Under the pieces are notes generated by a model. It was not told the DNA's origin. It saw only the letters and a list, made by a program, of their open reading frames with translations, and ran no database searches. From the NCBI RefSeq assembly GCF_029639405.1, contig NZ_CP121274.1, forward strand, positions 2,170,001 through 2,234,000: a stretch of DNA of 64,000 bases, given 5' to 3'. This document shows, in pieces, positions 1-64,000 of this stretch; the stretch's first letter is position 1, and the number at the start of each line of letters is the position of its first letter. This stretch comes from Microbacterium proteolyticum (lineage in GTDB: Bacteria > Actinomycetota > Actinomycetes > Actinomycetales > Microbacteriaceae). The position numbers were made by a program, and so were the translations under genes.

Positions 1-364
1 AGCGGAGCACGCCGGTGATGGTCTTGCCGTAGTTCTGCTTCTCGCCCCACGCACCGTACGCCTCGTGCACCGCGTGGTCGGGGTCGCTCAGCAGCGGGAA
101 GGTGAGTCCGTCGCTGTCGCGGAACGCCCGCAGCTTCTCGGGGGTGTCGCGAGAGACGCCGAGGACGGTGTACCCCGCGCCCTGGAGCGAGGCGAGGCTG
201 TCGCGGAAGTCGCACGCCTGCGTCGTGCACCCGGGCGTCTGCGCCGCGGGATAGAAGTACACGATCACCCGGCGACCGCGGAAGTCGCTGAGCGAGACGG
301 GGTGCTCGTCCTGGTCGAGCAGGGTGAAATCGGGAGCGGCCTGGCCGGCTTCGAGGGTCGTCAC
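1..364 (-). CDS. bcp: Thioredoxin-dependent peroxiredoxin, BCP/PrxQ type (partial, 3' end off window)
   Basis: Cytoplasmic thiol peroxidase that reduces hydrogen peroxide and organic hydroperoxides at the expense of thioredoxin. About 121 residues are visible; the C-terminal part lies beyond the left edge. The N-terminal strand APDFTLLDQ and the motif TPGCTTQACDFRD carry the peroxidatic Cys (about residue 46) and, five residues on, the resolving Cys (about 51) typical of the BCP subgroup. The GTG start follows GGAGGG and overlaps the rsgA stop as GTGA, so this is the third gene of an aroA-rsgA-bcp unit. Its place near sigR-rsrA suits an oxidative-stress neighbourhood, but it is transcribed the other way. 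Confidence 0.93.
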   Translation of the reverse strand, partial: MTTLEAGQAAPDFTLLDQDEHPVSLSDFRGRRVIVYFYPAAQTPGCTTQACDFRDSLASLQGAGYTVLGVSRDTPEKLRAFRDSDGLTFPLLSDPDHAVHEAYGAWGEKQNYGKTITGVLR

Positions 365-1422
365 CCCTCCAGCCTAGAACGCTCGATCGACTGGAACGTC
401 GTGAGGAGCCGCTGCAGCGAGTCCAGTCGTGCCGCCGCTCCCGGACCCAGGCGACCGGATGCCACGGCCTCGATGATCGCGCAGTCGGGGGCGTCGGGCA
501 GGTGCGTGCAGCCGCGCGGGCACTCCTCGGCCACTTCGGCGAGGTCGGTGAAGGCGGCGAGGACGTTCGCGGGGTTGACGTGCCCCAGGCCGAACGAGCG
601 CACGCCCGGGGTGTCGATGACCCACCCCGACCCGGCCGGGCCGCGGTAGCGCAGCGAGACCGTCGACGACGAGGTATGGCGCCCCCGCCCCGTCACCTCG
701 TTGACGTGACCCGTCGCGCGCACCGAGCCCGTCAGCGCGTTCACGAGCGTGGACTTGCCGACGCCGGAGTGCCCGACGAACACCGTCGAGTGCCCGACGA
801 GGGCCTCGCCGATGCGCTCGAGCGGCATGGCGTCCTGCCCGCTGGTGAACACGCGGAGGTCGACGCCGTCGAAGTGCGAGAGGAACTCGCTCGGGTCGGC
901 CAGGTCGGTCTTGGTCACCACGAGCAACGGACGGATGCCGGCATCCAGGGCCGCGACGAGGTAGCGGTCGACGAGGCGTTCGCGCGGCTCGGGGTCGGCG
1001 GCGGCGACGACGATGAGCATCTGGTCGGCGTTGGCCACGATGACGCGTTCGACCTGGTCGGTGTCGTCGGCGCTGCGGCGCAGCAGCGACGTGCGCTCCT
1101 CGATCCCGATGATGCGCGCGAGCGTCCCGTCGTCGCCGGAGAGGTCGCCGACGACCCGGGCGCGGTCGCCGTTGACGATGGCCTGCTTGCGCAGTTCGCG
1201 CGCGCGGGTCGCGAGGACGCGGCGTTCGTCGGGACCGTCCTCGTCGACGAGCACCGTGTAGCGTCCGCGGTCCACGCCCAGCACGCGCGCGATCTGCGCG
1301 TCGGCGTGCGCGGGGCGACGCTTGGTCCGCGGTCGGTTCGCCTTGGGGTTCGGGCGGACCCGGACCGACGACTCGTCGAACTCGAGATCGTCGTCGTCGG
1401 CTGCGTCGTCGAGCCAGCTCAC
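361..1422 (-). CDS. rsgA: Ribosome small subunit-dependent GTPase A
   Basis: Circularly permuted GTPase that binds the 30S subunit and acts late in its maturation. The 353-residue protein has an OB-like domain (about 40-115) and then permuted G motifs: TKTD (G4, 170-173), GHSGVGKST (G1 P-loop, 217-225) and DTPG (G3, 270-273). A C-terminal zinc knuckle uses C301, C305, H307 and C314. The acidic N-terminus (runs of D/E in residues 5-18) followed by a basic stretch is common in actinobacterial members. The GTG start lies 3 nt after the aroA stop, so the two are co-transcribed, and the 3' end overlaps bcp by 4 nt. Family identity is clear from the motif order. Confidence 0.96.
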   Translation of the reverse strand: MSWLDDAADDDDLEFDESSVRVRPNPKANRPRTKRRPAHADAQIARVLGVDRGRYTVLVDEDGPDERRVLATRARELRKQAIVNGDRARVVGDLSGDDGTLARIIGIEERTSLLRRSADDTDQVERVIVANADQMLIVVAAADPEPRERLVDRYLVAALDAGIRPLLVVTKTDLADPSEFLSHFDGVDLRVFTSGQDAMPLERIGEALVGHSTVFVGHSGVGKSTLVNALTGSVRATGHVNEVTGRGRHTSSSTVSLRYRGPAGSGWVIDTPGVRSFGLGHVNPANVLAAFTDLAEVAEECPRGCTHLPDAPDCAIIEAVASGRLGPGAAARLDSLQRLLTTFQSIERSRLEG

Positions 1423-1425
1423 GCG

Positions 1426-2769
1426 TCAGTCCGTGGCATCCGGGCCCAGCATCGTCTGCCAGAGGGCCGCGAACTGCGGCAGGGTCTTCGCGGTCGTGCC
1501 GATGTCGTCGATGACGACGCCGGGGACGCGCAGACCGATCAGGGCGCCGGTGGTGGCCATGCGGTGGTCGTGGTGCGCCTTCCACCCGCCGCCGCCGAGC
1601 GGGACGGGCACGATGCGGATGCCGTCCTCGAGCTCGTGCGCCTCGCCGCCGATCCCGCGGAGGTTGCCGACGAGGGCTGCGATCCGGTCGGTCTCGTGCC
1701 CGCGGATGTGCCCGATGCCGTGGAGCGTCGTCGGGCCGTCGGCGAAGGCCGCGAGGCCGAAGATCGTCGGGGCCAGTTCTCCGGCTGCCGAGAGGTCGAG
1801 TTCGGCGCCCAGGATGGTGTCGCCCGCCGTCACGGTGAGCGTGCCACCGCGGCGGCTGACGTGTGCGCCCATCTCGCTCAGGATCTCGGGGAGCAGCGCA
1901 CCCGGCTGGGTGCTGTGGGCGGGCCACCCCGTCACGGACACGGAGCCGCCGGTGACCATGGCCGCGGCCAGGAACGGCGCCGCGTTGGAGAGGTCGGGCT
2001 CGATCGCGACGTCCTTCGCGCGGATCGGTCCGGCCGGCACGATCCATTCGCCGACCGCGGGGCGTTCGACGTGGACGCCGCGGTGCGCGAGGGACTCCAC
2101 CGTCATGTCGATGTGAGGGATGCTCGGCAGCCGTGATCCGACGTGGCGCAGGTGGAGTCCGACGTCGAAACGGGGGGCGGCCAGGAGCAGCCCCGACACG
2201 AACTGGCTCGACTGGCTGGCGTCGATCTCGACCTCTCCGCCGCGGACGTGCCCGTGTCCGCGGACGGTGAAGGGGAGGGTCCAGCTGCCGCCGTCGTCGA
2301 TGTCGACGCCCACCTCGCGGAGGGCGGAGACCATGGCGCCCATGGGGCGGTGCAGTGCGCTTTCGTGGGCCGTGACGAAGACGTCGCCGCGCGCGAGTCC
2401 GGCCACCGGCGTCACGAACCGCATGACGGTGCCGGCCTGGCCGCAGTCGACGGTCGCGGCGCCCGTGAAGGAGGACGGCGGGGTGACCCGCAGGTCGGGG
2501 CCGAACGGGGAACCCTCGTCGACCTCCTCGATCCCGACGCCGAGCGTCCGCAGGGCGTCGATCATGCGGGCGGAGTCGTCGGAGTGCAGGGGGGCGTGCA
2601 GCACGCCCGGGCCGTCGGCGAGGGCCGCGAGCACCAGTTCGCGGTTGGTGAGGGACTTCGACCCGGGCACCGTGACCGTGGCATCCACCGCGGTGCGCGC
2701 CACGGGCGCACCCCATTCGCCGCGCGGCGCGGCGGTCGGGGAAAGGGGGGAATACCCGTGGTCGCTCAT
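1426..2769 (-). CDS. aroA: 3-phosphoshikimate 1-carboxyvinyltransferase (EPSP synthase)
   Basis: Transfers enolpyruvate from PEP to shikimate-3-phosphate, the sixth step of the shikimate pathway to aromatic amino acids. The 447-residue protein has the expected length and the class signatures [16 protein letters not shown] (about 35-50), GTVMRFVTP and [11 protein letters not shown]. It leads the minus-strand aroA-rsgA-bcp unit. The ATG start lies inside the divergent sigR promoter (2749-2774), so the first codons double as that promoter's DNA; a shorter N-terminus, nearer [19 protein letters not shown], is possible. The neighbourhood of aroA, rsgA and a SigR/SigH-type sigma factor is shared with Streptomyces and Mycobacterium. 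Confidence 0.96.
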
Positions 2770-2774
2770 CGGTT
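2749..2774 (+). promoter_or_regulatory. SigR-type autoregulatory promoter of sigR-rsrA
   Basis: GGAAT at 2749-2753, exactly 18 nt, then GTT at 2772-2774: a full match to the SigR/SigH consensus GGAAT-N18/19-GTT known from Streptomyces and Mycobacterium. Transcription would start near 2782, ahead of a GAAAGGGG ribosome site (2786-2793) and the GTG at 2801. This predicts positive autoregulation of sigR-rsrA under disulfide stress. The element overlaps the 5' end of aroA. Confidence 0.8.
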
Positions 2775-2800
2775 TCTACCCTACTGAAAGGGGACGACAC

Positions 2801-3463
2801 GTGACCGCACTTCTCGAGCGCCCGGCGCTGCGATGGCCCGAACATACCCTCGACGTAGACTTGCCGTCGATGGATGACACGGCAGATGCGACGGAGCCTC
2901 GCGCGCAGTTCGAACAGCAGGCGCTGCCCTTCATGGACCAGCTCTATGCGGCGGCGATGCGTATGACGCGCAACCCGGCCGATGCGGCCGACCTCGTGCA
3001 GGAGACCTTCGTCAAGGCCTTCGGATCGTGGTCGTCGTTCACGCAGGGCACCAACCTCAAGGCGTGGCTGTACCGCATCCTGACGAACACGTACATCAAC
3101 ACGTATCGCAAGAAGCAGCGCGAGCCGTACCAGAGCGCCATCGACGACCTCGAGGACTGGCAGCTCGGCGGAGCCGAGTCCACCACGGCCACGAGCGCCC
3201 GCTCGGCCGAGGCCGAAGCGATCGACCACATGCCCGCGTCCGTCGTCAAGGACGCGCTGCAGTCGATCCCCGAGGATTTCCGGATGGCGGTGTACCTCGC
3301 CGACGTCGAGGGCTTCGCCTACCAGGAGATCGCCGACATCATGAAGACACCGATCGGCACGGTCATGAGCCGTCTGCACCGCGGCAGGCGGCTGCTGCGC
3401 GACCTGCTGTCGGACTACGCGAAGGAGCGCGGCATCCAGGCCGCGACGGGAGTGAAGAAATGA
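2801..3463 (+). CDS. sigR: ECF RNA polymerase sigma factor, SigR/SigH (thiol-oxidative stress) type
   Basis: Alternative sigma factor that directs transcription of thiol-homeostasis genes when released from its redox-sensing anti-sigma partner. The 220-residue protein shows region 2 (about 42-80, with [14 protein letters not shown] and [11 protein letters not shown]) and region 4 (about 150-205, with [20 protein letters not shown]). The GTG at 2801 follows GAAAGGGG and a matching SigR promoter. An in-frame ATG at 2870 would give a shorter form and recalls the two SigR isoforms of Streptomyces, but nothing here proves it is used. The stop overlaps the rsrA start (ATGA). Confidence 0.95.
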
Positions 3464-3702
3464 GCGACTGCGGCTGCGAGCAGGCACGACGCGACCTCGA
3501 GGAGTACCTCCGCAACGAGGTGTGCAAGACCGAGCACAACGACATCCGTGAGCACCTCGAGAACTGCCCCGGGTGCCAGGACGAGGCGCTCGTGGCACGC
3601 ACGCTGACCGAGGTCGTGGCACGGGCGTGCAAGGAGACGGCGCCCGACGAGCTGCGCGATCAGGTGCTGGCCCGCCTCCGTTCGGTGCAAGCCACCCACT
3701 GA
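3460..3702 (+). CDS. rsrA: Zinc-binding redox anti-sigma factor, RsrA/RshA type
   Basis: Small (80 aa) ZAS-family anti-sigma factor that holds SigR inactive in reducing conditions and lets go when its cysteines form disulfides. The core motif HLENCPGC (H-x3-C-x2-C) is present, with further cysteines near the N-terminus (CGC) and in the middle (VCK), giving a set consistent with zinc and redox switching. It overlaps sigR by ATGA, so the two are translated in a coupled way at matched levels. The length equals that of known RsrA proteins, and the pairing makes the assignment secure. Confidence 0.93.
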
Positions 3703-3749
3703 TCCCGCGTCGTCCGGCGCCGGGGCGCCGCCCTCCGTAGGCTGGGGGC

Positions 3750-5048
3750 ATGGCCCCATCGCAGACCTCGACACTTCCTCTGGATGCCGAATCCTCGGCG
3801 GCGCTGGCCCGGACCGGGCTCGAGTACGCCCTCGTCGACGCGGACGGAGACGGTTTCCCGCCGTTCCTGACGTCCGTGGCGCGCGGGTTCCTCGGTGAAG
3901 AGCCGACGCCCGAGCAGATCGAGAGTTCTCGTTCGGCGCTTCGGGCCCGACGACTGACGGGGGTGTTCGACCGCGCCGGTGAGCAGCCGGACGCTCCGGT
4001 CGCGACCGTGGACTCCTGGATCAGCGAGCTGACGGTGTCGCCGGAACGCACCCTGCCGATCTGGTCGATCAGCGCCGTCACGGTCGCCCCCACCCATCGT
4101 CGCCGCGGGATCGCGACGGCGATGCTCACGGGCGAGCTGCGGACCGCGGCAGCCGCCGGCTACGCGCTCGCGGGGCTCACGGTGACCGAGGCCACGATCT
4201 ACGGGCGCTGGGGCTTCTCCCCGGCCGCCTGGGCGTCCCACGTGGTCGTCGACACGCGTCGCGCGCGGTGGACGGGTCCGGTCGCCCCCGGCCGTCTCGA
4301 CTTCGTCCCGCGCGAGAGCCTGCCGGAGCGCCTCACCGCCGTGCACGAGCGGATGCGGGTGCGCCGCCCCGGTGCCGTCCCCGGTTGGGAAGGGCGGTGG
4401 CGCGGCATCGCGGGCCTCACCCCGGAGGCGCCGGATGCCAAGAAGGTCCGTGCCGTGGCGTACCGCGATCCCGAGGGGGTGGAGCGCGGCATCCTGGTCT
4501 ACACGATCGCCGAGCGCGAGGAGTACACGGAGCACGAGCTCCAGATCCGGGCGCTCTTCGCCGACGGCGACGAGGCGCTCGCCGCGCTCTGGCGCTTCGC
4601 TCTCGAACACGATCTGGTCGGCCGCGTGACCGCCGAGCTCCAGCCGGCGGTGCCGCCGGTGCAGTGGATGGTCTCCGACCGCCGCGCGGTCACCGCGACG
4701 CTCACCGACCACCACTGGCTGCGGGTCCTCGATGTGCCGGGCGCACTGGCATCCCGTCGCTATTCCGGCCCGCTCGACCTGGTCTTCGGTGTGAGCGACC
4801 CGCTCGGGTTCGCCGACGGCGCGTGGCGCGTCCGCGTCGACGACTCGGGGGAGGCCGCCGTCGAGCGCAGCGACGCCGAGCCGGACGTGCGGATGCCTGT
4901 GGGCTCCCTCGCGTCTCTGCTCCTCGGGGGCGTGCGCGCGACCGAGCTCTCCACGGCGGGACTCGTGCACGGGGACGCCGCGCACCTCGGCGCGGTGGAC
5001 GGGGCGTTCGCACCGGCCGCGGCGCCGCTCCTGGACATCTGGTACTGA
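3750..5048 (+). CDS. GNAT N-acetyltransferase, Eis-like
   Basis: Member of the Eis (enhanced intracellular survival) family, whose studied members acetylate several amines of aminoglycosides or lysine side chains. The 432-residue protein has an N-terminal GNAT domain with the acetyl-CoA loop VAPTHRRRGIA (about 113-123), a second GNAT-like half, an SCP2-like C-terminal domain, and a C-terminal Tyr whose carboxylate would be the catalytic base as in Eis. A TAGGCT at 3738-3743, six bases before the ATG, and no Shine-Dalgarno suggest a leaderless mRNA. The next gene begins directly after the stop, so it opens an operon with the DUF2156 protein and esterase. The substrate here is unknown. Confidence 0.88.
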   Translation: MAPSQTSTLPLDAESSAALARTGLEYALVDADGDGFPPFLTSVARGFLGEEPTPEQIESSRSALRARRLTGVFDRAGEQPDAPVATVDSWISELTVSPERTLPIWSISAVTVAPTHRRRGIATAMLTGELRTAAAAGYALAGLTVTEATIYGRWGFSPAAWASHVVVDTRRARWTGPVAPGRLDFVPRESLPERLTAVHERMRVRRPGAVPGWEGRWRGIAGLTPEAPDAKKVRAVAYRDPEGVERGILVYTIAEREEYTEHELQIRALFADGDEALAALWRFALEHDLVGRVTAELQPAVPPVQWMVSDRRAVTATLTDHHWLRVLDVPGALASRRYSGPLDLVFGVSDPLGFADGAWRVRVDDSGEAAVERSDAEPDVRMPVGSLASLLLGGVRATELSTAGLVHGDAAHLGAVDGAFAPAAAPLLDIWY

Positions 5049-7607
5049 GTGTCGTCCACAGAGTCGCCGAGTAGCATCCCGCCGATGTCCGACGCCGCAC
5101 CCGCCCCCGCCGCCCCGCGGCGCGCGTGGCGTGCCCGCGAAAGGCTCGCCGCGCTGTCGCGGGCGGCTCGTCGCTTCGTCGCGACGCACCCGGTCTCGGT
5201 CGCGCTGGTGGTCGTGATCCTCTCGACCGCCGCTCTCACCGGCACCCTCTGGGGAGAGGACGCCTCGATCTGGGGCGCCGGACCCCTCGCGACCTTCGCC
5301 GCGGGGCGGTGGTGGACGCTGGTGACGGCCCTCGTGATCCCCGACTCCACGGTCGACGCGGTCGTGTCCGCGGCGCTCGCCATCTCGGTGCTGGCGTATG
5401 CGGAGCGGTTGCTCGGTTCGCGTCGGACGGCGGTGCTCCTCGGCGTCCTGGGGCTCGCTGGGCTGCTGACGGGCATCGGCTTCCACGCGGCCGCCTGGGC
5501 CGTGACCGACCTCCGACCGGTCGTGGCCGCCGAGGTGCCCGTCCTCGACCCGACGACCCCGATCGCCGGCGTCGTGATGGCCGCGACGGCCTTCGCGCCG
5601 ACGCTGTGGCGCCGGCGCGTGCGCCTCGTGGGCTTCGCCGCCCTCGCGCTGTTCGCGCTGTACGCCGGCGACGCCGATTCGTGGTACCGCCTGAGCGCCG
5701 CCGTGATCGGTCTCGGCGTCGGCGAGGTACTGGCCCGAGGCCGCGAGCGCCGCGCCTGGCATCGCAGCTCCACGCGCGAGACGCGGACCCTGCTCGCGCT
5801 GGTCGTCGCCGTCGTCGGCAGCGGGCCGCTCGTCGCGCTCATCAGCGGCGGGGGACGCGGTCCTCTGTCGCTCGTCGTCGACGCGTACACGCAGTACGAC
5901 GACGAACTGCTGGCGCGATGCGCCCGGGTGTCGTCGTCCGTGTGCGACGAGCAGCTGGCCCTCCTGATGACCCGCGGGCTCGGTCCGGCCCTCCTGGCCG
6001 TGACCCCCCTCGTGCTCATGCTCGTGGCCGCGTGGGGACTGCGGCTCGGGCGTCGTTCCGCCCTCTTCCTCGCGGTGTTCACCCTCGTGGCCTCCGCCGT
6101 CATCCCGGTGATCTCGTTGCTCGACGGTCGCCTGCTCATCGACCCCTGGGTCGACGGCAGCGGCGCCGAGTACGTGCTGTGGGCGGTGGCGACGGTGGTC
6201 ATCCCGCTCGTGCTCGCCGCGGTCCTCGTGGCCGCACGGGGCCGTTTCCCGGTACGGGCGACGCGACGCGCGGCCCGCACCGTGGCCGTCGTCATCGGTG
6301 TGGCCTTCGTCGCGTGCGCGACGACGTTCTTCGCCGTCGAGGCGTTGGGCCGCCGATCCTTCGAACGCGACCCCTCGGTGGGCGATCTCGTGGTCCTCAC
6401 CCTCCGGCGGTTCCTGCCACCGGCCTACACCAACCCCGCGGGGGCGGCGAACTTCCCGCACCACGGGCCGGCGCTCTTCGCCTACCAATGGGTGGGCGTG
6501 CTCTTCTGGGCCGTCGTGATCGCCGCGATCCTCTGGCTGTTCCGCCGCGTGCAGCGCCCCGACGCCGGTGACGCGCGCGTCTACCGCGAGCTTCTGCGGC
6601 GGGGGAGCGACACCCTCGGATTCCTCGGCACCTGGGCCGGCAACCGGCACTGGTACTCAGACGACCGGGACTGCGCGGTGGCGTACCGGCTGGTGGGCGA
6701 CGTGGCGCTGGCGGTGGCGGACCCGCTCGCGCCCGAGGGCCGACGACCGGAGGCGCTGCGGGCGTTCTCCGACTTCTGCGTCGAACACGGCTGGATACCG
6801 GCGTTCTACAGCGTGCACGAGGACACCGCCGCCGACCTCGAGGCCCTCGGGTGGCGTCATGTGCCCGTCGGTGTGGAGACCGTGATGGATCTGGCCGACC
6901 TCTCGTTCGCCGGCAAAGCCTGGCAGAAGGTCCGGCAGCCGCTCACGCGGGCGGAGCGCGAGGGCTACACCGCGGTGTGGACCCGATGGCGCGAGCTCAC
7001 CGTCCTGCAGGCCTCGCAGGTCGTCGCGATCGACGAGGAGTGGGTCGCCGACCGCGCCCTCCCCGAGATGGGTTTCACCCTGGGGTCGCTCGACGAGCTG
7101 CGCGACCGGGATGTCCGTCTGCTGCTCGCGGTCGGCCCGGACGGTCGCATCGAGGCCGTCACGAGCTGGATGCCGAGCTGGACCGACGGCGCGGTCACCG
7201 GCTGGACGCTCGACTTCATGCGGCGGCGGACGGACGGCCCGAACGGGATGATGGAGTTCCTCATCGCCAAAGCAGCGCTGCAGCTGCAGGAGGAGGGCGC
7301 GTCCGTTCTCAGCCTGTCCGGCGCACCGCTCGCCGAGGCTCCGGACGCGGCCGCGGACGGTGACCCGTCGGCGCTGCGCGCGTTGCTGCGCTGGCTCGCG
7401 GAGGTGCTGGAACCCGCCTACGGCTTCGCCTCGCTCTTCCGGTTCAAGGGCAAGTTCCGTCCCCGGTACCGGGAGCTGACGCTCGCGTACCGCGATCCGC
7501 TGCATCTCCCGGCGATCGGGGCGGCGGTCGGACGGGCCTACCTGCCCGATGCGTCACGTCGGGAGATCGTGGCCCTCGCCCGCTCGGCCTGGGGAGGTCG
7601 CCGATGA
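5049..7607 (+). CDS. MprF-like multi-spanning membrane protein with C-terminal DUF2156 domain
   Basis: 852-residue protein. The N-terminal 420 or so residues hold many transmembrane helices; the first part (for example GRWWTLVTALV) looks like a rhomboid-type fold without its catalytic residues. The C-terminal 330 residues form a DUF2156 domain, the catalytic GNAT-like module of aminoacyl-phosphatidylglycerol synthases (MprF, LysX), with WAGNRHWYSDD, NGMMEFLIAKAALQ and YGFASLFRFKGKF. The likely role is aminoacylation of a membrane lipid at the inner leaflet; substrate and amino acid cannot be read from the sequence. GTG at 5049 directly follows the upstream stop; an ATG at 5085 is an alternative start. 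It overlaps the esterase gene by ATGA. A paralog lies at 57268-59829. Confidence 0.82.
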   Translation: MSSTESPSSIPPMSDAAPAPAAPRRAWRARERLAALSRAARRFVATHPVSVALVVVILSTAALTGTLWGEDASIWGAGPLATFAAGRWWTLVTALVIPDSTVDAVVSAALAISVLAYAERLLGSRRTAVLLGVLGLAGLLTGIGFHAAAWAVTDLRPVVAAEVPVLDPTTPIAGVVMAATAFAPTLWRRRVRLVGFAALALFALYAGDADSWYRLSAAVIGLGVGEVLARGRERRAWHRSSTRETRTLLALVVAVVGSGPLVALISGGGRGPLSLVVDAYTQYDDELLARCARVSSSVCDEQLALLMTRGLGPALLAVTPLVLMLVAAWGLRLGRRSALFLAVFTLVASAVIPVISLLDGRLLIDPWVDGSGAEYVLWAVATVVIPLVLAAVLVAARGRFPVRATRRAARTVAVVIGVAFVACATTFFAVEALGRRSFERDPSVGDLVVLTLRRFLPPAYTNPAGAANFPHHGPALFAYQWVGVLFWAVVIAAILWLFRRVQRPDAGDARVYRELLRRGSDTLGFLGTWAGNRHWYSDDRDCAVAYRLVGDVALAVADPLAPEGRRPEALRAFSDFCVEHGWIPAFYSVHEDTAADLEALGWRHVPVGVETVMDLADLSFAGKAWQKVRQPLTRAEREGYTAVWTRWRELTVLQASQVVAIDEEWVADRALPEMGFTLGSLDELRDRDVRLLLAVGPDGRIEAVTSWMPSWTDGAVTGWTLDFMRRRTDGPNGMMEFLIAKAALQLQEEGASVLSLSGAPLAEAPDAAADGDPSALRALLRWLAEVLEPAYGFASLFRFKGKFRPRYRELTLAYRDPLHLPAIGAAVGRAYLPDASRREIVALARSAWGGRR

Positions 7608-8905
7608 ACCGTTTCTTCCTGTCGTTCGAGCTCATCGACTCGCCGCTGCTCGTCATCTGCGTCGTCGTGGCCGCGCTCGGCGTCCTCGTCGTCGTCCTGT
7701 GGCCGCCCCGACGGATCCTCCGGACGATCCTCGTCGGTCTGGGCGCCGGGGTCGTGATGTACGTCGTGGCCCGCGTGCTGGAGCACTTCGACGTCTTCCA
7801 GGGGCCCTTGCCCGCCGGTGCCGACTTCTGGGCCGCCGGCGGTGTCGCCGCGGCTGCGGTAGGCGTCGTTGGGATCTGCCGCCGGCCGTGGGTGCGCCGG
7901 ATCGGCGGTGTCGTCACCGTCCTCGCGGCCCTGCTGGCCGCGGCGCTGGGCGTGAATGCGTCCTACGGGGTGACGCACAACCTCGCCGCCATCCTCGGCG
8001 TGCAGGCTCTCGACCCGGCATCCCTCCCGCAACAGGAAGCCGCGGCGGGGGACCCCGCGACCCTCTACCAGACCTGGGAACCGCCCGCCGACATGCCCGC
8101 GAAGGGGACGGTCAGCGCCCTCACCGGCAGCACCAGGATCCCGACGGGACAGTACGCGGCGCGGGACGCCTCGCTCTACCTTCCCCCCGCGGCCCAGGTC
8201 GCGAATCCGCCGGCATTGCCGCTCCTGGTGTTCATGATGGGGCAGCCCGGATCACCCGACCCGACCTCGCTCGCGAAGGCACTCGACGCGTTCGCGGCGA
8301 CGAACAAGGGTCTCGCTCCCATCGCGATCGTCGTCGATCAGCTCACCGCCCCCGACCGCGACCCCGCGTGCGTCGACTCGAGCAAGTACGGTGCCGTCGC
8401 GACGTACATCAACCAGCTGGTTCCGCAATGGGCGGAGCAGAACCTCAACATCGTCAAGGACCACAAGTACTGGATCATCGGCGGCTTCTCCAACGGCGGC
8501 TCCTGCGCGGCCGTGTACGGCACGAAGTATCCCGAGACGTGGGGGCAGATGCTCGACGTCATGGGGAATGAGTTCCCCGGTTCGGAACATGTGGACCAGA
8601 CCGTGGCGGACGTGTACGGCGGCGACGCCGCCGCCTTCCAGGCGAACAAGCCGTCGGTCATCATGGCGGCTGCGGCGCCGGGCACGTACGCCGGGCACAC
8701 CGCCGTCTTCACGTGGGGCAGCCTCGACACCACCTATGGTCCGGGCCAGCTCGCGAACTCCCAGGCGGCGCAAGCGGCGGGATTCACGGTCCTCACCCAC
8801 ATCGTCAACGGAGCCGGGCACACCGGCGAGGCCCTCGACGGCAGCCTGGCCTACGCGATCCCGGCACTGGCTCCGGTTCTCGGGCTCGCCGCCCCGGCAT
8901 CCTGA
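7604..8905 (+). CDS. Membrane-anchored alpha/beta-hydrolase (esterase family)
   Basis: 433-residue protein with about four N-terminal transmembrane helices (within residues 10-120) and then an esterase domain that should face outward. The nucleophile elbow is GFSNGG, with a likely catalytic His in GHTGEAL near the C-terminus. The fold resembles the putative esterase (EsterD-like) family found in mycolyltransferase-like and enterochelin-esterase proteins. It overlaps the DUF2156 gene by ATGA, so the pair is probably made together. Aminoacyl-lipid synthases paired with lipid esterases are known elsewhere (for example PA0919 of Pseudomonas), which makes an aminoacyl-lipid hydrolase one plausible role; this is inference. 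A strong hairpin ends the operon. Confidence 0.8.
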   Translation: MNRFFLSFELIDSPLLVICVVVAALGVLVVVLWPPRRILRTILVGLGAGVVMYVVARVLEHFDVFQGPLPAGADFWAAGGVAAAAVGVVGICRRPWVRRIGGVVTVLAALLAAALGVNASYGVTHNLAAILGVQALDPASLPQQEAAAGDPATLYQTWEPPADMPAKGTVSALTGSTRIPTGQYAARDASLYLPPAAQVANPPALPLLVFMMGQPGSPDPTSLAKALDAFAATNKGLAPIAIVVDQLTAPDRDPACVDSSKYGAVATYINQLVPQWAEQNLNIVKDHKYWIIGGFSNGGSCAAVYGTKYPETWGQMLDVMGNEFPGSEHVDQTVADVYGGDAAAFQANKPSVIMAAAAPGTYAGHTAVFTWGSLDTTYGPGQLANSQAAQAAGFTVLTHIVNGAGHTGEALDGSLAYAIPALAPVLGLAAPAS

Positions 8906-8926
8906 GGCCCTTCCGCACCCGATCCT

Positions 8927-8973
8927 GTACGACGGAGGGGCCCGGTCGCAATGACCGGGCCCCTCCGTCGTAC
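8927..8973. terminator. Bidirectional hairpin terminator
   Basis: Perfect 21-bp stem (8927-8947 with 8953-8973) around a 5-nt loop, between the convergent esterase and kgd genes. No U-rich tail follows on either strand, as is common in G+C-rich actinobacteria. Confidence 0.8.
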
Positions 8974-8977
8974 CGCG

Positions 8978-11900
8978 TCAGCGCGCGAGCGCCGCCTTCA
9001 TGATCTCGGCGTGCTCGTTCGCGTGCACCTTGGGCGACCCCGTCGCCGTCGACGCTGCGGAAGCGCGCGAGATGACACGGATGCCGCGCCCGCCCAGCTG
9101 ATCGGCGACCTCGAGCGCGATGAACGGCCACGCGCCCTGGTTCTCCGGCTCGTCCTGCACCCACACCAGCTCGGCGTTCGGGTAGCGCTCGAGGACCTTG
9201 TTCAGTTCCTCAACGGGCGCCGGGTAGTACTGCTCGAGACGCACGAGCGCGATCTCGGGGTTCGGGTTCTTGTCGAGTTCGGCCCGCAGATCCCAGTGGA
9301 TCTTCCCGGCGTGCAGGAGCACGCGCTTCACGGCGCCGCCGTCCAGGCCGCGGTCGTCGGCCAGCACCGGCTCGAACTTGCCCTCGAGGAAGTCCTCGAC
9401 GGGGCTCGTCGCGCCGCGCAGTCGCAGCATCGCCTTCGGAGTGAAGACGATGAGCGGACGGCGGGGGCGCTGGTACGCCTGGCGGCGCAGGAGGTGGAAG
9501 TACGATGCCGGCGTCGACGGACGCGCCACGATCATGTTGTCCTGCGCGCACATCTGCAGGTAGCGCTCGATGCGCGCGGACGAGTGGTCGGGCCCCTGAC
9601 CCTCGTAGCCGTGGGGGAGGAGCAGGACCACGCTCGACTGCTGGGCCCACTTCTGATCGGCCGACGAGATGAACTCGTCGATGACCGACTGGGCGCCGTT
9701 GGCGAAGTCGCCGAACTGCGCCTCCCACAGCACCAGGGCGTCGGCGCGCTCGACCGAGTAGCCGTACTCGAAGGCCATCGCCGCGTATTCGCTGAGCAGC
9801 GAGTCGTAGATCCAGAAGCGTCCCTGGTTCTCGCTGAGGTTGGCCAGCGGCAGCCATTCCTGGCCGTTGTCGCGGTCGTGCAGCACCGCGTGGCGCTGCA
9901 CGAACGTGCCACGTCGCGAGTCCTGCCCGGCGAAGCGCACCGGGGTGCCCTCCATCAGCACTGAACCGAAGGCGAGCAGCTCGCCGAAGGCCCAGTCGAT
10001 GTTGCCGTTGCGGCTCATGTCGAAACGCTTGTCGAGCAGCTGCTGCAGCTTGTTGTGCACCGTGAAGCCGTCGGGCTTGTTGACGAAGGCGTCGCCGATG
10101 TGGTGGACGACCTCGCGAGAGACGCCCGTGGTCTCGGGTGCGCCCACGACCGGCTCGTCGGACGCGTCGGCCGTGACGACCGGGTTGGCCCCGGTCTCGG
10201 CGGCGTGCGTGTCGGCGAAGGCGACCTCGAGGCGGTTCTGGAAGTCCTGCTTCGCCTGCTCGTACTCGTCTTCGGTGATGTCGCCACGACCGACGAGCGA
10301 CTCGGTGTACAGACGCCGCACCGAGCGCTTCGCCTCGATGAGGTTCGTCATCAGCGGCTGCGTCATCGAGGGGTCGTCGCCCTCGTTGTGGCCGCGGCGG
10401 CGGTAGCAGACGAGGTCGATGACGATGTCGCGGTGGAACTCCTCGCGATAGAGGAACGCCAGGTCGGCGGCGCGGACGACGGCCTCGGGGTCGTCGCCGT
10501 TGACATGCAGGATCGGAGCCTGGATGGTCTTCGCGACGTCGGTGGCGTACACCGACGTGCGGGCATCGGTCGGGGTGGTCGTGAAGCCGACCTGGTTGTT
10601 CACCACGACGTGGATCGTGCCGCCGGTGCGGTAACCGCGCAGCTGCGACATCTGCAGCGTCTCGACGACCACGCCCTGACCGGCGAAGGCGGCGTCGCCG
10701 TGCACGAGGATCGGCAGCCACGAGAACGTGCCGATGGGCTTGCGGTCTTGCTTCGCGCGGACGATGCCCTCGAGCACGCCGTCGACGGTCTCGAGGTGCG
10801 AGGGGTTCGCGGCGAGGTAGACGGGGAGCTCGTCGCCGGCGTCGCCGACGAAGGTCCCCTCGGTGCCGAGGTGGTACTTCACGTCGCCCGAGCCGCGCTT
10901 GCTGCCGACGGCGACGGCGCCCTCGAACTCGCGGAACACCTGGCCGTAGGTCTTGCCGGCGATGTTGGTGAGCACGTTCAGCCGGCCGCGGTGCGCCATG
11001 CCGATCGCCGCACCGTCCATGCCCGCGGAGGCGGCGCCCTGCAGGATCTGGTCGAGCAGCGGGATGAGGGACTCGCCACCTTCGAGGCTGAAGCGCTTCT
11101 GGCCGACGAACTTCGTCTGCAGGAACGTCTCGAAGGCCTCGGCCTGGTTCAGCTTCGACAGGATGCGCAGCTGTTCGTCGTGGCCGGGCTTGGTGTACTT
11201 CACCTCGACGTTGCGCTGGAACCACTGGCGCTGGCCGGGGTCCTGGATGTGCATGTACTCGACGCCGAGCGTGCGGCAGTAGGAGTCGCGCAGCACGCCG
11301 AGGATGTCGCGGAGCTTCGCCACGCGCTTGGCGCCGAGCCCACCGGTGACGAACTCGCGGTCCAGGTCCCAGAAGGTGAGGCCGTGCGATTCGATCTCGA
11401 GGTCGGGGTGGGTGCGCTGGACGTACTCGAGCGGGTCGATGTCGGCCATGAGGTGGCCGCGGACGCGGTACGAGTTGATGAGCTCCTGCACGCGTGCGCT
11501 CTTGTCGATCCGCTCGGACAGGTCGACGCTGATGTCGGCGGCCCAGTGGATCGGGGCGTACGGGATGCGCAGCGCCGCGAAGATGTCGTCGTAGAAGCCG
11601 CGCTGACCGATCAGCAGCTCGTGGACCTTCTTCAGGAACTCGCCCGAGCCGGCGCCCTGGATGACACGGTGGTCGTAGGTGCTGGTGAGCGTGATGGTCT
11701 TGCCGATGGCCAGTTCATTGAGCGTCTTCTCGCTCGCGCCCTGGAACTCCGCGGGGTACTCCAGCGCTCCGGCGCCGATGATCGCACCCTGCCCGCGCAT
11801 GAGGCGGGGGACCGAGTGCACGGTGCCGATGCCGCCGGGGTTGGTGAGGGAGATCGTCGTGCCCTGGAAGTCACCGGGGGTGAGCTTGTTCGAGCGGGCG

Positions 11901-12658
11901 CGACGCACGAGGTCTTCGTAGGACGCGAGGAACTCGCCGAACGACAGCGTGTCGGCGCGCTTGATGCTGGGGACCAGGAGCGCGCGCGTGCCGTCGGGCT
12001 TGGGCATGTCGATCGCGATGCCCAGGTTGATGTGCGCGGGAGCCACGACCGAGGGCTTCCCGTCGATCTCGGCGTAGTAGACGTTCTGGCTCGGGAACTC
12101 CTTGAGCGCCTGGATGAGCGCCCAGCCGATGAGGTGCGTGAAGCTGACCTTGCCGCCACGGGTGCGGGACATGTGGTTGTTGATGACGATGCGGTTGTCG
12201 ATCATCAGCTTCGCCGGGATCGTGCGCACGCTCGTCGCGGTGGGAACCGTGAGCGAGTCGTCCATGTTGCTCGCGAGGGCCTTCGGCATGCCCTTGAGGA
12301 CGGTGACGCGGTCTTCCTCGGTGCTCTCCGAGCCCGCGGACGGTACCGCGTTCGGGGCCTGCGCGGGGATCGGCTTCGGTGCGGCGGGCTTGGCCGTGGT
12401 GCGGGCCACGGGCGCCTGCCCGACCACCGGGATCGGCGCGGTCACGGGCTTGGGCTCCGTCGGTGCCGCCGCGGGCGGCGGGGCGGCTGCGGCGGATCCG
12501 TCGACGACCGGGTGGTACGCCTCCAGGATCGGCCACCAGGCCTTGTCTACGGAGTGCTTGTCGACCTTGAACTGTTCGTAGAGCTCGTCTACGAGCCACT
12601 CGTTCGCGCCGAACTCGCCCTCGCTCGAAGTACCGACGCCCGTCACCTGGCTCGACAC
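8978..12658 (-). CDS. kgd: Multifunctional 2-oxoglutarate dehydrogenase E1 / dihydrolipoamide succinyltransferase-like protein
   Basis: Actinobacterial fusion protein (1226 aa; Kgd of Mycobacterium, OdhA of Corynebacterium) serving as the E1 component of 2-oxoglutarate dehydrogenase in the TCA cycle. After an N-terminal helical segment (residues 1-50) and an Ala/Pro linker (50-115) comes an E2-type acyltransferase domain with TYDHRVIQGAGSGEF (His330), then the thiamine-diphosphate E1 region with GMAHRGRLNVL and GDAAFAGQGVV. No lipoyl domain is present, as expected for this class. The GTG start follows a weak purine-rich site. A mini-ORF (12643-12723) begins seven bases after a TAGGCT and overlaps this start by 16 nt, which may influence expression. 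It faces guaB1. Confidence 0.96.
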   Translation of the reverse strand: MSSQVTGVGTSSEGEFGANEWLVDELYEQFKVDKHSVDKAWWPILEAYHPVVDGSAAAAPPPAAAPTEPKPVTAPIPVVGQAPVARTTAKPAAPKPIPAQAPNAVPSAGSESTEEDRVTVLKGMPKALASNMDDSLTVPTATSVRTIPAKLMIDNRIVINNHMSRTRGGKVSFTHLIGWALIQALKEFPSQNVYYAEIDGKPSVVAPAHINLGIAIDMPKPDGTRALLVPSIKRADTLSFGEFLASYEDLVRRARSNKLTPGDFQGTTISLTNPGGIGTVHSVPRLMRGQGAIIGAGALEYPAEFQGASEKTLNELAIGKTITLTSTYDHRVIQGAGSGEFLKKVHELLIGQRGFYDDIFAALRIPYAPIHWAADISVDLSERIDKSARVQELINSYRVRGHLMADIDPLEYVQRTHPDLEIESHGLTFWDLDREFVTGGLGAKRVAKLRDILGVLRDSYCRTLGVEYMHIQDPGQRQWFQRNVEVKYTKPGHDEQLRILSKLNQAEAFETFLQTKFVGQKRFSLEGGESLIPLLDQILQGAASAGMDGAAIGMAHRGRLNVLTNIAGKTYGQVFREFEGAVAVGSKRGSGDVKYHLGTEGTFVGDAGDELPVYLAANPSHLETVDGVLEGIVRAKQDRKPIGTFSWLPILVHGDAAFAGQGVVVETLQMSQLRGYRTGGTIHVVVNNQVGFTTTPTDARTSVYATDVAKTIQAPILHVNGDDPEAVVRAADLAFLYREEFHRDIVIDLVCYRRRGHNEGDDPSMTQPLMTNLIEAKRSVRRLYTESLVGRGDITEDEYEQAKQDFQNRLEVAFADTHAAETGANPVVTADASDEPVVGAPETTGVSREVVHHIGDAFVNKPDGFTVHNKLQQLLDKRFDMSRNGNIDWAFGELLAFGSVLMEGTPVRFAGQDSRRGTFVQRHAVLHDRDNGQEWLPLANLSENQGRFWIYDSLLSEYAAMAFEYGYSVERADALVLWEAQFGDFANGAQSVIDEFISSADQKWAQQSSVVLLLPHGYEGQGPDHSSARIERYLQMCAQDNMIVARPSTPASYFHLLRRQAYQRPRRPLIVFTPKAMLRLRGATSPVEDFLEGKFEPVLADDRGLDGGAVKRVLLHAGKIHWDLRAELDKNPNPEIALVRLEQYYPAPVEELNKVLERYPNAELVWVQDEPENQGAWPFIALEVADQLGGRGIRVISRASAASTATGSPKVHANEHAEIMKAALAR

Positions 12659-12723
12659 AGTCGATCGCCTGCTTTCCTCGATGAAGATTCCTGTGGATGC
12701 ACGCAGTCGTCTTCGTTGCGCAC
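12643..12723 (-). CDS. Leaderless-type mini-ORF overlapping the kgd start (26 aa)
   Basis: A TAGGCT (12731-12736, minus strand) lies seven bases before a GTG that opens a 27-codon frame ending inside kgd, overlapping its start by 16 nt. The peptide is polar and holds two Cys. The arrangement matches three other mini-ORFs in this window. Translation is not proven; it could instead be only the 5' leader. Confidence 0.4.
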   Translation of the reverse strand: MRNEDDCVHPQESSSRKAGDRLCRAR

Positions 12724-12798
12724 TCGTTCCAGCCTAGCCGAGGATTCCTGGCTCCTTCCGGGGTCTTGCCATTGATCGGATGTGGTGAGGTGGATGCC

Positions 12799-14259
12799 AT
12801 GGAGTTCTCCGGTGCACAGCCCGATGTCGATCTCACCTACTCGGACGTCTTCCTGGTCCCGCGCCATTCCGAGGTGGGCAGCCGCCTCGCCGTGGACCTC
12901 GCGCCGGGGGACGGGAGCGGGGCGACTCTTCCCCTGGTCGCGTCGAACATGAACTCGGTGACCGGACCACGGCTCGCGGCGACGCTCGCGCGACGCGGTG
13001 GTCTCGGCGTGCTGCCGCAGGACCTGGCGCTCCCCGACCTGGTCGCCGCCGTCGGCCGGGTGAAGGCGCAACCGGTGGCCTGGGACACCCCGCTCGTCCT
13101 CCCGCCCGAGGCGACCGTCGCCGATGCCCGCCGCATCCTTCCGCCCATCGCCGGGCGCGGCATCGTGGTGGCCGAGGTGCGCCCGGACGGCGCGATCGAC
13201 ATCTCGCGCGTGCACGGCATCGTTCCCGCTCCGCGCCTGGCGACGGCCCTCCCGGATGCCACCCTCGGCGACATCGCGCGGCACGACGCCCCCGCGGTCG
13301 GCGTCGGCGAGGTGGGCGATCCGCGGGCCGTGTTCGCGCTCATCAGCGAAGCGGCCGTGGACATCGTCCCGGTCATCGACGGCGATCGCGTCGTCGGAAC
13401 GCTCTCGGCGCGCAGCGCCCTGCGCGCTTCCGTCTACCGTCCGGCGGTCGACGCCGACGGCCGGCTCATCGTCGCGGCCGCGGTGGGGATCAACGGCGAC
13501 GTCGCCGGGAAGGCTCGCGCGCTCGCCGCGGCCGGTGTCGACGTCCTCGTCGTCGACACCGCGCACGGCCACCAGGAGCAGATGCTGCGCGCGCTCCGCG
13601 AGGTCGCGGCCCTCGACCTCGGCATCCCGATCGCGGCCGGCAACATCGTCACCGCCGACGGCGTGCGCGACCTGACCGCGGCGGGAGCATCGATCCTCAA
13701 GGTCGGCGTGGGCCCCGGGGCGATGTGCACCACGCGCATGATGACCGCGGTCGGGCGGCCCCAGTTCTCCGCCGTGCTCGAAACGGCCGAGGCCGCGCGG
13801 GCGGCCGGGGCGCACGTGTGGGCGGACGGCGGGGTGCGCTATCCGCGCGATGTCGCCCTCGCGCTCGCCGCGGGCGCGGCATCCGTCATGATCGGCTCGT
13901 GGTTCGCCGGGACGATCGAGTCGCCCGGGGAACTGCTGCGGGATGCCGATGGGCGGATCTACAAGGAGTCCTGGGGCATGGCTTCGACCAAGGCCGTGCA
14001 GGGGCGGTTCGGTGGCCTCGATCCGTTCGAACGCGCCCGCAAGGAGCTCTTCGCCGAGGGGATCTCCTCGTCGCGCATCTACCTCGACCCGCAGCGGCCC
14101 GGGGTGGAGGACCTGCTCGACATGATCACCTCCGGGGTGCGATCGTCCTTCACCTACGCGGGAGCGGCGACGGTCGCCCAGTTCCACGACCGTGCCCGGG
14201 TCGGACTGCAGTCGGCCGCCGGCTACGAGGAGGGCAAGGCCCTGCCGGTCAGCTGGTGA
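12799..14259 (+). CDS. guaB1: GuaB1 family IMP dehydrogenase-related protein (GMP reductase)
   Basis: Member of the IMPDH/GMPR superfamily. The actinobacterial GuaB1 group has been shown to act as a GMP reductase, returning GMP to IMP in purine salvage. The 486-residue protein has the TIM-barrel start LTYSDVFLVP, remnant CBS-pair sequence (about 95-210) and the catalytic loop GVGPGAMCTTR with Cys310, followed by the flap region. The ATG at 12799 is chosen because GGTGAGG lies eight bases upstream and the family begins close to this point; the longer frame to 12697 would run into the kgd promoter. The 3' end overlaps the convergent GH76 gene by 11 nt. A true IMPDH (guaB) role is less likely. 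Confidence 0.9.
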   Translation: MEFSGAQPDVDLTYSDVFLVPRHSEVGSRLAVDLAPGDGSGATLPLVASNMNSVTGPRLAATLARRGGLGVLPQDLALPDLVAAVGRVKAQPVAWDTPLVLPPEATVADARRILPPIAGRGIVVAEVRPDGAIDISRVHGIVPAPRLATALPDATLGDIARHDAPAVGVGEVGDPRAVFALISEAAVDIVPVIDGDRVVGTLSARSALRASVYRPAVDADGRLIVAAAVGINGDVAGKARALAAAGVDVLVVDTAHGHQEQMLRALREVAALDLGIPIAAGNIVTADGVRDLTAAGASILKVGVGPGAMCTTRMMTAVGRPQFSAVLETAEAARAAGAHVWADGGVRYPRDVALALAAGAASVMIGSWFAGTIESPGELLRDADGRIYKESWGMASTKAVQGRFGGLDPFERARKELFAEGISSSRIYLDPQRPGVEDLLDMITSGVRSSFTYAGAATVAQFHDRARVGLQSAAGYEEGKALPVSW

Positions 14260-15223
14260 CCGACGCCGACGCCGTGACGTCGGCCTCGAGCGTGATCCAC
14301 GCGCCCAGCTGGACGGAGAGATCCCGGTCATCGCCCGTCGGGAGCGCGGGTCGGCGCGGATCGGCCGGGAATGCCCCGTCGCGGCGCATCGCCCACAGCG
14401 CATCGGCGTTGCGGCGGAGGAGGCGGCGCGCGCGGTCCGCGTCCTCGCCGTCCATCCGGGAGGCGGCCACCCCGAGGTAGCGGGCCAGGATGCCGGCGAA
14501 CAGGCCGCCGTCGCCGCCCCCGGCCGCGGGGAACAGGCCCTCCTCGGCGGCGCACCACCGGTCCACGGCCTCCAGGACGGTGCTGGCGCGGGTGCCGTCG
14601 CCGAGGGCGAGGGCGGCCCCGATCGCGACGCCCTGGTTGTACGTCCACAGGTCGGGACGCACGCCGCCGTGCTCGATGCCGTCGCGGACGAGCCCCGTCG
14701 CGGGATCGTCGAGGACCGCAGTCATCCACGCCGTCATCCGCTCGGCGAGGGCGCGGTGACGGCTGGGCGCGAGCACCATGGCGGCCGGTCCGTTCGCGGG
14801 GGCGTTGTAGAGGACGCTGCGCGTGCGCCACGGCAGCGCCCCGACGGCGGGGTCGAACGCCCCGGCGAGCAGTCGCGCGATGCGCGCGCGGGCACGACCG
14901 TGAGGGCGGGTCTCGGCGAGCGCGAGTCCCATCCACGCGATGTCGTCGTAGAACGGGGTGATCCAGGTCCCGGCCGTGCGCACGGTGATACCGCGCAGGA
15001 GGTCGCCGATCAGTCGTCGTCGGGCGGCCGACGGGCGGTGCCGCTCGGCCTCGGCCAGCACATGGACCAGATGGGCATGCCACCAGTAGTGCCAGGTGCG
15101 GGCGCCGTCGCCGTCCGTCGCCGCATGACCCCACGCGACGGGCCCGTACCGGTGCACGTACGCCGAGATGACCGCGTCCTCGGCGGCTGCGGCGCGCTGC
15201 TGCGTCGAAAGGGTGGCATCCAT
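14249..15223 (-). CDS. Glycoside hydrolase family 76 protein
   Basis: GH76 enzymes are endo-alpha-1,6-mannanases; in actinobacteria they may act on mannans or mannosylated envelope polymers. The 324-residue protein has the (alpha/alpha)6-barrel pattern and the catalytic pair in TPFYDDIAWMGLA (D93, D94), plus VLYNAPANGPAAM and DLWTYNQGVAIGAAL. No signal peptide is visible, so a cytoplasmic or non-classically exported enzyme is implied. The ATG at 15223 has AGGATGGGGGC upstream. It stands alone on the minus strand, convergent with guaB1 and divergent from the CNNM pair. Confidence 0.88.
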   Translation of the reverse strand: MDATLSTQQRAAAAEDAVISAYVHRYGPVAWGHAATDGDGARTWHYWWHAHLVHVLAEAERHRPSAARRRLIGDLLRGITVRTAGTWITPFYDDIAWMGLALAETRPHGRARARIARLLAGAFDPAVGALPWRTRSVLYNAPANGPAAMVLAPSRHRALAERMTAWMTAVLDDPATGLVRDGIEHGGVRPDLWTYNQGVAIGAALALGDGTRASTVLEAVDRWCAAEEGLFPAAGGGDGGLFAGILARYLGVAASRMDGEDADRARRLLRRNADALWAMRRDGAFPADPRRPALPTGDDRDLSVQLGAWITLEADVTASASVTS

Positions 15224-15302
15224 GCCCCCATCCTGGAGGGTCGGAACGGATGCCGTCGGCCCGGTGCCGGCGGGCGTGCGAGGCCCTAGAATCGGGGGCA
15301 CG

Positions 15303-15374
15303 ATGGACGACCCTCCCAGTTGTAGACCCGAGCCCCGACGACCCTCTCCCGCGCCGAGCGGGGGTGACGCGTGA
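15303..15374 (+). CDS. Mini-ORF ending in a GTGA overlap with the first CNNM gene (23 aa)
   Basis: TAGAAT (15287-15292) lies ten bases before an ATG that opens a 24-codon frame whose TGA overlaps the GTG of the next gene. The peptide is rich in Pro and Arg and has one Cys. The ribosome site of the downstream gene (GGGGGT) is inside it, so its translation could control access to that start. Expression is not shown. Confidence 0.4.
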   Translation: MDDPPSCRPEPRRPSPAPSGGDA

Positions 15375-16717
15375 TGGATTACGTCATGTTGGGCGTGGGG
15401 CTGCTTCTCACGGTGGGCACGGGACTCTTCGTCGCGAGCGAATTCGCGCTGGTCAATCTGGACCGCGCCGATCTCGAATCGCGCCGCGCGGCGGGCGAGA
15501 CGCGACTGTCGCTGACGATCGACGCGCTGCGGATCACCTCGACCCACCTCTCGAGCGCCCAGCTGGGCATCACCCTCACGACGCTGCTCACCGGTTACAC
15601 GATGGAACCGGCGATCTCGAACCTGCTGCGCCCCGTCTTCCTCTCGTGGTCGATCCCCGAGGCGGTCGTCGTGCCGGTCTCGGCCGTGCTCGGCATCGCC
15701 ATCGCCACGATCCTGTCGATGATCCTGGGAGAGCTCGTCCCCAAGAACTTCGCCCTCGCGGTCCCGCGTCAGGCGGCCAAGCTCGTCATGCCGTTCCAGG
15801 TGGCCTTCACCACGGTGTTCCGCCCCGCGGTCGCCGTCCTCAACGGCAGCGCCAACGGCGTGCTGCGCGCGGTGGGGGTGGAGCCCAAGGAGGAGCTGTC
15901 CGGTGCGCGGACGGCGGAGGAGCTCTCGAGCCTCGTCCGCCGCTCCGCCAGCGCCGGCATGCTCGAGAAGGACACCGCCTCGCTCCTGGACCGGAGCCTC
16001 ACCTTCGCCCGGTTGAGCGCGGCCGACGTCATGACCCCGCGACCGAGCGTGCACGCGCTCGCCGCCGGTGAGCCCACCGACGCCGTCATCCAGCTCGCGC
16101 GCCGGACCGGGCACAGCCGCTTCCCCGTCTACGACGAGTCGATGGACGACATCATCGGCGTCGTGCACCTGAAGGCGGCCGTCGGGGTGCCCCGCGACCG
16201 ACGCGGCGACGTCCCCGTCGCCGCCCTCGCCACCGAGCCGCTCCGGGTCCCCGAGACCGTCCACCTCGACACCCTCGTCTCCGAGCTGCGTTCGCGCGGC
16301 TACCAGATGGCGATCGTCGTCGACGAGTACGGCGGCACCGCGGGTGTGGTGACGCTGGAAGACCTGGTGGAAGAAATCGTCGGAGAGGTCCTGGACGAGC
16401 ACGATCGATCCCGGGCCGGTGTCGTGCGCACCGCGGCATCCCTCACCTTCCCGGGCGACCTGCGCCCCGACGAGCTTCTCGACCGCGCCGGCGTGCGCGT
16501 CCCCGAGGGAGAGGTCTACGACACCGTGGGCGGATTCCTGATGGCCGAGCTCGAACGCATCCCGAAGGTGGGGGACACCGTCGAGGTCGAGGACGGCGTC
16601 CTCACCGTCCACCGCATGGACGGTCGTCGCGTCGACCGGGTGCAGTTCACCCCCGCCCCGTCCGAGGAGGGGGTCGCCGACCTCGTCCGCGCGGCCAAGG
16701 GGGGTGACCAGCGATGA
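15371..16717 (+). CDS. CNNM/CorC family membrane protein with CBS pair and CorC_HlyC domain
   Basis: Hemolysin-family (CNNM) protein, whose studied members export magnesium or affect divalent-cation balance. The 448-residue protein has an N-terminal DUF21 transmembrane domain (about 1-200, beginning [20 protein letters not shown]), a cytoplasmic CBS pair (about 215-335, with [10 protein letters not shown] and [18 protein letters not shown]) and a C-terminal CorC_HlyC domain (about 350-435). Start is GTG 15371 or the adjacent ATG 15374. It overlaps the next paralog by ATGA. The actual cation, or the older hemolysin name, cannot be settled from sequence. Confidence 0.92.
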
Positions 16718-17775
16718 GCGACTGGGCCGGAATCGCCTGGCTGGTGGTCCTGCTGGCCGCCAACGCCTTCTTCGTCGGCTCCGAGTTCGCCGTGATCTCC
16801 GCCCGACGCTCGCAGGTCGAGCCGCTCGCCGAGCGCGGGTCGCGGTCGGCGAAGACCGCGCTGTACGCCATGGAGCACGCGACGCTGATGCTCGCGACCT
16901 GCCAGCTCGGGATCACGATCTGCTCGCTGCTGATCCTGAACGTGTCGGAACCCGCGATCCATCACCTCCTCGCCGGGCCGCTCGGGCTGACGGGGCTCTC
17001 CGAGACGGCGGTCGACGTCGCCGGGTTCGTCGTGGCGCTGCTGGTGGTGTCGTACCTGCACGTCGTCTTCGGCGAGATGGTGCCGAAGAACCTCGCGTTC
17101 TCGCTGCCCGACCGGGCCGTACTGATGCTCGCCCCGCCGCTCGTGGCGGTGTCGAAGGCGTTCTACCCCGTCATCGTGGCGCTCAACTGGACCGCGAACC
17201 ACATCGTGCGGCTCTTCCGCGTCGAGCCGAAGGACGAGGCGGCCTCCACCTTCACCCTCGACGAGGTCGCGACGATCGTGAACCAGTCCCGCCGCGAGGG
17301 GGTCCTCGACGACGCGGCCGGCACGGTGACCGCCGTGGTGGAGTTCACCGAGAAGAAAGCGGCGGACATCGCCGTGCCGATGGCCGATCTCGTCACACTC
17401 CCCGAGACGACCACCCCCGCCGAGATCGAGCGGGCGGTGGCGGTCCACGGGTACTCGCGGTACGTGATCGTCGACGCGCACGGGCATCCGACCGGGTACG
17501 TCCACCTCAAGGACGTCCTGCGGGTGGCGGAGGGGCCCGACGACGAGGCCGACATGGCACGGCCGATCCCGACCAAGCGCATCCACCACATGGTGTCGGT
17601 TCTGGAGTCGACCGATCTCGAGGACGCGCTGGCCCTCATGCGCCGCTCCGGTCGTCACCTCGCCCAGGTGCGCGACGAGGCCGGCGAGGTGCGCGCGGTG
17701 CTGTTCCTCGAGGACGTCATCGAAGAGCTCGTGGGCGAAGTGCAGGATGCCACGGCCCGCCGTCGGTTCGTCTGA
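16714..17775 (+). CDS. CNNM family membrane protein with CBS pair (no CorC_HlyC domain)
   Basis: Second, shorter (353 aa) CNNM paralog in tandem with the previous gene and coupled by ATGA. It has the DUF21 membrane domain (NAFFVGSEFAVISARRSQVE near the start, with VVFGEMVPKNLAFSLP around residue 120) and a CBS pair ending in VLFLEDVIEELVGEVQDA, then stops without the CorC_HlyC domain. Tandem long-plus-short pairs are common in actinobacteria, and the two may form a heterodimer (inference). A hairpin after the stop separates it from the convergent oxidoreductase. Confidence 0.92.
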   Translation: MSDWAGIAWLVVLLAANAFFVGSEFAVISARRSQVEPLAERGSRSAKTALYAMEHATLMLATCQLGITICSLLILNVSEPAIHHLLAGPLGLTGLSETAVDVAGFVVALLVVSYLHVVFGEMVPKNLAFSLPDRAVLMLAPPLVAVSKAFYPVIVALNWTANHIVRLFRVEPKDEAASTFTLDEVATIVNQSRREGVLDDAAGTVTAVVEFTEKKAADIAVPMADLVTLPETTTPAEIERAVAVHGYSRYVIVDAHGHPTGYVHLKDVLRVAEGPDDEADMARPIPTKRIHHMVSVLESTDLEDALALMRRSGRHLAQVRDEAGEVRAVLFLEDVIEELVGEVQDATARRRFV

Positions 17776-17827
17776 CGGCGGGGAGTGGCATCCGGGGTCC
17801 CTCGCACGAACTCCGCGATCCGCCCCT

Positions 17828-17877
17828 CCTCAGCGCCCCGTGACGGGTCGCGACGGAGGATGCGCGGGTCGCTGAGG
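17828..17877. terminator. Imperfect inverted repeat between convergent genes
   Basis: CCTCAGCGCCCC (17828-17839) pairs with GGGTCGCTGAGG (17866-17877) with one mismatch; the 26-nt spacer holds smaller G+C-rich dyads. It sits between the CNNM and OYE gene ends and is probably a shared terminator or one of the intergenic palindromes seen in this window. Confidence 0.5.
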
Positions 17878-17885
17878 TTGCGCGC

Positions 17886-18944
17886 TCAGTAGGCGCGCAG
17901 GTACTGGGCCGGCGCGGGAAGCTCGGCGCCGAGCTCGACCGCCGCGCGGAGGGCGTAGTGCGGGTCGCGCAGCCACTCGCGCGCGGAGAGCACCGCGTCG
18001 GCGCGCCCCTCGGCGACGACCGACTCCGCCAGGTGCGCGTCGTCGATCATGCCGACGGCGGCGACGAGGATGCCGGTCTCGCGACGCACCTTCTCGGCGA
18101 GGGGCACCTGGTATCCGGGGCCTGGCTGGATGCTCTGGTGCGGCACCAGTCCGCCGCTGGAGACGTCGATGAGGTCGGCGCCCGCGGCGGCGACGCGCTC
18201 AGCGGCGCGGACGGTGTCGTCGATGTCCCAGCCGCCGTCGGCGGCATCCGTGCCCGAGAACCGGACGAACAGCGCCGCGTCGGGGGCGGCGGCGCGCACG
18301 GCCGCGGTCACGCGCTCGAGCAGGCGCACGCGTCCGTCGAACGACCCCCCGTACTCGTCGGCGCGGTGGTTGCTCAGCGGCGACAGGAACTGGTGCAGCA
18401 GGTAGCCGTGGGCGGCGTGCACCTCGAGGACCTCGAAGCCGGCCGCGACGGCCCGGCGGGCGGCATCCGCGAAATCGGCGACGACCTTCTCGATGCCCGC
18501 GGCGTCGAGTTCTCGCGGCTCGGCGAAACCGGGGTACGCGATCGCCGAGGGGGCGACGGTCTCCCAGCCGCCGTCCTCCGTCGGCACGGACCCGCGGCCG
18601 CCGGTCAGCGGCGACGTCGTCGAGGCCTTGCGCCCCGCGTGGCCGAGCTGCACGCCCGGGACGGCGCCCCGTGCCCGGATCGCGGCCACGATCGGCGTCC
18701 AGGCCTCGACCTGGGCGTCGTTCCACAGTCCGACGTCGTCGGGGGAGATGCGGGCCTCCGGCGAGACGGCGGTGGCCTCGGCGATCACGAGGCCGGCGCC
18801 CCCGGCGGCGAACTGCGCGAGATGCACGTGGTGCCAGTCGTTCGGGATGCCGTCGACGGCGCTGTACTGGCACATGGGCGAGACCCACAGGCGGTTGCGC
18901 ATGTCGATACCGCGGACGGTCAGGGGCGTGAAGAGGGTGCTCAC
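17886..18944 (-). CDS. NADH:flavin oxidoreductase / old yellow enzyme, YqjM (NamA) type
   Basis: FMN-dependent ene-reductase of the thermophilic-like OYE class, reducing activated C=C bonds with NADPH. The 352-residue protein carries the class marks: SPMCQYSA (Cys25, Tyr27), GHAGRK (101-106), EVHAAHGYLLHQF with the His pair H176/H179 and Tyr181, and SNHRADEYGGS. The GTG at 18944 follows GAGAGG. The longer frame to 19028 was not used because it crosses the divergent nnrD start. A TAGAAC at 18958-18963 (minus) is a likely -10, overlapping the -10 of nnrD. The physiological substrate is unknown; such enzymes often serve xenobiotic or electrophile detoxification. Confidence 0.93.
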   Translation of the reverse strand: MSTLFTPLTVRGIDMRNRLWVSPMCQYSAVDGIPNDWHHVHLAQFAAGGAGLVIAEATAVSPEARISPDDVGLWNDAQVEAWTPIVAAIRARGAVPGVQLGHAGRKASTTSPLTGGRGSVPTEDGGWETVAPSAIAYPGFAEPRELDAAGIEKVVADFADAARRAVAAGFEVLEVHAAHGYLLHQFLSPLSNHRADEYGGSFDGRVRLLERVTAAVRAAAPDAALFVRFSGTDAADGGWDIDDTVRAAERVAAAGADLIDVSSGGLVPHQSIQPGPGYQVPLAEKVRRETGILVAAVGMIDDAHLAESVVAEGRADAVLSAREWLRDPHYALRAAVELGAELPAPAQYLRAY

Positions 18945-18957
18945 GTCGGCCTCTCTC

Positions 18958-18967
18958 GTTCTAGGGT
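18958..18967. promoter_or_regulatory. Overlapping divergent -10 elements (OYE and nnrD)
   Basis: GTTCTAGGGT reads as TAGAAC on the minus strand (18963-18958) and TAGGGT on the plus strand (18962-18967). The plus hexamer is six bases before the nnrD ATG, so that mRNA would be leaderless; the minus one precedes a GAGAGG ribosome site. The shared bases imply that the two genes compete for polymerase. Confidence 0.5.
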
Positions 18968-18973
18968 GACGCC

Positions 18974-19825
18974 ATGACGGCGAGGGACTGGACGGGGCAC
19001 GATGCGGCCCGCACACTTCGGAGGCCAACGGACGCCGACGACAAGTATTCCCGCGGGGTCGTGGGACTGCGTACCGGATCGACGCGGTACCCGGGTGCCG
19101 CCGTGCTCGGTGTCGAAGCCGCGTGGCGCACGGGGACGGGCATGGTGCGCTACCTCGGACCCGCGCGGGCGCAGGACCTCGTGCTGCAGCGACGGCCCGA
19201 GACCGTGACGGCCGACGGCCGCGTGCAGGCCTGGGTCATCGGATCGGGCACGGATGCCGCCGAGCGCGACGCCGCGGAGACGGCGGCGCTGCGCGGCATC
19301 CTCTCGGGCGAGGTGCCCGTCGTGGCGGATGCGGGAGCCCTGGACCTGGTGCCCGCCGCGTCGGCCCCGGTGATCGTGACCCCGCACGCGCGCGAGCTGG
19401 CACGACTGCGCGAGACGCTCGGGCTCGCCGCGGAGGCGGCCGCGGACGAAGAGGCGCGCGAGCGGGCGGCGGTGGAGACGGCGGAGGTCCTGCGCGGGGT
19501 CGTGCTCTCGAAGGGGGCCGTGACGATCGTCGCGGCGCCGGGCGGGTGGGTGCGGCGCATCGCGACGGGCAAGCCCTGGCTCGCGACCGCGGGCACGGGC
19601 GACGTCCTCGGCGGGGTCCTCGGGGCGGTGGTGGCGGGGGCGAGCGCCGCGGGACGCACCTCGCTCGACGACCTCGCGGCGTGCGCGGCGACCGCGGCGT
19701 GGTTGCACGGCACGGCGGGAACGGTCGCGGCCACGGGTCGGGGCGGGGCCGGCGGGCCGATCGCGGCGCTCGACGTCGCGGAAGCGCTGCCCGCGGTGGT
19801 CGCGGGCCTGCTCGTCGCTCCCTGA
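18974..19825 (+). CDS. nnrD: ADP-dependent NAD(P)H-hydrate dehydratase
   Basis: Metabolite-repair enzyme that dehydrates S-NAD(P)HX back to NAD(P)H using ADP. The 283-residue ribokinase-like protein has DDKYSRGVVGLRTGS and YPGAAVL near the N-terminus, VVADAGALDL, VTPHARELARL, the lysine-glycine segment SKGAVTIVAAPGG, and the phosphate-binding GTGDVLGGVLG. It is the stand-alone dehydratase; no NnrE (epimerase) domain is fused. TAGGGT six bases before the ATG and the lack of a Shine-Dalgarno suggest a leaderless message. Confidence 0.92.
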   Translation: MTARDWTGHDAARTLRRPTDADDKYSRGVVGLRTGSTRYPGAAVLGVEAAWRTGTGMVRYLGPARAQDLVLQRRPETVTADGRVQAWVIGSGTDAAERDAAETAALRGILSGEVPVVADAGALDLVPAASAPVIVTPHARELARLRETLGLAAEAAADEEARERAAVETAEVLRGVVLSKGAVTIVAAPGGWVRRIATGKPWLATAGTGDVLGGVLGAVVAGASAAGRTSLDDLAACAATAAWLHGTAGTVAATGRGGAGGPIAALDVAEALPAVVAGLLVAP

Positions 19826-19939
19826 CGGACTCGATCCCATAACGGTTGCCCGCCGCGGGGGCCGGGACGCCGCGTCCGCGGGCGGTCGACGGCATCCGCT
19901 CGTCGAGGTCGCTCAGGGACGCCCGCTTAGGATGATCCG

Positions 19940-21244
19940 GTGGTGAGGCGTGTCGTCGTTCTGTTGCTGGCGTTCGTCGCCGTCCACGTCACGGTGGGGA
20001 TCCTGGGCTATCAGCAGCCCAACGAGCCCATGGGTGACGTGTATCTGGTGTACGAACCGTGGTCGCGCTGCGCCCTCTTCGGCGGCATCGACGTCTCCTC
20101 CTGCACGCGGTCGGACGCGTGGGCGTGGCCGGGGATCACCGAGAAGTGGATCTACCCGCAGCTCGCCTTCCTGCCGATGACGTTCGCGTGGGTGTTCGCG
20201 TGGGCCGTGGGGTACACGCCGGCCTGGGCGATCACGGTGTCGCTGTTCAACCTGGTCGCCTTCGTGGTGTTGGTCGGATCCGGTCGTTCGCGCGGCCGCG
20301 TCCTCGCCGCCTGGTTCTGGCTCGCCGCGATCCTCCTCATCGGGCCGGTCGGGCTCTACCGCATCGACGGCATCACCGTGCCGTTCGCGATCCTCGGCGC
20401 GCTCTGGCTCGTGCGGCGGCCGTTCGTGGCATCCGTGCTCCTGTCGGTCGCGATCTGGATGAAGGTGTGGCCCGCGGCGATCCTGGCCGCCGGTTTCGTC
20501 GCCATCCGCCGACGCCTCGCCCTCGTGTGGGGAGCGGTCGCCGTGTCGCTCGCGACGATCATCCCGGTCGTCGCTCTCGGCGGTGCGCCCTACGTCTTCG
20601 GCTTCGTCGGGGACCAGACCTCCCGCGGCATCCAGATGGAAGCCCCCGTCGGCGGGCTCTACATGTTCCTCGCCGCGTTCTACGTGCCCGGCTCCGAGGT
20701 CTACTACGACGGCGGCGTCCTCACTTTCCAGGTGACCGGCCCCGGCGCCGACGTCGTCATCGCCGCGATGACGCCGATCATGTTGCTGGTCATGCTGGCG
20801 GTGCTGATCGTCGGCGCCCGCAAGATGTGGCTCGGCGCGACCTTCCTCCGCGTCTTCCCGCCGCTGGCGCTCGCGCTGGTCACCGCCTTCATCGCGCTCA
20901 ACAAGGTCGGCTCGCCCCAGTACTACGTCTGGCTGTTCCCGCCGGTGGTGATCGGTCTGTTGCTCGACCGGCGCCGGTGGTACGGCTTCGCCGCCCTGAC
21001 CCTCGCGATCGCGGGGGTGACGCAGTGGGTGTACCCGCTGGTGTACGACGGGCTCATGGCCACCCACCCGGCGCCCTTCCCGGTGTTCCTGCTGGAGCTG
21101 CGGAACCTGCTCGGCCTGGTGCTGATGGTCTGGGCCATCGTCCGCGTCCTGCGGGCGCCCACGCACCGCGTCGCGCGCCCCGCAGACCTGCGCGAGTGGG
21201 TGCTCGGTCGACGTTCCGTGCCGGCACGGCAGACGACGACCTAG
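19940..21244 (+). CDS. Glycosyltransferase family 87 (DUF2029) integral membrane protein
   Basis: 434-residue protein with about ten transmembrane helices. GT87 enzymes are polyprenyl-phosphate-mannose dependent mannosyltransferases acting on the outer face of the membrane, as in mycobacterial lipomannan assembly. The motif MKVWPAAILA (a family K-x-WP signature), WIYPQLAF and the early acidic region EPMGDVYLVYEPW support this. TAGGAT (19928-19933) lies six bases before the GTG start, so the message is probably leaderless. It is followed at 10 nt by the thiamine-binding gene, which has its own -10. The acceptor is unknown. Confidence 0.82.
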   Translation: MVRRVVVLLLAFVAVHVTVGILGYQQPNEPMGDVYLVYEPWSRCALFGGIDVSSCTRSDAWAWPGITEKWIYPQLAFLPMTFAWVFAWAVGYTPAWAITVSLFNLVAFVVLVGSGRSRGRVLAAWFWLAAILLIGPVGLYRIDGITVPFAILGALWLVRRPFVASVLLSVAIWMKVWPAAILAAGFVAIRRRLALVWGAVAVSLATIIPVVALGGAPYVFGFVGDQTSRGIQMEAPVGGLYMFLAAFYVPGSEVYYDGGVLTFQVTGPGADVVIAAMTPIMLLVMLAVLIVGARKMWLGATFLRVFPPLALALVTAFIALNKVGSPQYYVWLFPPVVIGLLLDRRRWYGFAALTLAIAGVTQWVYPLVYDGLMATHPAPFPVFLLELRNLLGLVLMVWAIVRVLRAPTHRVARPADLREWVLGRRSVPARQTTT

Positions 21245-21253
21245 GCTCGGACC

Positions 21254-21577
21254 ATGCTCATCGCGTTCTCTGTCGCCCCGTCCGGTGTCGGTACCGCTTC
21301 GGCGGAGAACGCCGACGGATCCGTCCACGACGCCGTCGCCGCCGCGGTGGCCGTCGTCCGCGCGTCGGGGCTGCCCCACCGCACGACCTCGATGTTCACC
21401 GAGATCGAGGGGGAGTGGGACGAGGTCTTCGACGTCGTCAAGCGTGCGACGGATGCCGTGCTGCCGTACGGCTCGCGCGTCTCGTTGGTGCTGAAGGCCG
21501 ACATCCGCCCCGGCCGCACGGGCGAGATCGACGGCAAGATCGAGCGCCTCGAGCGCGCGATCGACGACGCGGGCTGA
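21254..21577 (+). CDS. MTH1187 family thiamine-binding protein (DUF77)
   Basis: 107-residue protein of the MTH1187/YkoF-like group, ferredoxin-like fold proteins that bind thiamine or related ligands. The marks are MLIAFSVAPSG at the start, SGLPHRTTSMFTEIEGEWDEV in the middle and VSLVLKADIRPGR near the end. TAGGCT (21242-21247) six bases before the ATG points to a leaderless message. No other thiamine gene is nearby, so the biological role is open. Confidence 0.88.
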   Translation: MLIAFSVAPSGVGTASAENADGSVHDAVAAAVAVVRASGLPHRTTSMFTEIEGEWDEVFDVVKRATDAVLPYGSRVSLVLKADIRPGRTGEIDGKIERLERAIDDAG

Positions 21578-21686
21578 GTGCGGCGCCGCGTCCGCCCGGC
21601 ATCCCGCGTCCGGCGCGGCCCGGCGTCTCGCCGTGGCGTCTCGCGTCGCGCGCGGCGTCCGGCCGCCGCGTCCGGCCGTGGCATCC

Positions 21687-21753
21687 CGATAAACGCGATT
21701 CCCGACCAGAAACGCGCTCTCCCGCCGTTTCTGGTCGCGGATCGCGTTTATCG
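21687..21753. repeat. Long imperfect palindrome (28-nt arms)
   Basis: Arms 21687-21714 and 21726-21753 pair over 28 positions with mismatches only in a central three-base patch; the loop is 11 nt. The arms hold CGATAAACGCG and CCAGAAACG. It is relatively AT-rich for this genome and lies between two same-strand genes, so it is not simply a convergent terminator. Confidence 0.7.
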
Positions 21754-21828
21754 CTGGGAGTGAGGGTCCGACACGCGGGGCGCCGAATCGATTCGACACC
21801 GCCGGGTACGGGCCACTAGCATCAGCGG

Positions 21829-23109
21829 GTGACCTCTTCGACGACCTCGAAGGGTGCGGCGAAGCGGGCGCTCCTTTCTCTCGCCATCGGCAGCTTCGGC
21901 ATCGGCATGACCGAGTTCGTCGTGATGGGCCTGCTGCCCAACATCGCGCGCGACCTCCTCCCGTCGGCCTGGGCCGCTTCCCCCGACGACGCCATCGCCC
22001 AGGCGGGCTGGCTCGTGTCGCTGTACGCCCTGGGCGTGGTCGTCGGTGCGCCGACGATCGCGGGATCGGTGGCCCGGTTCCCGCGGCACCGGGTGATGAT
22101 CGTGCTCGCCGCGGCCCTCGCGTTCTTCACCCTGCTGACCGTGATCGCGCCGACGTTCGAGCTGGTCGCGGCATCCCGGTTCCTCGCGGGTCTCCCGCAC
22201 GGCGCCTACTTCGGCATCGGTGCGCTCGTCGCCGCCGACGCGCTCGGCCCCGGCAATCGCGCGAAGGGCGTCGCGTTCGTCCTCACCGGGCTCACCATCG
22301 CGAACGTCGTCGGCGTGCCGCTGGGCACGCTGCTGGGCCAGCAGGTCGGCTGGCGCGCCGCGTTCGCCGTCGTGGCCGGCATCTTCCTGCTCGCCACCGT
22401 CTGCATCGCGTTCTTCGTGCCCGCCCACCCGGGGCTGCCCGGACGCCGCCTCCGCGACGAGCTGCGGGTCTTCCGCCTGGGTCAGGTCTGGTTCGCGCTC
22501 GGCATCGGCGCGATCGGGTTCGGCGGCTTCTTCGCGATGTACAGCTACATCGCGCCCATGATCACCGACGTCGCGGGTCAGCCCGAGTGGGTGGTGTCGG
22601 TCGTCCTGGTGCTGGTGGGCATCGGGATGACGATCGGCAACATCGTGGGCGGCAGCCTCGCCGACAAAGACCTGCGATTCTGGTTGCACGTCGGGCTCAT
22701 CGCCTTGGCCGCGGCATCCATCGGTCTGGCCCTGACCGCCGGCTGGATCTTCAGCCTCGCGCTGTTCGCGTTCCTGGTGGCCTTCTGCGGTGCGGCGCTC
22801 AGCCCCGCGATCCAGACGCGGCTCATGGACGTCGCGGAGGACAACCAGTCCATCGCCGCGGCGCTGAACCACTCGGCGTTGAACATGGGCAACAGCCTGG
22901 GTGCGCTCCTCGGCGGGCTGGTCATCGCCGCAGGCCTCGGGCTGGTCGCTCCGGCCTGGGTGGGCGCGGTGCTGGCCCTCGCGGGTCTCGTCGTCGCGGT
23001 CGTCGCCTACCGTGTCGAGGATCGTAGCGGACACCATCCCGCCCACCGGATGTCGGCCGCCGAGGCCGCGACCACCGCGATCACCGGTTCGATCCCGACG
23101 CAGGGCTGA
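21829..23109 (+). CDS. MFS transporter, AraJ/Cmx-like (DHA1 family)
   Basis: 426-residue 12-helix major facilitator of the arabinose-efflux/chloramphenicol-exporter type. The first helix has FGIGMTEFVVMGLLPNIA, the classic signature of AraJ, NepI and Cmx proteins, followed by GWLVSLYALGVVVGAP and FLAGLPHGAYFG. It probably exports small hydrophobic compounds or sugars; the substrate cannot be assigned. TAGCAT (21817-21822) six bases before the GTG implies leaderless translation. Tandem palindromic repeats follow its 3' end. Confidence 0.9.
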   Translation: MTSSTTSKGAAKRALLSLAIGSFGIGMTEFVVMGLLPNIARDLLPSAWAASPDDAIAQAGWLVSLYALGVVVGAPTIAGSVARFPRHRVMIVLAAALAFFTLLTVIAPTFELVAASRFLAGLPHGAYFGIGALVAADALGPGNRAKGVAFVLTGLTIANVVGVPLGTLLGQQVGWRAAFAVVAGIFLLATVCIAFFVPAHPGLPGRRLRDELRVFRLGQVWFALGIGAIGFGGFFAMYSYIAPMITDVAGQPEWVVSVVLVLVGIGMTIGNIVGGSLADKDLRFWLHVGLIALAAASIGLALTAGWIFSLALFAFLVAFCGAALSPAIQTRLMDVAEDNQSIAAALNHSALNMGNSLGALLGGLVIAAGLGLVAPAWVGAVLALAGLVVAVVAYRVEDRSGHHPAHRMSAAEAATTAITGSIPTQG

Positions 23110-23162
23110 TCCCCGCGGTCGCACGCGTCCGCCGCCGTATCCGACGCGCGCGCTCGGATCTC

Positions 23163-23335
23163 AGTGTCCAGGACACACGGATTCCGCGGGCGCGCGTCCG
23201 CGTGTCTTGGACACTCGACGAACGCACCGGTTCCGCGCGGCTCGCGTTCCCTCTTCAGTGTCCAGGACACGCGGATGCCGCGGGCTCGCGTCGGCGTGTC
23301 TTGGACACTCAGCGGCCGCCCCGGTTCCGCGCGGC
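23163..23335. repeat. Two tandem copies of a 53-nt palindromic element, 94-nt period
   Basis: Copy 1 is 23163-23215 and copy 2 is 23257-23309; each begins AGTGTCCAGGACAC and ends GTGTCTTGGACACT, so each folds into a hairpin and each arm itself contains a small dyad (GTGTCC/GGACAC). CCGGTTCCGCGCGGC follows both at the same distance (23227-23241 and 23321-23335), giving an exact 94-nt period. The element lies between convergent mfs and metX. Confidence 0.85.
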
Positions 23336-23373
23336 CGACCCCGGGTGTGGCGCCGCGGGAACCGGCATCCGGG

Positions 23374-24579
23374 TCAGACGGCGAACAACCGCCGCAGGTG
23401 GTGGTCGACGGCCGCGGTCTCGATGAGGAACCCGTCGTGGCCGAAGTCGCTCGTGAGCACCACCGCCTGATCCCCGTCGAGGGTGTTCGGGATGCCGCGG
23501 GCGATGCGGTGCTGCCCGTCCACCGGGAAGAGCCGGTCGGTGTCGACCCCGAGCACGAGGGTCGTCGCCGTCACCCGTCGCAGCGCGTCCTCGACGCCGT
23601 CGCGGTCGCGGCCCACGTCGTGGGAGTTCATGGCCTCCACGAGCGTCAGGTAGCTGTTGGCGTCGAAGCGGCGGGTGAACTTGTTGCCGTGGAAGTCGAG
23701 GTACGACTCCACCGCGAAGCGCCCGCCGCGGCCCAGGGGGCTGACACCGGACTGCCACGACCGCTGGAACCGCTGGTTCAGCTCGGTCGGGCTGCGGTAG
23801 CTCAGCATCGCCATGCGGCGGGCGAGAGCGAGCCCGCGGTGCGGCCCGTCGCCGTCGGCGGCGTCGTAGAACGCCCCTCCCGCGAAGCGCGGGTCCATCC
23901 GGATCGTGTCGGCCTGGACGGTGTTGAGCGCGATCTGGTCGGCGGTCGTGATCGGCGGCGACGACAGGATGGCGGCGCGCTCGACCCGGTCGGGGTGCCC
24001 GACCGCCCACTCCAGGGCGTGCATCCCGCCCATCGAGCCGCCGACGACCGCCGCCCAGCGGTCGATCCCCAGCGCGTCGGCCAGCAGCGCCTGCGCGCCC
24101 ACCTGATCGCGGATCGTGAGGTACGGGAAGCGCGCGGCCCACTCGTAGCCGTCGGGCGCGATGCTGGCCGGTCCCGTCGACCCCTGGCATCCGCCCAGCA
24201 TGTTCGGCGCGATCACGAACCAGCGGTCGGTGTCGATCGCGGCGCCCGGGCCCACGAGATCGCCCCACCAGCCGGCGGTGGGGTGTCCCGGACCCGCGGA
24301 GCCGCGGACGTGGCTGTCGCCGGTGAGGGCGTGGAGGATCAGGACCGCGTTGTCGCGCGCGGGGGAGAGTTCGCCCCACGTCTCGTAGGTCAGGCGGAAG
24401 CCGGGGAGGCGTTCGCCGTTCTCGGTGCGGAACTCACCGAACGCGGCGAAGCGCCGGTCGCCGACCGGGTCGCCGTCGCGCCACGCGCCGGTGGTCGGCG
24501 GTCGGCCGAGGAGGGACCGCGCATCGGCCTCCGTGATCGGCGCCGAGGGCACCGTGTCTTCGGAGATCTGCCAGTCCAT
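23374..24579 (-). CDS. metX: Homoserine O-acetyltransferase
   Basis: Acetyl-CoA dependent acylation of homoserine, the entry step of methionine synthesis by direct sulfhydrylation. The 401-residue alpha/beta-hydrolase fold protein has LILHALTGDSHV, the nucleophile elbow GGSMGGM (Ser182), the acid in GVDTDRLFP (Asp348) and FGHDGFLIET (His381). The ATG at 24579 is preferred over 24588 because GGGAGA then has usable spacing. It works with MetY at 25954-27276; the usual metY-metX operon is here split by a DUF4259 gene and an SDR gene on the opposite strand. The 3' end is close to the tandem palindromes. Confidence 0.95.
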   Translation of the reverse strand: MDWQISEDTVPSAPITEADARSLLGRPPTTGAWRDGDPVGDRRFAAFGEFRTENGERLPGFRLTYETWGELSPARDNAVLILHALTGDSHVRGSAGPGHPTAGWWGDLVGPGAAIDTDRWFVIAPNMLGGCQGSTGPASIAPDGYEWAARFPYLTIRDQVGAQALLADALGIDRWAAVVGGSMGGMHALEWAVGHPDRVERAAILSSPPITTADQIALNTVQADTIRMDPRFAGGAFYDAADGDGPHRGLALARRMAMLSYRSPTELNQRFQRSWQSGVSPLGRGGRFAVESYLDFHGNKFTRRFDANSYLTLVEAMNSHDVGRDRDGVEDALRRVTATTLVLGVDTDRLFPVDGQHRIARGIPNTLDGDQAVVLTSDFGHDGFLIETAAVDHHLRRLFAV

Positions 24580-24658
24580 GGCATCCATTCTCCCGGGTCG
24601 GGGCGTGGCCGGAGGGACTGTTACGGCGATGTCGGGGGCGCGGTCTAGCATGCACAGC

Positions 24659-25057
24659 ATGGGGACATGGGGCACGAAGCCGTTCGACAACGACAACGCC
24701 GCGGACTGGGCTTTCGAGCTCGAAGACGCCGAGAGCTGGGATGTCGTCAGCGACGCGCTGCGCATCGCGGTCGAGGCCGCGCCGTCGGAACTCGAGGCGG
24801 ACCAGGCGGCGATCGCGATCGCCGCCGGAGACGTCGTCGCCCGCGGCCTCGGCCGCGTCGACGGACCGGTCTTCTCGGACGAGGTCATGCCCTTCCTCGC
24901 CCGTGTCCCGCGGCCGTCTGCCGAGGTCGTGGCGCTCGCGGTGTCGGCGATCGCCGTCGCGACATCACCCGAGGGGGAGCTGGCGGAACTCTGGGAGGGC
25001 GACCCCGGTTGGCTCGCGGAGAACGACCAGCTCATCACGGCGCTCACCGGCGTCTGA
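24659..25057 (+). CDS. DUF4259 domain-containing protein
   Basis: 132-residue protein of unknown function whose start, MGTWGTKPFDNDNAADWAFE, is the hallmark of DUF4259. The rest is acidic and Ala-rich and probably helical. TAGCAT (24646-24651) lies seven bases before the ATG, and no Shine-Dalgarno is seen; an in-frame ATG at 24650 overlaps that hexamer and is less likely. It diverges from metX across about 80 bases and precedes an SDR gene on the same strand. DUF4259 proteins are often found beside unrelated housekeeping genes, so context does not help. Confidence 0.85.
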   Translation: MGTWGTKPFDNDNAADWAFELEDAESWDVVSDALRIAVEAAPSELEADQAAIAIAAGDVVARGLGRVDGPVFSDEVMPFLARVPRPSAEVVALAVSAIAVATSPEGELAELWEGDPGWLAENDQLITALTGV

Positions 25058-25109
25058 CGTCGTTGTCCAGCCCCGGCGCGGGGATGGCGTCGGCGGCGAG
25101 GATCGGAGC

Positions 25110-25805
25110 ATGGCGAACTTCCTCCTCATCGCGGCCTCGAGCGACATCGGCGCCGCAACCGCCCGGCGTCTGCGCGACGCCGGCCACCGCGTGATCACCA
25201 CCGCCCGCGACACGTCGGTGATCGAGCCCGACATGATCCTGGATGCCACCGACTTCGACGCCGTCGACCGGGTCGTGTCCGACGCGGGGGAGCTCGACGG
25301 CATCGCGGTGTTCGCGGGCTCGATGCTGCTGAAGCCCGCGCACCTGACCTCGCGGGAGCAGTACGACGACATCGTCGCCGCCTCGCTCACGACGTCCTTC
25401 GCGGCAGTGCGGGCGGCGGGGAAGCACCTCCGCGGAGGGTCCGTCGTCCTCACGTCGTCGGCCGCGGCGCTGGCGGGACTGTCGAACCACGACGCCATCG
25501 CGGCAGCGAAGGCCGGGGTCATCGGCCTGACTCTCTCGGCGGCGGCGAGCTACGCCGCGCGCGACCTGCGCATCAACGCCGTCGCGCCGGGACTGGTGCA
25601 GACGCGGCTGACCGAGGGCCTCACGGCGAGTGAGACGTCGCGCAAGGTGTCCGAGGCGATGCACCCTCTCGGCCGGCTCGGTGAGCCCGACGACGTCGCA
25701 CGCGCGGTGGAGTTTCTTCTCGACCCGGCCAACGCCTGGATCACCGGCCAGGTGCTGGGGGTGGACGGCGGTCTCGGCAGCCTCCGCCCGCGGCAGCGCG
25801 TCTGA
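25110..25805 (+). CDS. SDR family protein lacking the catalytic tyrosine
   Basis: 231-residue short-chain dehydrogenase/reductase fold. The cofactor loop is present in altered form (AASSDIGAATA instead of TGxxxGIG), and the INAVAPG, LGRLGEPDDVA and GQVLGVDGG segments are normal. At the active site Ser116/117 and Lys134 are kept, but the position four before the lysine is Ile130, where the family has Tyr (NHDAIAAAKAG). It is thus probably not a standard dehydrogenase or uses another proton donor. GGAG lies upstream of the ATG. It ends next to a long palindrome before metY. Confidence 0.85.
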   Translation: MANFLLIAASSDIGAATARRLRDAGHRVITTARDTSVIEPDMILDATDFDAVDRVVSDAGELDGIAVFAGSMLLKPAHLTSREQYDDIVAASLTTSFAAVRAAGKHLRGGSVVLTSSAAALAGLSNHDAIAAAKAGVIGLTLSAAASYAARDLRINAVAPGLVQTRLTEGLTASETSRKVSEAMHPLGRLGEPDDVARAVEFLLDPANAWITGQVLGVDGGLGSLRPRQRV

Positions 25806-25820
25806 CGCCGGGTTCTTCCG

Positions 25821-25881
25821 CGTGAGGGGTCACTATCTGTCGCTTCGGGCACCCGGAAGCGACAGATATTGACCCCTCACG
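25821..25881. repeat. Long imperfect palindrome (26-nt arms)
   Basis: Arms 25821-25846 and 25856-25881 pair over 26 positions with one mismatch around a 9-nt loop. They include CGTGAGGGGTCA and CTGTCGCTTC. It lies between convergent SDR and metY and may end transcription both ways, though its length and AT content exceed a normal terminator. Confidence 0.75.
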
Positions 25882-25953
25882 CCCGTGGTCGCGAAACGAA
25901 CGCGACGACGCCCCGACCCGGCGGACCGGGGCGGGGCGTCGCGGACGAGCGGG

Positions 25954-27276
25954 TCAGGCGCGAGCGGCCTCGGACAGACGCCGCGCGGCGGCGAGGGCCT
26001 GGTCGAGGTCGGCCTTGAGGTCGTCGATGTTCTCCAGACCCACCGACAGGCGCACGAGGCCCGGCGTCACACCCGAGGTGAGCTGCTGCTCGGGGGTGAG
26101 CTGGGAGTGCGTGGTCGAGGCGGGGTGGATGACGAGCGAGCGCACGTCGCCGATGTTCGCGAGGTGGCTGAACAGGTCGAGCGAGTTGACGAACTCGCGG
26201 CCGGCCTCCACACCGCCCTTGAGCTCGAACGACAGCACCGCACCGACGCCCTTGGGGGCGTAGTTGTTGGCCGCGGCGTACCAGGGCGAGGTGGGGAGCC
26301 CCGAGTAGTTCACGCTCGCGACGTCGTCGTGCGCCTCGAGCCACTCGGCGATCTCCTGCGCGTTCTGCACGTGGCGCTCGATGCGCAGCGACAGCGTCTC
26401 GAGGCCCTGGATGAGCAGCCACGCGCTGTGCGGCGAGATGGCGGCACCCAGGTCGCGGAGCAGCTGCACGCGCGCCTTGATGATGTAGGCGAGGCCGTCG
26501 CCGACGGCCGTCGTGTACGAAGCGCCGTGGTACGACGGGTCGGGCTCGGTGAGGCCGGGGAACTTGTCCACGTTCTCGGACCACGCGAACGTGCCGCCGT
26601 CGACGATGACGCCGCCGATGGTCGTGCCGTGACCGCCGATGAACTTCGTCGCCGAGTGGATGACGATGTCGGCACCGTGCTCGAAGGGGCGGATGAGGTA
26701 CGGCGTCGCGATGGTGTTGTCGACGATGAGCGGCACACCGCTCTCGTGCGCGACGTCGGCCACTGTGCGGATGTCGAGCACGTTGATCTTCGGGTTGCCG
26801 ATGGTCTCGGCGAAGAAGAGCTTCGTGTTCGGGCGGACGGCCGCGCGCCACGCCTCGGGGTCGTCCTGGTTCTCGACGAACGTCGTCTCGATGCCGAGCT
26901 TGGCGAGGGTGTACTTGAAGAGGTTGTACGTGCCGCCGTAGATCGAGCTCGACGAGACGATGTGGTCGCCCGCCTGCGCGATGTTGAGCACCGCGAACGT
27001 CTCCGCCGCCTGACCGCTCGCGACCAGGAGGGCTCCGGTGCCCCCCTCCAGCGCGGCGATGCGCTGCTCGACGACGTCCTGCGTGGGGTTCTGGATGCGG
27101 GTGTAGATGTTTCCGAACTCGGCCAGCGCGAACAGGTTCGCGGCGTGGTCGGCGTTGTCGAACACGTACGACGTGGTCTGGTAGATCGGCGTCGCGCGAG
27201 CCTTCGTCACCGGGTCGGGCTGCGCCCCGGTGTGGATCTGCTTGGTCTCGAAACGCCAGTTCTCGGGTGCGGACAC
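25954..27276 (-). CDS. metY: O-acetylhomoserine (thiol)-lyase / sulfhydrylase
   Basis: PLP enzyme that converts O-acetylhomoserine and sulfide to homocysteine (direct sulfhydrylation). The 440-residue protein has IYQTTSYVF, YTRIQNPTQ, ALLVASGQAAETFA, PLIVDNTIATPYL and the PLP lysine in SATKFIGGHG (K211). The C-terminal IHPASTTHSQL is the usual substrate-binding part. The GTG start follows GAGGAG. It supplies the step after MetX, whose gene is 1.4 kb away on the same strand. I looked for an upstream SAM riboswitch and found none. Confidence 0.96.
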   Translation of the reverse strand: MSAPENWRFETKQIHTGAQPDPVTKARATPIYQTTSYVFDNADHAANLFALAEFGNIYTRIQNPTQDVVEQRIAALEGGTGALLVASGQAAETFAVLNIAQAGDHIVSSSSIYGGTYNLFKYTLAKLGIETTFVENQDDPEAWRAAVRPNTKLFFAETIGNPKINVLDIRTVADVAHESGVPLIVDNTIATPYLIRPFEHGADIVIHSATKFIGGHGTTIGGVIVDGGTFAWSENVDKFPGLTEPDPSYHGASYTTAVGDGLAYIIKARVQLLRDLGAAISPHSAWLLIQGLETLSLRIERHVQNAQEIAEWLEAHDDVASVNYSGLPTSPWYAAANNYAPKGVGAVLSFELKGGVEAGREFVNSLDLFSHLANIGDVRSLVIHPASTTHSQLTPEQQLTSGVTPGLVRLSVGLENIDDLKADLDQALAAARRLSEAARA

Positions 27277-27422
27277 GGCTGCTCCTCAAATCTTCGGAGA
27301 CCGCGACGGGTGCCACGGCCTGCAGCGAGCGTACGGACGCCCGGTCGCCCCGACAACAGGGCGGACACGCGCCGTAACGTCCGTCGCGACCGCTCTCGCC
27401 GCCCGCCGGTAGCGTGGATGCC

Positions 27423-28205
27423 ATGACGAGACGTGCGGTGGTGACCGGGGCCAGTTCGGGGATCGGTGAGGCGACGGCGCGGGAGCTGCGCGCGCGCGGA
27501 TGGGACGTGGTCGGCGTCGCCCGCCGGGCCGAGCGTCTCACCGCCCTCGAGGCCGAGACCGGGGTCGTGGCGCACGTCGCCGACCTCACCGACGGCGACG
27601 CGGTGGCGACCCTCGCCGCGTGGCTCGAGGAGACCGGTGGTGTCGACGCGCTCGTCCACGTCGCCGGCGGCGCGCGCGGCACCGATCGCGTCGAGGACGG
27701 CGACCCCGAGCAGTGGCGGTGGATGTTCGAGGCGAACGTCCTGTCGTCTCAGCGGCTCGTGGCATCCCTCCTCCCGCTTCTGCGGCGGGCGGCCGAACGC
27801 GTCGGACACGCCGACCTCCTGTTCGTCACGTCGACGGCGGCGCAGACGGCGTACCCCGGCGGCGCCGGCTACAACGCCGCCAAGGCGGGCGAGTCGATGC
27901 TCGTGGCCGCCCTCCGTCAGGAGCTGAACGGTGAGCCTCTGCGAGTCATCGAGATCGCGCCGGGCATGGTCCGCACTGAGGAGTTCACCCTCAACCGCCT
28001 GGGCGGAGACCAGTCCGGCGCCGACAAGCTGTACGAGGGCGTCGAGGCTCCACTGCTGGCGGAGGACGTCGCGGACGTCATCGCGTACGCCGTCGACGCG
28101 CCCGGCCACGTCAACCTCGACCTGGTGACGGTGCGTCCCGTGGCCCAGTCCGCGCAGCACCTTCTCGCGCGCGGACCGTTGCGCGTCCGCGACGCGCGGG
28201 ACTGA
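27423..28205 (+). CDS. SDR family NAD(P)-dependent oxidoreductase
   Basis: Classical short-chain dehydrogenase with an intact active site: TGASSGIGEAT near the N-terminus, ADLTD, FVTSTAAQTAYPGGAGYNAAKAG (Ser, Tyr-x3-Lys) and EIAPGMVRTEEF. It resembles YdfG-type 3-hydroxy acid/serine dehydrogenases. TAGCGT at 27410-27415, seven bases before the ATG, indicates a leaderless start; the GTG nine bases earlier overlaps this hexamer. It diverges from metY and converges with an MFS gene. The substrate is unknown. Confidence 0.9.
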   Translation: MTRRAVVTGASSGIGEATARELRARGWDVVGVARRAERLTALEAETGVVAHVADLTDGDAVATLAAWLEETGGVDALVHVAGGARGTDRVEDGDPEQWRWMFEANVLSSQRLVASLLPLLRRAAERVGHADLLFVTSTAAQTAYPGGAGYNAAKAGESMLVAALRQELNGEPLRVIEIAPGMVRTEEFTLNRLGGDQSGADKLYEGVEAPLLAEDVADVIAYAVDAPGHVNLDLVTVRPVAQSAQHLLARGPLRVRDARD

Positions 28206-28214
28206 GCGGGCGGC

Positions 28215-29714
28215 TCAGGCGACGTCGCCGCGGGCGGCGCCGGCCGCCGCCTCCGCCTCGGCGGTGTCGGCGAACGCGACCTTCGGGACGAACAGCAGCA
28301 GCACCGCCGCGACGAATCCGCCCGCCGCGCAGATCGACCACACCGTGATGTAGCCGGCGAGCGGCGCGGCCGTCGCCGCGACCGCCGCGCCCGCGCCACC
28401 GGCGAGGACCACCCCGAACACTGCGGACGACATCGTGCCGCCGATGGTCTTGGTCGTGTTCGTCAGCGCGGATGCCACACCCGTCTGCCCCCGCGGAGCG
28501 GCCGCCGCGGCCGCGGCGGGCATCGCGGCGACGAGTGCGCCCGAGCCGAGGCCGGCGATCGTGAGGCACAGGAGCACCTCCCACAGCTCGGTGTGGAGGG
28601 GGACCAGGAGCAGGTACCCGACGCCCACGAGCGCGGCGGCGCCGATGAGGACCGCACGGGGACTCGCGCGTCGGGACGTGACGGCGAACAGGATCGCGCC
28701 GACGATCAGGGAGACGAGGTACACGCCGATGACGTTGGAACGGTCGGTGGCATCCAGGCCCAGCCCGTAGCCGAGCGAGGGATCGGTGCCGGCGTAGGTC
28801 GCGAGGGGCCCCTGAGCGCCGAGCAGACTGATGCCCACGAGGAACGACGTGACCTGGACCGGCCACATCTCCGGCCGGCGCAGCACGCGGATGTCGACCG
28901 CCGGGTCGGGGCGGCGGAGCTCGTAGCGCGCGAACACGACGAGCAGAGCCGCGCCGATCACGAGCAGCGGGACGATGACCGCGGGCCCCGGGCCCGCCGG
29001 GAGACGCACGAACGACAGTGCGCCCGTCAGACACAGCAGTGCGGCGGCGAGGAGGACGAACCCGCCGATGTCCAGGCGGCGGGATCCCGGCATCCGCTCC
29101 GACTCCGGCACACCGAACCAGATCACGACGCACACCAGGGTGACCGCGATCGCGGGGACCGTGAGGGCCAGACGCAGATCGCCACCGGTGGCGGCGAACA
29201 GGCGTCCGGCGGCGAGGGCGCCCGCGATGGCGCCGACCTGGAGGCCGACGACGAGCAGCCCCGCTGCCCGACGGGTCTGCGAGACGCCACGGCTCTGCCG
29301 GCGGCCGCGATCGAAGATGAGGGCGATCTCCAACGGGAGCCACACGACGTAGAAACCCTGGAGCGCCCACGCGAGGAGGAACGTCGGGAAGGAGTCGGCG
29401 AACACGAGCCACCAGCTCGCGGCCGCCGTGGCGATCGCCGAGCCGAGCAGGATGCGCTTGTGCCCGAACACGTCGCCGAGCTTGGCGAGGATGGGCAGCA
29501 CCAGCGCGGAGAGCAGCAGTTGCGCCGCCTCGAACCAGTTGACGTCGGCATCCCGGATGCCGAGGTGCACGACGATGTCGGGCAGCAACGGCACGTAGTA
29601 CCCCTGCAGGATGCCGCTGGCGAGCTCGACCAGCACGAACCACCCGATGAGTCCCGCGGTCACCCCGAGTGCGGACCCGCGCACCCGGCCGACCGCGCCC
29701 GAGACGCGCGACAT
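28215..29714 (-). CDS. MFS transporter (DHA2-like drug exporter)
   Basis: 499-residue major facilitator with about 14 hydrophobic segments. Between helices 2 and 3 lies KLGDVFGHKRILLGSA, the conserved loop motif, and the N-terminal half contains WFEAAQLLLSALVLPILAKLG. It probably exports drugs or metabolites in exchange for protons. TAGCCT (minus, 29726-29721) six bases before the ATG points to a leaderless message. It starts divergently from the phosphoribosyltransferase gene. The substrate cannot be deduced. Confidence 0.88.
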   Translation of the reverse strand: MSRVSGAVGRVRGSALGVTAGLIGWFVLVELASGILQGYYVPLLPDIVVHLGIRDADVNWFEAAQLLLSALVLPILAKLGDVFGHKRILLGSAIATAAASWWLVFADSFPTFLLAWALQGFYVVWLPLEIALIFDRGRRQSRGVSQTRRAAGLLVVGLQVGAIAGALAAGRLFAATGGDLRLALTVPAIAVTLVCVVIWFGVPESERMPGSRRLDIGGFVLLAAALLCLTGALSFVRLPAGPGPAVIVPLLVIGAALLVVFARYELRRPDPAVDIRVLRRPEMWPVQVTSFLVGISLLGAQGPLATYAGTDPSLGYGLGLDATDRSNVIGVYLVSLIVGAILFAVTSRRASPRAVLIGAAALVGVGYLLLVPLHTELWEVLLCLTIAGLGSGALVAAMPAAAAAAAPRGQTGVASALTNTTKTIGGTMSSAVFGVVLAGGAGAAVAATAAPLAGYITVWSICAAGGFVAAVLLLFVPKVAFADTAEAEAAAGAARGDVA

Positions 29715-29792
29715 GGCGCGAGGCTAGCACCGCGTGGGGCGGCATCCGGGAGACACCCTAGGGTGAAAGGCACACGAAGAGAGGGGATCCGC

Positions 29793-30287
29793 GTGGCGGA
29801 GACGACCGGCGAGCGCGAGCGACTGACCTGGGACGATTTCGGGGACGCGACGCGCGACATCTCCCGCGCGATCGTCGCCGACGGATTCCACCCCGAGGTG
29901 GTCGTCGCGATCGCCCGCGGAGGACTGCTGCCGGGAGGCGCGATCGCCTACGGCCTGGGCGTGAAGAACTGCGGCGCGCTGAACGTCGAGTTCTACACCG
30001 GCATCGGCACCGTGCTCGACGCCCCCGAGGTGCTGCCCCCCGCGCTCGACCTGTCCTACCTGCAGGGGCGGCGGGTCCTGCTCGTCGACGACGTCGCCGA
30101 CAGCGGTCGCACGCTCGACCTCGCGGTGAAGCTGCTCGACCACCACGGAGCCGACGCGCGCTCCGCCGTGATCTACACGAAGCCCACGACGATCATCGCC
30201 CCGGACTACTCGTGGAAGGACACCTCGCTCTGGATCGACTTCCCGTGGTCGTTCCAAGGCTCGGTGCACGAGGAAGACGCCGCGTGA
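29793..30287 (+). CDS. Phosphoribosyltransferase (xanthine/hypoxanthine PRT-like)
   Basis: 164-residue type I PRTase. The PRPP-binding loop is [15 protein letters not shown] and a PP-loop-like [12 protein letters not shown] precedes it. It resembles the short purine PRTases of the XPRT/HPRT group, so purine-base salvage is the likely role. The GTG start follows GAGGGG; TAGGGT at 29759-29764 is the probable -10, giving a leader of about 20 nt. Its stop overlaps the ung start as GTGA, which links base salvage with uracil-DNA repair in one transcript. Confidence 0.87.
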
Positions 30288-30970
30288 CGGCGAAGTCGCT
30301 CGCCGATCTCGCCGCCGCGGGCTTCATCGATGCGTCGTGGGTGGAACCGCTCGCGCCGGTGGCGGGCGACATCGCCGCGATCGGTGAGCGGCTGCGGACG
30401 GAGGGTCAGCCCTACCTCCCCGCGGGCGACCTCGTGCTGCGGGCCTTCCGCACCCCGATCGACGCGGTACGCGTGCTCATCGTCGGCCAGGACCCGTACC
30501 CGACACCGGGCCACCCGATCGGGTTGTCCTTCGCCGTGGACCCGCACGTGCGCCCCCTGCCGCGGAGCCTGTCCAACATCTACCGCGAGCTGGCGGACGA
30601 TCTCGGCATCCCGCCCGCTCCTCACGGCGACCTGTCGCCGTGGGCCGAGCAGGGCGTCATGCTGCTGAACAGGGTGCTCACCGTCGCCCCGGGCGCTCCC
30701 GCCTCGCACCGCGGCTGGGGATGGGAACGCGTCACCGAGCACGCCATCCGCAGCCTCGTCGCGCGCGGGACGCCCCTCGTCGCGGTGCTGTGGGGGAGGG
30801 ATGCCACGAACCTCGCCCCGCTGCTCGGCGAGACCGCCATCGTCACTTCCGCGCACCCGTCGCCGCTGTCGGCGAGTCGCGGGTTCTTCGGCTCCCGTCC
30901 GTTCTCGCGCGTGAACGCGCTGCTCGAGGAGCAGGGCGCGGCCGCCGTCGATTGGCGTCTGCCCGCCTGA
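30284..30970 (+). CDS. ung: Uracil-DNA glycosylase
   Basis: Family 1 UDG that excises uracil from DNA. The 228-residue protein has [17 protein letters not shown] (water-activating loop; the catalytic Asp follows Gln), LLNRVLTV and [18 protein letters not shown] (the minor-groove loop with its His). It is translated from GTG coupled to the PRTase stop (GTGA). The longer frame starting at 30212 belongs to the upstream gene's region and was not used. Confidence 0.94.
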
Positions 30971-31074
30971 GCCGCCGACGGGTCCGCTCCCGGCCCCGGG
31001 TGCCTCGCCGTCGTCCGGCCGGGGCCCCGGTGCGGTTACGCGCCGGAAACCGGCGTCCCCGTAGAGTGGCGTCC

Positions 31075-31686
31075 GTGCTGGAAGAGGAGTACGAGAAGAG
31101 CCGCCGTCGGATGCCGATGCATCTGCGGCGGGCCCCCGAGCCCGAGCGGCCGTTCTCGTACGAGATCCGCCCGGCGACCGAGGGCGACATCCCCGACATC
31201 CGCGAGATCTATAACTATTACGTCCGCAACTCCGTCGTGACGTTCGACGAGAAGCCGTGGACCATCGCGAAGTGGCGCGAGAAGTTCGCGAAGCTGCAGC
31301 AGATCGATCTGCCGTTCCTCGTCGCCCAGGCGCCCAGCGGGCAGATCCTCGGCTATGCGCTCGTGCAGCCGTGGCAGTCCAAGTCGGCCTACCGGTACAC
31401 CGTCGAGAACTCGATCTATCTGGGCCAGGCGGCCTCCGGCAAGGGGCTCGGGCGCGCCCTCCTCGAGGCGCTCATCGACGCGTGCGCGGAGAAGGGCATC
31501 CGCGAGATGGTCGCGGCGATCAGCGACAAGGGCGCGGAGGCATCGATCGCGCTGCACGAGAAGCTCGGGTTCACCGAGGTCGGCCGGATGGGGCGGGTCG
31601 GTTTCAAGTTCGGGCGCTGGCTCGGCGTGGTGTACCTGCAGAAGAGCATCCCGTCGAAGAAGAAGAAGCGGAAGCTCTTCGGCTGA
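31075..31686 (+). CDS. GNAT N-acetyltransferase, phosphinothricin acetyltransferase-like
   Basis: 203-residue acetyltransferase. After a charged 25-residue N-terminal extension comes the Pat/MnaT-like core: IREIYNYYVRNSVVTFDEKP, GYALVQPW, YRYTVENSIYL, the acetyl-CoA loop ASGKGLGRALLEALI, and IALHEKLGFTEVGRMGRVGFKFGRW. Such enzymes acetylate methionine sulfone/sulfoximine or phosphinothricin-like amines. The end is Lys-rich (KKKKRK). TAGAGT (31062-31067) seven bases before the GTG suggests leaderless translation. The true substrate is unproven. Confidence 0.88.
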   Translation: MLEEEYEKSRRRMPMHLRRAPEPERPFSYEIRPATEGDIPDIREIYNYYVRNSVVTFDEKPWTIAKWREKFAKLQQIDLPFLVAQAPSGQILGYALVQPWQSKSAYRYTVENSIYLGQAASGKGLGRALLEALIDACAEKGIREMVAAISDKGAEASIALHEKLGFTEVGRMGRVGFKFGRWLGVVYLQKSIPSKKKKRKLFG

Positions 31687-31717
31687 CGCGCGGCTCCGGC
31701 CTGTCGGCGCGATCCCG

Positions 31718-32038
31718 TCAGCGCGGGCGCGACGGCGCCGCGGACTGTCGTACCTCGTCGACGAGCGCGCGCCACGGACCCGCCACCTGCCCGTCGGTCA
31801 ATTGCGCGCGGTGCACGGCGGAGTCTCCCTCGAGAACCTCGATGCGCCACTGGAACCGGTCGGCGCCACTCGGGGCCGACGGCGACGCGTCCCACGGACA
31901 CTTCTCCACGAGCTTCCGCCATTGCGGTCGGCGGTCAGGCTCGGGCTCGGTGCGCCACTGCTTCGTCAGACCGGCGATACCGCCCGAGCGCACCACGACG
32001 ATGACCAACCGGTCGTCCGCGGCCTCACGCTGTGGCAT
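31718..32038 (-). CDS. Protealysin inhibitor, emfourin family
   Basis: 106-residue protein whose early segment (LVIVVVRSGGIAGLTKQW) matches emfourin, the small intracellular inhibitor of protealysin-like M4 proteases. It overlaps the protease gene end by 14 nt on the same strand, the classic arrangement of a protease with its cognate inhibitor. No signal peptide is seen, as in emfourin. The ATG at 32038 (MPQREAADD) is internal to the upstream reading frame's last codons. Confidence 0.82.
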   Translation of the reverse strand: MPQREAADDRLVIVVVRSGGIAGLTKQWRTEPEPDRRPQWRKLVEKCPWDASPSAPSGADRFQWRIEVLEGDSAVHRAQLTDGQVAGPWRALVDEVRQSAAPSRPR

Positions 32039-33083
32039 CCTCTGCGACGCCCACCCCGGCCCACGCGGCGCGGACGGCGTCGACCTCCTCCGACTTCTCA
32101 CCGTACTCCGCGGCCGCGGTGGCGCGCGTGGCCGCGGCGAACGCGGCGAAGTCGGCCGTCGGGGACAGAGTCCCCGAGGTGAGGGTGCGGTACCAGACGA
32201 GTCCCGCCCGCTCCCACGCGAACCCGCCCAGCCGCGTGGCGACGAGGAAGAACGCGCGGTTCGGGATGCCGGAGTTGATGTGCACGCCGCCGTTGTCGTC
32301 GGAGGTCTCGACGTAGTCGCGCATGTGACCCGGTTGCGGGTCTTTGCCGAGCACGTCGTCATCGTAGGCGGTGCCCGGCGCCGACATCGAGCGCAGGGCC
32401 GTGCCCTGGACGGCATCCGTGAAGATGCCCGCGCCGACGAGCCACGTGGCCTCGTCGGCCGTCTGGCCGAGCGCGTGCTGTTCGGCCAACGCACCGAACA
32501 CGTCGGACAGCGATTCGTTCAGCGCACCCGACTGCCCCTGGTACTCCAGGCCCCCGGCGGCCTCGGTCACCCCGTGACCCAACTCGTGCGCGATGACGCT
32601 GAGCGACCGGGTGAACCCGATGAACACGTCGCCGTCGCCGTCGCCGAAGACCATGCGCTCGCCGTTCCAGAACGCGTTGTCGTAGTCCTCGCCGAAGTGG
32701 ACGGTCGCCAGCAGCGAACCGCCCGCTCCGTCGATGCCGTCGCGCGCGAAGGCGTCCCAGAAGAAGTCGAACGTCGCGCCCAGCCCGTCGTACGCCTCAT
32801 CGACGGACCGGTCGCCGGTGGGGTCGTCGTCTTCGGTCCGGACGCGGCGGCCGGGCAGCCGTTCGGTGTTCCCGGCGTCGGAGATCACCCGGTCGGGCGC
32901 GGGGACGGCCTCGGCCACGAGCGCCCCTTCGTCGATCGAGAGGCGCAGGCGCGTGCGGACGTGGCGCGCCGGGCGCGGAACGGTGAGGGTCTTGCGCGCC
33001 GCGGCGGCCGCGCGCGCGAGGCGCGGATCGTCGGTCGAGGCGAGCCGATCGAGGAGGAAGGGGGGAACGATGCCGGGGGTCAT
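32025..33083 (-). CDS. M4 family metallopeptidase, protealysin-like
   Basis: 352-residue thermolysin-family zinc protease. A short propeptide with the IVPPFLLDRL motif at the N-terminus (the protealysin PPL-type precursor signature) is followed by the catalytic domain with HELGH (H166, E167, H170), the third zinc ligand in SGALNESLSDVFG (E190) and NGGVHINSGIPN. It has no signal peptide, as protealysins do not. TAGCCT (minus, 33095-33090) six bases before the ATG indicates a leaderless start. The emfourin gene follows with overlap, so activity is probably restrained inside the cell. Confidence 0.93.
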   Translation of the reverse strand: MTPGIVPPFLLDRLASTDDPRLARAAAAARKTLTVPRPARHVRTRLRLSIDEGALVAEAVPAPDRVISDAGNTERLPGRRVRTEDDDPTGDRSVDEAYDGLGATFDFFWDAFARDGIDGAGGSLLATVHFGEDYDNAFWNGERMVFGDGDGDVFIGFTRSLSVIAHELGHGVTEAAGGLEYQGQSGALNESLSDVFGALAEQHALGQTADEATWLVGAGIFTDAVQGTALRSMSAPGTAYDDDVLGKDPQPGHMRDYVETSDDNGGVHINSGIPNRAFFLVATRLGGFAWERAGLVWYRTLTSGTLSPTADFAAFAAATRATAAAEYGEKSEEVDAVRAAWAGVGVAEDATA

Positions 33084-33134
33084 GGGGCGAGGCTAACGCG
33101 GGCCACCGACACGGGAAATCCCTTGTGGAGAACG

Positions 33135-33596
33135 TCAGGTGTACGCCTCGGCGTAGAAGGTCGTCACCGGTGCGGAGCGCACGTCGATCCGGACGGACGT
33201 GACGCCGGGGAGGGGAGTGCCGCCCTCGCCGAGCTCGACGCGGTGGGGCTGTTCGTCGCACGCGACGTCGGTCTGCACGCCGCGACCGGAGGTCTCGGCG
33301 TTGACCTCGATCTCGACGGACGCCGTTCCCCCACCGAAACAGCGGATCTCGGCGGCGCTCAGGGTCATCGGCTGCTCCGACGCGAGGGTGATCCCTTCCC
33401 GGCTGCCGCCCACCGCCACCGCCCCGGTCCCGGTGACTCCCCAACCCGAGCCGAGCAGCCCTCGGGCATCCGCCCGCTCGGCCGCGACCTGCGCCAGCCA
33501 GTCCTGAGCCGCGGCGTCGTCGATGTCGGCCGGCGCGCAGCCGGCGCCCGTCAGGGCGAGCGCGCACACCGAACCGATGCACAGGAGGCGCTTCAT
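33135..33596 (-). CDS. Putative lipoprotein of unknown function
   Basis: 153-residue protein with a lipoprotein signal peptide: MKRLLCIGSV start, hydrophobic core and lipobox LTGAGC (Cys at about residue 20). The mature part is predicted to be beta-rich with two further Cys (about 85 and 112) that could form a disulfide. TAGGGT (minus, 33608-33603) six bases before the ATG marks a leaderless start. No domain was recognised. It stands upstream of the M4 gene on the same strand but has a separate promoter. Confidence 0.8.
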   Translation of the reverse strand: MKRLLCIGSVCALALTGAGCAPADIDDAAAQDWLAQVAAERADARGLLGSGWGVTGTGAVAVGGSREGITLASEQPMTLSAAEIRCFGGGTASVEIEVNAETSGRGVQTDVACDEQPHRVELGEGGTPLPGVTSVRIDVRSAPVTTFYAEAYT

Positions 33597-33634
33597 GCGC
33601 TCACCCTAGTGCCGCCGTTCCCTCCCCGGTGCCG

Positions 33635-34431
33635 CTAAGCGGGGGCGCCGGGGAGCGTCGGCACCGAGGCCAGCAGTTGCCGCGTGTACGCGGCCTGGGG
33701 TTGCAGGAGCACCTTCTCGGTCGGTCCCTGCTCGACGACCCGCCCGTCCTTCATGACCACGACCTCGTCGCACACGTTCTGGACGACCCCGATGTCGTGC
33801 GAGACGAGCACGAGGGTGAGCTGCTGCTCGGCGCGGAGGTCGGCGAGGAGCCGCAGGATCTGCGCGCGCACCGTGACGTCGAGGGCCGACAGCGGCTCGT
33901 CGCCGACGAGGATGCGGGGGCGGTGCACGATCGCGCGCGCCAGTGCGATCCGCTGACGCTGACCGCCCGAGAATTGATGCGGGAAGCGGTCGGCGGCATC
34001 CGGGTCCAGGCCGACCTGCGCGAGCACGTTACGCACCCGCGCGCGCCGGTCGCCCTCGATCCCGAGCGCCCACAGCGGCTCGCCGACGATGCGCCCGACG
34101 CTCATCCGCGGATCCAGCGACGCGTACGGATCCTGGAACACGATCCCGGTGCTGCGCCGCAGCCAGTGCAGCGACCGGGCCGAGCCGCGGGCGTCGACGG
34201 CGCGTCCCTCGACCTCGACGGTGCCGGAGGTCGGCGAGTCCAACCCGAGCAGCAGTCGCACGAGCGTGGACTTCCCCGACCCCGATTCGCCGATGATCCC
34301 GACGGCGGAGCCCATGCGGACCGAGAGGTCGACGTCCTGCAGTCCCGCGGTGCGCTCGGGGCCGCCGAACCCGCGGGAGCGTGGGGTCAGGTACGTGCGG
34401 GAGAGGCCCCGGGCGTGCACGATCACGTCGT

Positions 34432-34435
<4 letters not shown>
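33635..34435 (-). CDS. ABC transporter ATP-binding protein, oligopeptide type (OppF-like)
   Basis: 266-residue ATPase of a peptide/nickel-class importer. Walker A is GESGSGKST, the Q-loop lies in GIVFQDPYASLDPRM, the signature is FSGGQRQR, and Walker B is ILVGDEPLSALD, then SHDIGVV. The C-terminal oligopeptide tail is short. The GTG at 34435 overlaps the previous gene's stop (GTGA). It is the last gene of a five-gene operon with SBP, two permeases and two ATPases, forming a heterodimeric engine with its neighbour. Confidence 0.93.
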
Positions 34436-35234
<799 letters not shown>

Positions 35235-35238
<4 letters not shown>

Positions 35239-36104
35239 GCGACCACCTCCGGCAGGTGCGTGCGTGCGCGGGGGGTGCGCTCGGCGAGCGTGGGATCGGC
35301 GGCCTCGCGAAGCGCGTCGCCGAGGAGATTCAGGCCCAGCACCGTGACCGTGATCGCCAGGCCCGGCCACACCACGGCGAGGGGGTGGACGGAGATGTAG
35401 GCCTGCAGATCGCCGAGGAGCACGCCCCAAGAGGGTTGCGTGATCGGGGCGCCGAACCCGAGGTACGACAGACCCGCCTCCGCGAGGACCGCCACGGCCA
35501 TGCCCCACGACAGCTGCACGATGAACACCGGCGCCACGTTGGGGAGCAGGTGGCGCACGAGGTTCTGCACGGGGGTCAGGCCGCTCGCCCGACCCGCCAC
35601 GACGAAGTCGCTCTGCAGCACCCGCCGGAGTTCCGGCCGGGTCACGCGGGCGATGTTCACGCCGAAGCCGATGCCGACCGACCAGATCACGACGGCGAGC
35701 GAGCCGCCCCAGACCGCGCTGATCATCATGGCGATGATCAGCACCGGGAAGGCGACGAGGATGTCGACGAGCACCGCGACGCTCTCGCGCACCCAGCGCG
35801 TCGTCAGGGCCCCGAGCGCCGCGAGAACGAGCCCGAGCAGCGAGGCGACGATCCCCGCGCTTACGGCGACGACGACGGTCGTGCGGGCGCCCGCCATGAG
35901 CAGGCTCAGGATGTCGCGGCCGTTCCCGTCCGTGCCGAGGAGGTGCGGCCACGACGGGTCGCTCCAGCGTGCGCGGGCGTCGACGCTCGCGGGATCGAAC
36001 GGCGTCCAGAACAGCGACACGAGCGCCGTGAGCGCGATGACGACGACGACCAGGATGCCGAAGCGTCCCGTGCCGATGCTCCACAACCGGCGCAGGGCGC
36101 TCAC
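35235..36104 (-). CDS. ABC transporter permease (DppC-like)
   Basis: 289-residue inner-membrane permease with about six helices. It begins with a cytoplasmic stretch and TM1 (FGILVVVVIALTALVSLFW), then HLLGTDGNGRDILS, the classic DppC/OppC opening loop, and the EAA-like segment AGRASGLTPVQNLVRHLLPN contacting the ATPases. The GTG overlaps the upstream permease stop (GTGA). It pairs with the DppB-like permease to form the channel. Confidence 0.92.
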
Positions 36105-37051
36105 GCGGCCTCCCTCTGGCGGGGGTCCAGGAAGCGGTGCACCAGATCGACCAGGAACCCGACGACGAGCACGAAGCCGGTGAGGGCGAGCAGTTCGCCC
36201 TGGACCTTCGGGAGGTCCCGGGCGGAGACGTCGGCGACCAGCATCCGACCGATCCCGGGGAGGGTGAACAGCTGCTCGATCACGACCGCACCGACGATGA
36301 TGCCGGCGATCTGCAGCCCCAGGACGGTGACGACCGAGAGGCCGACGTTGGGGAGCCCGTGAGAGAGGAGCGCCCGTGTGCGGGTGAGACCCTTCGCGGC
36401 CGCCGTGCGGACGTAGTCCTGCCCCACGGCCTGCAGGGTGGCGCTCCGGACGAATCGCAGGAGCATGGCACCCTCGACGACGCCGATGGTGACGGCGGGG
36501 AGCACGAGCGCCCGGAACGCGGCCGACGGATCGTGCCACCCCCCGCGCGGGAAGCCCTGCGGGGGGAGCCAACCGAGCCACACGGCGAACACGACGACGA
36601 GCATCATGCCCGCCCACACCACGGGGACGGCGGCGAGGGCCTGTGCCCCGACGCTCAGCGCGGTCCCGTCGGCCCGACCGCGTCGGAGCGCCGACAGCAC
36701 GCCGAACGGCAGACCGATCGCCAGGGCGACCGTCAGCGACATCGCGGCCAGCGGAACCGTGACCCGCGCCTTGTCGGCCAGCTCGGTCGCCACGGGGACG
36801 CCCGTGACCAGGGACGTGCCGAGGTCGCCGCGCAGGACCCCGCCGATCCAGTCGAAATACTGCTGCCACAGCGGTCGGGTCAGCCCGAGGCTCTCGCGCA
36901 GGGCCGCGATCTGCTCCGGCGAGGCCTGCGTGCCGCCGATGAGCAGGGCGACGTCACCCGGCAGCACACGCAGGGAGGCGAAGATCAGCACGCTCGACAC
37001 GGCCAGGCCCAGAACGAGAAGGCCCAGCCGTGTCAGCGTGTAGCGGATCAC
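36101..37051 (-). CDS. ABC transporter permease (DppB-like)
   Basis: 316-residue permease with about six helices. TM1 is LGLLVLGLAVSSVLIFASL, followed by LPGDVALLIGG and LRESLGLTRPLWQQYFDW, the usual DppB/OppB loop; the EAA-like segment is VRTAAAKGLTRTRALLSHGL. The GTG overlaps the SBP gene's stop (GTGA), so translation is coupled to the binding protein. Confidence 0.92.
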   Translation of the reverse strand: MIRYTLTRLGLLVLGLAVSSVLIFASLRVLPGDVALLIGGTQASPEQIAALRESLGLTRPLWQQYFDWIGGVLRGDLGTSLVTGVPVATELADKARVTVPLAAMSLTVALAIGLPFGVLSALRRGRADGTALSVGAQALAAVPVVWAGMMLVVVFAVWLGWLPPQGFPRGGWHDPSAAFRALVLPAVTIGVVEGAMLLRFVRSATLQAVGQDYVRTAAAKGLTRTRALLSHGLPNVGLSVVTVLGLQIAGIIVGAVVIEQLFTLPGIGRMLVADVSARDLPKVQGELLALTGFVLVVGFLVDLVHRFLDPRQREAA

Positions 37052-38559
37052 TCCGACGAGACCGTCACACCGGCCAGCGGCAGGCGCACGTTGAGGGAGT
37101 TCTTCGGGAAGTTCGCGACGTTGTTCGCGACGGCCGTGAGCGGGGTCGAGAGGAACAGCCAGTCGGCGGCATCCTCGTCGGAGACGATGCGCGCGGCCTC
37201 GGCGAGGTAGTCGGAAGACTGCTGCTCGTCGGTGGTCGCGAGGGACTGCGCGTACAGGCTCTGCACCTTCGGGTTGTCGTAGCCGAAGTAGTACGACGGG
37301 TTGGCGAAGTTGCCGAAATCGCGCGCCTCCACGTGCCGGACGAAGCTGAGGTCGTAGTCGTGGTTGGTGTAGACGTTCGTCAGCCAGGTCGGGAAGTCCA
37401 CCGACGAGACCTTCAGCGTCACCCCCACATCGGCGAAGGACGATACGAGGAACGTGGCGATCGAGGACGGGTACACGCTCGGGATGGTGAGGGTGAGGGT
37501 CAGGTTCTCCGCTCCGGCCTCGGCGAGGAGTTCGCGCGCGCGGTCGGGGTTGTACGAGATGCTGCCGGAGAGGTCTTCGTACCCCGGGTCGAGGGGCGGG
37601 ATCGGGCCGTACAGCGGCTGCCCTCCGCCGAGGGTGTCGATGAGCGCCTGGTGGTCGATCGCCAGGCGCAACGCTTCGCGGACGCGCTGGTCGTTCAGGG
37701 GTGCGCGGGCGTTGTTGAACGCGAGCGTGCCCTTGTCGGTGGTCAGGCCCGACTCGATCTGGAAGCGGCCCGTGCCGGTGATCTGCCCCTGCAGCTCCGG
37801 ATCGACCTCGAGCGCCGCGTCGAGATCGCCGTTGACGGCGGCGTTGACCGCGGCGGTGCGATCGGGGATGTAGTCGATCACGACCTCGGCCACGCCGGCC
37901 TTGTCGCCCCAGTAGGAGTCGTTGCGGGCGAGGGTGAGACTCTGGCCCGTGTTCCACGCCGACACGGTGAAGGGGCCGGTCCCGTTGGTCGTCGTCTCGA
38001 AGTTCGTCGTGTCGTTGTTCTTGAAGATCAGACCCGCGCGGCCCGTGAGGGCGAACAGGAAGTCGATGTTCGGCTGGCTGAGCGTCACGACGACCGTGGT
38101 CGGGTCGGGCGAGGAGATGGATGCCACTCCGGCCAGGTCGGCGCTGTTCTGGATGGTGGCGTCGTCCTTGGCGGTCTGCAGCGAGGACACGACGTCGTCG
38201 GCGGTCATCGCGGTGCCGTCGTGGAACGTGACGCCCTGGCGGAGCGTGAAGGTGTAGGTGAGCCCGTCGGGGGAGATGGTCCAGTCGGTGGCGAGTTCGG
38301 GGACGATGGCGTTGCCGTCGTCGCCGTTGCGGGTCACGAGGCCCTGGTAGACGTTGTCGATGAGCGCCTGCTCGAGGGCGGCGCCGCTGGTGCGCCGGAT
38401 GTCGAGGTTCGACGGTTCGAGGGAGAGGCCGACGGTCAGCGTGGCGTTCGGGTCGGGCGCGCCGGTCGGGCCGGGCGTGGTCGATGTGCCGGTGCACGAG
38501 GTGAACAGGAGTGCTCCGAGGAGGAGCGCGCTCGTGGCGACGGCGGTTCGGCGCAGCAT
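37048..38559 (-). CDS. ABC transporter substrate-binding lipoprotein, family 5
   Basis: 503-residue SBP_bac_5 (peptide/nickel class) protein that captures the substrate outside the membrane. It has a lipoprotein signal with lipobox LLFTSC, a Thr/Pro linker and the family block LATDWTISPDGLTYTFTLRQ with GVTFHDGTAMTADDVV. The ATG at 38559 has AAAGGA upstream. A -10 (TAGGCT, minus, 38633-38628) would give a leader of about 60 nt. It heads the five-gene operon. Family members bind peptides, opines, heme or nickel, so the substrate is open. Confidence 0.93.
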   Translation of the reverse strand: MLRRTAVATSALLLGALLFTSCTGTSTTPGPTGAPDPNATLTVGLSLEPSNLDIRRTSGAALEQALIDNVYQGLVTRNGDDGNAIVPELATDWTISPDGLTYTFTLRQGVTFHDGTAMTADDVVSSLQTAKDDATIQNSADLAGVASISSPDPTTVVVTLSQPNIDFLFALTGRAGLIFKNNDTTNFETTTNGTGPFTVSAWNTGQSLTLARNDSYWGDKAGVAEVVIDYIPDRTAAVNAAVNGDLDAALEVDPELQGQITGTGRFQIESGLTTDKGTLAFNNARAPLNDQRVREALRLAIDHQALIDTLGGGQPLYGPIPPLDPGYEDLSGSISYNPDRARELLAEAGAENLTLTLTIPSVYPSSIATFLVSSFADVGVTLKVSSVDFPTWLTNVYTNHDYDLSFVRHVEARDFGNFANPSYYFGYDNPKVQSLYAQSLATTDEQQSSDYLAEAARIVSDEDAADWLFLSTPLTAVANNVANFPKNSLNVRLPLAGVTVSSE

Positions 38560-38624
38560 TGCGGGGTTGTCCTTTCGCAAGGCCCACGGCATCCGGGTGC
38601 GGTGCTGCCGTGGAGTGGGGTGAG

Positions 38625-38638
38625 GAAAGCCTACTTTC
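38625..38638 (-). promoter_or_regulatory. Probable -10 of the ABC importer operon inside a small dyad
   Basis: On the minus strand GAAAG-TAGG-CTTTC forms a 5-bp inverted repeat containing TAGGCT, a good -10. It lies about 66-79 bases before the SBP start. A regulator binding the dyad would block polymerase; no regulator gene adjoins. Confidence 0.4.
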
Positions 38639-38695
38639 ACCCGGCGCGCGCGACGCCGACCATGACATCGGGCGACGCCGCCCGGCCGTGGGGCG

Positions 38696-39613
38696 TCACG
38701 CCGCCGCGAGGGTCTCGCGCAGGAGCGAGGCGAGGCCCGCGGGGTCTTCCTCCTGCACGTTGTGCGCCGTCGGGACGACCCGTACCCGCGCATCCGAGGC
38801 GCGACGGACGAGCTCGTCCGCGTCGTCGGCACTGACGAAGCCGCGATCCGCGCGGACGAACACGATCGGCGCGCGGACGGCGGCGATGTCGTCCCACCCG
38901 GTCGACGCGAGCACCGCGCGCACAGCATCCGGCGTCGCCGTGTCCGCCCCCGCCGCGGCGGCGGCAGCGGCGAGGTGGGCGAAGTGGTGCTTCCACTCGA
39001 TGCGACCGTCGGGGCGGACCCGGGTGTTGAGGAACACCCCGCGCTCGGCGGCGGGACGCGCGCCGCCCAGGCCGAACGCCAGGGCCTTGTCGACCAGTTC
39101 GTCGCGGCTCGCCCAGTCGGTCGGACCCGCGAAGAAGGCGCGCAGCTGCGCCGGGCCGCCGCTCGGGTCGATCCCGGGCGTGATGTCGACGATCACGACC
39201 GTGTCCACGAGGTCGGGGCGGGATGCCGCGAGGGCCGCGGCCGTGAGGCCGCCCAGCGAGTGCCCGACGAGGACCTGCGGCCCGTCCGTCCACGTCTCGA
39301 GAGCGGTGGCGACGTCGGGTGCGAGGACTCGGCCCACGTACGCCGCGTCCTCCCGCCACGACGAGTCCCCGTGGCCGGCGAGGTCGAGTGCGAGCGCCGG
39401 GACCCCCAGGTGCAGCAGCGTGGTGTCCCAGGTGTGGGCGTTCAACCCCGCCCCGTGCAGGAGCGTCACGCGGGGGGATCCCTCGCCCCAGCGCACGCCG
39501 CTGAGCGCGCGTCCGTCCGGGAGGGTCAGTCCGACGCGCTCGACGCGCGGGACGTCGACGCCGGCGGCGGCGGCCTGAGCGGGCAGGAAGGAGAACTCGT
39601 CGGTCTCGGGCAT
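38696..39613 (-). CDS. Alpha/beta-fold hydrolase
   Basis: 305-residue hydrolase with the oxyanion segment LLHGAGLNAHTWD, the nucleophile elbow GHSLGG, LALDLAGHGDSSW and a C-terminal His in TAHNVQEEDP. The family covers esterases, lactonases and C-C hydrolases, and the sequence does not point to one substrate. No good Shine-Dalgarno is visible; an AGGCT about six bases before the ATG may be part of a -10. It follows the importer operon start on the same strand but is separated by about 140 bases. Confidence 0.87.
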   Translation of the reverse strand: MPETDEFSFLPAQAAAAGVDVPRVERVGLTLPDGRALSGVRWGEGSPRVTLLHGAGLNAHTWDTTLLHLGVPALALDLAGHGDSSWREDAAYVGRVLAPDVATALETWTDGPQVLVGHSLGGLTAAALAASRPDLVDTVVIVDITPGIDPSGGPAQLRAFFAGPTDWASRDELVDKALAFGLGGARPAAERGVFLNTRVRPDGRIEWKHHFAHLAAAAAAAGADTATPDAVRAVLASTGWDDIAAVRAPIVFVRADRGFVSADDADELVRRASDARVRVVPTAHNVQEEDPAGLASLLRETLAAA

Positions 39614-39720
39614 GACGCCAGCCTGTCACCGGCCGCCTCGGGGTCGCCAGCGGGCGGACTCCGACGGTCACATGCCGCCCCGCCCGACCCGGCATCCGGG
39701 GTCGGCCGTAGGCTGTCGCC

Positions 39721-40254
39721 ATGGGCGAAGAACGACGCGTGCACCTGTCGAAGAGTGCTCCCGAGGCGTACGCCGCGCTGCGGTCCTTCTCGAAGGTCGT
39801 GGGCGGGATCGCGGCCGCTGCCGGGATCGATGCGCGCCTGCGCGAGATCGTGCAGATCCACGCTTCTCAGCTCAACGGCTGCGCCTACTGCGTCCGCGTG
39901 CACGTGGACGGGGCGGTCAAGGCCGGGGTCGATGCCGATGTCATCGCGCAGATCGCGACCTGGCGCGAGTCCGGCGTCTTCGACGAACGCGAGCGTGCGG
40001 CGCTGGAGCTGACCGAGTCGTTCACGTTCATCCACGAGGAGGGCATCGCCGACGAGGTCTACGACCGTGCGGGCGGCATCCTGAGCCAGGACGAGTACGT
40101 CGCCCTCAGCTGGATCCTGGTCGCCATCAACGCGTTCAACCGCGTGGCGATCGCCGGACGCTATCCGGTGCCTCCCCGCGGCTCGGGGGCGACGCCGGGC
40201 GACGGCGCCCCGCCGCCGGCCACGGCCGGACACGACCACGGAGGCGCCGCATGA
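39721..40254 (+). CDS. Carboxymuconolactone decarboxylase family protein (AhpD-like)
   Basis: 177-residue AhpD-like alkylhydroperoxidase core protein. The redox motif is NGCAYCVRVH (C54, C57, His61), the CxxC-x3-H pattern of the family. The C-terminal 30 residues are a Pro/Gly/His-rich tail. TAGGCT (39709-39714) six bases before the ATG suggests a leaderless message. It is coupled by ATGA to the phosphatase gene. The likely role is peroxide or reactive-intermediate defence, by family analogy. Confidence 0.9.
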   Translation: MGEERRVHLSKSAPEAYAALRSFSKVVGGIAAAAGIDARLREIVQIHASQLNGCAYCVRVHVDGAVKAGVDADVIAQIATWRESGVFDERERAALELTESFTFIHEEGIADEVYDRAGGILSQDEYVALSWILVAINAFNRVAIAGRYPVPPRGSGATPGDGAPPPATAGHDHGGAA

Positions 40255-40961
40255 GCTCGCTCGTGTCGGGTGCGACCAACTTCCGCGATGTCGGCGGTCT
40301 GCCCGCCGGTGCCGGGCGCAGCCGCCCCGGGGTGCTCTACCGGTCGGGCAACCTCGTGCACGTCGACGACGACGGCCTGCGCGCGATGGACGACCTGGGG
40401 CTGCGCCGCATCATCGACCTCCGCGACGATGCCGAGGTGCACTACGCGCCGAGCCGCATCGACGGACTCGACCTCGAGGTGCAGCGCGTTCCGCTCTTCC
40501 TCGGGTCGGTGGAGTCGTTCTTCGAGCGCGACGTCAGCCTCGGCGAGCTGTACGCCGAACTGGTCGAGGGCTCGGCCGCGCGCATCGTCGAGGCGGTGCG
40601 GGGGATCATCGACACCCAGCCCGTCCTCATCCACTGCACCGTCGGGAAGGACCGCACGGGAGTCACCGTCGCGATCGCGCTCGCCGCAGCGGGGGTCGAC
40701 CGTGACGCCGTGATCGACGACTACGCGCGCACCGAGGGGCTGCTCCCCGCCGAGCGAAACCGCCAGGTGCTCGCCGGCATCCGGGCGCTGCACCCCGAGA
40801 ACCGGCACGCGGAGGAGCTCGCCACCCGCTCGCCGGCCCCCGTGATGCGCGGCCTGCTCGAACGGCTCGACACGGAGTACGGCTCGCCGGCCGGCTTCCT
40901 CCTGTCCCACGGCCTCACCGACGCTGAGCTCGATCGTCTGCGGGCGGCCCTGATCGAGTGA
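40251..40961 (+). CDS. Tyrosine-protein phosphatase (PtpB-like dual-specificity type)
   Basis: 236-residue phosphatase related to mycobacterial MptpB, which acts on phosphotyrosine and phosphoinositides. The P-loop is HCTVGKDRTG (Cys129, Arg135), with the early segment NFRDVGGLPAG, the family marker, and RRIIDLRDDAEV. No signal peptide is evident. The start is coupled to the AhpD-like gene by ATGA. Phosphotyrosine, phosphoinositide or other phosphoester targets are possible. Confidence 0.9.
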   Translation: MSSLVSGATNFRDVGGLPAGAGRSRPGVLYRSGNLVHVDDDGLRAMDDLGLRRIIDLRDDAEVHYAPSRIDGLDLEVQRVPLFLGSVESFFERDVSLGELYAELVEGSAARIVEAVRGIIDTQPVLIHCTVGKDRTGVTVAIALAAAGVDRDAVIDDYARTEGLLPAERNRQVLAGIRALHPENRHAEELATRSPAPVMRGLLERLDTEYGSPAGFLLSHGLTDAELDRLRAALIE

Positions 40962-40988
40962 TGCTCGGCTCATCCTGGGCCGCTACAC

Positions 40989-41019
40989 AGGTTAGGCAAC
41001 CCTTCATCGCGGGTATAGT
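40989..41019 (+). promoter_or_regulatory. Promoter of the SIP-domain gene with DtxR/IdeR-like iron box
   Basis: AGGTTAGGCAACCCTT (40989-41004) holds the GGTT-N4-AACC dyad and resembles the DtxR/IdeR box core AGGTTAGGCTAACCT with one base missing. It covers a -35-like TTAGGC (40992-40997), 16 bases before TATAGT (41014-41019). The start codon is only about four bases after the predicted transcript start. Confidence 0.55.
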
Positions 41020-41029
41020 GGATGCCATC

Positions 41030-41494
41030 ATGTCCACGCCCGCCGAGCACAACGACGCCGCCTGCCGCGCCTCGCGCCACACGCGCGTGCAGCACCTCAT
41101 CACGGCCGACGAGACCTCCCTCGCCGAGCTGGAGGCATTGCTGTCGACGTTGCCGATCTGCTCCACCGGACGCCTCTTCGTCGAGGTTCCCGACGCGTCG
41201 TGGATCACGCCGATCGCCGCTCCCGCCCGGATGACGGTGACGTGGCTCGACCGCTCCCGGCGCGGCGGTGCTCCCGGCACCGGTCGCGCGTGTGCGCCGG
41301 GCGAGGCCCTGACGCGCGCGGTCGCCGGGTGGGCCGGCGAGATGCTGTGCTGCGACGACGACGCCACGCGCATCTTCCTGCTGGGCGGCTACCTCGGCAC
41401 CGCCGAGATCGTCGACGAACTGACCTCGCGCCACGGCGTGGAGGCGGCGGCCATCCACACGCCCGAGCGCTTCGGGATCACCACCGCCCGCTGA
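41030..41494 (+). CDS. SIP domain-containing protein (short siderophore-interacting type)
   Basis: 154-residue protein matching the C-terminal NAD(P)-binding SIP domain of siderophore-interacting ferric reductases, without the FAD-binding half. Visible are HLITADETSLAELEALLSTL, the acidic and hydrophobic strand pattern, a LLGGYLGTAEIV segment and CxDDDATRIF near the end. It may act with a partner to reduce ferric siderophore, or be a remnant; the latter is less likely given the good promoter. An iron box before it suggests repression by a DtxR-type regulator when iron is plentiful. Confidence 0.82.
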   Translation: MSTPAEHNDAACRASRHTRVQHLITADETSLAELEALLSTLPICSTGRLFVEVPDASWITPIAAPARMTVTWLDRSRRGGAPGTGRACAPGEALTRAVAGWAGEMLCCDDDATRIFLLGGYLGTAEIVDELTSRHGVEAAAIHTPERFGITTAR

Positions 41495-41530
41495 GGCGGC
41501 GGTCACGTGCCCGCTGAGGCGGCGGTCACG
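41486..41530. repeat. 22-nt direct duplication across two convergent gene ends
   Basis: GCCCGCTGAGGCGGCGGTCACG occurs at 41486-41507 and again at 41509-41530, one base apart. It covers the stop of the SIP gene and the stop of the opposite gene, so one duplication separated or rebuilt the two 3' ends. Confidence 0.85.
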
Positions 41531-41981
41531 CTCCGCGCGGGACGTAGTTCCCCTCGACGAGGCCGGCCTCGATCTCGAATCGGTTGCGCAGCGGGTCGCG
41601 GCCCGCGAGGAAGTACAGCAGCGGCATGAGGAAGCCGTAGCGGCGCCACTGGCGCACGTGGACGGCTTCGTGCCCGAGGACGGCGTCGGTGGGCGGGACG
41701 TCGCCGGTGAGGAAGCAGTCGCCCACGCACACGCCGCCGCGCGGGAACGCCCACGGCGGGAGCCCGCGGAACACCCAGAGCCCGTTCCGGCGCTCGATGC
41801 GGCCCGTGCTCCACAGCGACCCCCACACCCAGCCCACCGTGCGGCCGTACCAGAATCCGGCACGGCTGATCGGCGAGTCCAGGAGCACCGGCGGGATGAG
41901 GCGGTCGATCCGGCGGCCCCGGGCGACCGCCCGGTCGGCGCGTTCGCGCCAGCCCGCCGGCGGGCGGGGGAGCGGGCTCAC
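41526..41981 (-). CDS. Small HExxH protein of unknown function
   Basis: 151-residue protein with a HEAVH motif (H104, E105, H108) in VLGHEAVHVRQW, then two Glu (about 136 and 138, in FEIEAG) that could complete a gluzincin-type zinc site. The middle has hydrophobic and aromatic stretches (AGFWYGRTVGWVWGSLW and LMPLLYFLAG), perhaps membrane-contacting. The GTG start overlaps the arginase-family stop by GTGA, so the two genes are coupled. Similarity to DUF4157-like putative peptidases is only in the motif. Activity is unknown. Confidence 0.72.
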   Translation of the reverse strand: MSPLPRPPAGWRERADRAVARGRRIDRLIPPVLLDSPISRAGFWYGRTVGWVWGSLWSTGRIERRNGLWVFRGLPPWAFPRGGVCVGDCFLTGDVPPTDAVLGHEAVHVRQWRRYGFLMPLLYFLAGRDPLRNRFEIEAGLVEGNYVPRGA

Positions 41982-42796
41982 GCGAGCGCTCCGACCAGGC
42001 GCAGGATCGTCCCGAGGTCGTCGACGGCCGCCGCGGGCGACGAGGGCGAGAACTCGGTGATCGTGGCACCCGCGAGGGGCACCCGTTCGCGCAGCCGGCG
42101 GATGGATGCTGCGACGTCGGCTGCGGCCGCACCGAAGGGCTCGGCGAAGGACACCCCCGTGATCTCGGAGGGGTCCAGCGCATCGAGGTCGACGTGCACG
42201 TGGACGCGCGCGGCGCCGGTCGACACGACCGCTTCGGCGAGGGCATCGGGATCGGATAGCGCGGATGCCGGGATCACGCGGATGCCGTGCTCGTCGATGA
42301 ACCGTTGCTCCTCGGCATCCAGAGAACGGGTGGCGGCGAGCACGACACGGGACGAAGGGATGCCGGGGTCGAGTCGGAGAGGGTCGACGCCGTCGCCGAG
42401 GATCGCGCGCAGGACCATGCCGTGGAAGGCCCCGCTCGGCGAGGACTCGGGGGTGTTGAGGTCGGCGTGCGCGTCGATCCAGACGATCGCGAGGTCGTCG
42501 CCGGCGACCGCGGACACCGCGCCGAGCGCGACACCGCAGTCGCCCCCGACGGTGACGGCGTGCTCGCCGGGTGCCGCCGACGCGACGGCGTCGGAGATGC
42601 GCTCGCGCATGCGCGCGAGAGCGCTCGCTCGCAGCACCGCGGTCCCCTGCGCGTCGCCCGCCTCGGTGGGGGCGTCGAGGGCGATCGTGGCCGCTCGGGG
42701 CAGGTCGCCCGCGATCGCTTCGGCGCCGTCGATGAGTTGCATCGCGCGGGACGACGACGATCCCTGCCACTGCGGGGCGATGACGAAACGCGTCAT
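41978..42796 (-). CDS. Arginase/agmatinase/formiminoglutamase family protein, His-to-Cys at a metal ligand
   Basis: 272-residue ureohydrolase-fold protein. The three metal blocks are recognisable: GGDCGVALG, DAHADLNTPESSPSGAFHG and HVHVDLDALDP. In the first, the usual GGDHS has Cys87 where the family has a metal-binding His, so activity may need a different metal set or be lost. The ATG at 42796 is about 20 bases after a strong hairpin that follows pspA. The HExxH gene is translationally coupled downstream. Substrate not assigned. Confidence 0.88.
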   Translation of the reverse strand: MTRFVIAPQWQGSSSSRAMQLIDGAEAIAGDLPRAATIALDAPTEAGDAQGTAVLRASALARMRERISDAVASAAPGEHAVTVGGDCGVALGAVSAVAGDDLAIVWIDAHADLNTPESSPSGAFHGMVLRAILGDGVDPLRLDPGIPSSRVVLAATRSLDAEEQRFIDEHGIRVIPASALSDPDALAEAVVSTGAARVHVHVDLDALDPSEITGVSFAEPFGAAAADVAASIRRLRERVPLAGATITEFSPSSPAAAVDDLGTILRLVGALA

Positions 42797-42814
42797 GACA
42801 TGCCTGTCGGGTAG

Positions 42815-42848
42815 GGGAGCGCACCGCCCGCGGGGCCGGTGCGCTCCC
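42815..42848 (-). terminator. Hairpin after pspA
   Basis: GGGAGCGCACCG (42815-42826) and CGGTGCGCTCCC (42837-42848) form a perfect 12-bp stem with a 10-nt loop just downstream of the pspA stop on the minus strand and upstream of the arginase-family start. No U tract follows. Confidence 0.65.
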
Positions 42849-42855
42849 GGGTCGA

Positions 42856-43608
42856 TCAGAGGTCGGGGCTCGGGGCGTCGATCGCGGCGCGCTGGGGGCC
42901 GCCGGTCTTGAGCGCGGCCAGGCGCGCCTCGACCTCGGTCAGCTCGCCCACGTCTTCGAGCGCGTTGAACTGCGCGTCGATGCTCGACGCCGCCAGCTCC
43001 TGCTTGCCGGCGGCGAGAGCCTCCTCGCGACGGATCTTGTCTTCGAAACGACCGAGCTCGCTGGTCGGGTCGAGGACGTCGATCGACTTGACCGCGTCGT
43101 GGACCTTGTTCTGGGCTTCGGCGACCTTGGCGCGGGCGAGCAGCTCGCTGCGCTTGGACCTCAGCTGCTCGAGCTTGGTCTTCATGCCGTTCAGGCCGTC
43201 CTTGAGCTTGTCGACGACCTCGGTCTGCGAGGCGATGGTGGGCTCGGCGGCCTTGGCTTCGCTTTCGGCGGTGATCTGCCGCTGCAGCGCGATCTTGGCG
43301 AGGTTGTCGAACTTGTCGGCCTCGCCGACGTTGCCGGCGGCGCGCAGTTCGTCGCCCTTGCGGCTGGCGGCGAGGGCCTTGTTGCCCCACTCCGCCGCGG
43401 CCTGGACGTCTTCCTGGTGGTCGCGCTCGAGCAGGCGCAGGTTGCCGATGGTCTCGGCGATCGCGGACTCGGCGTCGGCGATCGAGTTGGAGTAGTCGCG
43501 GACGAGCTGATCGAGCATCTTCTGCGGGTCCTCGGCCTGGTCGAGGAGCGCATTGATGTTCGCGCGGACGAGGGTCGAGATCCGACCGAAGATGGACTGC
43601 TTGGCCAT
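42856..43608 (-). CDS. pspA: PspA/IM30 family membrane-stress protein
   Basis: 250-residue ESCRT-III-like protein that coats and repairs stressed membranes. The N-terminal amphipathic start (KQSIFGRISTLVRANINALL) and long coiled-coil (about 20-210, with DQAEDPQKMLDQLVRDY) are typical. SD AAGGA precedes the ATG. It adjoins the TPM-domain gene on the same strand, which also has long coiled coils; both may serve envelope maintenance (inference). No PspB/C or PspF is nearby, as is usual in actinobacteria. Confidence 0.94.
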   Translation of the reverse strand: MAKQSIFGRISTLVRANINALLDQAEDPQKMLDQLVRDYSNSIADAESAIAETIGNLRLLERDHQEDVQAAAEWGNKALAASRKGDELRAAGNVGEADKFDNLAKIALQRQITAESEAKAAEPTIASQTEVVDKLKDGLNGMKTKLEQLRSKRSELLARAKVAEAQNKVHDAVKSIDVLDPTSELGRFEDKIRREEALAAGKQELAASSIDAQFNALEDVGELTEVEARLAALKTGGPQRAAIDAPSPDL

Positions 43609-43699
43609 GCGGGATTTCCTTCCTGAGGCGACCCTGTCGAGTCTGGTGCCGATTTCTACGAGTTTTCTGTGACGGCCGTCGCGGGCCGGGTGCGGGGCG

Positions 43700-45748
43700 T
43701 CAGAAGCGGCCCCCTCCGCGTCGCGAACGCGATCCCGCCGAGGATCCGCCCGAGCGGCCTCGGGACCCGCCGGAGCGCGAGCCGCCGCCCCCGCCGCCCC
43801 CGAGTCCGCCCATTCCTCCGAGCATGCCGCCGAGGCCGCCGAGCCCGCCGCCGCCGAACCCTCCGCGCGAGCGCGAGCCCCCGCCGAGGATCGCGTTGAC
43901 GGCGATGCCCCCGAGGATCGCGCCCATCATGTCGCCGCCGCCGCCCCCGCCGCGGTTCCCGGCGAAGGCTCCGACGTCGTTCTGGGCGAGCGAGGAGGCC
44001 TGGCCGGCGAGGTCGGCGGCGCGCTGAGCGGCCTGGAGGGCGGATGCGGGGTCGGCCGCGCGCAGCTGCTCGGCCTGGACGAGGGCGGCGCCGGCCTCGG
44101 CCAGTCGGGTGCGTGCGGTCGGTCCGACCGCGCCGCGGCGCGCGGAGATGAAGTCCTCCGTCGCCGAGACCTGGGCGCGCGCCTGCACGAGGACGCTGTC
44201 CAGCTGCGAGGAGGCGCGGCGGCGCCTCTCGGCCTCGTCGTGCGCGGCGCTGAGGACCGCGTCGATCGCGGTGTTGCCCTGCTCGAGCGCGGCGAGTGCG
44301 CGGAGGGGTGCGGTGCGCGGGGGAGCGAGGGCGGCGCGCCCGGCGTCGAGATGGGCGCGCGCGGTGGCGACGGCGCCCGCGATGCGCCCGTCGGGATCGG
44401 GCAGGGCTGCCGCGGCGACGAGGTCGCCCTCGATCTCGGCGATGAGGTCGGCGGCACGGCGCTCGGCGGTCGAGAGGTCGGCGGCCAGCGAGGCGACGGC
44501 TTTCTCCAGACCTTCGGCCTGGGCGACCGCGGCTTCGCCGCCGCGGATCGCGACGGCGGCCTCCCCGGTGGATCCCGAGGCGATCGCCTGATCCGCCGTC
44601 GAGAACTGCCGGGCGGCGAGGTCGAGCCGGTCGCGCGCCTGCGCCGCGTTGTCGGCCACGGTGGCGAGCGCCTCGTCGGCGTAGCGTTCGCGGAGGGCCG
44701 CGAGATCGCGTGCGGTCCCGTCCACCGCCGCGGTCGCGGCGGTGTGCCGCTCACGGGCCCGGGCCACGGCCCCGGGGGCGTCGGATTCGAGGGCGCGGAG
44801 CTGATCGAACGCGGCGGCCCTGGCATCCAGCGACTCGTCCGCCGTCGCGCACAGGCGCAGGATCTCGACGTAGCCTGCCCGTCGCTGTTCCGGGGTCTCG
44901 GGCACATCGTCGTCGAGCTGCTGCGAGATGGTGAAAGCGCGGTCGAGGTCGGCTTTCGCCTGTGCGAGCGCCTCGGCGAACGGAGTGGCGGCTTCGTCGC
45001 CGAACTGGGCGCGCGCGAACCCGAGTTCCTGCTCGCTGGCTTTGATCGCGTCGTCGGTGGCGACGAGCGCCGATCCGGCGCGGCGCGAGAGGTCGTCGAG
45101 GCTTTCACCCGCCGCCGGCGCACCGGCGGTGGCGGAGCGTCGACGGCGCAGCCACAGCCACAGCAGTCCGCCGCCGAGCGCGAGCACGAGGAACACCACG
45201 AGCGCGATGAGCGCGATGTCCGGTCCCCCTCCGGCCGGGGTGGGCGGAGTGGGCTTCGTGCCCTGCGCCGCGGCCGTGATCCCGGTGGCCGCAGCGTCGG
45301 CGGCTCCGGCCCAGTCGCCCGCCGACAGCGCGGGCTGCACGCGCTCCTGCTCGATCGCGGCCAGTTGATCGGCGGTCAGCGTCCCGTCGTCGACATCGCC
45401 CGAGAGGTAGTAGGCGCGACCGTCGACCGATACCGCGAGGAGGTACTGGTGGGGGCCGAGGCTGTTGCGGTTGGCGGTCTCATTGGCCCAGTCCGCGGCC
45501 GAGGTCGGCTCGGTGAAGTCGTCGACGAAGACGACCCACAGGTCGAGCCCGGTCTGCTCCGAGAGTCGCAGCAGTCGCGATTGCACCTCGGCCTCTTGCG
45601 CGTTGGTCAGCACGTCGGCCTGGTCGAGCACGTAGCTCGATCCGAGCGGCGGGGGCGGCACGGCCCACACCGGTGCCGCCAGACCGAGGACGGACACCGC
45701 CGCGACTACGAGACCCGCCATGATCGCAGCCGTCTTCGGCTTTCGCAT
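43700..45748 (-). CDS. TPM domain-containing membrane protein with coiled coil and Gly-rich tail
   Basis: 682-residue envelope protein. A signal peptide (to about residue 29, ending VWAVP) is followed by a TPM domain (about 35-160, with YVLDQADVLTNAQEAEVQSRL), a linker, one transmembrane helix (about 178-202, IALIALVVFLVLALGGGLLW), a very long Ala/Glu/Arg coiled-coil region (about 230-590) and a Gly/Ser/Arg-rich tail with GGGG runs. The TPM domain would face outside and the coiled coil the cytoplasm. TPM proteins include photosystem-repair phosphatase-like domains, but here the function is unknown. It precedes pspA on the same strand. Confidence 0.85.
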   Translation of the reverse strand: MRKPKTAAIMAGLVVAAVSVLGLAAPVWAVPPPPLGSSYVLDQADVLTNAQEAEVQSRLLRLSEQTGLDLWVVFVDDFTEPTSAADWANETANRNSLGPHQYLLAVSVDGRAYYLSGDVDDGTLTADQLAAIEQERVQPALSAGDWAGAADAAATGITAAAQGTKPTPPTPAGGGPDIALIALVVFLVLALGGGLLWLWLRRRRSATAGAPAAGESLDDLSRRAGSALVATDDAIKASEQELGFARAQFGDEAATPFAEALAQAKADLDRAFTISQQLDDDVPETPEQRRAGYVEILRLCATADESLDARAAAFDQLRALESDAPGAVARARERHTAATAAVDGTARDLAALRERYADEALATVADNAAQARDRLDLAARQFSTADQAIASGSTGEAAVAIRGGEAAVAQAEGLEKAVASLAADLSTAERRAADLIAEIEGDLVAAAALPDPDGRIAGAVATARAHLDAGRAALAPPRTAPLRALAALEQGNTAIDAVLSAAHDEAERRRRASSQLDSVLVQARAQVSATEDFISARRGAVGPTARTRLAEAGAALVQAEQLRAADPASALQAAQRAADLAGQASSLAQNDVGAFAGNRGGGGGGDMMGAILGGIAVNAILGGGSRSRGGFGGGGLGGLGGMLGGMGGLGGGGGGGSRSGGSRGRSGGSSAGSRSRRGGGRF

Positions 45749-45871
45749 GCATACCCCTTCGGCGCTGAGGCCCCCACTCTATAAAGGCCCCCGGACACGC
45801 GGGAAGGCTCGGCGCGTCCGCCCTGAGCGCACGCGCGCGGCGCATAGGCTCGGGCGTTCGGAGGTACCCCC

Positions 45872-46705
45872 ATGGACGATCGCTACGGCACCGATGTGCT
45901 CGCCCGCGGCTGGCGCGACGCCGGGCGCAAGAAGGCGGCCGAGGTCGCGGCATCCGTCGATCTCGTCGTCGAGGTCGCCGGCGACGGATTCTGCGGAGCG
46001 GTGACCCGCCTCGACGGCATGCACGTCGAGCTCGAGGACCGCCTCGGCCGATGCCGCCTGTTCCCTCTCGGGGGCGGGTTCCTCGTCGACGGCGAGCCCG
46101 TCGTGCTCGTCGCGCCCGCGGCGGCGCCGAAGGGTCGCACCCGGACGGCGTCCGGGTCGTTCGCCGCTCCCGACCAGCGGGCCCGTACGGCGCGGGCGAG
46201 CCGCATCCTCGTCGAGGGCAAGCACGACGCCGAACTGGTCGAGAAGGTGTGGGGGGCCGACCTCCGCGCCGAGGGCGTCGTCGTCGAGTTCCTCGAGGGC
46301 GTCGACCTTCTCGAACAGACCCTGGATGCCGAGCCCCCGACGGCCGAGCGTCGATACGGCGTTCTCGTCGACCACCTCGTGCCGCACTCGAAGGAGTCGC
46401 GGATCGCCGAGAAGATCGCGCGGGGCCGCCACGGCGCCCACGTCCGGATCGTCGGCCATCCCTTCGTCGACGTCTGGCAGTGCGTCACACCGCGTGCGCT
46501 CGGGATCGCGGCGTGGCCCCAGGTGCCGCGCGACGTCGAATGGAAGGTCGGCGTCTGCCGCGCGCTCGGCTGGCCGGCCGAGGAGCAGGCCGACCTCGCC
46601 CGCGCGTGGCAGCACATCCTGTCGCGCGTGACGACCTTCCGCGACCTCGAACCGGCCCTGCTCGGCCGCGTCGAGGAACTGATCGACTTCGTGACCGTCC
46701 CGTGA
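45872..46705 (+). CDS. DUF3097 domain-containing protein
   Basis: 277-residue actinobacterial protein of unknown function. The N-terminal part carries a KOW/S1-like beta domain (VDLVVEVAGDGFCGAVTRL), the middle has ARASRILVEGKHDAELVEKVWG with Toprim-like acidic spacing (VLVDHLVPHSKES), and HVRIVGHPFVDVWQCV follows. This suggests a nucleic-acid enzyme relative of Toprim primases or RNases. A GGAGG site lies seven bases before the ATG, behind TAGGCT (45845-45850). trmB begins close behind; GTG 46702 overlaps this stop as GTGA. Confidence 0.9.
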   Translation: MDDRYGTDVLARGWRDAGRKKAAEVAASVDLVVEVAGDGFCGAVTRLDGMHVELEDRLGRCRLFPLGGGFLVDGEPVVLVAPAAAPKGRTRTASGSFAAPDQRARTARASRILVEGKHDAELVEKVWGADLRAEGVVVEFLEGVDLLEQTLDAEPPTAERRYGVLVDHLVPHSKESRIAEKIARGRHGAHVRIVGHPFVDVWQCVTPRALGIAAWPQVPRDVEWKVGVCRALGWPAEEQADLARAWQHILSRVTTFRDLEPALLGRVEELIDFVTVP

Positions 46706-46779
46706 GCGGCCGGAAGCCCCGCGACCAGTCGCGTGACGGGCAGAGCGAGCCCGAGGACGGCTCGCCTACCCTGGATGCC

Positions 46780-47499
46780 ATGGAGACCCCCGTCTACCGA
46801 GATCGCCCGGTGTCGTTCGTCCGGCGCAGCGGGCGGATGTCCGAGGCGCAGGACCGCGCGTGGGCCGAGCTGTCGCCGTTCTACCTGCTGTCGGTGGAGC
46901 GGGATGCCGCGGCCACCAGCGTCCGGCCCGGAACGGCGGTCGACCCGGCCGAGGTCTACGGGCGTCGCGCGCCGCTGATCGTCGAGATCGGCTCGGGCCA
47001 GGGCCACCAGATCGTGTCGGCGGCCGCCGCGCATCCCGACGCAGATTTCCTCGCCGTGGAGGTGTTCTCCGCGGGACTCGCGCGCACCATGCTCGATGCG
47101 GACCGCGCCGGCGTCCGCAACCTGCGTCTGGTCGAGGCCAACGCCCCCGAGGTGCTGGAGCACCTGCTGCCGGCGGCATCCGTCGACGAGCTGTGGGTGT
47201 TCTTCCCCGATCCCTGGCACAAGAAGAAGCACACCAAGCGTCGACTCGTCGCGCCCGAGTTCGCGCGCGTCGCCGCGCAGGCGCTGCGGCCCGGGGGGAC
47301 CCTCCGCCTCGCCACCGACTGGCAGGACTACGCCGATCAGATGCGCGCCGTGCTCGACGCCGCGCCCGCCTTCGAACGGGCTTTCGCGGGGGAGTGGGCC
47401 GAGCGGTTCGACGGTCGCGTCCTGACCGCCTTCGAGCGCAAGGGCATCCGCGTCGGTCGCGACATCCGCGACCTCACCTACACCCGCGCCACGCCATGA
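46780..47499 (+). CDS. trmB: tRNA (guanosine(46)-N7)-methyltransferase
   Basis: Adds m7G at position 46 of tRNA using SAM. The protein has RPVSFVRRSGRM near the start, the SAM-binding VEIGSGQGHQIV, ANAPEVLEHLLP, and the family motif FFPDPWHKKKHTKRRLV. Two starts compete: ATG 46780 (239 aa), with TACCCT seven bases upstream, and GTG 46702 (265 aa), which overlaps the DUF3097 stop as GTGA but adds a low-complexity polar tail. The ATG is reported because conserved sequence begins just after it. ATGA overlap couples the next gene. Confidence 0.93.
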   Translation: METPVYRDRPVSFVRRSGRMSEAQDRAWAELSPFYLLSVERDAAATSVRPGTAVDPAEVYGRRAPLIVEIGSGQGHQIVSAAAAHPDADFLAVEVFSAGLARTMLDADRAGVRNLRLVEANAPEVLEHLLPAASVDELWVFFPDPWHKKKHTKRRLVAPEFARVAAQALRPGGTLRLATDWQDYADQMRAVLDAAPAFERAFAGEWAERFDGRVLTAFERKGIRVGRDIRDLTYTRATP

Positions 47500-48368
47500 C
47501 CGCCCACGCCGCCGCACCCGAGCGCGTCCGCCGCACGTGGACGCCCGCGCTCGTGCCGGCGGCGCTGGTGTGCCTGGCCGCGCCCGTGCTGTTCGTCGCT
47601 CAGGTCGTGTGGCTCGGCTGGATCGTGCTGGCGGTCGCCGTGGCATCCGCGGTCCTGGTCGACCTCCGCGCGGGGACGCCGATCGTTCCGGCACCGCGTT
47701 CGGCGCCCGTCCCGAGCCTCGCCCGCGACGTCTTCCTGGTGGCGCTCGGTCAGTTCGTCGTGAGTCTCATCCCCCTCCACGCCGAGCTCGACGACGCCGC
47801 CTTCGTGCGATTCACACTCGGCCTCGGCGGGGCTGTCGTCCTGCCCTACGTCCTCTCGCGGTTCCTCTTCCGGGATCGGGCGATCCGGTTCCCCTGGCGC
47901 GGCGGTGGGCGATGGGCGTGGTGGCAGTGGGCCTGGCTCGCGGGCGTGATCGTGCTGGGATGGCTGATCCTGCCGCTCTACTTCGTGACCTCGGGCGTCT
48001 ACATGAACTGGCCCGTCGTGGACACTCCGGAGCTGATCGGTCGACTGTTCGTCGGTGTCGGGGCGGTGGGAATCTGGGACGAGTTGTTCTTCGTGTGCAC
48101 GGTGTTCGTGCTGCTGCGGCGCCACCTTCCCGACCTGACGGCGAACCTGCTGCAGGCGATCGTCTTCGTCTCGTTCCTGTGGGAGCTCGGCTATCAGGCG
48201 TGGGGACCCGTGTTGACGATCCCGTTCGCGCTCGTGCAGGGCTTCCTCTTCCTGCGCACGCGCTCGCTCTGGTACATCGTCACCGTGCACCTGCTCTTCG
48301 ACGCCGTCGTCTTCGGCGTTCTCGTCCACGCCCACAACCCCGGCCTGGTGTCGATCTTCCTCGTCTGA
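47496..48368 (+). CDS. CPBP family intramembrane protein with degenerate active site
   Basis: 290-residue membrane protein with about eight helices, of the CPBP/CAAX-protease (Abi) class. The motif that is normally EExxxR appears as WDELFFVC, with Asp for the first Glu and no Arg; the later H-x3-D pattern is present in VHLLFDAVVF. Protease function is therefore doubtful. ATG overlaps trmB by ATGA. Aromatic-rich helix GRWAWWQWAWLAGVIVL is prominent. The role may be in envelope stress or bacteriocin immunity by family analogy, but context (trmB, gdx) does not help. Confidence 0.75.
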   Translation: MTAHAAAPERVRRTWTPALVPAALVCLAAPVLFVAQVVWLGWIVLAVAVASAVLVDLRAGTPIVPAPRSAPVPSLARDVFLVALGQFVVSLIPLHAELDDAAFVRFTLGLGGAVVLPYVLSRFLFRDRAIRFPWRGGGRWAWWQWAWLAGVIVLGWLILPLYFVTSGVYMNWPVVDTPELIGRLFVGVGAVGIWDELFFVCTVFVLLRRHLPDLTANLLQAIVFVSFLWELGYQAWGPVLTIPFALVQGFLFLRTRSLWYIVTVHLLFDAVVFGVLVHAHNPGLVSIFLV

Positions 48369-48444
48369 CCGGACGGACGGATGCCGTGCACGGCCGCTGC
48401 TCAGGGGCGATTGCTACCGTGTGGAACGCGTGCGAACGGCACCA

Positions 48445-48485
48445 CCGGACGAGGGATCAGTACCCGGACTGCGACAAGACTGGCC
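48445..48485 (+). promoter_or_regulatory. Guanidine-III riboswitch (ykkC-III)
   Basis: CCGGACGAGG, TACCCGG and GACAAGAC occur in order and at the right spacing, matching the guanidine-III consensus nearly base for base. The variable segments pair: GG(A)TCAGT with ACTGGCC, with a bulged A and a G-U pair. It lies 12 bases before the gdx ATG, so ligand would open the ribosome site (GAGGAG at about 48486-48491). A -10 (TACCGT, 48415-48420) puts the transcript start near 48427. Guanidine-III aptamers control guanidine exporters in actinobacteria. Confidence 0.88.
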
Positions 48486-48497
48486 GAGGAGTTCGTC

Positions 48498-48821
48498 ATG
48501 TCGTGGATCGTTCTGGCCGTCTCCGGCGTCCTGGAAGCGGTGTGGGCCACAGCGCTCGGCCGGTCGGAGGGCTTCACCAAGCTCTGGCCGAGCGTCGTGT
48601 TCGCCGTCGCGCTGGTGGCCAGCATGGGCGGGCTCGCGTGGGCGATGAGAGAGATCCCGACGGGGACGGCGTACGCGGTCTGGGTCGGGATCGGAGCGGC
48701 GCTCACCGTGGTCGTCGCCATGGTCGGGGGAGCGGAGCCGGTATCGGTGGTGAAGATCCTGCTGATCCTGGGTCTCGTCGGCTGCGTGGTGGGCCTGAAG
48801 ATCGTCAGTGACACCCACTGA
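48498..48821 (+). CDS. gdx: Guanidinium exporter of the SMR family (Gdx/SugE)
   Basis: 107-residue four-helix small multidrug-resistance protein. The conserved Glu in SGVLEAVWATAL and the later GTAYAVWVGIGAALTVV and LGLVGCVVGLK are the Gdx/SugE pattern rather than the EmrE polydrug pattern. As a homodimer it exchanges guanidinium for protons. It is a single gene, not a paired SMR. The guanidine-III riboswitch directly upstream supports the substrate. No urea carboxylase/guanidine hydrolase genes are in the window. Confidence 0.93.
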   Translation: MSWIVLAVSGVLEAVWATALGRSEGFTKLWPSVVFAVALVASMGGLAWAMREIPTGTAYAVWVGIGAALTVVVAMVGGAEPVSVVKILLILGLVGCVVGLKIVSDTH

Positions 48822-48885
48822 TCAGGGCATTTCCTGAATGTCAACCGTGAAGGCCGTTCGCATGCATCCGGTACGCTCTGGGCGA

Positions 48886-48954
48886 ATGCACTTGTCCGGG
48901 CCGGACACCGTCGTCAGCAGCCCACTTCCTCCCTGTGTGAAAGGTTCCGAGTGA
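48886..48954 (+). CDS. Mini-ORF ending in a GTGA overlap with the mannosyltransferase-like gene (22 aa)
   Basis: TACGCT (48872-48877) lies eight bases before an ATG whose 23-codon frame ends in TGA overlapping the next gene's GTG. The downstream gene's ribosome site (GAAAGG) is inside its last codons, so ribosomes finishing the mini-ORF could reinitiate. The peptide holds one Cys and several Pro. No expression evidence. Confidence 0.45.
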   Translation: MHLSGPDTVVSSPLPPCVKGSE

Positions 48955-50276
48955 GCGCACCGCCGAGCGAGCTGGTCCCCACGGTACGACCCGCCCCCAC
49001 CGACGATCGCCTCGCGCCGCTGCGTGCGGGTGGACGTCGTGTGCTCGACTCCCGTCTCGGGCAGGCCCTGCGCCGCTACGGCGAGGATGTGCTGCGCGCC
49101 CCGCAGGGCGTCGAGCCGATCGAGCGCGGCGCGTTCACGCGCGTGCTGCTGCTGTGGGCGATCGCGCGCGTGGTGAACTTCGGCCTGCTCTGGGGTTTCT
49201 ACTCGATCGCGAAGGCGGCGCGCTGGGGCTTCGGACCCGACAGCGAGCGGCTCGGGACCTTCTTCGACTACCTCACCGGCTGGGATGCCGACCGCTACGG
49301 TCAGATCGCGGCGCAGGGCTATCCGATGTCGCTGCCGATGAACGTGTCGGGCGACATCCTTCCCAACAACTGGGCGTTCCTCCCCGTCTTCCCGTTCCTC
49401 GTGCGCACCCTCTCGGGGGCGACGGGGCTCGGGTGGCAGCCGGTCGCCGTCCTGATCAGCCTCGCCGCGAGCCTGGGCGCCACGTGGGTGCTGTTCCGCC
49501 TGATGCGCACCGTCACGAAGCCGCGCGCCGCGTGGTGGTCCGTCGTGTTCTTCTCGTTCGCGCCGATGTCGTTCCTCTTCGCGCTCGGCTACAGCGAGGG
49601 CCTGTTCATGCTGCTGGTGTTCAGCGGCATGCTCCTGGCCATCCAGCGGAAGTACCTGTGGATCCTGCCGCTCGGGCTGATCGCGGCGTACACGCGCCCC
49701 GGCGTGCTGGCCTTCGGCCTCGCTCTCGGCATCCTGTTCCTGGTGCGGTTCTTCCGCCGGCGGGTCGATCCCTTCCCCGTGCGCGAGTGGGCGTCCCTCA
49801 TGGCGACCGGGCTCACCATCGCGGTTGCGGGTCTGTCGTGGAGCCACATCGCCCAGGACGTCACCGGAACCAAGAACGCGTACATCCGTACCGAGCTGGG
49901 CTGGTGGCTGGACTACGTCGGCAACGACGACTTCATGCCGTTCACCCCGTGGTTCCGTCAGGCGGGCACCCACCTCGGTGTGGTGGGCATCATCCTGGTC
50001 GTCGCCCTGATCGTGGCGTTCGCCGCCCTGTTGTGGTCGCGTCCCGTGCGCCGCCTCGGCCTCATGGTCGTCGCCTACACCTTCAGCTACGGCGTGTACA
50101 TCTTCGCCGTCTTCCTCCCGCAGCAGAGCACGTTCCGCCTGCTCATGCCGATGGCGCCGATCCTCGGCGACGATCGGCTGTCGTCGACCCCCCGCCGTCG
50201 CACCGCGATCCTCGTCGGATGCCTGGTCCTGCAGGCCGTGGCGATCCTGCTGCTGTGGACGCGCGGCAACCCGTGA
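48951..50276 (+). CDS. PIG-V-like integral membrane mannosyltransferase family protein
   Basis: 441-residue protein with a 60-residue polar N-terminus and about nine to ten transmembrane helices. Features near the first extracytoplasmic loop, TGWDADRYGQIAAQGY, are the signature of PIG-V/GPI mannosyltransferase II-like bacterial proteins that use polyprenyl-phosphate mannose. FALGYSEGLFMLLVFSGMLL follows. It probably glycosylates a wall or membrane glycolipid. GTG at 48951 follows GAAAGG. A mini-ORF ends on its start. The acceptor is unknown. Confidence 0.84.
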   Translation: MSAPPSELVPTVRPAPTDDRLAPLRAGGRRVLDSRLGQALRRYGEDVLRAPQGVEPIERGAFTRVLLLWAIARVVNFGLLWGFYSIAKAARWGFGPDSERLGTFFDYLTGWDADRYGQIAAQGYPMSLPMNVSGDILPNNWAFLPVFPFLVRTLSGATGLGWQPVAVLISLAASLGATWVLFRLMRTVTKPRAAWWSVVFFSFAPMSFLFALGYSEGLFMLLVFSGMLLAIQRKYLWILPLGLIAAYTRPGVLAFGLALGILFLVRFFRRRVDPFPVREWASLMATGLTIAVAGLSWSHIAQDVTGTKNAYIRTELGWWLDYVGNDDFMPFTPWFRQAGTHLGVVGIILVVALIVAFAALLWSRPVRRLGLMVVAYTFSYGVYIFAVFLPQQSTFRLLMPMAPILGDDRLSSTPRRRTAILVGCLVLQAVAILLLWTRGNP

Positions 50277-50288
50277 TCCCACGGGCAT

Positions 50289-50326
50289 GACGAAGGGGCG
50301 GGCACACGTGTGCCCGCCCCTTCGTC
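50289..50326. terminator. Bidirectional hairpin terminator
   Basis: Perfect 38-nt palindrome, 19 bp per arm, with its centre at CACAC/GTGTG (50307/50308), between convergent genes. It should end both transcripts. Confidence 0.8.
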
Positions 50327-50343
50327 GTCCGGTCGCGGCGACC

Positions 50344-50619
50344 TCAGTCGGGACGGCCGCCCGGGTCGACGGCATCCACCACGTCCTGTTCGACGTCGTT
50401 GTCCGCCTCGAGCTCGGCGGTCCCCGTCGGTCCGTCGACCTCGTCGGCCCCGGAGGGGTCGGGGGAGGGCTCGGGCGGGAGAGGCACCGTCGGCTCGTCC
50501 GGGGTCGGGGCCAGGGGTTCTGCCGGGAAGTCGGGCGACGGTTCCCCCGGGATGGTGGGGAGGTCCGGCGTGCCGGGGGCGGTGGGCGGGTCCATGGGTT
50601 CAGGGGTGGGGAGAGTCAT
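50344..50619 (-). CDS. Proline-rich acidic protein (hypothetical)
   Basis: 91-residue low-complexity protein: the first two thirds are Pro/Thr/Glu-rich (for example MTLPTPEPMDPPTAPGTPDL), the rest acidic (ELEADNDVEQDVVDAVDPGG). No signal peptide or domain is visible. Similar short Pro-rich proteins are known from Microbacterium genomes but have no assigned role. Frame usage is GC3-biased, as for coding DNA. It converges with the mannosyltransferase-like gene. Confidence 0.6.
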   Translation of the reverse strand: MTLPTPEPMDPPTAPGTPDLPTIPGEPSPDFPAEPLAPTPDEPTVPLPPEPSPDPSGADEVDGPTGTAELEADNDVEQDVVDAVDPGGRPD

Positions 50620-50730
50620 GGGTCCAGCGTTCGCGGTGTGCGGGTGTCCCGCGAGGGCCTACCGATCCGCGGCGCCAGGGTGTAGCGGCAGGGATAGGCT
50701 CGTGCGGGGAGCCGATCGCGAGGGGATGCC

Positions 50731-51912
50731 GTGTCCACAGCCCACGAGGTGACGCGCCGCGAAGCCATCGACCAGTACCGCATCGTCGGGGCGCTGCCCG
50801 AACCGGATCTCCAGGGGCTGGTCGAGTTGGCGGCGACCATCTGCGGCGTGTCGACCGCCGTCATCAACATCATCGACGACCGCGCCCAGCACCAGGTCGC
50901 CGCCGTGGGAGTGCAGGCGGCATCCTGTTCCGTCGAGGACTCGATGTGCGCCGCGGTGCTCATCGACCCGGGCCGCGTGGTCGTGCCCGATGCGCGCGAA
51001 GACCCGCGGTTCCGCGACAACGCGTTCGTCACCGGCGTGATCGCCTCCGTGCGCTTCTACGCGTCCAGTCCGCTCATCACCCCGTCGGGCGTCGCGATCG
51101 GCACGCTGTGCGTGTTCGACGACGAGGTCGGTGACCTGACGGATGCCGACGCGCGCGCGCTCGACCTGCTGGCGCACCAGGTCATCGACGTCCTCGAGCT
51201 CCGGCGCCTCACCCGCGGTCTCGCGGAGTCGAACACGCGGCTCGAGCAGTTCGCGACCCAGGTGAGCCACGATCTGCGCAACCCGCTGACCGCGCTGTCG
51301 GGGTTCCTGGAGCTCGCGGCGGACAGCCCCGAGATGATCGACGCCCCGCGAGCGTCGCGCTCTCTCGCGCGCGCCGAGGCCGCGGCCTCGAGGATGACCT
51401 CGATGGTGACCGATCTGCTCGACTTCGCCCGCATGGGGGGAGCGCGGCCGCGCTTCGGCAACGTCGACGTCGGCGAGATCGTCGACGAGGTGCTGGAGGA
51501 CCTGGACGGTGCGGTGGTGGGTGCGGGCGCCGAGGTCGTCGTCGACGCGTCGATGCTCATCCGCGCCGACGACACGCTTCTGCGCGTCCTCCTGCAGAAC
51601 CTCATCGCGAACGCCGTGAAATTCACGGTCGCGGCGGGCCGCGAGCCGCGCGTCTTCGTCACCGTGCAGGAGCTGCCGGACGGGTGGCGCCTCCTGGTGG
51701 ACGACAACGGCGACGCGGTCGACCCGGCGCTCCGCGACCGCATGTTCGAGCCGATGCAGCGCGGACACGACGCGGAGGTCCCGGGGTTGGGCATCGGGTT
51801 GGCGACCTGCCGGCGGATCGCGCACGCCCACGGCGGACACATCGGACTCGAGCGGTCGCCCGCCGGGGGGACGCGGGCCTGGGTCGTGCTCCCTTCCGAC
51901 GTCGCGGCCTGA
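50731..51912 (+). CDS. GAF domain sensor histidine kinase (orphan)
   Basis: 393-residue cytoplasmic kinase. A GAF domain (about 20-155) contains INIIDDRAQHQVAAVG, RVVVPDAREDPRF and IGTLCVFDD, in the style of light/redox-type sensors of actinobacteria. The HisKA domain has VSHDLRNPLTALSGFLELA (His180) and the HATPase has NLIANAVKFT and VPGLGIGLATCRRIAHAHGG. GTG follows GAGGGG; TAGGCT (50695-50700) is the likely -10. No response regulator is beside it, so it is an orphan kinase with unknown partner. Confidence 0.9.
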   Translation: MSTAHEVTRREAIDQYRIVGALPEPDLQGLVELAATICGVSTAVINIIDDRAQHQVAAVGVQAASCSVEDSMCAAVLIDPGRVVVPDAREDPRFRDNAFVTGVIASVRFYASSPLITPSGVAIGTLCVFDDEVGDLTDADARALDLLAHQVIDVLELRRLTRGLAESNTRLEQFATQVSHDLRNPLTALSGFLELAADSPEMIDAPRASRSLARAEAAASRMTSMVTDLLDFARMGGARPRFGNVDVGEIVDEVLEDLDGAVVGAGAEVVVDASMLIRADDTLLRVLLQNLIANAVKFTVAAGREPRVFVTVQELPDGWRLLVDDNGDAVDPALRDRMFEPMQRGHDAEVPGLGIGLATCRRIAHAHGGHIGLERSPAGGTRAWVVLPSDVAA

Positions 51913-52062
51913 CCGGCGGGCCGGGTGCGCCTAATGGTCGCGGTGCGCCTGCGCAACCACCGTGACCGGCGGGGGCGGCGACCCGTAGCGTTGTCGGCAT
52001 CCGGTCGGGAGTCCGGGCCCCGGCCGAACACCCCCCGGCCGACGACCAGGAGGTGCTCCCCG

Positions 52063-52566
52063 ATGGCCCGCAACGTGCGACTGCTGCACTGCACGCCCGA
52101 CGACGTCTTCCGTGTGCTCGCGAACGGCTGGCTGTATCCGCTGTGGGTGGTAGGGGCGTCGCGCATGCGCGACGTGTCGGACGAGTGGCCGAACGAGGGG
52201 GCCGAACTCCACCACTCCTTCGGCTCGTGGCCCGCGCTCGTCAACGACACGACGGTGATGCGCGTCTGGGATCCGCCTCGACGCGCGGTGCTCGAGCCGC
52301 ACGGCGGACCGATCGGCATCGCGCGCGTGGCCGTCGACGTCAAGCCGCGCGGCGATGCGTGCGTCGTCCGACTCCAGGAGGAGCCCGTGACCGGGCCCAC
52401 CACGCTCCTCCCCGACGTGGTGTTCGACGCCATCACGCGCTGGCGCAACGCCGAGACCCTGCACCGTCTCGCCTACCTCGCCGAGGGCGGCGCGCCGGGG
52501 ACCACCGGGGGAGCGGCCGCCATCGGCCATGCCTCCACCGCCGAGAAGGAACCGGTCCGGCGATGA
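52063..52566 (+). CDS. SRPBCC family protein (START-like)
   Basis: 167-residue START/Bet v 1-like ligand-binding protein. Its beginning RLLHCTPDDVFRVLANGWLYPLWVVG and HHSFGSWPALVNDTTVMRVWD are common in actinobacterial polyketide-cyclase-like SRPBCC proteins. AGGAGG lies about nine bases before the ATG, one of the few strong Shine-Dalgarno sites in the window. It is coupled by ATGA to a phytoene-desaturase-like oxidoreductase; in other genomes the same pair occurs together. Ligand unknown. Confidence 0.87.
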   Translation: MARNVRLLHCTPDDVFRVLANGWLYPLWVVGASRMRDVSDEWPNEGAELHHSFGSWPALVNDTTVMRVWDPPRRAVLEPHGGPIGIARVAVDVKPRGDACVVRLQEEPVTGPTTLLPDVVFDAITRWRNAETLHRLAYLAEGGAPGTTGGAAAIGHASTAEKEPVRR

Positions 52567-54038
52567 GCGAGCGATACGACGCGATCGTGGTCGGATCGGG
52601 GCCCAACGGCCTCGCGGCCGCCGTCACCCTCGCGCGGTCCGGTCTGTCGGTGGCCCTGTACGAGCGGCAGGCGTCGCTCGGCGGCGCGTCATCGACCGGC
52701 GAGCTCACGCTGCCCGGCTTCCACCACGACCTCGGATCGGCGGTGCATCCGCTCGCTCTCGAGTCGTGGTTCTTCCGGGAGTTCGGTCTGGAGCGACGCG
52801 TGCCGTTGGTCGTCCCGGAGGTCTCGTTCGCCCACCCGCTGGACGGCGGGCGAGCGGGCCTCGCCTACCGCGACCTGAACCGCGCGGCGGAGGCCATCGG
52901 CCGCGACGGGGCGGCCTACGCCCGCCTCATGGGACCGCTCGTCGCGCACCTCCGCGGAATCGCCGACTTCACCGGCAACGCCCTGCTCCGCATCCCGGGC
53001 GATCCCCTCGCGGCCTTCCTCTTCGCCATCCGCTCGCTCGAACAGGGTGGGCCCTGGTGGAACGCGCGATTCCGCGAGGAGGTCGCGCCCGCGCTGATCT
53101 CCGGGGTGTCCGCGCACTCGATCCTCGCGCAGCCGAGCCTCCCGGCCGGGGGTGCCGGCCTGGTGCTGCAGACCTACGCGCACGGCCGCGGATGGCCGAT
53201 CCCCGTCGGGGGCAGTCAGGCGATCGCCGACGCCATGGTCGCCGACCTCCGTGCGCACGGCGGTGTCGTCAACACGGGCGTCGACATCACCGACCTCCGT
53301 CAGCTTCCGGCCGCACGGGCTGTTCTCCTGGACATCACGCCGCGCGCCCTGGTGGGCCTCGCCGGAGAACGGATGCCGGCCGGCTACCGCCGCGCGCTCG
53401 AGCGGTTCCGCTATGGCGGGGGAGTGGCGAAGATCGACTTCGCCCTGTCGGAGCCCGTGCCGTGGGCCGACCCGGACGTCGCGCTGGCGGGAACGGTGCA
53501 CGTCGGCGGGACGCGATCGGAGATCGCTGCCGCGGAGAACGCGGTCGTGCGGGGAGAGCTCCCGGACGCCCCGTACGTTCTGGTGTCGCAGCCGTCGCTG
53601 TTCGACGCGACGCGCGCGCCCGAGGGGCGTCATGTGCTGTGGGCGTACACGCACGTGCCGGCCGGCAACACGGCCGACCGCGAGGCGGCGGTCGTCGCGC
53701 AGATCGAGCGCTTCGCGCCGGGCTTCCGCGACACGGTCCTCGCGACGTCCTCGCGCACCGCCGTCGACATCGCGTCGTGGAACCCCAACTTCCCGGGCGG
53801 TGACATCTCGGCCGGTGCGCCGTCGCTGCTGCAGCTGGTCGGGCGTCCCGTGTACAGCCCCGAACCGTGGCGCACTCCGATCCCGGGGGTCTACCTGTGC
53901 TCGTCCTCGACGAGTCCCGGACCCGGTGTGCACGGCCTCGCCGGGTGGCAGGCGGCGCTCAGCGCGCTCCGCCACGAGTTCGGCACGCGCCTGCGCCCCG
54001 ACCTCGCCCCGCGCCCCGACCAGCTCGCAACCGCCTAG
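52563..54038 (+). CDS. NAD(P)/FAD-dependent oxidoreductase, phytoene desaturase-like
   Basis: 491-residue flavoprotein with the Rossmann start YDAIVVGSGPNGLAAAVTLA, RQASLGGASSTGELTLPGFHHD, and a C-terminal FAD-binding segment SSSTSPGPGVHGLAGW. The family contains carotenoid desaturases (CrtI-like) and many uncharacterised relatives; motifs here favour the uncharacterised group. It is coupled to the SRPBCC gene by ATGA. A role in lipid or isoprenoid redox chemistry is possible, not shown. Confidence 0.88.
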   Translation: MSERYDAIVVGSGPNGLAAAVTLARSGLSVALYERQASLGGASSTGELTLPGFHHDLGSAVHPLALESWFFREFGLERRVPLVVPEVSFAHPLDGGRAGLAYRDLNRAAEAIGRDGAAYARLMGPLVAHLRGIADFTGNALLRIPGDPLAAFLFAIRSLEQGGPWWNARFREEVAPALISGVSAHSILAQPSLPAGGAGLVLQTYAHGRGWPIPVGGSQAIADAMVADLRAHGGVVNTGVDITDLRQLPAARAVLLDITPRALVGLAGERMPAGYRRALERFRYGGGVAKIDFALSEPVPWADPDVALAGTVHVGGTRSEIAAAENAVVRGELPDAPYVLVSQPSLFDATRAPEGRHVLWAYTHVPAGNTADREAAVVAQIERFAPGFRDTVLATSSRTAVDIASWNPNFPGGDISAGAPSLLQLVGRPVYSPEPWRTPIPGVYLCSSSTSPGPGVHGLAGWQAALSALRHEFGTRLRPDLAPRPDQLATA

Positions 54039-54089
54039 GCGGGCGCGGGCGGAGGCAGCGTCTACGCGGCCGGGCCGTGCGGCGGCGGG

Positions 54090-54251
54090 TCAGCCGATCT
54101 CGCCCGTGGGCGAGGCGTCGGTGTCCGCTGCGTCGTCGGCGTCGTGCTGGGCCGCAGCGCCCTCTTCCGGTGATTCCGATCCGGCGCCGGAGGATCCGGT
54201 GTCGGGCGCGGCGTCGTCCTCGGGACGATCGGATGCGGTGTGGTCGGTCAT
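54090..54251 (-). CDS. Small acidic low-complexity protein (53 aa)
   Basis: Asp/Ser/Ala/Glu-rich peptide starting MTDHTASDRPEDDAAPDTG, with no hydrophobic core, so probably disordered. GAGGGGAG precedes the ATG by about five bases, a strong ribosome site. It is the last of a minus-strand set of short genes from the divergent MarR promoter. Function unknown. Confidence 0.6.
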   Translation of the reverse strand: MTDHTASDRPEDDAAPDTGSSGAGSESPEEGAAAQHDADDAADTDASPTGEIG

Positions 54252-54369
54252 GGAGACTCCCCTCGTCAGCGCCGGAGATCGGCGACTTGCGCGACGGTGC
54301 CACACGTGCGGCGCGGTGTCCAGGGGGTGGTGGAGCAGAGGTCGCGCGTGGCGTCGAGACCGGGTCGCA

Positions 54370-54471
54370 TCAGATGGGGGAGACGCCGTAGCGTTCCGCG
54401 AACTCGGCGCGAGCGGCATCCTCGACGTCGTCGGCCTCGTCGCGGAGGTCGACGACCGGTGCGGCAATCAC
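54370..54471 (-). CDS. Very small protein (33 aa), coupled to the membrane protein gene
   Basis: GTG at 54471 overlaps the upstream stop as GTGA. The peptide runs from VIAAPVVDLRDEADDVEDA to FAERYGVSPI. Nearly every third base is G or C, as in real genes. It has no recognised domain; the acidic middle and short hydrophobic ends recall small regulatory or membrane-peripheral peptides. Translation is inferred only from the overlap and codon use. Confidence 0.45.
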   Translation of the reverse strand: MIAAPVVDLRDEADDVEDAARAEFAERYGVSPI

Positions 54472-54797
54472 AGGTACGGCGCGAGCGCGCCGGCGGTGAG
54501 GGCGAAGGCGAGCGCGGCGCTGCCGGCGGCGGTGGCCAGGACGACGGTGGCGCGCTCGGCGCGGAGCCGTCGCGCCGTGTTGACCGGGTCGGTGGTCGAT
54601 CGCAGCGACGCCTTGGCGCCGTCGAGCGTGTCGTAGCGACCGATCGGGACTCCGTGAGCGTCCCGCGAGACGAACCCCCCGGACACGCTGTCCACACACC
54701 CGAAATACTCGCCGCCGCGGTGTGCGACCCAGAAGCCGGAGTCGACCTTGGCCCAGAGAACCCGCACGCCCGTGCGCGGAGCGACGACCGTCGTCAT
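54468..54797 (-). CDS. Small protein with one C-terminal transmembrane helix (109 aa)
   Basis: The N-terminal part has VDSGFWVAHRGGEYFGCVDSV and GRYDTLDGAKASLRS, a small soluble domain, and the last 30 residues (VVLATAAGSAALAFALTAG) form a single helix. GGAG lies seven bases before the chosen ATG; an in-frame ATG at 54809 is the alternative. It lies 14 bases after the DUF7882 gene on the same strand and couples to a 33-aa frame. Not assigned to a known family. Confidence 0.72.
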   Translation of the reverse strand: MTTVVAPRTGVRVLWAKVDSGFWVAHRGGEYFGCVDSVSGGFVSRDAHGVPIGRYDTLDGAKASLRSTTDPVNTARRLRAERATVVLATAAGSAALAFALTAGALAPYL

Positions 54798-54811
54798 GCG
54801 TGTCTCCATCC

Positions 54812-55180
54812 TCAGGCCGCCGTTCGCAGCGTCGACCGGCGGGGTGCAGGGGCGGAAGTGCGCACCGGCGCGGCCGTCGCGGGGATCTCGGCGTCGAGGG
54901 CGACCATGAGGCCGGCCGAGGAGTTGGCCATGTCCGCCATGTCCTTGAGCGTCTGAGCGTTCAGCTGCTCCGGTTCCGCGCTGTCGAAGACGAAGCGCAG
55001 GGGGATCGCCGGCTGCAGCCACAGGGTGGAACGACCGGGGGCGCCGTCGACGTGGGTCCAGCTCACGGTGAAGCTTTCGCTGCGGCGGAGCTTGGTGGCG
55101 ACGACCACCTTGAGGTGCGACAGGAGGCGATCCGGGATGCGGATGGGCTCGGGCGTCGTGCCGTAGTAGAGGTGACCCAT
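54812..55180 (-). CDS. DUF7882 family protein
   Basis: 122-residue protein of a family found in Microbacteriaceae. The start MGHLYYGTTPEPIRIPDRLL, then LKVVVATKLRRSESFTVSW and STLWLQPAIPLRFVFDS, follow the usual pattern. No signal peptide. GGGAG precedes the ATG by about six bases. The promoter (minus, TCGACA-N18-TATGTT) shares its -35 with the divergent marR promoter. Its function is unknown; strong conservation in the family suggests a role in envelope or stress biology, by inference only. Confidence 0.85.
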   Translation of the reverse strand: MGHLYYGTTPEPIRIPDRLLSHLKVVVATKLRRSESFTVSWTHVDGAPGRSTLWLQPAIPLRFVFDSAEPEQLNAQTLKDMADMANSSAGLMVALDAEIPATAAPVRTSAPAPRRSTLRTAA

Positions 55181-55214
55181 GGGGGACTCCCTTCGTTGGT
55201 TTAGCTGCATGAAG

Positions 55215-55266
55215 AACATACTCGCTTAGTAACTAGTTTGTCGAACTATTTGTTTCGTTGTACTAT
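55215..55266. promoter_or_regulatory. Divergent marR / DUF7882 promoters sharing one operator-like repeat
   Basis: Plus strand: TTGTCG (55238-55243), 17 bases, TACTAT (55261-55266). Minus strand: TCGACA (55244-55239), 18 bases, TATGTT (55220-55215). Both -35 boxes lie in TAGTT-N5-AACTA (55234-55248), with a second dyad TAGT-A-ACTA just beside it (55227-55235). This AT-rich patch stands out in a G+C-rich genome. A MarR dimer here would shut both genes. Confidence 0.65.
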
Positions 55267-55295
55267 GACGGGATCGACAGCAAGGGGCGTACACC

Positions 55296-55850
55296 ATGAC
55301 GGACATGCGTGCGGTGTCGCAGAGCCTCTCTCCTGGCGGAGACCGTGACTCGGGCACCTACTGGTACGGAGGCGAGCCCGCCGACCGCCGGGTTCGGAGC
55401 AAGGCCGTGCTCGAGGCGCTGCGCGTCTACCGGGCGGCGGAACTCGCGATGCGTCGGCGCACGCGCGAATCCATGTCGATGGGCGAGAACGAACTGCTCG
55501 TCCTGCGTTATCTGCTGCGGGAGCCCAACCGCCGGGTGCGTCCCGGTGAGCTCACTCGCTACCTCGGCCTCTCCACCGCGTCGACGACGGCGATCCTCGA
55601 CCGCCTCGAGCGATCGGGGCACATCACGCGGACGGCCAATCCCGACGACCGTCGCAGCATCTTCATCCAGGCGACCGACCGTGCCCACGCCGAGGTGCGT
55701 CAGACCCTCGGCAACATGCACGACCGCATGCTCTCGGCCGTGATCGAGATGTCGGCCGAGGAGTCCGCGGTCGTCGTGGACTTCCTGCACCGCATGAGCG
55801 ACGCGGTCGACGGAGTCGCCGTCGACGCCGGATCCGCAGCTTCGCCGTGA
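55296..55850 (+). CDS. MarR family transcriptional regulator
   Basis: 184-residue winged-helix regulator. After a 40-residue polar start come the dimer helices, the HTH with RPGELTRYLGLSTASTTAILDRLERSGHI and the wing RTANPDDRRSIFIQ, all typical of MarR proteins, which answer to phenolic or oxidant ligands. AAGGGG is eight bases before the ATG. It likely represses itself and the divergent DUF7882 set through the repeats at 55227-55248. A 59-residue gene is coupled downstream (GTGA). Confidence 0.9.
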   Translation: MTDMRAVSQSLSPGGDRDSGTYWYGGEPADRRVRSKAVLEALRVYRAAELAMRRRTRESMSMGENELLVLRYLLREPNRRVRPGELTRYLGLSTASTTAILDRLERSGHITRTANPDDRRSIFIQATDRAHAEVRQTLGNMHDRMLSAVIEMSAEESAVVVDFLHRMSDAVDGVAVDAGSAASP

Positions 55851-56026
55851 TCTACGTGCTCGTCGGCGGACCGCGCGACGGACAGCACGTGGATGACCTC
55901 CCACGCGGATACCGCCTCAGCCTCGACGAACCGGCTCCCGAGCGGTTCGCCGAGTTCGACACCGTGCGCGCGGTGTGGTTCGAGCTCGATGCCGCGATGT
56001 TCCGCTCCGCACAGCGCCGCGATTGA
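55847..56026 (+). CDS. Small protein coupled to marR (59 aa)
   Basis: GTG at 55847 overlaps the marR stop (GTGA). The peptide begins IYVLVGGPRDGQHVDDLP and has no Cys or signal. The LVGGPRDG turn is seen in several short actinobacterial and phage proteins without known function. Codon use is GC3-biased. The coupling suggests it is made with MarR and may modulate it (inference). Confidence 0.65.
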   Translation: MIYVLVGGPRDGQHVDDLPRGYRLSLDEPAPERFAEFDTVRAVWFELDAAMFRSAQRRD

Positions 56027-56100
56027 CGGGTGCGTATCCCACTCGCCTCGCCTCGCGCAACCCGCCTCGACGAGGCGACGCGAACGACGACGCTGGACGC

Positions 56101-56454
56101 ATGAGATGTGTGACCTACGCCGGCGAGACCGTGATCACCACCGATGATGTGGCGTCGTCCCTCGTGGAGCTGACCGCCGCGGTGGCGAAGGAGGGTCAGG
56201 CCGAGGCCGTGAGCATCCCGATCGTCACGGAGGACAAGAAGGTCGCGCAGGCGGAACTCGTCATCGGCGTCGGCAACGACGTGCTGTCGGCTCCGGTGGA
56301 ATGGGCGGGCGAGGAGCCCGACTTCGCGGCGTGGTCGGAGGATCTCCGTAACCACCGGCTGTTCCCGCGATCGGCGTTGCGCGTGGTGGAGCCGGTCTCA
56401 TCGGACGAGGACGAACCCGTGGACTGGGACTTCGACCAGCCCACGCAGGCCTGA
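56101..56454 (+). CDS. Hypothetical protein (117 aa)
   Basis: Acidic cytoplasmic protein with strand-like N-terminus (MRCVTYAGETVITTDDVASS), a middle with LVIGVGNDVLSAPVEWAG, and an acidic tail (SSDEDEPVDWDFDQP). No domain was recognised. A GTG at 56110 could also be the start. The upstream sequence lacks a clear ribosome site. It lies between the marR set and a membrane protein gene. Confidence 0.65.
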   Translation: MRCVTYAGETVITTDDVASSLVELTAAVAKEGQAEAVSIPIVTEDKKVAQAELVIGVGNDVLSAPVEWAGEEPDFAAWSEDLRNHRLFPRSALRVVEPVSSDEDEPVDWDFDQPTQA

Positions 56455-56499
56455 CGCACGCCTCGAACGCTCCCCGACGCTCCCCGTAGGGTGGAGGAC

Positions 56500-57132
56500 A
56501 TGGGGAAGCGGAGCGCGACGTGGCGTGTCGGGGGAATCCTGCTCGCGGTGTGCGGTGTCCTGCGCCTCGGGGGCGCGCAGATGGTCGGCTCGCCGGTGGT
56601 GACCCAGACCCTGATCGATGTCGTGTGGGCCCTCGGCATCCTGGTGTTCGCCTTCGGGTTCCGCAGGGCCGGGAGCGTTGTCGCGCGGCGGCCGCTGGGA
56701 CTGACCGCTCTGATCGTGCTGGCCCTCGCGCCGCTCGTCGTGAACCTCTCCTACAACCTCGCTCCGGTGCAGGTCGTGTCGTCCGAGCCGTCGACGGAGT
56801 GGCAGGCCTTCGCCGTGAGCTGGACGGGGGCGGCCGTGTCGATCGCCGCCGGCCTGATCGCAGCGACCCAGATCGCGCGCCTGGGCGCCGTGCCTGCGCG
56901 CTGGCGCTGGGCTCCGATGTGGGCGCTCGGGATCAGCGTGGGCGGTGCCGTGCTCGTGCAGGTCGTGTGGGTCGCTCTCGGCGCCGCGGGTGCGGACCAG
57001 GCGGTCCTCGTGGCGGTGGGTTTGATCGGGTGGGTCAGTGCCCTCGCGCCCACGCTCGGGCTGGGCGTCGTCGCGCTTCTGGCCGCCGCGACCGATCGCG
57101 CGCCGGGCGTCGACGTGTTCCGCTCCTCCTGA
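56500..57132 (+). CDS. Multi-spanning membrane protein of unknown function
   Basis: 210-residue protein with five or six hydrophobic segments, including WRVGGILLAVCGVLRLG, DVVWALGILVFAFGF, LGLTALIVLALAPLVV and APMWALGISVGGAVL. The chosen ATG has TAGGGT (56487-56492) seven bases upstream; a GTG at 56491 overlaps the hexamer. No catalytic motif is evident. A G+C-rich hairpin follows before the DUF2156 gene. Confidence 0.75.
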   Translation: MGKRSATWRVGGILLAVCGVLRLGGAQMVGSPVVTQTLIDVVWALGILVFAFGFRRAGSVVARRPLGLTALIVLALAPLVVNLSYNLAPVQVVSSEPSTEWQAFAVSWTGAAVSIAAGLIAATQIARLGAVPARWRWAPMWALGISVGGAVLVQVVWVALGAAGADQAVLVAVGLIGWVSALAPTLGLGVVALLAAATDRAPGVDVFRSS

Positions 57133-57147
57133 CGCTCCCGTCGACAG

Positions 57148-57169
57148 GCCCCCGCCGCTCAGCGGGGGC
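57148..57169 (+). terminator. Short G+C-rich hairpin
   Basis: GCCCCCGC (57148-57155) and GCGGGGGC (57162-57169), eight perfect pairs with a 6-nt loop, shortly after the preceding stop and before the DUF2156 gene. No U-run follows. Confidence 0.5.
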
Positions 57170-57267
57170 GGATACACCCCGGGGCGGATGACGCCGGCCC
57201 GGTGCCGAAGAGACGATGAGTCGTCGGATCGTCCTCCCTCGATCGACGCTCACCCGATCGGAGCCCC

Positions 57268-59829
57268 ATGCCGCCGACCGCCGTCGCCTCGCCCCCGCCC
57301 GTCATCGCGACGCCCTCGACGTCCCGCGCGTCGGCGTCCTCGCCCGCGGGCGCGCCGCCCTCTCCGCGACGGATCATCCGGATGCCACGGGCCAGTGCCG
57401 CGCTCGCAGCCGTCATCCTGCTGGTCAGTCTCGTGCAGTTCCGCGGCAGCGTCCTGCTCGGCGACGGGCCGTTCGACGTCCGGGAGTTGGTGCGGAGTCT
57501 GTTCACGGTCGATCAACCGGTGCTGCTGCCGATCGTCCTCGTCGCCGTCCTCGTCGGTGGCGGTCTCGCCGAGCGTGTCCTGGGTGCCCGTCGCCTGCTC
57601 GTGGCCTTCATGGGCGGCGGTCTGGCGACGTCCGTGGCGGGATTGCTGATCGGCGCGGTCGAGAGCGCCGTCCTTCCGGGCCTGCCGCTGAACTCGGAGG
57701 TGTTCACGGGAGCGCCCCCGATCGCGGCGCTCCTGGTCGTCGCGATGACCGCGAGCGGCTTCGTCGGCGCGCTGTGGCGCCGGCGCGTGCGGTGGGCGAG
57801 CGCCGTGATCGCCCTCACCCTGTTCCTGTACTCGGCGTCGGCGAGCGACCTGTACACGCTCCTCGCCCTCCCGGTCGGCCTCGCGCTGGGCCTTCTCCTC
57901 GGCGGTCGCCCGGTCACGCTGCGCGTCCACCGCAGCTCGCACCACGAGACGCGCGTCCTCCTGGCCGCGCTGACCGCGGTGACCGCCGTCGGCCCGGTGG
58001 TCGCGACGTTGTGGGGGAGCGGGGCGGGTCTGCTGTCCGTCTACGGGTGGCTGTCCTACGACCCGCTCACCGTGGTGGACGGACAGGTGTGCGTCGTGGG
58101 GTCGGAGCTCCTCGCGTGCTCCCCGGCGGGATGGTCGACCGGCCCGCTGCAGGCGAACGCCGGATGGATCGCCGCGCTCCCGCTGGCGGTGCTGCTCGTG
58201 GCATCCTGGGGCATCCTCCGTGGGCGCCGGGGCGCGCTGGGCATCGCGATCGCGGTGAACCTGCTGGTGTTCGCGGGAATGATGTACGTCTTCGCCGTCA
58301 CCGAGCCCGACACGCTGGCGGCGCTCGCGGTCACTCGCGACGCGGATGCCGCGTCGGCGGTGTGGCAGATCCTGGTCGGGGTGGCGGTGGGGGCGCTCGT
58401 GCCGCTCGCGGTCGCGGTGACGCTCTTCGTCTTCCGCCGGGCCGCGCGGATCGGATCGGCTCCCGGGGCACGGTCGCTGTTCCTGGGGACCGTCGGTCTC
58501 GCCGGTGTCGGCACCTTCGTCACGTCGCTCGTCGGGACGATGGCGTTCTCGCACCACTTCAGCCCTGAGCCCGGGGCCGGGGCCGTGCTCCGCGCCACCG
58601 TCCTGCGGCTGGTCCCTCCGTCGCTCCTGCCGAGCGAGTCGATCGCCTTCGTTCCCGTGACGGGGTGGGCGCAGGCGCTCTGGTACCTGCCGTCCGCGGT
58701 CTTCTGGGCCGTCTGCGTCGTCGCCTCCGTGCGGTTCGTCCTGAGCCCGGGGTCGGCGGCGCATGCGGGTGATCGCGCACGGGCGCGCGCGGTGCTCGAA
58801 CGGGGCGGTGGCGGGGCGCTGTCGTTCATGACGACGTGGACCGGCAATGCCTACTGGTTCGCCCCCGGCGTCGACGCCGCGATCGCCTACCGCGTCCGCG
58901 GCCGCATCGCGGTGACGCTCGGCGGCGCGTTCGGCCGTGATCGCACCGATCCGGGGGTCGCCCGCGCGTTCGTGGATTTCTGCGGCGAACGCGGCTGGAC
59001 ACCGGTCTTCTACAGCGTCGACGACGCCGAGAGCGCCACCCTCGACGAGCTCGGGTGGAGAAGGACCCAGGTGGCCGAGGAAGCCCGCCTCGACCCGGCG
59101 ACCTGGACCCCCGCGGGCAAGAAGCGACAGGATGTGCGCACCGCCACCCACCGCGCCGCACGGGAGGGCGTGCGGGCGGAATGGACCCGGTGGTCCGAGC
59201 TCTCGTTCCGGGACCGGGCGCAGATCCGCGAGATCTCGGAGGCGTGGGTCGCGGACAAGACCATCCCCGAGATGGAGTTCACCCTCGGCGGCGTCGAGCA
59301 GATGACCGACCCCGCGGTCCGCCTCATGATCGCGCGCGACGCGCAGCACCGCGTGGTCGCGGTGACGAGCTGGATCCCCGTGTATGCGGCATCCCTCGTG
59401 CAGGGATATGCCCTGGACGTCATGCGTCGCCGGCACGACGCGATGAACGGCGTGATGGAGTTCGTCATCGGCGCCGTGGTCGAACGCCTTCGCGGCGAGG
59501 GGTGCGCCGTGCTGAGCCTGTCAGGTTCGCCCCTCGCTTTCCACCGGGACGAGGTGGATGCCGAGTCGGATGCCGTCGAGCGCTTCCTCCGTCAGCTGAG
59601 CGTCCTGCTGGAGCCCGCGTACGGCTTCCGGTCGCTGGCGAACTTCAAGAAGAAGTTCCAGCCGGAGTTCGCCCCGATGTGGATGGTGTACCCCGACCCC
59701 GCGCAGCTCCCGGCCGTCGGACTCGCTCTGATGCGTTGCTACGCGCCCGGGCTGACCGTCGCCCGGGCAGCACGTTTGGCGGCGGGACTGCGCGCGTCAG
59801 CGCGGGAGAAGGCGGCGGCCGCCGGGTGA
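57268..59829 (+). CDS. MprF-like membrane protein with C-terminal DUF2156 domain (second copy)
   Basis: 853-residue paralog of the gene at 5049-7607, same layout: about ten transmembrane helices in the first 490 residues, then a DUF2156 domain with TWTGNAYWFAPGVDAAIAYRV, RGWTPVFYSVDDAES, WVADKTIPEMEFTLGG and YGFRSLANFKKKFQPEF. It differs in having no esterase gene beside it. A likely role is transfer of an amino acid to a membrane lipid, changing surface charge; substrate unknown. GGAG lies five bases before the ATG. Two paralogs may use different amino acids or lipids. Confidence 0.84.
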   Translation: MPPTAVASPPPVIATPSTSRASASSPAGAPPSPRRIIRMPRASAALAAVILLVSLVQFRGSVLLGDGPFDVRELVRSLFTVDQPVLLPIVLVAVLVGGGLAERVLGARRLLVAFMGGGLATSVAGLLIGAVESAVLPGLPLNSEVFTGAPPIAALLVVAMTASGFVGALWRRRVRWASAVIALTLFLYSASASDLYTLLALPVGLALGLLLGGRPVTLRVHRSSHHETRVLLAALTAVTAVGPVVATLWGSGAGLLSVYGWLSYDPLTVVDGQVCVVGSELLACSPAGWSTGPLQANAGWIAALPLAVLLVASWGILRGRRGALGIAIAVNLLVFAGMMYVFAVTEPDTLAALAVTRDADAASAVWQILVGVAVGALVPLAVAVTLFVFRRAARIGSAPGARSLFLGTVGLAGVGTFVTSLVGTMAFSHHFSPEPGAGAVLRATVLRLVPPSLLPSESIAFVPVTGWAQALWYLPSAVFWAVCVVASVRFVLSPGSAAHAGDRARARAVLERGGGGALSFMTTWTGNAYWFAPGVDAAIAYRVRGRIAVTLGGAFGRDRTDPGVARAFVDFCGERGWTPVFYSVDDAESATLDELGWRRTQVAEEARLDPATWTPAGKKRQDVRTATHRAAREGVRAEWTRWSELSFRDRAQIREISEAWVADKTIPEMEFTLGGVEQMTDPAVRLMIARDAQHRVVAVTSWIPVYAASLVQGYALDVMRRRHDAMNGVMEFVIGAVVERLRGEGCAVLSLSGSPLAFHRDEVDAESDAVERFLRQLSVLLEPAYGFRSLANFKKKFQPEFAPMWMVYPDPAQLPAVGLALMRCYAPGLTVARAARLAAGLRASAREKAAAAG

Positions 59830-59839
59830 CGCCGGGCGC

Positions 59840-60241
59840 TCAGATGCGCTCGGGACGGTACTTGTCGTCGCTGAAACCGACGATGAGGTAGCCGATGACC
59901 CAGAACACCACCAGGAGGAAGAACGAGAAGAACCCGCCGTGGCCGAAGGCCCGCCCGAGGCGGATGGCGACGATGATGTGGAAGACGATGTTCACGATCG
60001 GGATCAGGTAGAGCAGCGACATCCAGCCCGAGAACCCGGCGATCTTCACGAGGAAGATCGCGTTGACGATCGGGATGATGGCGAGCCAGCCCGGGTATCC
60101 GGCCTTCGTGAAGATGCGCCACAGCGCGACGACCGCGAGGACGTAGATCGCCAGCCCGATGAGCGAGTTGGTGGTGTTCAGCGCGAAGATCGACGTCTGG
60201 TCGAAGATGGTGTTCGGCGAGGAGGTCAGCATGCCGCTCAT
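59840..60241 (-). CDS. DUF5684 domain-containing small membrane protein
   Basis: 133-residue protein with three or four helices. The marks are WRIFTKAGYPGWLAIIPIVN, LVKIAGFSGWMSLLYLIPIVNIV and GRAFGHGGFFSFFLL, the DUF5684 pattern seen beside signal peptidases in other bacteria. It has no known activity. Convergent with the DUF2156 gene. The ATG is preceded by a TACGA patch but no clear Shine-Dalgarno. Confidence 0.85.
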   Translation of the reverse strand: MSGMLTSSPNTIFDQTSIFALNTTNSLIGLAIYVLAVVALWRIFTKAGYPGWLAIIPIVNAIFLVKIAGFSGWMSLLYLIPIVNIVFHIIVAIRLGRAFGHGGFFSFFLLVVFWVIGYLIVGFSDDKYRPERI

Positions 60242-60293
60242 CGTAGGGGCACGACCGCGTCCTCCGGGGTGCGGCGGAGGTTACGCTCGCGTC

Positions 60294-60329
60294 ATGCCGA
60301 TCACCGTCGACTCTCGGGGGATGCCATGA
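60294..60329 (+). CDS. Leaderless-type mini-ORF coupled to the next gene (11 aa)
   Basis: TACGCT (60282-60287) six bases before an ATG opens MPITVDSRGMP, whose TGA overlaps the next ATG (ATGA). The next gene's GGGGG ribosome site lies inside it. Fourth example in the window. Confidence 0.4.
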   Translation: MPITVDSRGMP

Positions 60330-60766
60330 CCCGCGACCGCAAGTTCGAGTGGGGCGGGCTGAGCGCCGGGCGAGAGGACTTCGTCACGGCCGCCGAGGCA
60401 CTGACGGCTCTGGAAGAACTGGTCGCGGAGTACGCCGACCTGTCTCCGGAGACGGGGCTGTCCGAGGGAGAGGCGTTCGTTCGGCTGTCGGCGGGGGAAC
60501 GGTGGGCGATCGTCTCGACCCCGGGCACCCGGTGGTTCTCGGTGCGCGTGCATTCCGGGCACCGCGCGCGCCTCGACGACGCCACCTCCACGCGCGCGGA
60601 GGCGGCGATGCTGTTGCGGACCTACGTCGCGGTCGGCGCGGCCTCCGTGCGCGGTGAGGCCGTGATCGACGGCGACCGGCTGACCGTCACCGCCGCGGGG
60701 CGCCGCGTGTCGTTGGTCCGCCCGATCGCCGACCGACTCCGCGGGTGGGTGCGCGGCGGTCGCTGA
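60326..60766 (+). CDS. Hypothetical protein (146 aa)
   Basis: Soluble protein starting MTRDRKFEWGGLSAGREDFV, with helix then strand pattern (ERWAIVSTPGTRWFSVRVH) and a basic end (RLRGWVRGGR). No family was recognised. The ATG is coupled to a mini-ORF and has GGGGG six bases upstream. Downstream lies a small acidic gene, then the tRNA locus. Confidence 0.7.
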   Translation: MTRDRKFEWGGLSAGREDFVTAAEALTALEELVAEYADLSPETGLSEGEAFVRLSAGERWAIVSTPGTRWFSVRVHSGHRARLDDATSTRAEAAMLLRTYVAVGAASVRGEAVIDGDRLTVTAAGRRVSLVRPIADRLRGWVRGGR

Positions 60767-60850
60767 ACGGTCTTCCACCGGCGGGTCAAGCCTCTGCGCC
60801 CGTGCGGCCGACCCTGCGACGCTGGGGATCCGCCAACGAAGGGAACGACC

Positions 60851-61024
60851 ATGAGCGATCCGCAGAACACCGGCCCGGCCGACGACTCCGAGGACCTCGG
60901 CGACGACCAGACGGTGGCGCCCAGCCAGACGAACGACGTGGACGAGCAGTCGAAGGCGCCCTCCGGCGACGACCCGGACGCCGACCACCAGGCCACCGGC
61001 ATCGGGGTCATCGGCGACGAGTGA
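60851..61024 (+). CDS. Small acidic protein (57 aa)
   Basis: Asp/Gln/Thr-rich peptide starting MSDPQNTGPADDSEDLGDD and ending in a short GIGVIGDE segment; probably disordered. AAGGGA precedes the ATG by about eight bases. GC3-biased. It is the last host gene before the tRNA-Arg locus, so it would lie next to the integration site. No function assigned. Confidence 0.65.
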   Translation: MSDPQNTGPADDSEDLGDDQTVAPSQTNDVDEQSKAPSGDDPDADHQATGIGVIGDE

Positions 61025-61078
61025 CCCCGTCTCCCCGGTCGGGGGCGCGTCTGCCACGATGCTAACCTTGACCGGTCC

Positions 61079-61121
61079 GCCTCCGTAGCTCAGGGGATAG
61101 AGCGTTGGTTTCCGGTACCAA
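61079..61121 (+). pseudogene. Truncated tRNA-Arg(CCG), 5' half only (element junction)
   Basis: The acceptor 5' strand GCCTCCG, the D arm, and an anticodon arm TTGGT-TTCCGGT-ACCAA (anticodon CCG, 61112-61114) are normal. After 61121 the sequence diverges: no T-arm (no TTCGA loop) and no acceptor 3' strand can be found. The gene is thus cut just after the anticodon stem, the usual kind of site for an integrase. Confidence 0.85.
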
Positions 61122-61198
61122 CGTTCATGCCTGTACTATGGCGGAAACACGCAGAAAAACCAAACACGGAGTACCCCAACTGGTGCCCAATGTGTTTT

Positions 61199-61271
61199 GC
61201 CTCCGTAGCTCAGTGGATAGAGCATCGTCTTCCGGTGGCGAGGGCCGCAGGTTCGATCCCTGCCGGGGGCA
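61199..61271 (+). tRNA. tRNA-Arg(CCG), complete copy
   Basis: Full cloverleaf: acceptor GCCTCCG/CGGGGGC (one U-G pair), D arm, anticodon arm TCGTC/GGCGA with loop TTCCGGT and anticodon CCG (61232-61234), variable loop GGGCC, T arm GCAGG-TTCGATC-CCTGC and discriminator A271. CCA is not encoded. Its anticodon stem, variable loop and D-loop differ from the truncated host-type copy 77 nt upstream, so it came with the element rather than from repair of the same gene. It reads CGG codons, common here. Confidence 0.93.
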
Positions 61272-61327
61272 CACGTAGAACGCCCCGGCGACCATCATGG
61301 TCAGCCGGGGCGTTTCGTCGTCGAGTG

Positions 61328-62206
61328 TCAGTCGCCGTGCGCCTGGGTGATGATCTGATCGGCGGAGTGGAATGCCCCGCCCTGCGCGATGCCGGATGGC
61401 GCCCACCCATCCCCGGTGATCCACGCCAGGGTAGCCGCGACATCCCCGTGATTCTTGATCGCGTAGTGGCGGGCGAGATCCTCGGCGCTCTCGTAGGCGG
61501 GGGTGATGGGCGAACCCTCGCTGACTGTTTCCCAGATCTGCCACCACTCGCCGGTCGGCGGTTCGATCGCGCTCCAGGCTTCAGCGATCGCCCCTTGGCC
61601 CACGAACCGCTCGCGGCTGGCGGAACCGCCACACGTGCCGCATACGTACGTCAGCCCTTCGCGCTCGCACCGCGCGCGGATGACGATGTGAGCGTTGATC
61701 GAGTCGTGCCCGAAGCCGCCCAGGGACCACGCGTTCACCTCGGCGGCGGTCGGGTGGTAGGGCTCCTCTCGGTCCTGCCAGCCGGACCCGGGAACGAAGA
61801 CGCGTGTTAACTCCCACAGGCGGTCCTCGGCCACGAGTGTGTCGACGTCCTGCTGCGAGAGGTGGTGCATCCACTGCTTGTTCCAGTGGGCCAGCAGGCG
61901 CTCGGCCTCGCGGACGATCACACTCTCGCCGGAACCGTAAAACTCCGGTGAACGCTCGACGTTCCGCTCTGCGAAGGCACGCACGGCCGGTGTCTCGACG
62001 GTGTAGGGCGATGAGCCCGTGCTGGCCGGGTCGAACGGGCGGTATCCATACCACTCGTCTTGGAGTCGCTTGCCATCGGCGGACAGGCCGTGCTCGCAGT
62101 CTGGGCACGAGTCCGCGCGAAGCCACTCAGGCATCATGAAACCCTCCCAGACCTTGTCGAGAGGCCAATCGAAGTTCGCCGGAACGCGGCGAACCTCGCG
62201 GCCCAT
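61328..62206 (-). CDS. Actinophage-type protein of unknown function
   Basis: 292-residue protein of a family common in actinobacterial phages, beginning MGREVRRVPANFDWPLDKVW. It has a CPDC pair (about 34-37) and a CGTCGG pair (about 190), which may bind one zinc, and QQDVDTLVAEDRLWELTRVF, a helix conserved in the family. No known enzyme motif. It lies immediately right of the tRNA on the minus strand, with convergent orientation. Codon use is less GC3-biased than host genes, a sign of transfer. Confidence 0.75.
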   Translation of the reverse strand: MGREVRRVPANFDWPLDKVWEGFMMPEWLRADSCPDCEHGLSADGKRLQDEWYGYRPFDPASTGSSPYTVETPAVRAFAERNVERSPEFYGSGESVIVREAERLLAHWNKQWMHHLSQQDVDTLVAEDRLWELTRVFVPGSGWQDREEPYHPTAAEVNAWSLGGFGHDSINAHIVIRARCEREGLTYVCGTCGGSASRERFVGQGAIAEAWSAIEPPTGEWWQIWETVSEGSPITPAYESAEDLARHYAIKNHGDVAATLAWITGDGWAPSGIAQGGAFHSADQIITQAHGD

Positions 62207-62350
62207 TAGTTGCGCGCCCCTTGCTCATGTGTGGACAGGGTTTCGGTAGACTGCATGGCAGCCCTCCATTCGGTTGAGTCGATATGGTCGGCAGGCCCGG
62301 GTCGAGTGTTCACGCACTCCCCGGGCATTCCCATACAGATCACACTACCC

Positions 62351-62368
62351 GTGATCCACACTGATCAC
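62351..62368. repeat. Inverted repeat GTGATC-N6-GATCAC
   Basis: Perfect 6-bp arms around CACACT, at the 3' end of the next HTH gene; a related GATCACAC is 14 bases to the left. It may be an operator-like site (inference) or a small terminator. Confidence 0.35.
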
Positions 62369-62691
62369 AACGCCGGCTTGTCGTCTCCCAGCCGTTGCGC
62401 GCGTAGATGCAGCTCCTCGGTCAGGAAGCTCGACGGCGCGACAGACACGGCGCTACGCAACCCGCCCTCGGTGAAGTCCGTCTCGTGCAACCAGCCCGTG
62501 CGCAACAAGGCCAACACGGGGTCTGCACCGTACGCACGAGCGATCAATATTGCACCGTCGGCGGGGATCTGACCGGCGCGCACCCACCTACCCACGGTTG
62601 TCGCGCCGAGGCCGATCCTGCGTGAGATGGACTGGTGAGACTCGCCCTTTGTTGTCTCAGCCAACCATTTTCGCCAATCCTGGCCCGCCAT
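62365..62691 (-). CDS. HTH protein, probable immunity repressor
   Basis: 108-residue protein with an XRE-like helix-turn-helix (about 17-45: SHQSISRRIGLGATTVGRWVRAGQIP) followed by ILIARAYGADPVLALLRTGW, a pattern seen in actinophage repressors. The C-terminal third is short, with no peptidase domain. It is the first gene on the minus strand from a region full of repeats (62711-62764). Likely roles are lysogeny control or autoregulation. Confidence 0.75.
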   Translation of the reverse strand: MAGQDWRKWLAETTKGESHQSISRRIGLGATTVGRWVRAGQIPADGAILIARAYGADPVLALLRTGWLHETDFTEGGLRSAVSVAPSSFLTEELHLRAQRLGDDKPAL

Positions 62692-62710
62692 ACACCATTA
62701 CCGCCCTTTC

Positions 62711-62764
62711 GCACATAGCCAGCACATAGAACAGTTCACTTTCGATCGAACATCTGTTCTATGT
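62711..62764. promoter_or_regulatory. Operator-rich control region of the element
   Basis: ACATAGAACAG (62724-62734) and CTGTTCTATGT (62754-62764) are perfect 11-bp inverted arms 19 bases apart; in the spacer is TTCGATCGAA (62741-62750), a perfect palindrome. GCACATAG occurs at 62711-62718 and 62722-62729. The block lies between the HTH gene (minus) and a plus-strand gene, as phage immunity operators do. Confidence 0.65.
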
Positions 62765-62859
62765 CCGTGCAGTCACGTACAGTTAGCCGTCTCGCCCTGG
62801 GTAACACCAGAAACAACCGTCATCCCTCGCCCGAGGGGACAGCACAGCAGGGGGACACT

Positions 62860-63009
62860 GTGACCAGAATCAACGACGATTCAACCTTGACCGAACTGAT
62901 CCGCGCCGCCCGAGCCGTGGGAGTGACACCGGGGGAGATGTACGCGTCGATCTTCGGCGCCGACGACGAAGCCACCTACGGGGTAGAGGCGAACGCCGTA
63001 GCTCAGTAG
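62860..63009 (+). CDS. Small protein of the element (49 aa)
   Basis: GTG at 62860 follows AGGGGG by about six bases. The peptide (MTRINDDSTLTELIRAARAV, then GVTPGEMYASIFGADDE) has one amphipathic helix. No family recognised. It is the first plus-strand gene right of the operator block and ends 6 bases before a convergent HTH gene. Confidence 0.6.
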   Translation: MTRINDDSTLTELIRAARAVGVTPGEMYASIFGADDEATYGVEANAVAQ

Positions 63010-63015
63010 GGTTCG

Positions 63016-63294
63016 CTACTTCTTCCCGGTCGCCTTGTCGGCCGCTGCCCAGATCTTCGACAGCGGCACATCAAGAGCCTCAGCGATACGGCGAATGTCT
63101 GAGATCTTCGAGTCGCCGGTGCCGTAGAGGGTGCGTGAAACCGTCGCACGGGGGACGCCGGAGATCTCGGCGAGGTCGTCGAAGGTGAGCTTCGTTCGGT
63201 CCTTCTCGACCTTGAGCGCGGCACCTACCGCTTTGGCGTACGCCTTGTCGGCGTCGTTCAGCTTGCTCTTCTCCATACAGATCATGGTAGCCAT
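63016..63294 (-). CDS. XRE-type HTH regulator (92 aa)
   Basis: Helix-turn-helix protein with LTFDDLAEISGVPRATVSRTLYG and DIRRIAEALDVPLSKIWAAAD, the two-part XRE pattern; the end is Lys-rich. Starts at 63294, 63285 or 63276 are possible; the longest is given. Its divergent partner gene starts at 63346, with a repeat-bearing gap between. It probably acts as a Cro/CI-like regulator for this region (inference). Confidence 0.8.
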   Translation of the reverse strand: MATMICMEKSKLNDADKAYAKAVGAALKVEKDRTKLTFDDLAEISGVPRATVSRTLYGTGDSKISDIRRIAEALDVPLSKIWAAADKATGKK

Positions 63295-63312
63295 TTCAGC
63301 CCATTTGGGTTG

Positions 63313-63344
63313 TGCTCTGTAGAGAGCAGGCGTAGTGTGCTCTG
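63313..63344. promoter_or_regulatory. Divergent promoter with TGCTCT repeats
   Basis: TGCTCT (63313-63318) and AGAGCA (63323-63328) are 6-bp inverted arms four bases apart. TGTGCTCTG occurs at 63311-63319 and again at 63336-63344, 25 bases on. TAGTGT (63333-63338) seven bases before the next ATG is a -10. The sites fit a regulator that binds several half-sites. Confidence 0.55.
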
Positions 63345-63345
63345 C

Positions 63346-63552
63346 ATGGATCAGATCACAGACCCGGTTACTGACGCAGTCAGAACCGCGATCGAGGACA
63401 ACTTCCCCTCCATCCGAGCCGCTGCATCAGCATCCGGCATCCCCTACACCACCCTCGACCGCCGTCTCCGTGACGGCTCCTGGACCCTCGCAGAGCTGAG
63501 AAAGCTCTCCGCAGCAACCGACACCAACCTGCTCGAGGCGGCGGCACGATGA
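63346..63552 (+). CDS. Small HTH-like protein (68 aa)
   Basis: Peptide with SIRAAASASGIPYTTLDRRLRDG, an HTH-like recognition pattern, then LAELRKLSAATDTNLLEAA. Cro-like proteins have this size and form. TAGTGT seven bases before the ATG and no Shine-Dalgarno suggest a leaderless message. Its stop overlaps the next ATG (ATGA). It is opposed to the HTH gene at 63016. Confidence 0.7.
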   Translation: MDQITDPVTDAVRTAIEDNFPSIRAAASASGIPYTTLDRRLRDGSWTLAELRKLSAATDTNLLEAAAR

Positions 63553-63731
63553 CCGCCCCCAGCAAGCGCATGTACACGCGTGAAGAAGCCGCGGAGTACT
63601 GCGGCATCTCGTACTACAAGATCGCGAACGCCGTGCGGAACAACACCATCCCGGCGCGCAAGAACGGGCGAGACATCCTCATCGACGTCGCCGACCTGGA
63701 CGCGTACATCGACAGCTTCGAGGTCGCGTGA
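63549..63731 (+). CDS. Excisionase-family HTH DNA-binding protein
   Basis: 60-residue MerR-like/excisionase domain: MYTREEAAEYCGISYYKIAN, then IPARKNGRDILIDVADLDAYIDSF. This is the short HTH-17 form that binds att or promoter DNA in actinophages and integrative elements. Coupled by ATGA to the preceding gene, and its TGA shares one base with the next ATG. Confidence 0.85.
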   Translation: MTAPSKRMYTREEAAEYCGISYYKIANAVRNNTIPARKNGRDILIDVADLDAYIDSFEVA

Positions 63732-63898
63732 TGACGCAGTTCGCGATCATCGAGGGTTACCCAGAGGGCGATACGTGGACTCATTACTTCCATGATGTCG
63801 AGACCGCCAAGTGGAACCTGCGCGCGCTCCGCGAGGCTCACCCGTGGCGCGAGTACGTGCCCGTCGGCTTTGACGAAGACGCTTCCGATCGCGCCTGA
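63731..63898 (+). CDS. Small protein of the element (55 aa)
   Basis: Starts at the last base of the previous stop (TGATG). Sequence MTQFAIIEGYPEGDTWTHYF and VETAKWNLRALREAHPWREY, a short acidic and aromatic protein resembling small phage early proteins, but without a known function. Confidence 0.7.
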   Translation: MTQFAIIEGYPEGDTWTHYFHDVETAKWNLRALREAHPWREYVPVGFDEDASDRA

Positions 63899-63912
63899 CC
63901 CCATACACAGAC

Positions 63913-63939
63913 CCGCCCCCGGATTGCAGCCAGGGGCGG
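63913..63939 (+). terminator. Hairpin before the last gene
   Basis: CCGCCCC (63913-63919) and GGGGCGG (63933-63939), seven perfect pairs with a 13-nt loop, between two plus-strand genes. Weak terminator or an attenuator. Confidence 0.45.
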
Positions 63940-63965
63940 ACCGTAAAGGAAGGAGGGCAGTACAG

Positions 63966-64000
63966 ATGCCCACCAACAACAGAGTACCCGTCAACCGAAC
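63966..64000 (+). CDS. Start of a gene running off the right edge
   Basis: ATG at 63966 with a very strong ribosome site (GGAAGGAGGG, about nine bases upstream). Only MPTNNRVPVNR is visible, so the product cannot be named. Confidence 0.55.
   Translation, partial: MPTNNRVPVNR

Follow-up and report, generated by a model that had tools for sequence, protein, structure and literature searches.

Putative tRNA-dependent lysogeny at the single tRNA-Arg(CCG) gene of Microbacterium proteolyticum

tRNA-dependent lysogeny was defined by Guerrero-Bustamante and Hatfull (2024, mBio, PMC10865867), whose mutants and integration plasmids show that the phage tRNA is needed in mycobacteriophages. As described in the accessible text of that paper, the phages in question (Fionnbharth, LeBron, BrutonGaster, OneUp, Mollymur, Cain, Gaia, and others) have a tyrosine integrase and a short core in the anticodon loop, with common cores of 8-17 bp in Table 2. 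In these actinobacteriophages the host tRNA is not rebuilt, and a phage tRNA of the same isotype is present. Ordinary integration, with the 3′ half of the host gene restored, is described there for Boilgate, Ximenita, and Omega, and the evolutionary relation of the rebuilding and replacing modes is called unclear. A further case is found in Sinorhizobium meliloti prophages like Mesorhizobium phage vB_MloP_Lo5R7ANS. According to the available part of PMC11476347, these prophages inactivate a host tRNA-Leu(UAG) on integration, and its place is taken by a prophage tRNA that is the same isoacceptor but dissimilar to it.

The locus analyzed here shares with the actinobacteriophages of PMC10865867 a tyrosine integrase, a short anticodon-loop core, an unrebuilt host tRNA gene, and a phage-borne tRNA matching that gene in isotype. 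It differs from them in its host, Microbacterium, and in its target, tRNA-Arg(CCG); the main text of that paper contains neither Microbacterium, nor tRNA-Arg, nor CCG. The S. meliloti prophages belong to another phylum and use another isotype. tRNA replacement was also looked for in PMC12429752 and was not seen in its accessible part. Among the literature matches listed, which included few subscription papers, no title or abstract opening reported tRNA-dependent lysogeny in Microbacterium. The mechanism belongs to a known kind; new are the host genus and isotype, a second, probably independent case, and a possible capture of the host promoter.

The interrupted tRNA-Arg(CCG) gene and the carried tRNA

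The window, which is the whole 64-kb stretch of DNA analyzed, corresponds to G000:C2:2170001-2234000, where G000 is the studied genome. The following features are located at and around the left junction:

61060..61068, + strand: putative −10 box of the host tRNA promoter, TGNTANNNT, ending 10 nt before the tRNA (by conservation)
61079..61121, + strand: stump of the host tRNA-Arg(CCG) gene, positions 1-43 (attL), with 43/43 bases equal to the intact gene of relatives
61110..61121, + strand: 12-bp core common to attL and attR, TTCCGGTACCAA, covering the anticodon loop and the 3′ anticodon strand
61110..64000, no strand: share of the prophage that falls within the window (46.7 kb in all, up to attR)
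61122..61198, + strand: 77-nt phage spacer between the core and the carried tRNA (by sequence)
61199..61272, + strand: complete prophage-borne tRNA-Arg(CCG) (ARAGORN; Rfam RF00005, 60.9 bits)
61278..61315, + strand: strong G+C-rich, terminator-like hairpin just 3′ of the carried tRNA (by fold energy)

An earlier note on this DNA had described a left tRNA copy that keeps only the acceptor 5′ strand, the D arm, and the anticodon arm before turning into unrelated sequence, followed 77 nt downstream by a complete tRNA-Arg(CCG) with a different body. Both parts of this description were borne out. The stump retains the acceptor 5′ strand, the D arm, and the entire anticodon arm, and after 61121 the window departs from the intact gene of relatives. 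ARAGORN called a single tRNA over the window, the tRNA-Arg(CCG) at 61199-61272, which is identical to the rejoined host gene in 62/74 bases and different in the remaining 12. This is also the sole tRNA found by ARAGORN in the 46.7-kb element, and it lies directly behind the core in the same direction as the host gene.

The missing host part (positions 32-74, 43/43 bases), which the note had proposed to look for at the far boundary, was found there, 2.1 kb from the integrase gene. This attR is located outside the window at G000:C2:2277812-2277854 and includes the second copy of the core (2277812-2277823), so that the cores are 46.7 kb apart. The rejoined host halves equal the intact tRNA of two relatives, G068 and G042, in 74/74 bases. 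Both relatives carry one intact tRNA with flanks collinear with both outer flanks of the G000 element, and the left and right flank matches overlap only at the core bases where the sequences were cut. ARAGORN gave no tRNA call at attR; at attL its single call is the carried tRNA. At the level of the bases, these junctions show that neither rebuilds a working host tRNA, because integration took place in the anticodon loop through the 12-bp core. The proposal of the note that the element breaks the host gene and brings its own tRNA is therefore supported by the junctions, by the empty sites, and by the single CCG tRNA described below.

Some other interpretations were tried and rejected: a tandem duplication or pseudogene, by the 74/74 match of the rejoined halves and the collinear empty sites; a small, decayed element made up of the 77 nt alone, by the other host half lying 46.7 kb away; and ordinary rebuilding with a diverged 3′ half, by the lack of a complete host tRNA at either junction.

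The minimum-energy fold of the carried tRNA is without the anticodon stem; both ARAGORN and Rfam accept the cloverleaf. The stretch 61273-61325, containing the hairpin, folds with −33.1 kcal/mol (z −6.1) and has few T after the hairpin, which was not listed by a terminator scan.

In total, 45 tRNA genes were found in G000 with the Rfam tRNA model, all above the cut-off, and all 45 were typed by ARAGORN (30 loci, 13 further stretches, the window tRNA, and L002). Anticodon CCG is present in only one of them, the prophage's own, which settles the question raised earlier of whether the genome holds another CCG tRNA. The remaining arginine tRNAs have the anticodons ACG, TCT, and CCT. CGG makes up 320 of the 1324 arginine codons in 34 long ORFs of the window, which were picked by third-position G+C and may include some non-genes. 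Decoding of this codon by a different tRNA is conceivable.

The G000 locus is, with high probability, an instance of tRNA-dependent lysogeny. In the proposed mechanism, a temperate-type phage used its tyrosine integrase and the 12-bp core to integrate into the lone tRNA-Arg(CCG) gene, at its anticodon loop. In the lysogen, the carried tRNA would stand in for the destroyed one, keeping CGG readable, a putative replacement of the kind proved in other phages. Transcription would probably begin at the promoter of the host tRNA and cross the 43-nt stump and the 77-nt spacer before reaching the carried tRNA, a start about as probable as one at a promoter of its own, and the carried tRNA would then be released by normal tRNA processing. 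Exact excision would regenerate the host gene; imprecise loss of the prophage would delete the sole CCG tRNA. The carried tRNA is presumably both expressed and needed in the studied strain.

Rebuilding and replacing elements in Microbacterium

Elements with related integrases were found in the same tRNA-Arg(CCG) gene of four other genomes: G213 (labelled as the same species), G182, G155, and G265. These elements, like that of M. telephonicum described below, are presumed to be prophages and were annotated for the integrase only. Here, the 3′ fragment lies near the integrase and a complete tRNA is found 40-48 kb away. Thus, ordinary tRNA integration in these genomes shares the host gene, related integrases, and an anticodon-arm crossover with G000 but leaves a complete tRNA at one junction, whereas the G000 element has one at neither. 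The uninterrupted junction identity is 50 bp in G155 and G265, 15 bp in G213, and 16 bp in G182. In G213 and G182, the phage-supplied 3′ half is complete, with a few bases unlike those of the host. Since junction identity is short in these two rebuilders, core length alone cannot separate the two modes; the presence of a complete tRNA does. A tRNA-Leu(CAA) is located between both junctions of the rebuilding G265 element (L230:5321-5395).

Integrase matches with E of 1e-50 or better were found in 16 of 295 genus genomes, G000 included (17 matches). The region of about 10 kb around the integrase was surveyed in 11 of the 15 other genomes, leaving out G097, G136, G148, and G149. A 3′ fragment of tRNA-Arg(CCG) was present in four of them, the rebuilders named above, and absent in seven. 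In the stretches of G257 that were examined, ARAGORN found a tRNA-Asn and nothing else. The integrase matches of G257 (L101) and G265 (L105) have one internal stop codon each.

A second replacement case was found in Microbacterium telephonicum S2T63. This was the one genome-contig match to a pattern in which 66-96 nt separate the broken half from a tRNA D arm, scanned as exact letters with this single gap range. The 5′ part of the host gene (positions 1-48) is located at G310:C3:277832 and the 3′ part (positions 27-74) at 315381. A complete tRNA-Arg(CCG) lies at 277945-278018, behind a 66-nt spacer. The core is 22 bp long, which is beyond the range of Table 2 of PMC10865867 and still short of the T arm. 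The integrase gene, about 1.9 kb from the 3′ part, encodes a protein 44.8% identical to that of G000. All 46 tRNA genes above the cut-off were typed, and the only CCG one is the carried tRNA.

With other gap ranges, the pattern matched 2/366 genus genomes at 41-101 nt (G000 and G376, the assembly holding the M. telephonicum locus and labelled as the same genus) and 1/366 at 101-161 nt; in a family sample, 4/398 genomes matched, G000 included. The matches in G288, G589, G664, and G532 were dropped as replacement loci, since no 5′ half of a tRNA precedes the motif there. Viral contigs, scanned for the pattern with three gap ranges, gave no matches.

In both replacing elements, the carried tRNA keeps the anticodon loop, and both strands of its anticodon stem differ from those of the host gene. 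It has 3 mismatches over the 12-bp core in G000 and 7 over the 22-bp core in M. telephonicum. Such mismatches may protect the carried tRNA against attack by the phage's own integrase.

A tree was built for 26 integrases, with the long-branch sequences of G148, G149, and G097 left out. The G000 integrase groups with those of the rebuilders G213 and G182 with moderate support (93/90), and that of M. telephonicum with the rebuilder G155 (100/100, 66% identity). Identity of the G000 integrase to the related rebuilder integrases is 42-50%. Constraining the two replacers to one clade made the tree worse by 78 log-likelihood units (p-AU 0.0005). The two carried tRNAs share only 52/74 bases with each other; to the host gene, the numbers are 62 (G000) and 58 (M. 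telephonicum) of 74. The split of the integrases between branches and the low identity of the carried tRNAs therefore favour two origins of replacement, unless integrase and tRNA were exchanged separately, and the M. telephonicum case is probably independent. A viral record from human faeces (L157, MT835840.1, 'Bacteriophage sp.') has an integrase that groups tightly with those of G182 and G213, and this record may therefore be a fragment of a Microbacterium-type phage.

These elements extend putative tRNA-dependent lysogeny to Microbacterium and tRNA-Arg(CCG) and provide a natural comparison at one host gene, with four rebuilders, one of the same species, against two replacers. Such a set makes the direction and number of mode switches testable. 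According to its abstract, Islander finds tRNA-borne islands through the rebuilt tRNA, and island finders that rely on this feature may miss replacement-type elements.

Expression of the carried tRNA and competing explanations

A TGNTANNNT box precedes the host tRNA in 19/20 related loci (the twentieth, L023, was unparsed), its end 9-11 nt from the gene; in both G000 and G310 it ends 10 nt before the stump. This conservation suggests that it is a promoter −10 box. The 30 nt immediately upstream of the carried tRNA contain no TANNNT in either Microbacterium element, which by itself is weak evidence. The G000 spacer has a single TANNNT, TACTAT, whose end is 59 nt from the carried tRNA, and in M. 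telephonicum the motif is absent from the entire core and spacer. In contrast, TANNNT ends 5-11 nt before the tRNA in all five known phages checked (Fionnbharth, BrutonGaster, OneUp, Mollymur, and Cain); of these, only BrutonGaster has the full TGNTANNNT form. This weak contrast sets 5 known phages against 2 Microbacterium elements, a small sample.

Position relative to the core was also compared, with the cores of the known phages located by short anticodon strings and core lengths taken from PMC10865867. In four of the five, 116-176 nt separate the tRNA from the core, and the tRNA and integrase genes are on opposite strands. The G000 tRNA shares this nearness and orientation; the Microbacterium spacers are shorter (77 nt in G000, 66 nt in M. 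telephonicum). In Fionnbharth, the tRNA and the region upstream of the integrase are about 2.5 kb apart. Since a core-adjacent tRNA is also found in known phages, it is the missing −10-like box just before the tRNA, not adjacency, that distinguishes the Microbacterium pair.

Given this missing box, the carried tRNA may use a captured host promoter. We put at even chances a capture in which the carried tRNA is promoterless, silent in the free phage, and switched on by integration behind the stump, an arrangement that would have at least two origins among Microbacterium phages with rebuilding integrase relatives. If so, only lysogens would produce the replacement, as fast as the destroyed gene had been expressed, and the phage would tie its dose and timing to the gene it breaks. 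Somewhat short of an even chance is the alternative that the carried tRNA does replace the host one but has its own promoter, as in Fionnbharth, where a tRNA promoter was shown by reporter (PMC10865867, accessible text). This alternative is compatible with tRNA-dependent lysogeny and concerns the expression step only. The position of TANNNT in the five known phages and the TACTAT of the G000 spacer speak for it; the motif's absence close to both carried tRNAs and the conserved host box speak against it. Consensus scans were too weak to exclude such a promoter: sigma-70 and terminator scans of 60950-61400 gave no hits, and in a hexamer scan the spacer score was reached by 455/500 shuffles, with the conserved host box likewise missed (305/500) and only the upstream region of Fionnbharth standing out (16/500).

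Readings in which the carried tRNA does not replace the host one fare worse. Phage tRNAs have been proposed in PMC10865867, as far as accessible, to supply codons during lytic growth or to counter host tRNA-cutting defences, and the match to the integration site would then be incidental. This is unlikely here: the only tRNA called in 46.7 kb has the anticodon of the broken gene and adjoins the core, and the same pairing of tRNA and site recurs in M. telephonicum. Two similar tRNA pieces side by side could also suggest that the host gene proper is the complete tRNA, with the left half persisting from a tandem duplication or from an older element since lost. We regard this as highly improbable, since the stump joined to the distant 3′ half gives the G068/G042 gene with collinear flanks, from which the complete copy differs in 12/74 bases. 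Furthermore, the side-by-side pair without an element, which the note had named as contrary evidence, was not found in any of 366 genus genomes at gaps of 41-161 nt. tRNA-dependent lysogeny thus remains the preferred explanation of the G000 locus.

Prophage content

The part of the prophage inside the window contains the following genes beyond the carried tRNA:

61328..62206, − strand: phage gene nearest the tRNA, encoding 292 aa, with no Pfam or PHROG family
63016..63294, − strand: repressor-like HTH gene (phrog_4583, E 2e-9; HTH_31)
63549..63731, + strand: excisionase-like HTH_17 gene (PF12728, E 2e-11; phrog_66, E 7e-7)

The integrase gene is located near attR, at window-equivalent positions 104320-105690, and its product is, by domain content, a tyrosine-family integrase (PF00589, E 4e-16; SAM-like domain; phrog_1, E 3e-62). 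Its identity is 36.8% to the integrase of Fionnbharth and 30.8% to that of BrutonGaster, phages proved to use tRNA-dependent lysogeny. Genes for portal, major capsid, tape-measure, major tail, M23-peptidase, and ssb proteins were also found in the prophage. An IS21-type istA/istB pair is inserted among the tail genes, outside the window (L040:11116-13577, equal to G000:C2:2262116-2264577; IstB_IS21, E 2e-63), and the prophage may therefore be defective.

A DNA search of phages with L039:100-20000 gave 16 records, each covering at most 2% of the query. The 292-aa protein had tblastn matches in 13 phage records, and its gene had no locus among the viral contigs. These matches included the Microbacterium phages Zooman and Big4 (47-48%) as well as large Caulobacter and Brevundimonas phages (30-42%). 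Two further integrase matches of 81.3 bits each were found on the same strand of the smaller contig, C1, of the studied genome (G000:C1:50683-51279 and 118789-119385), perhaps reflecting a duplicated segment.
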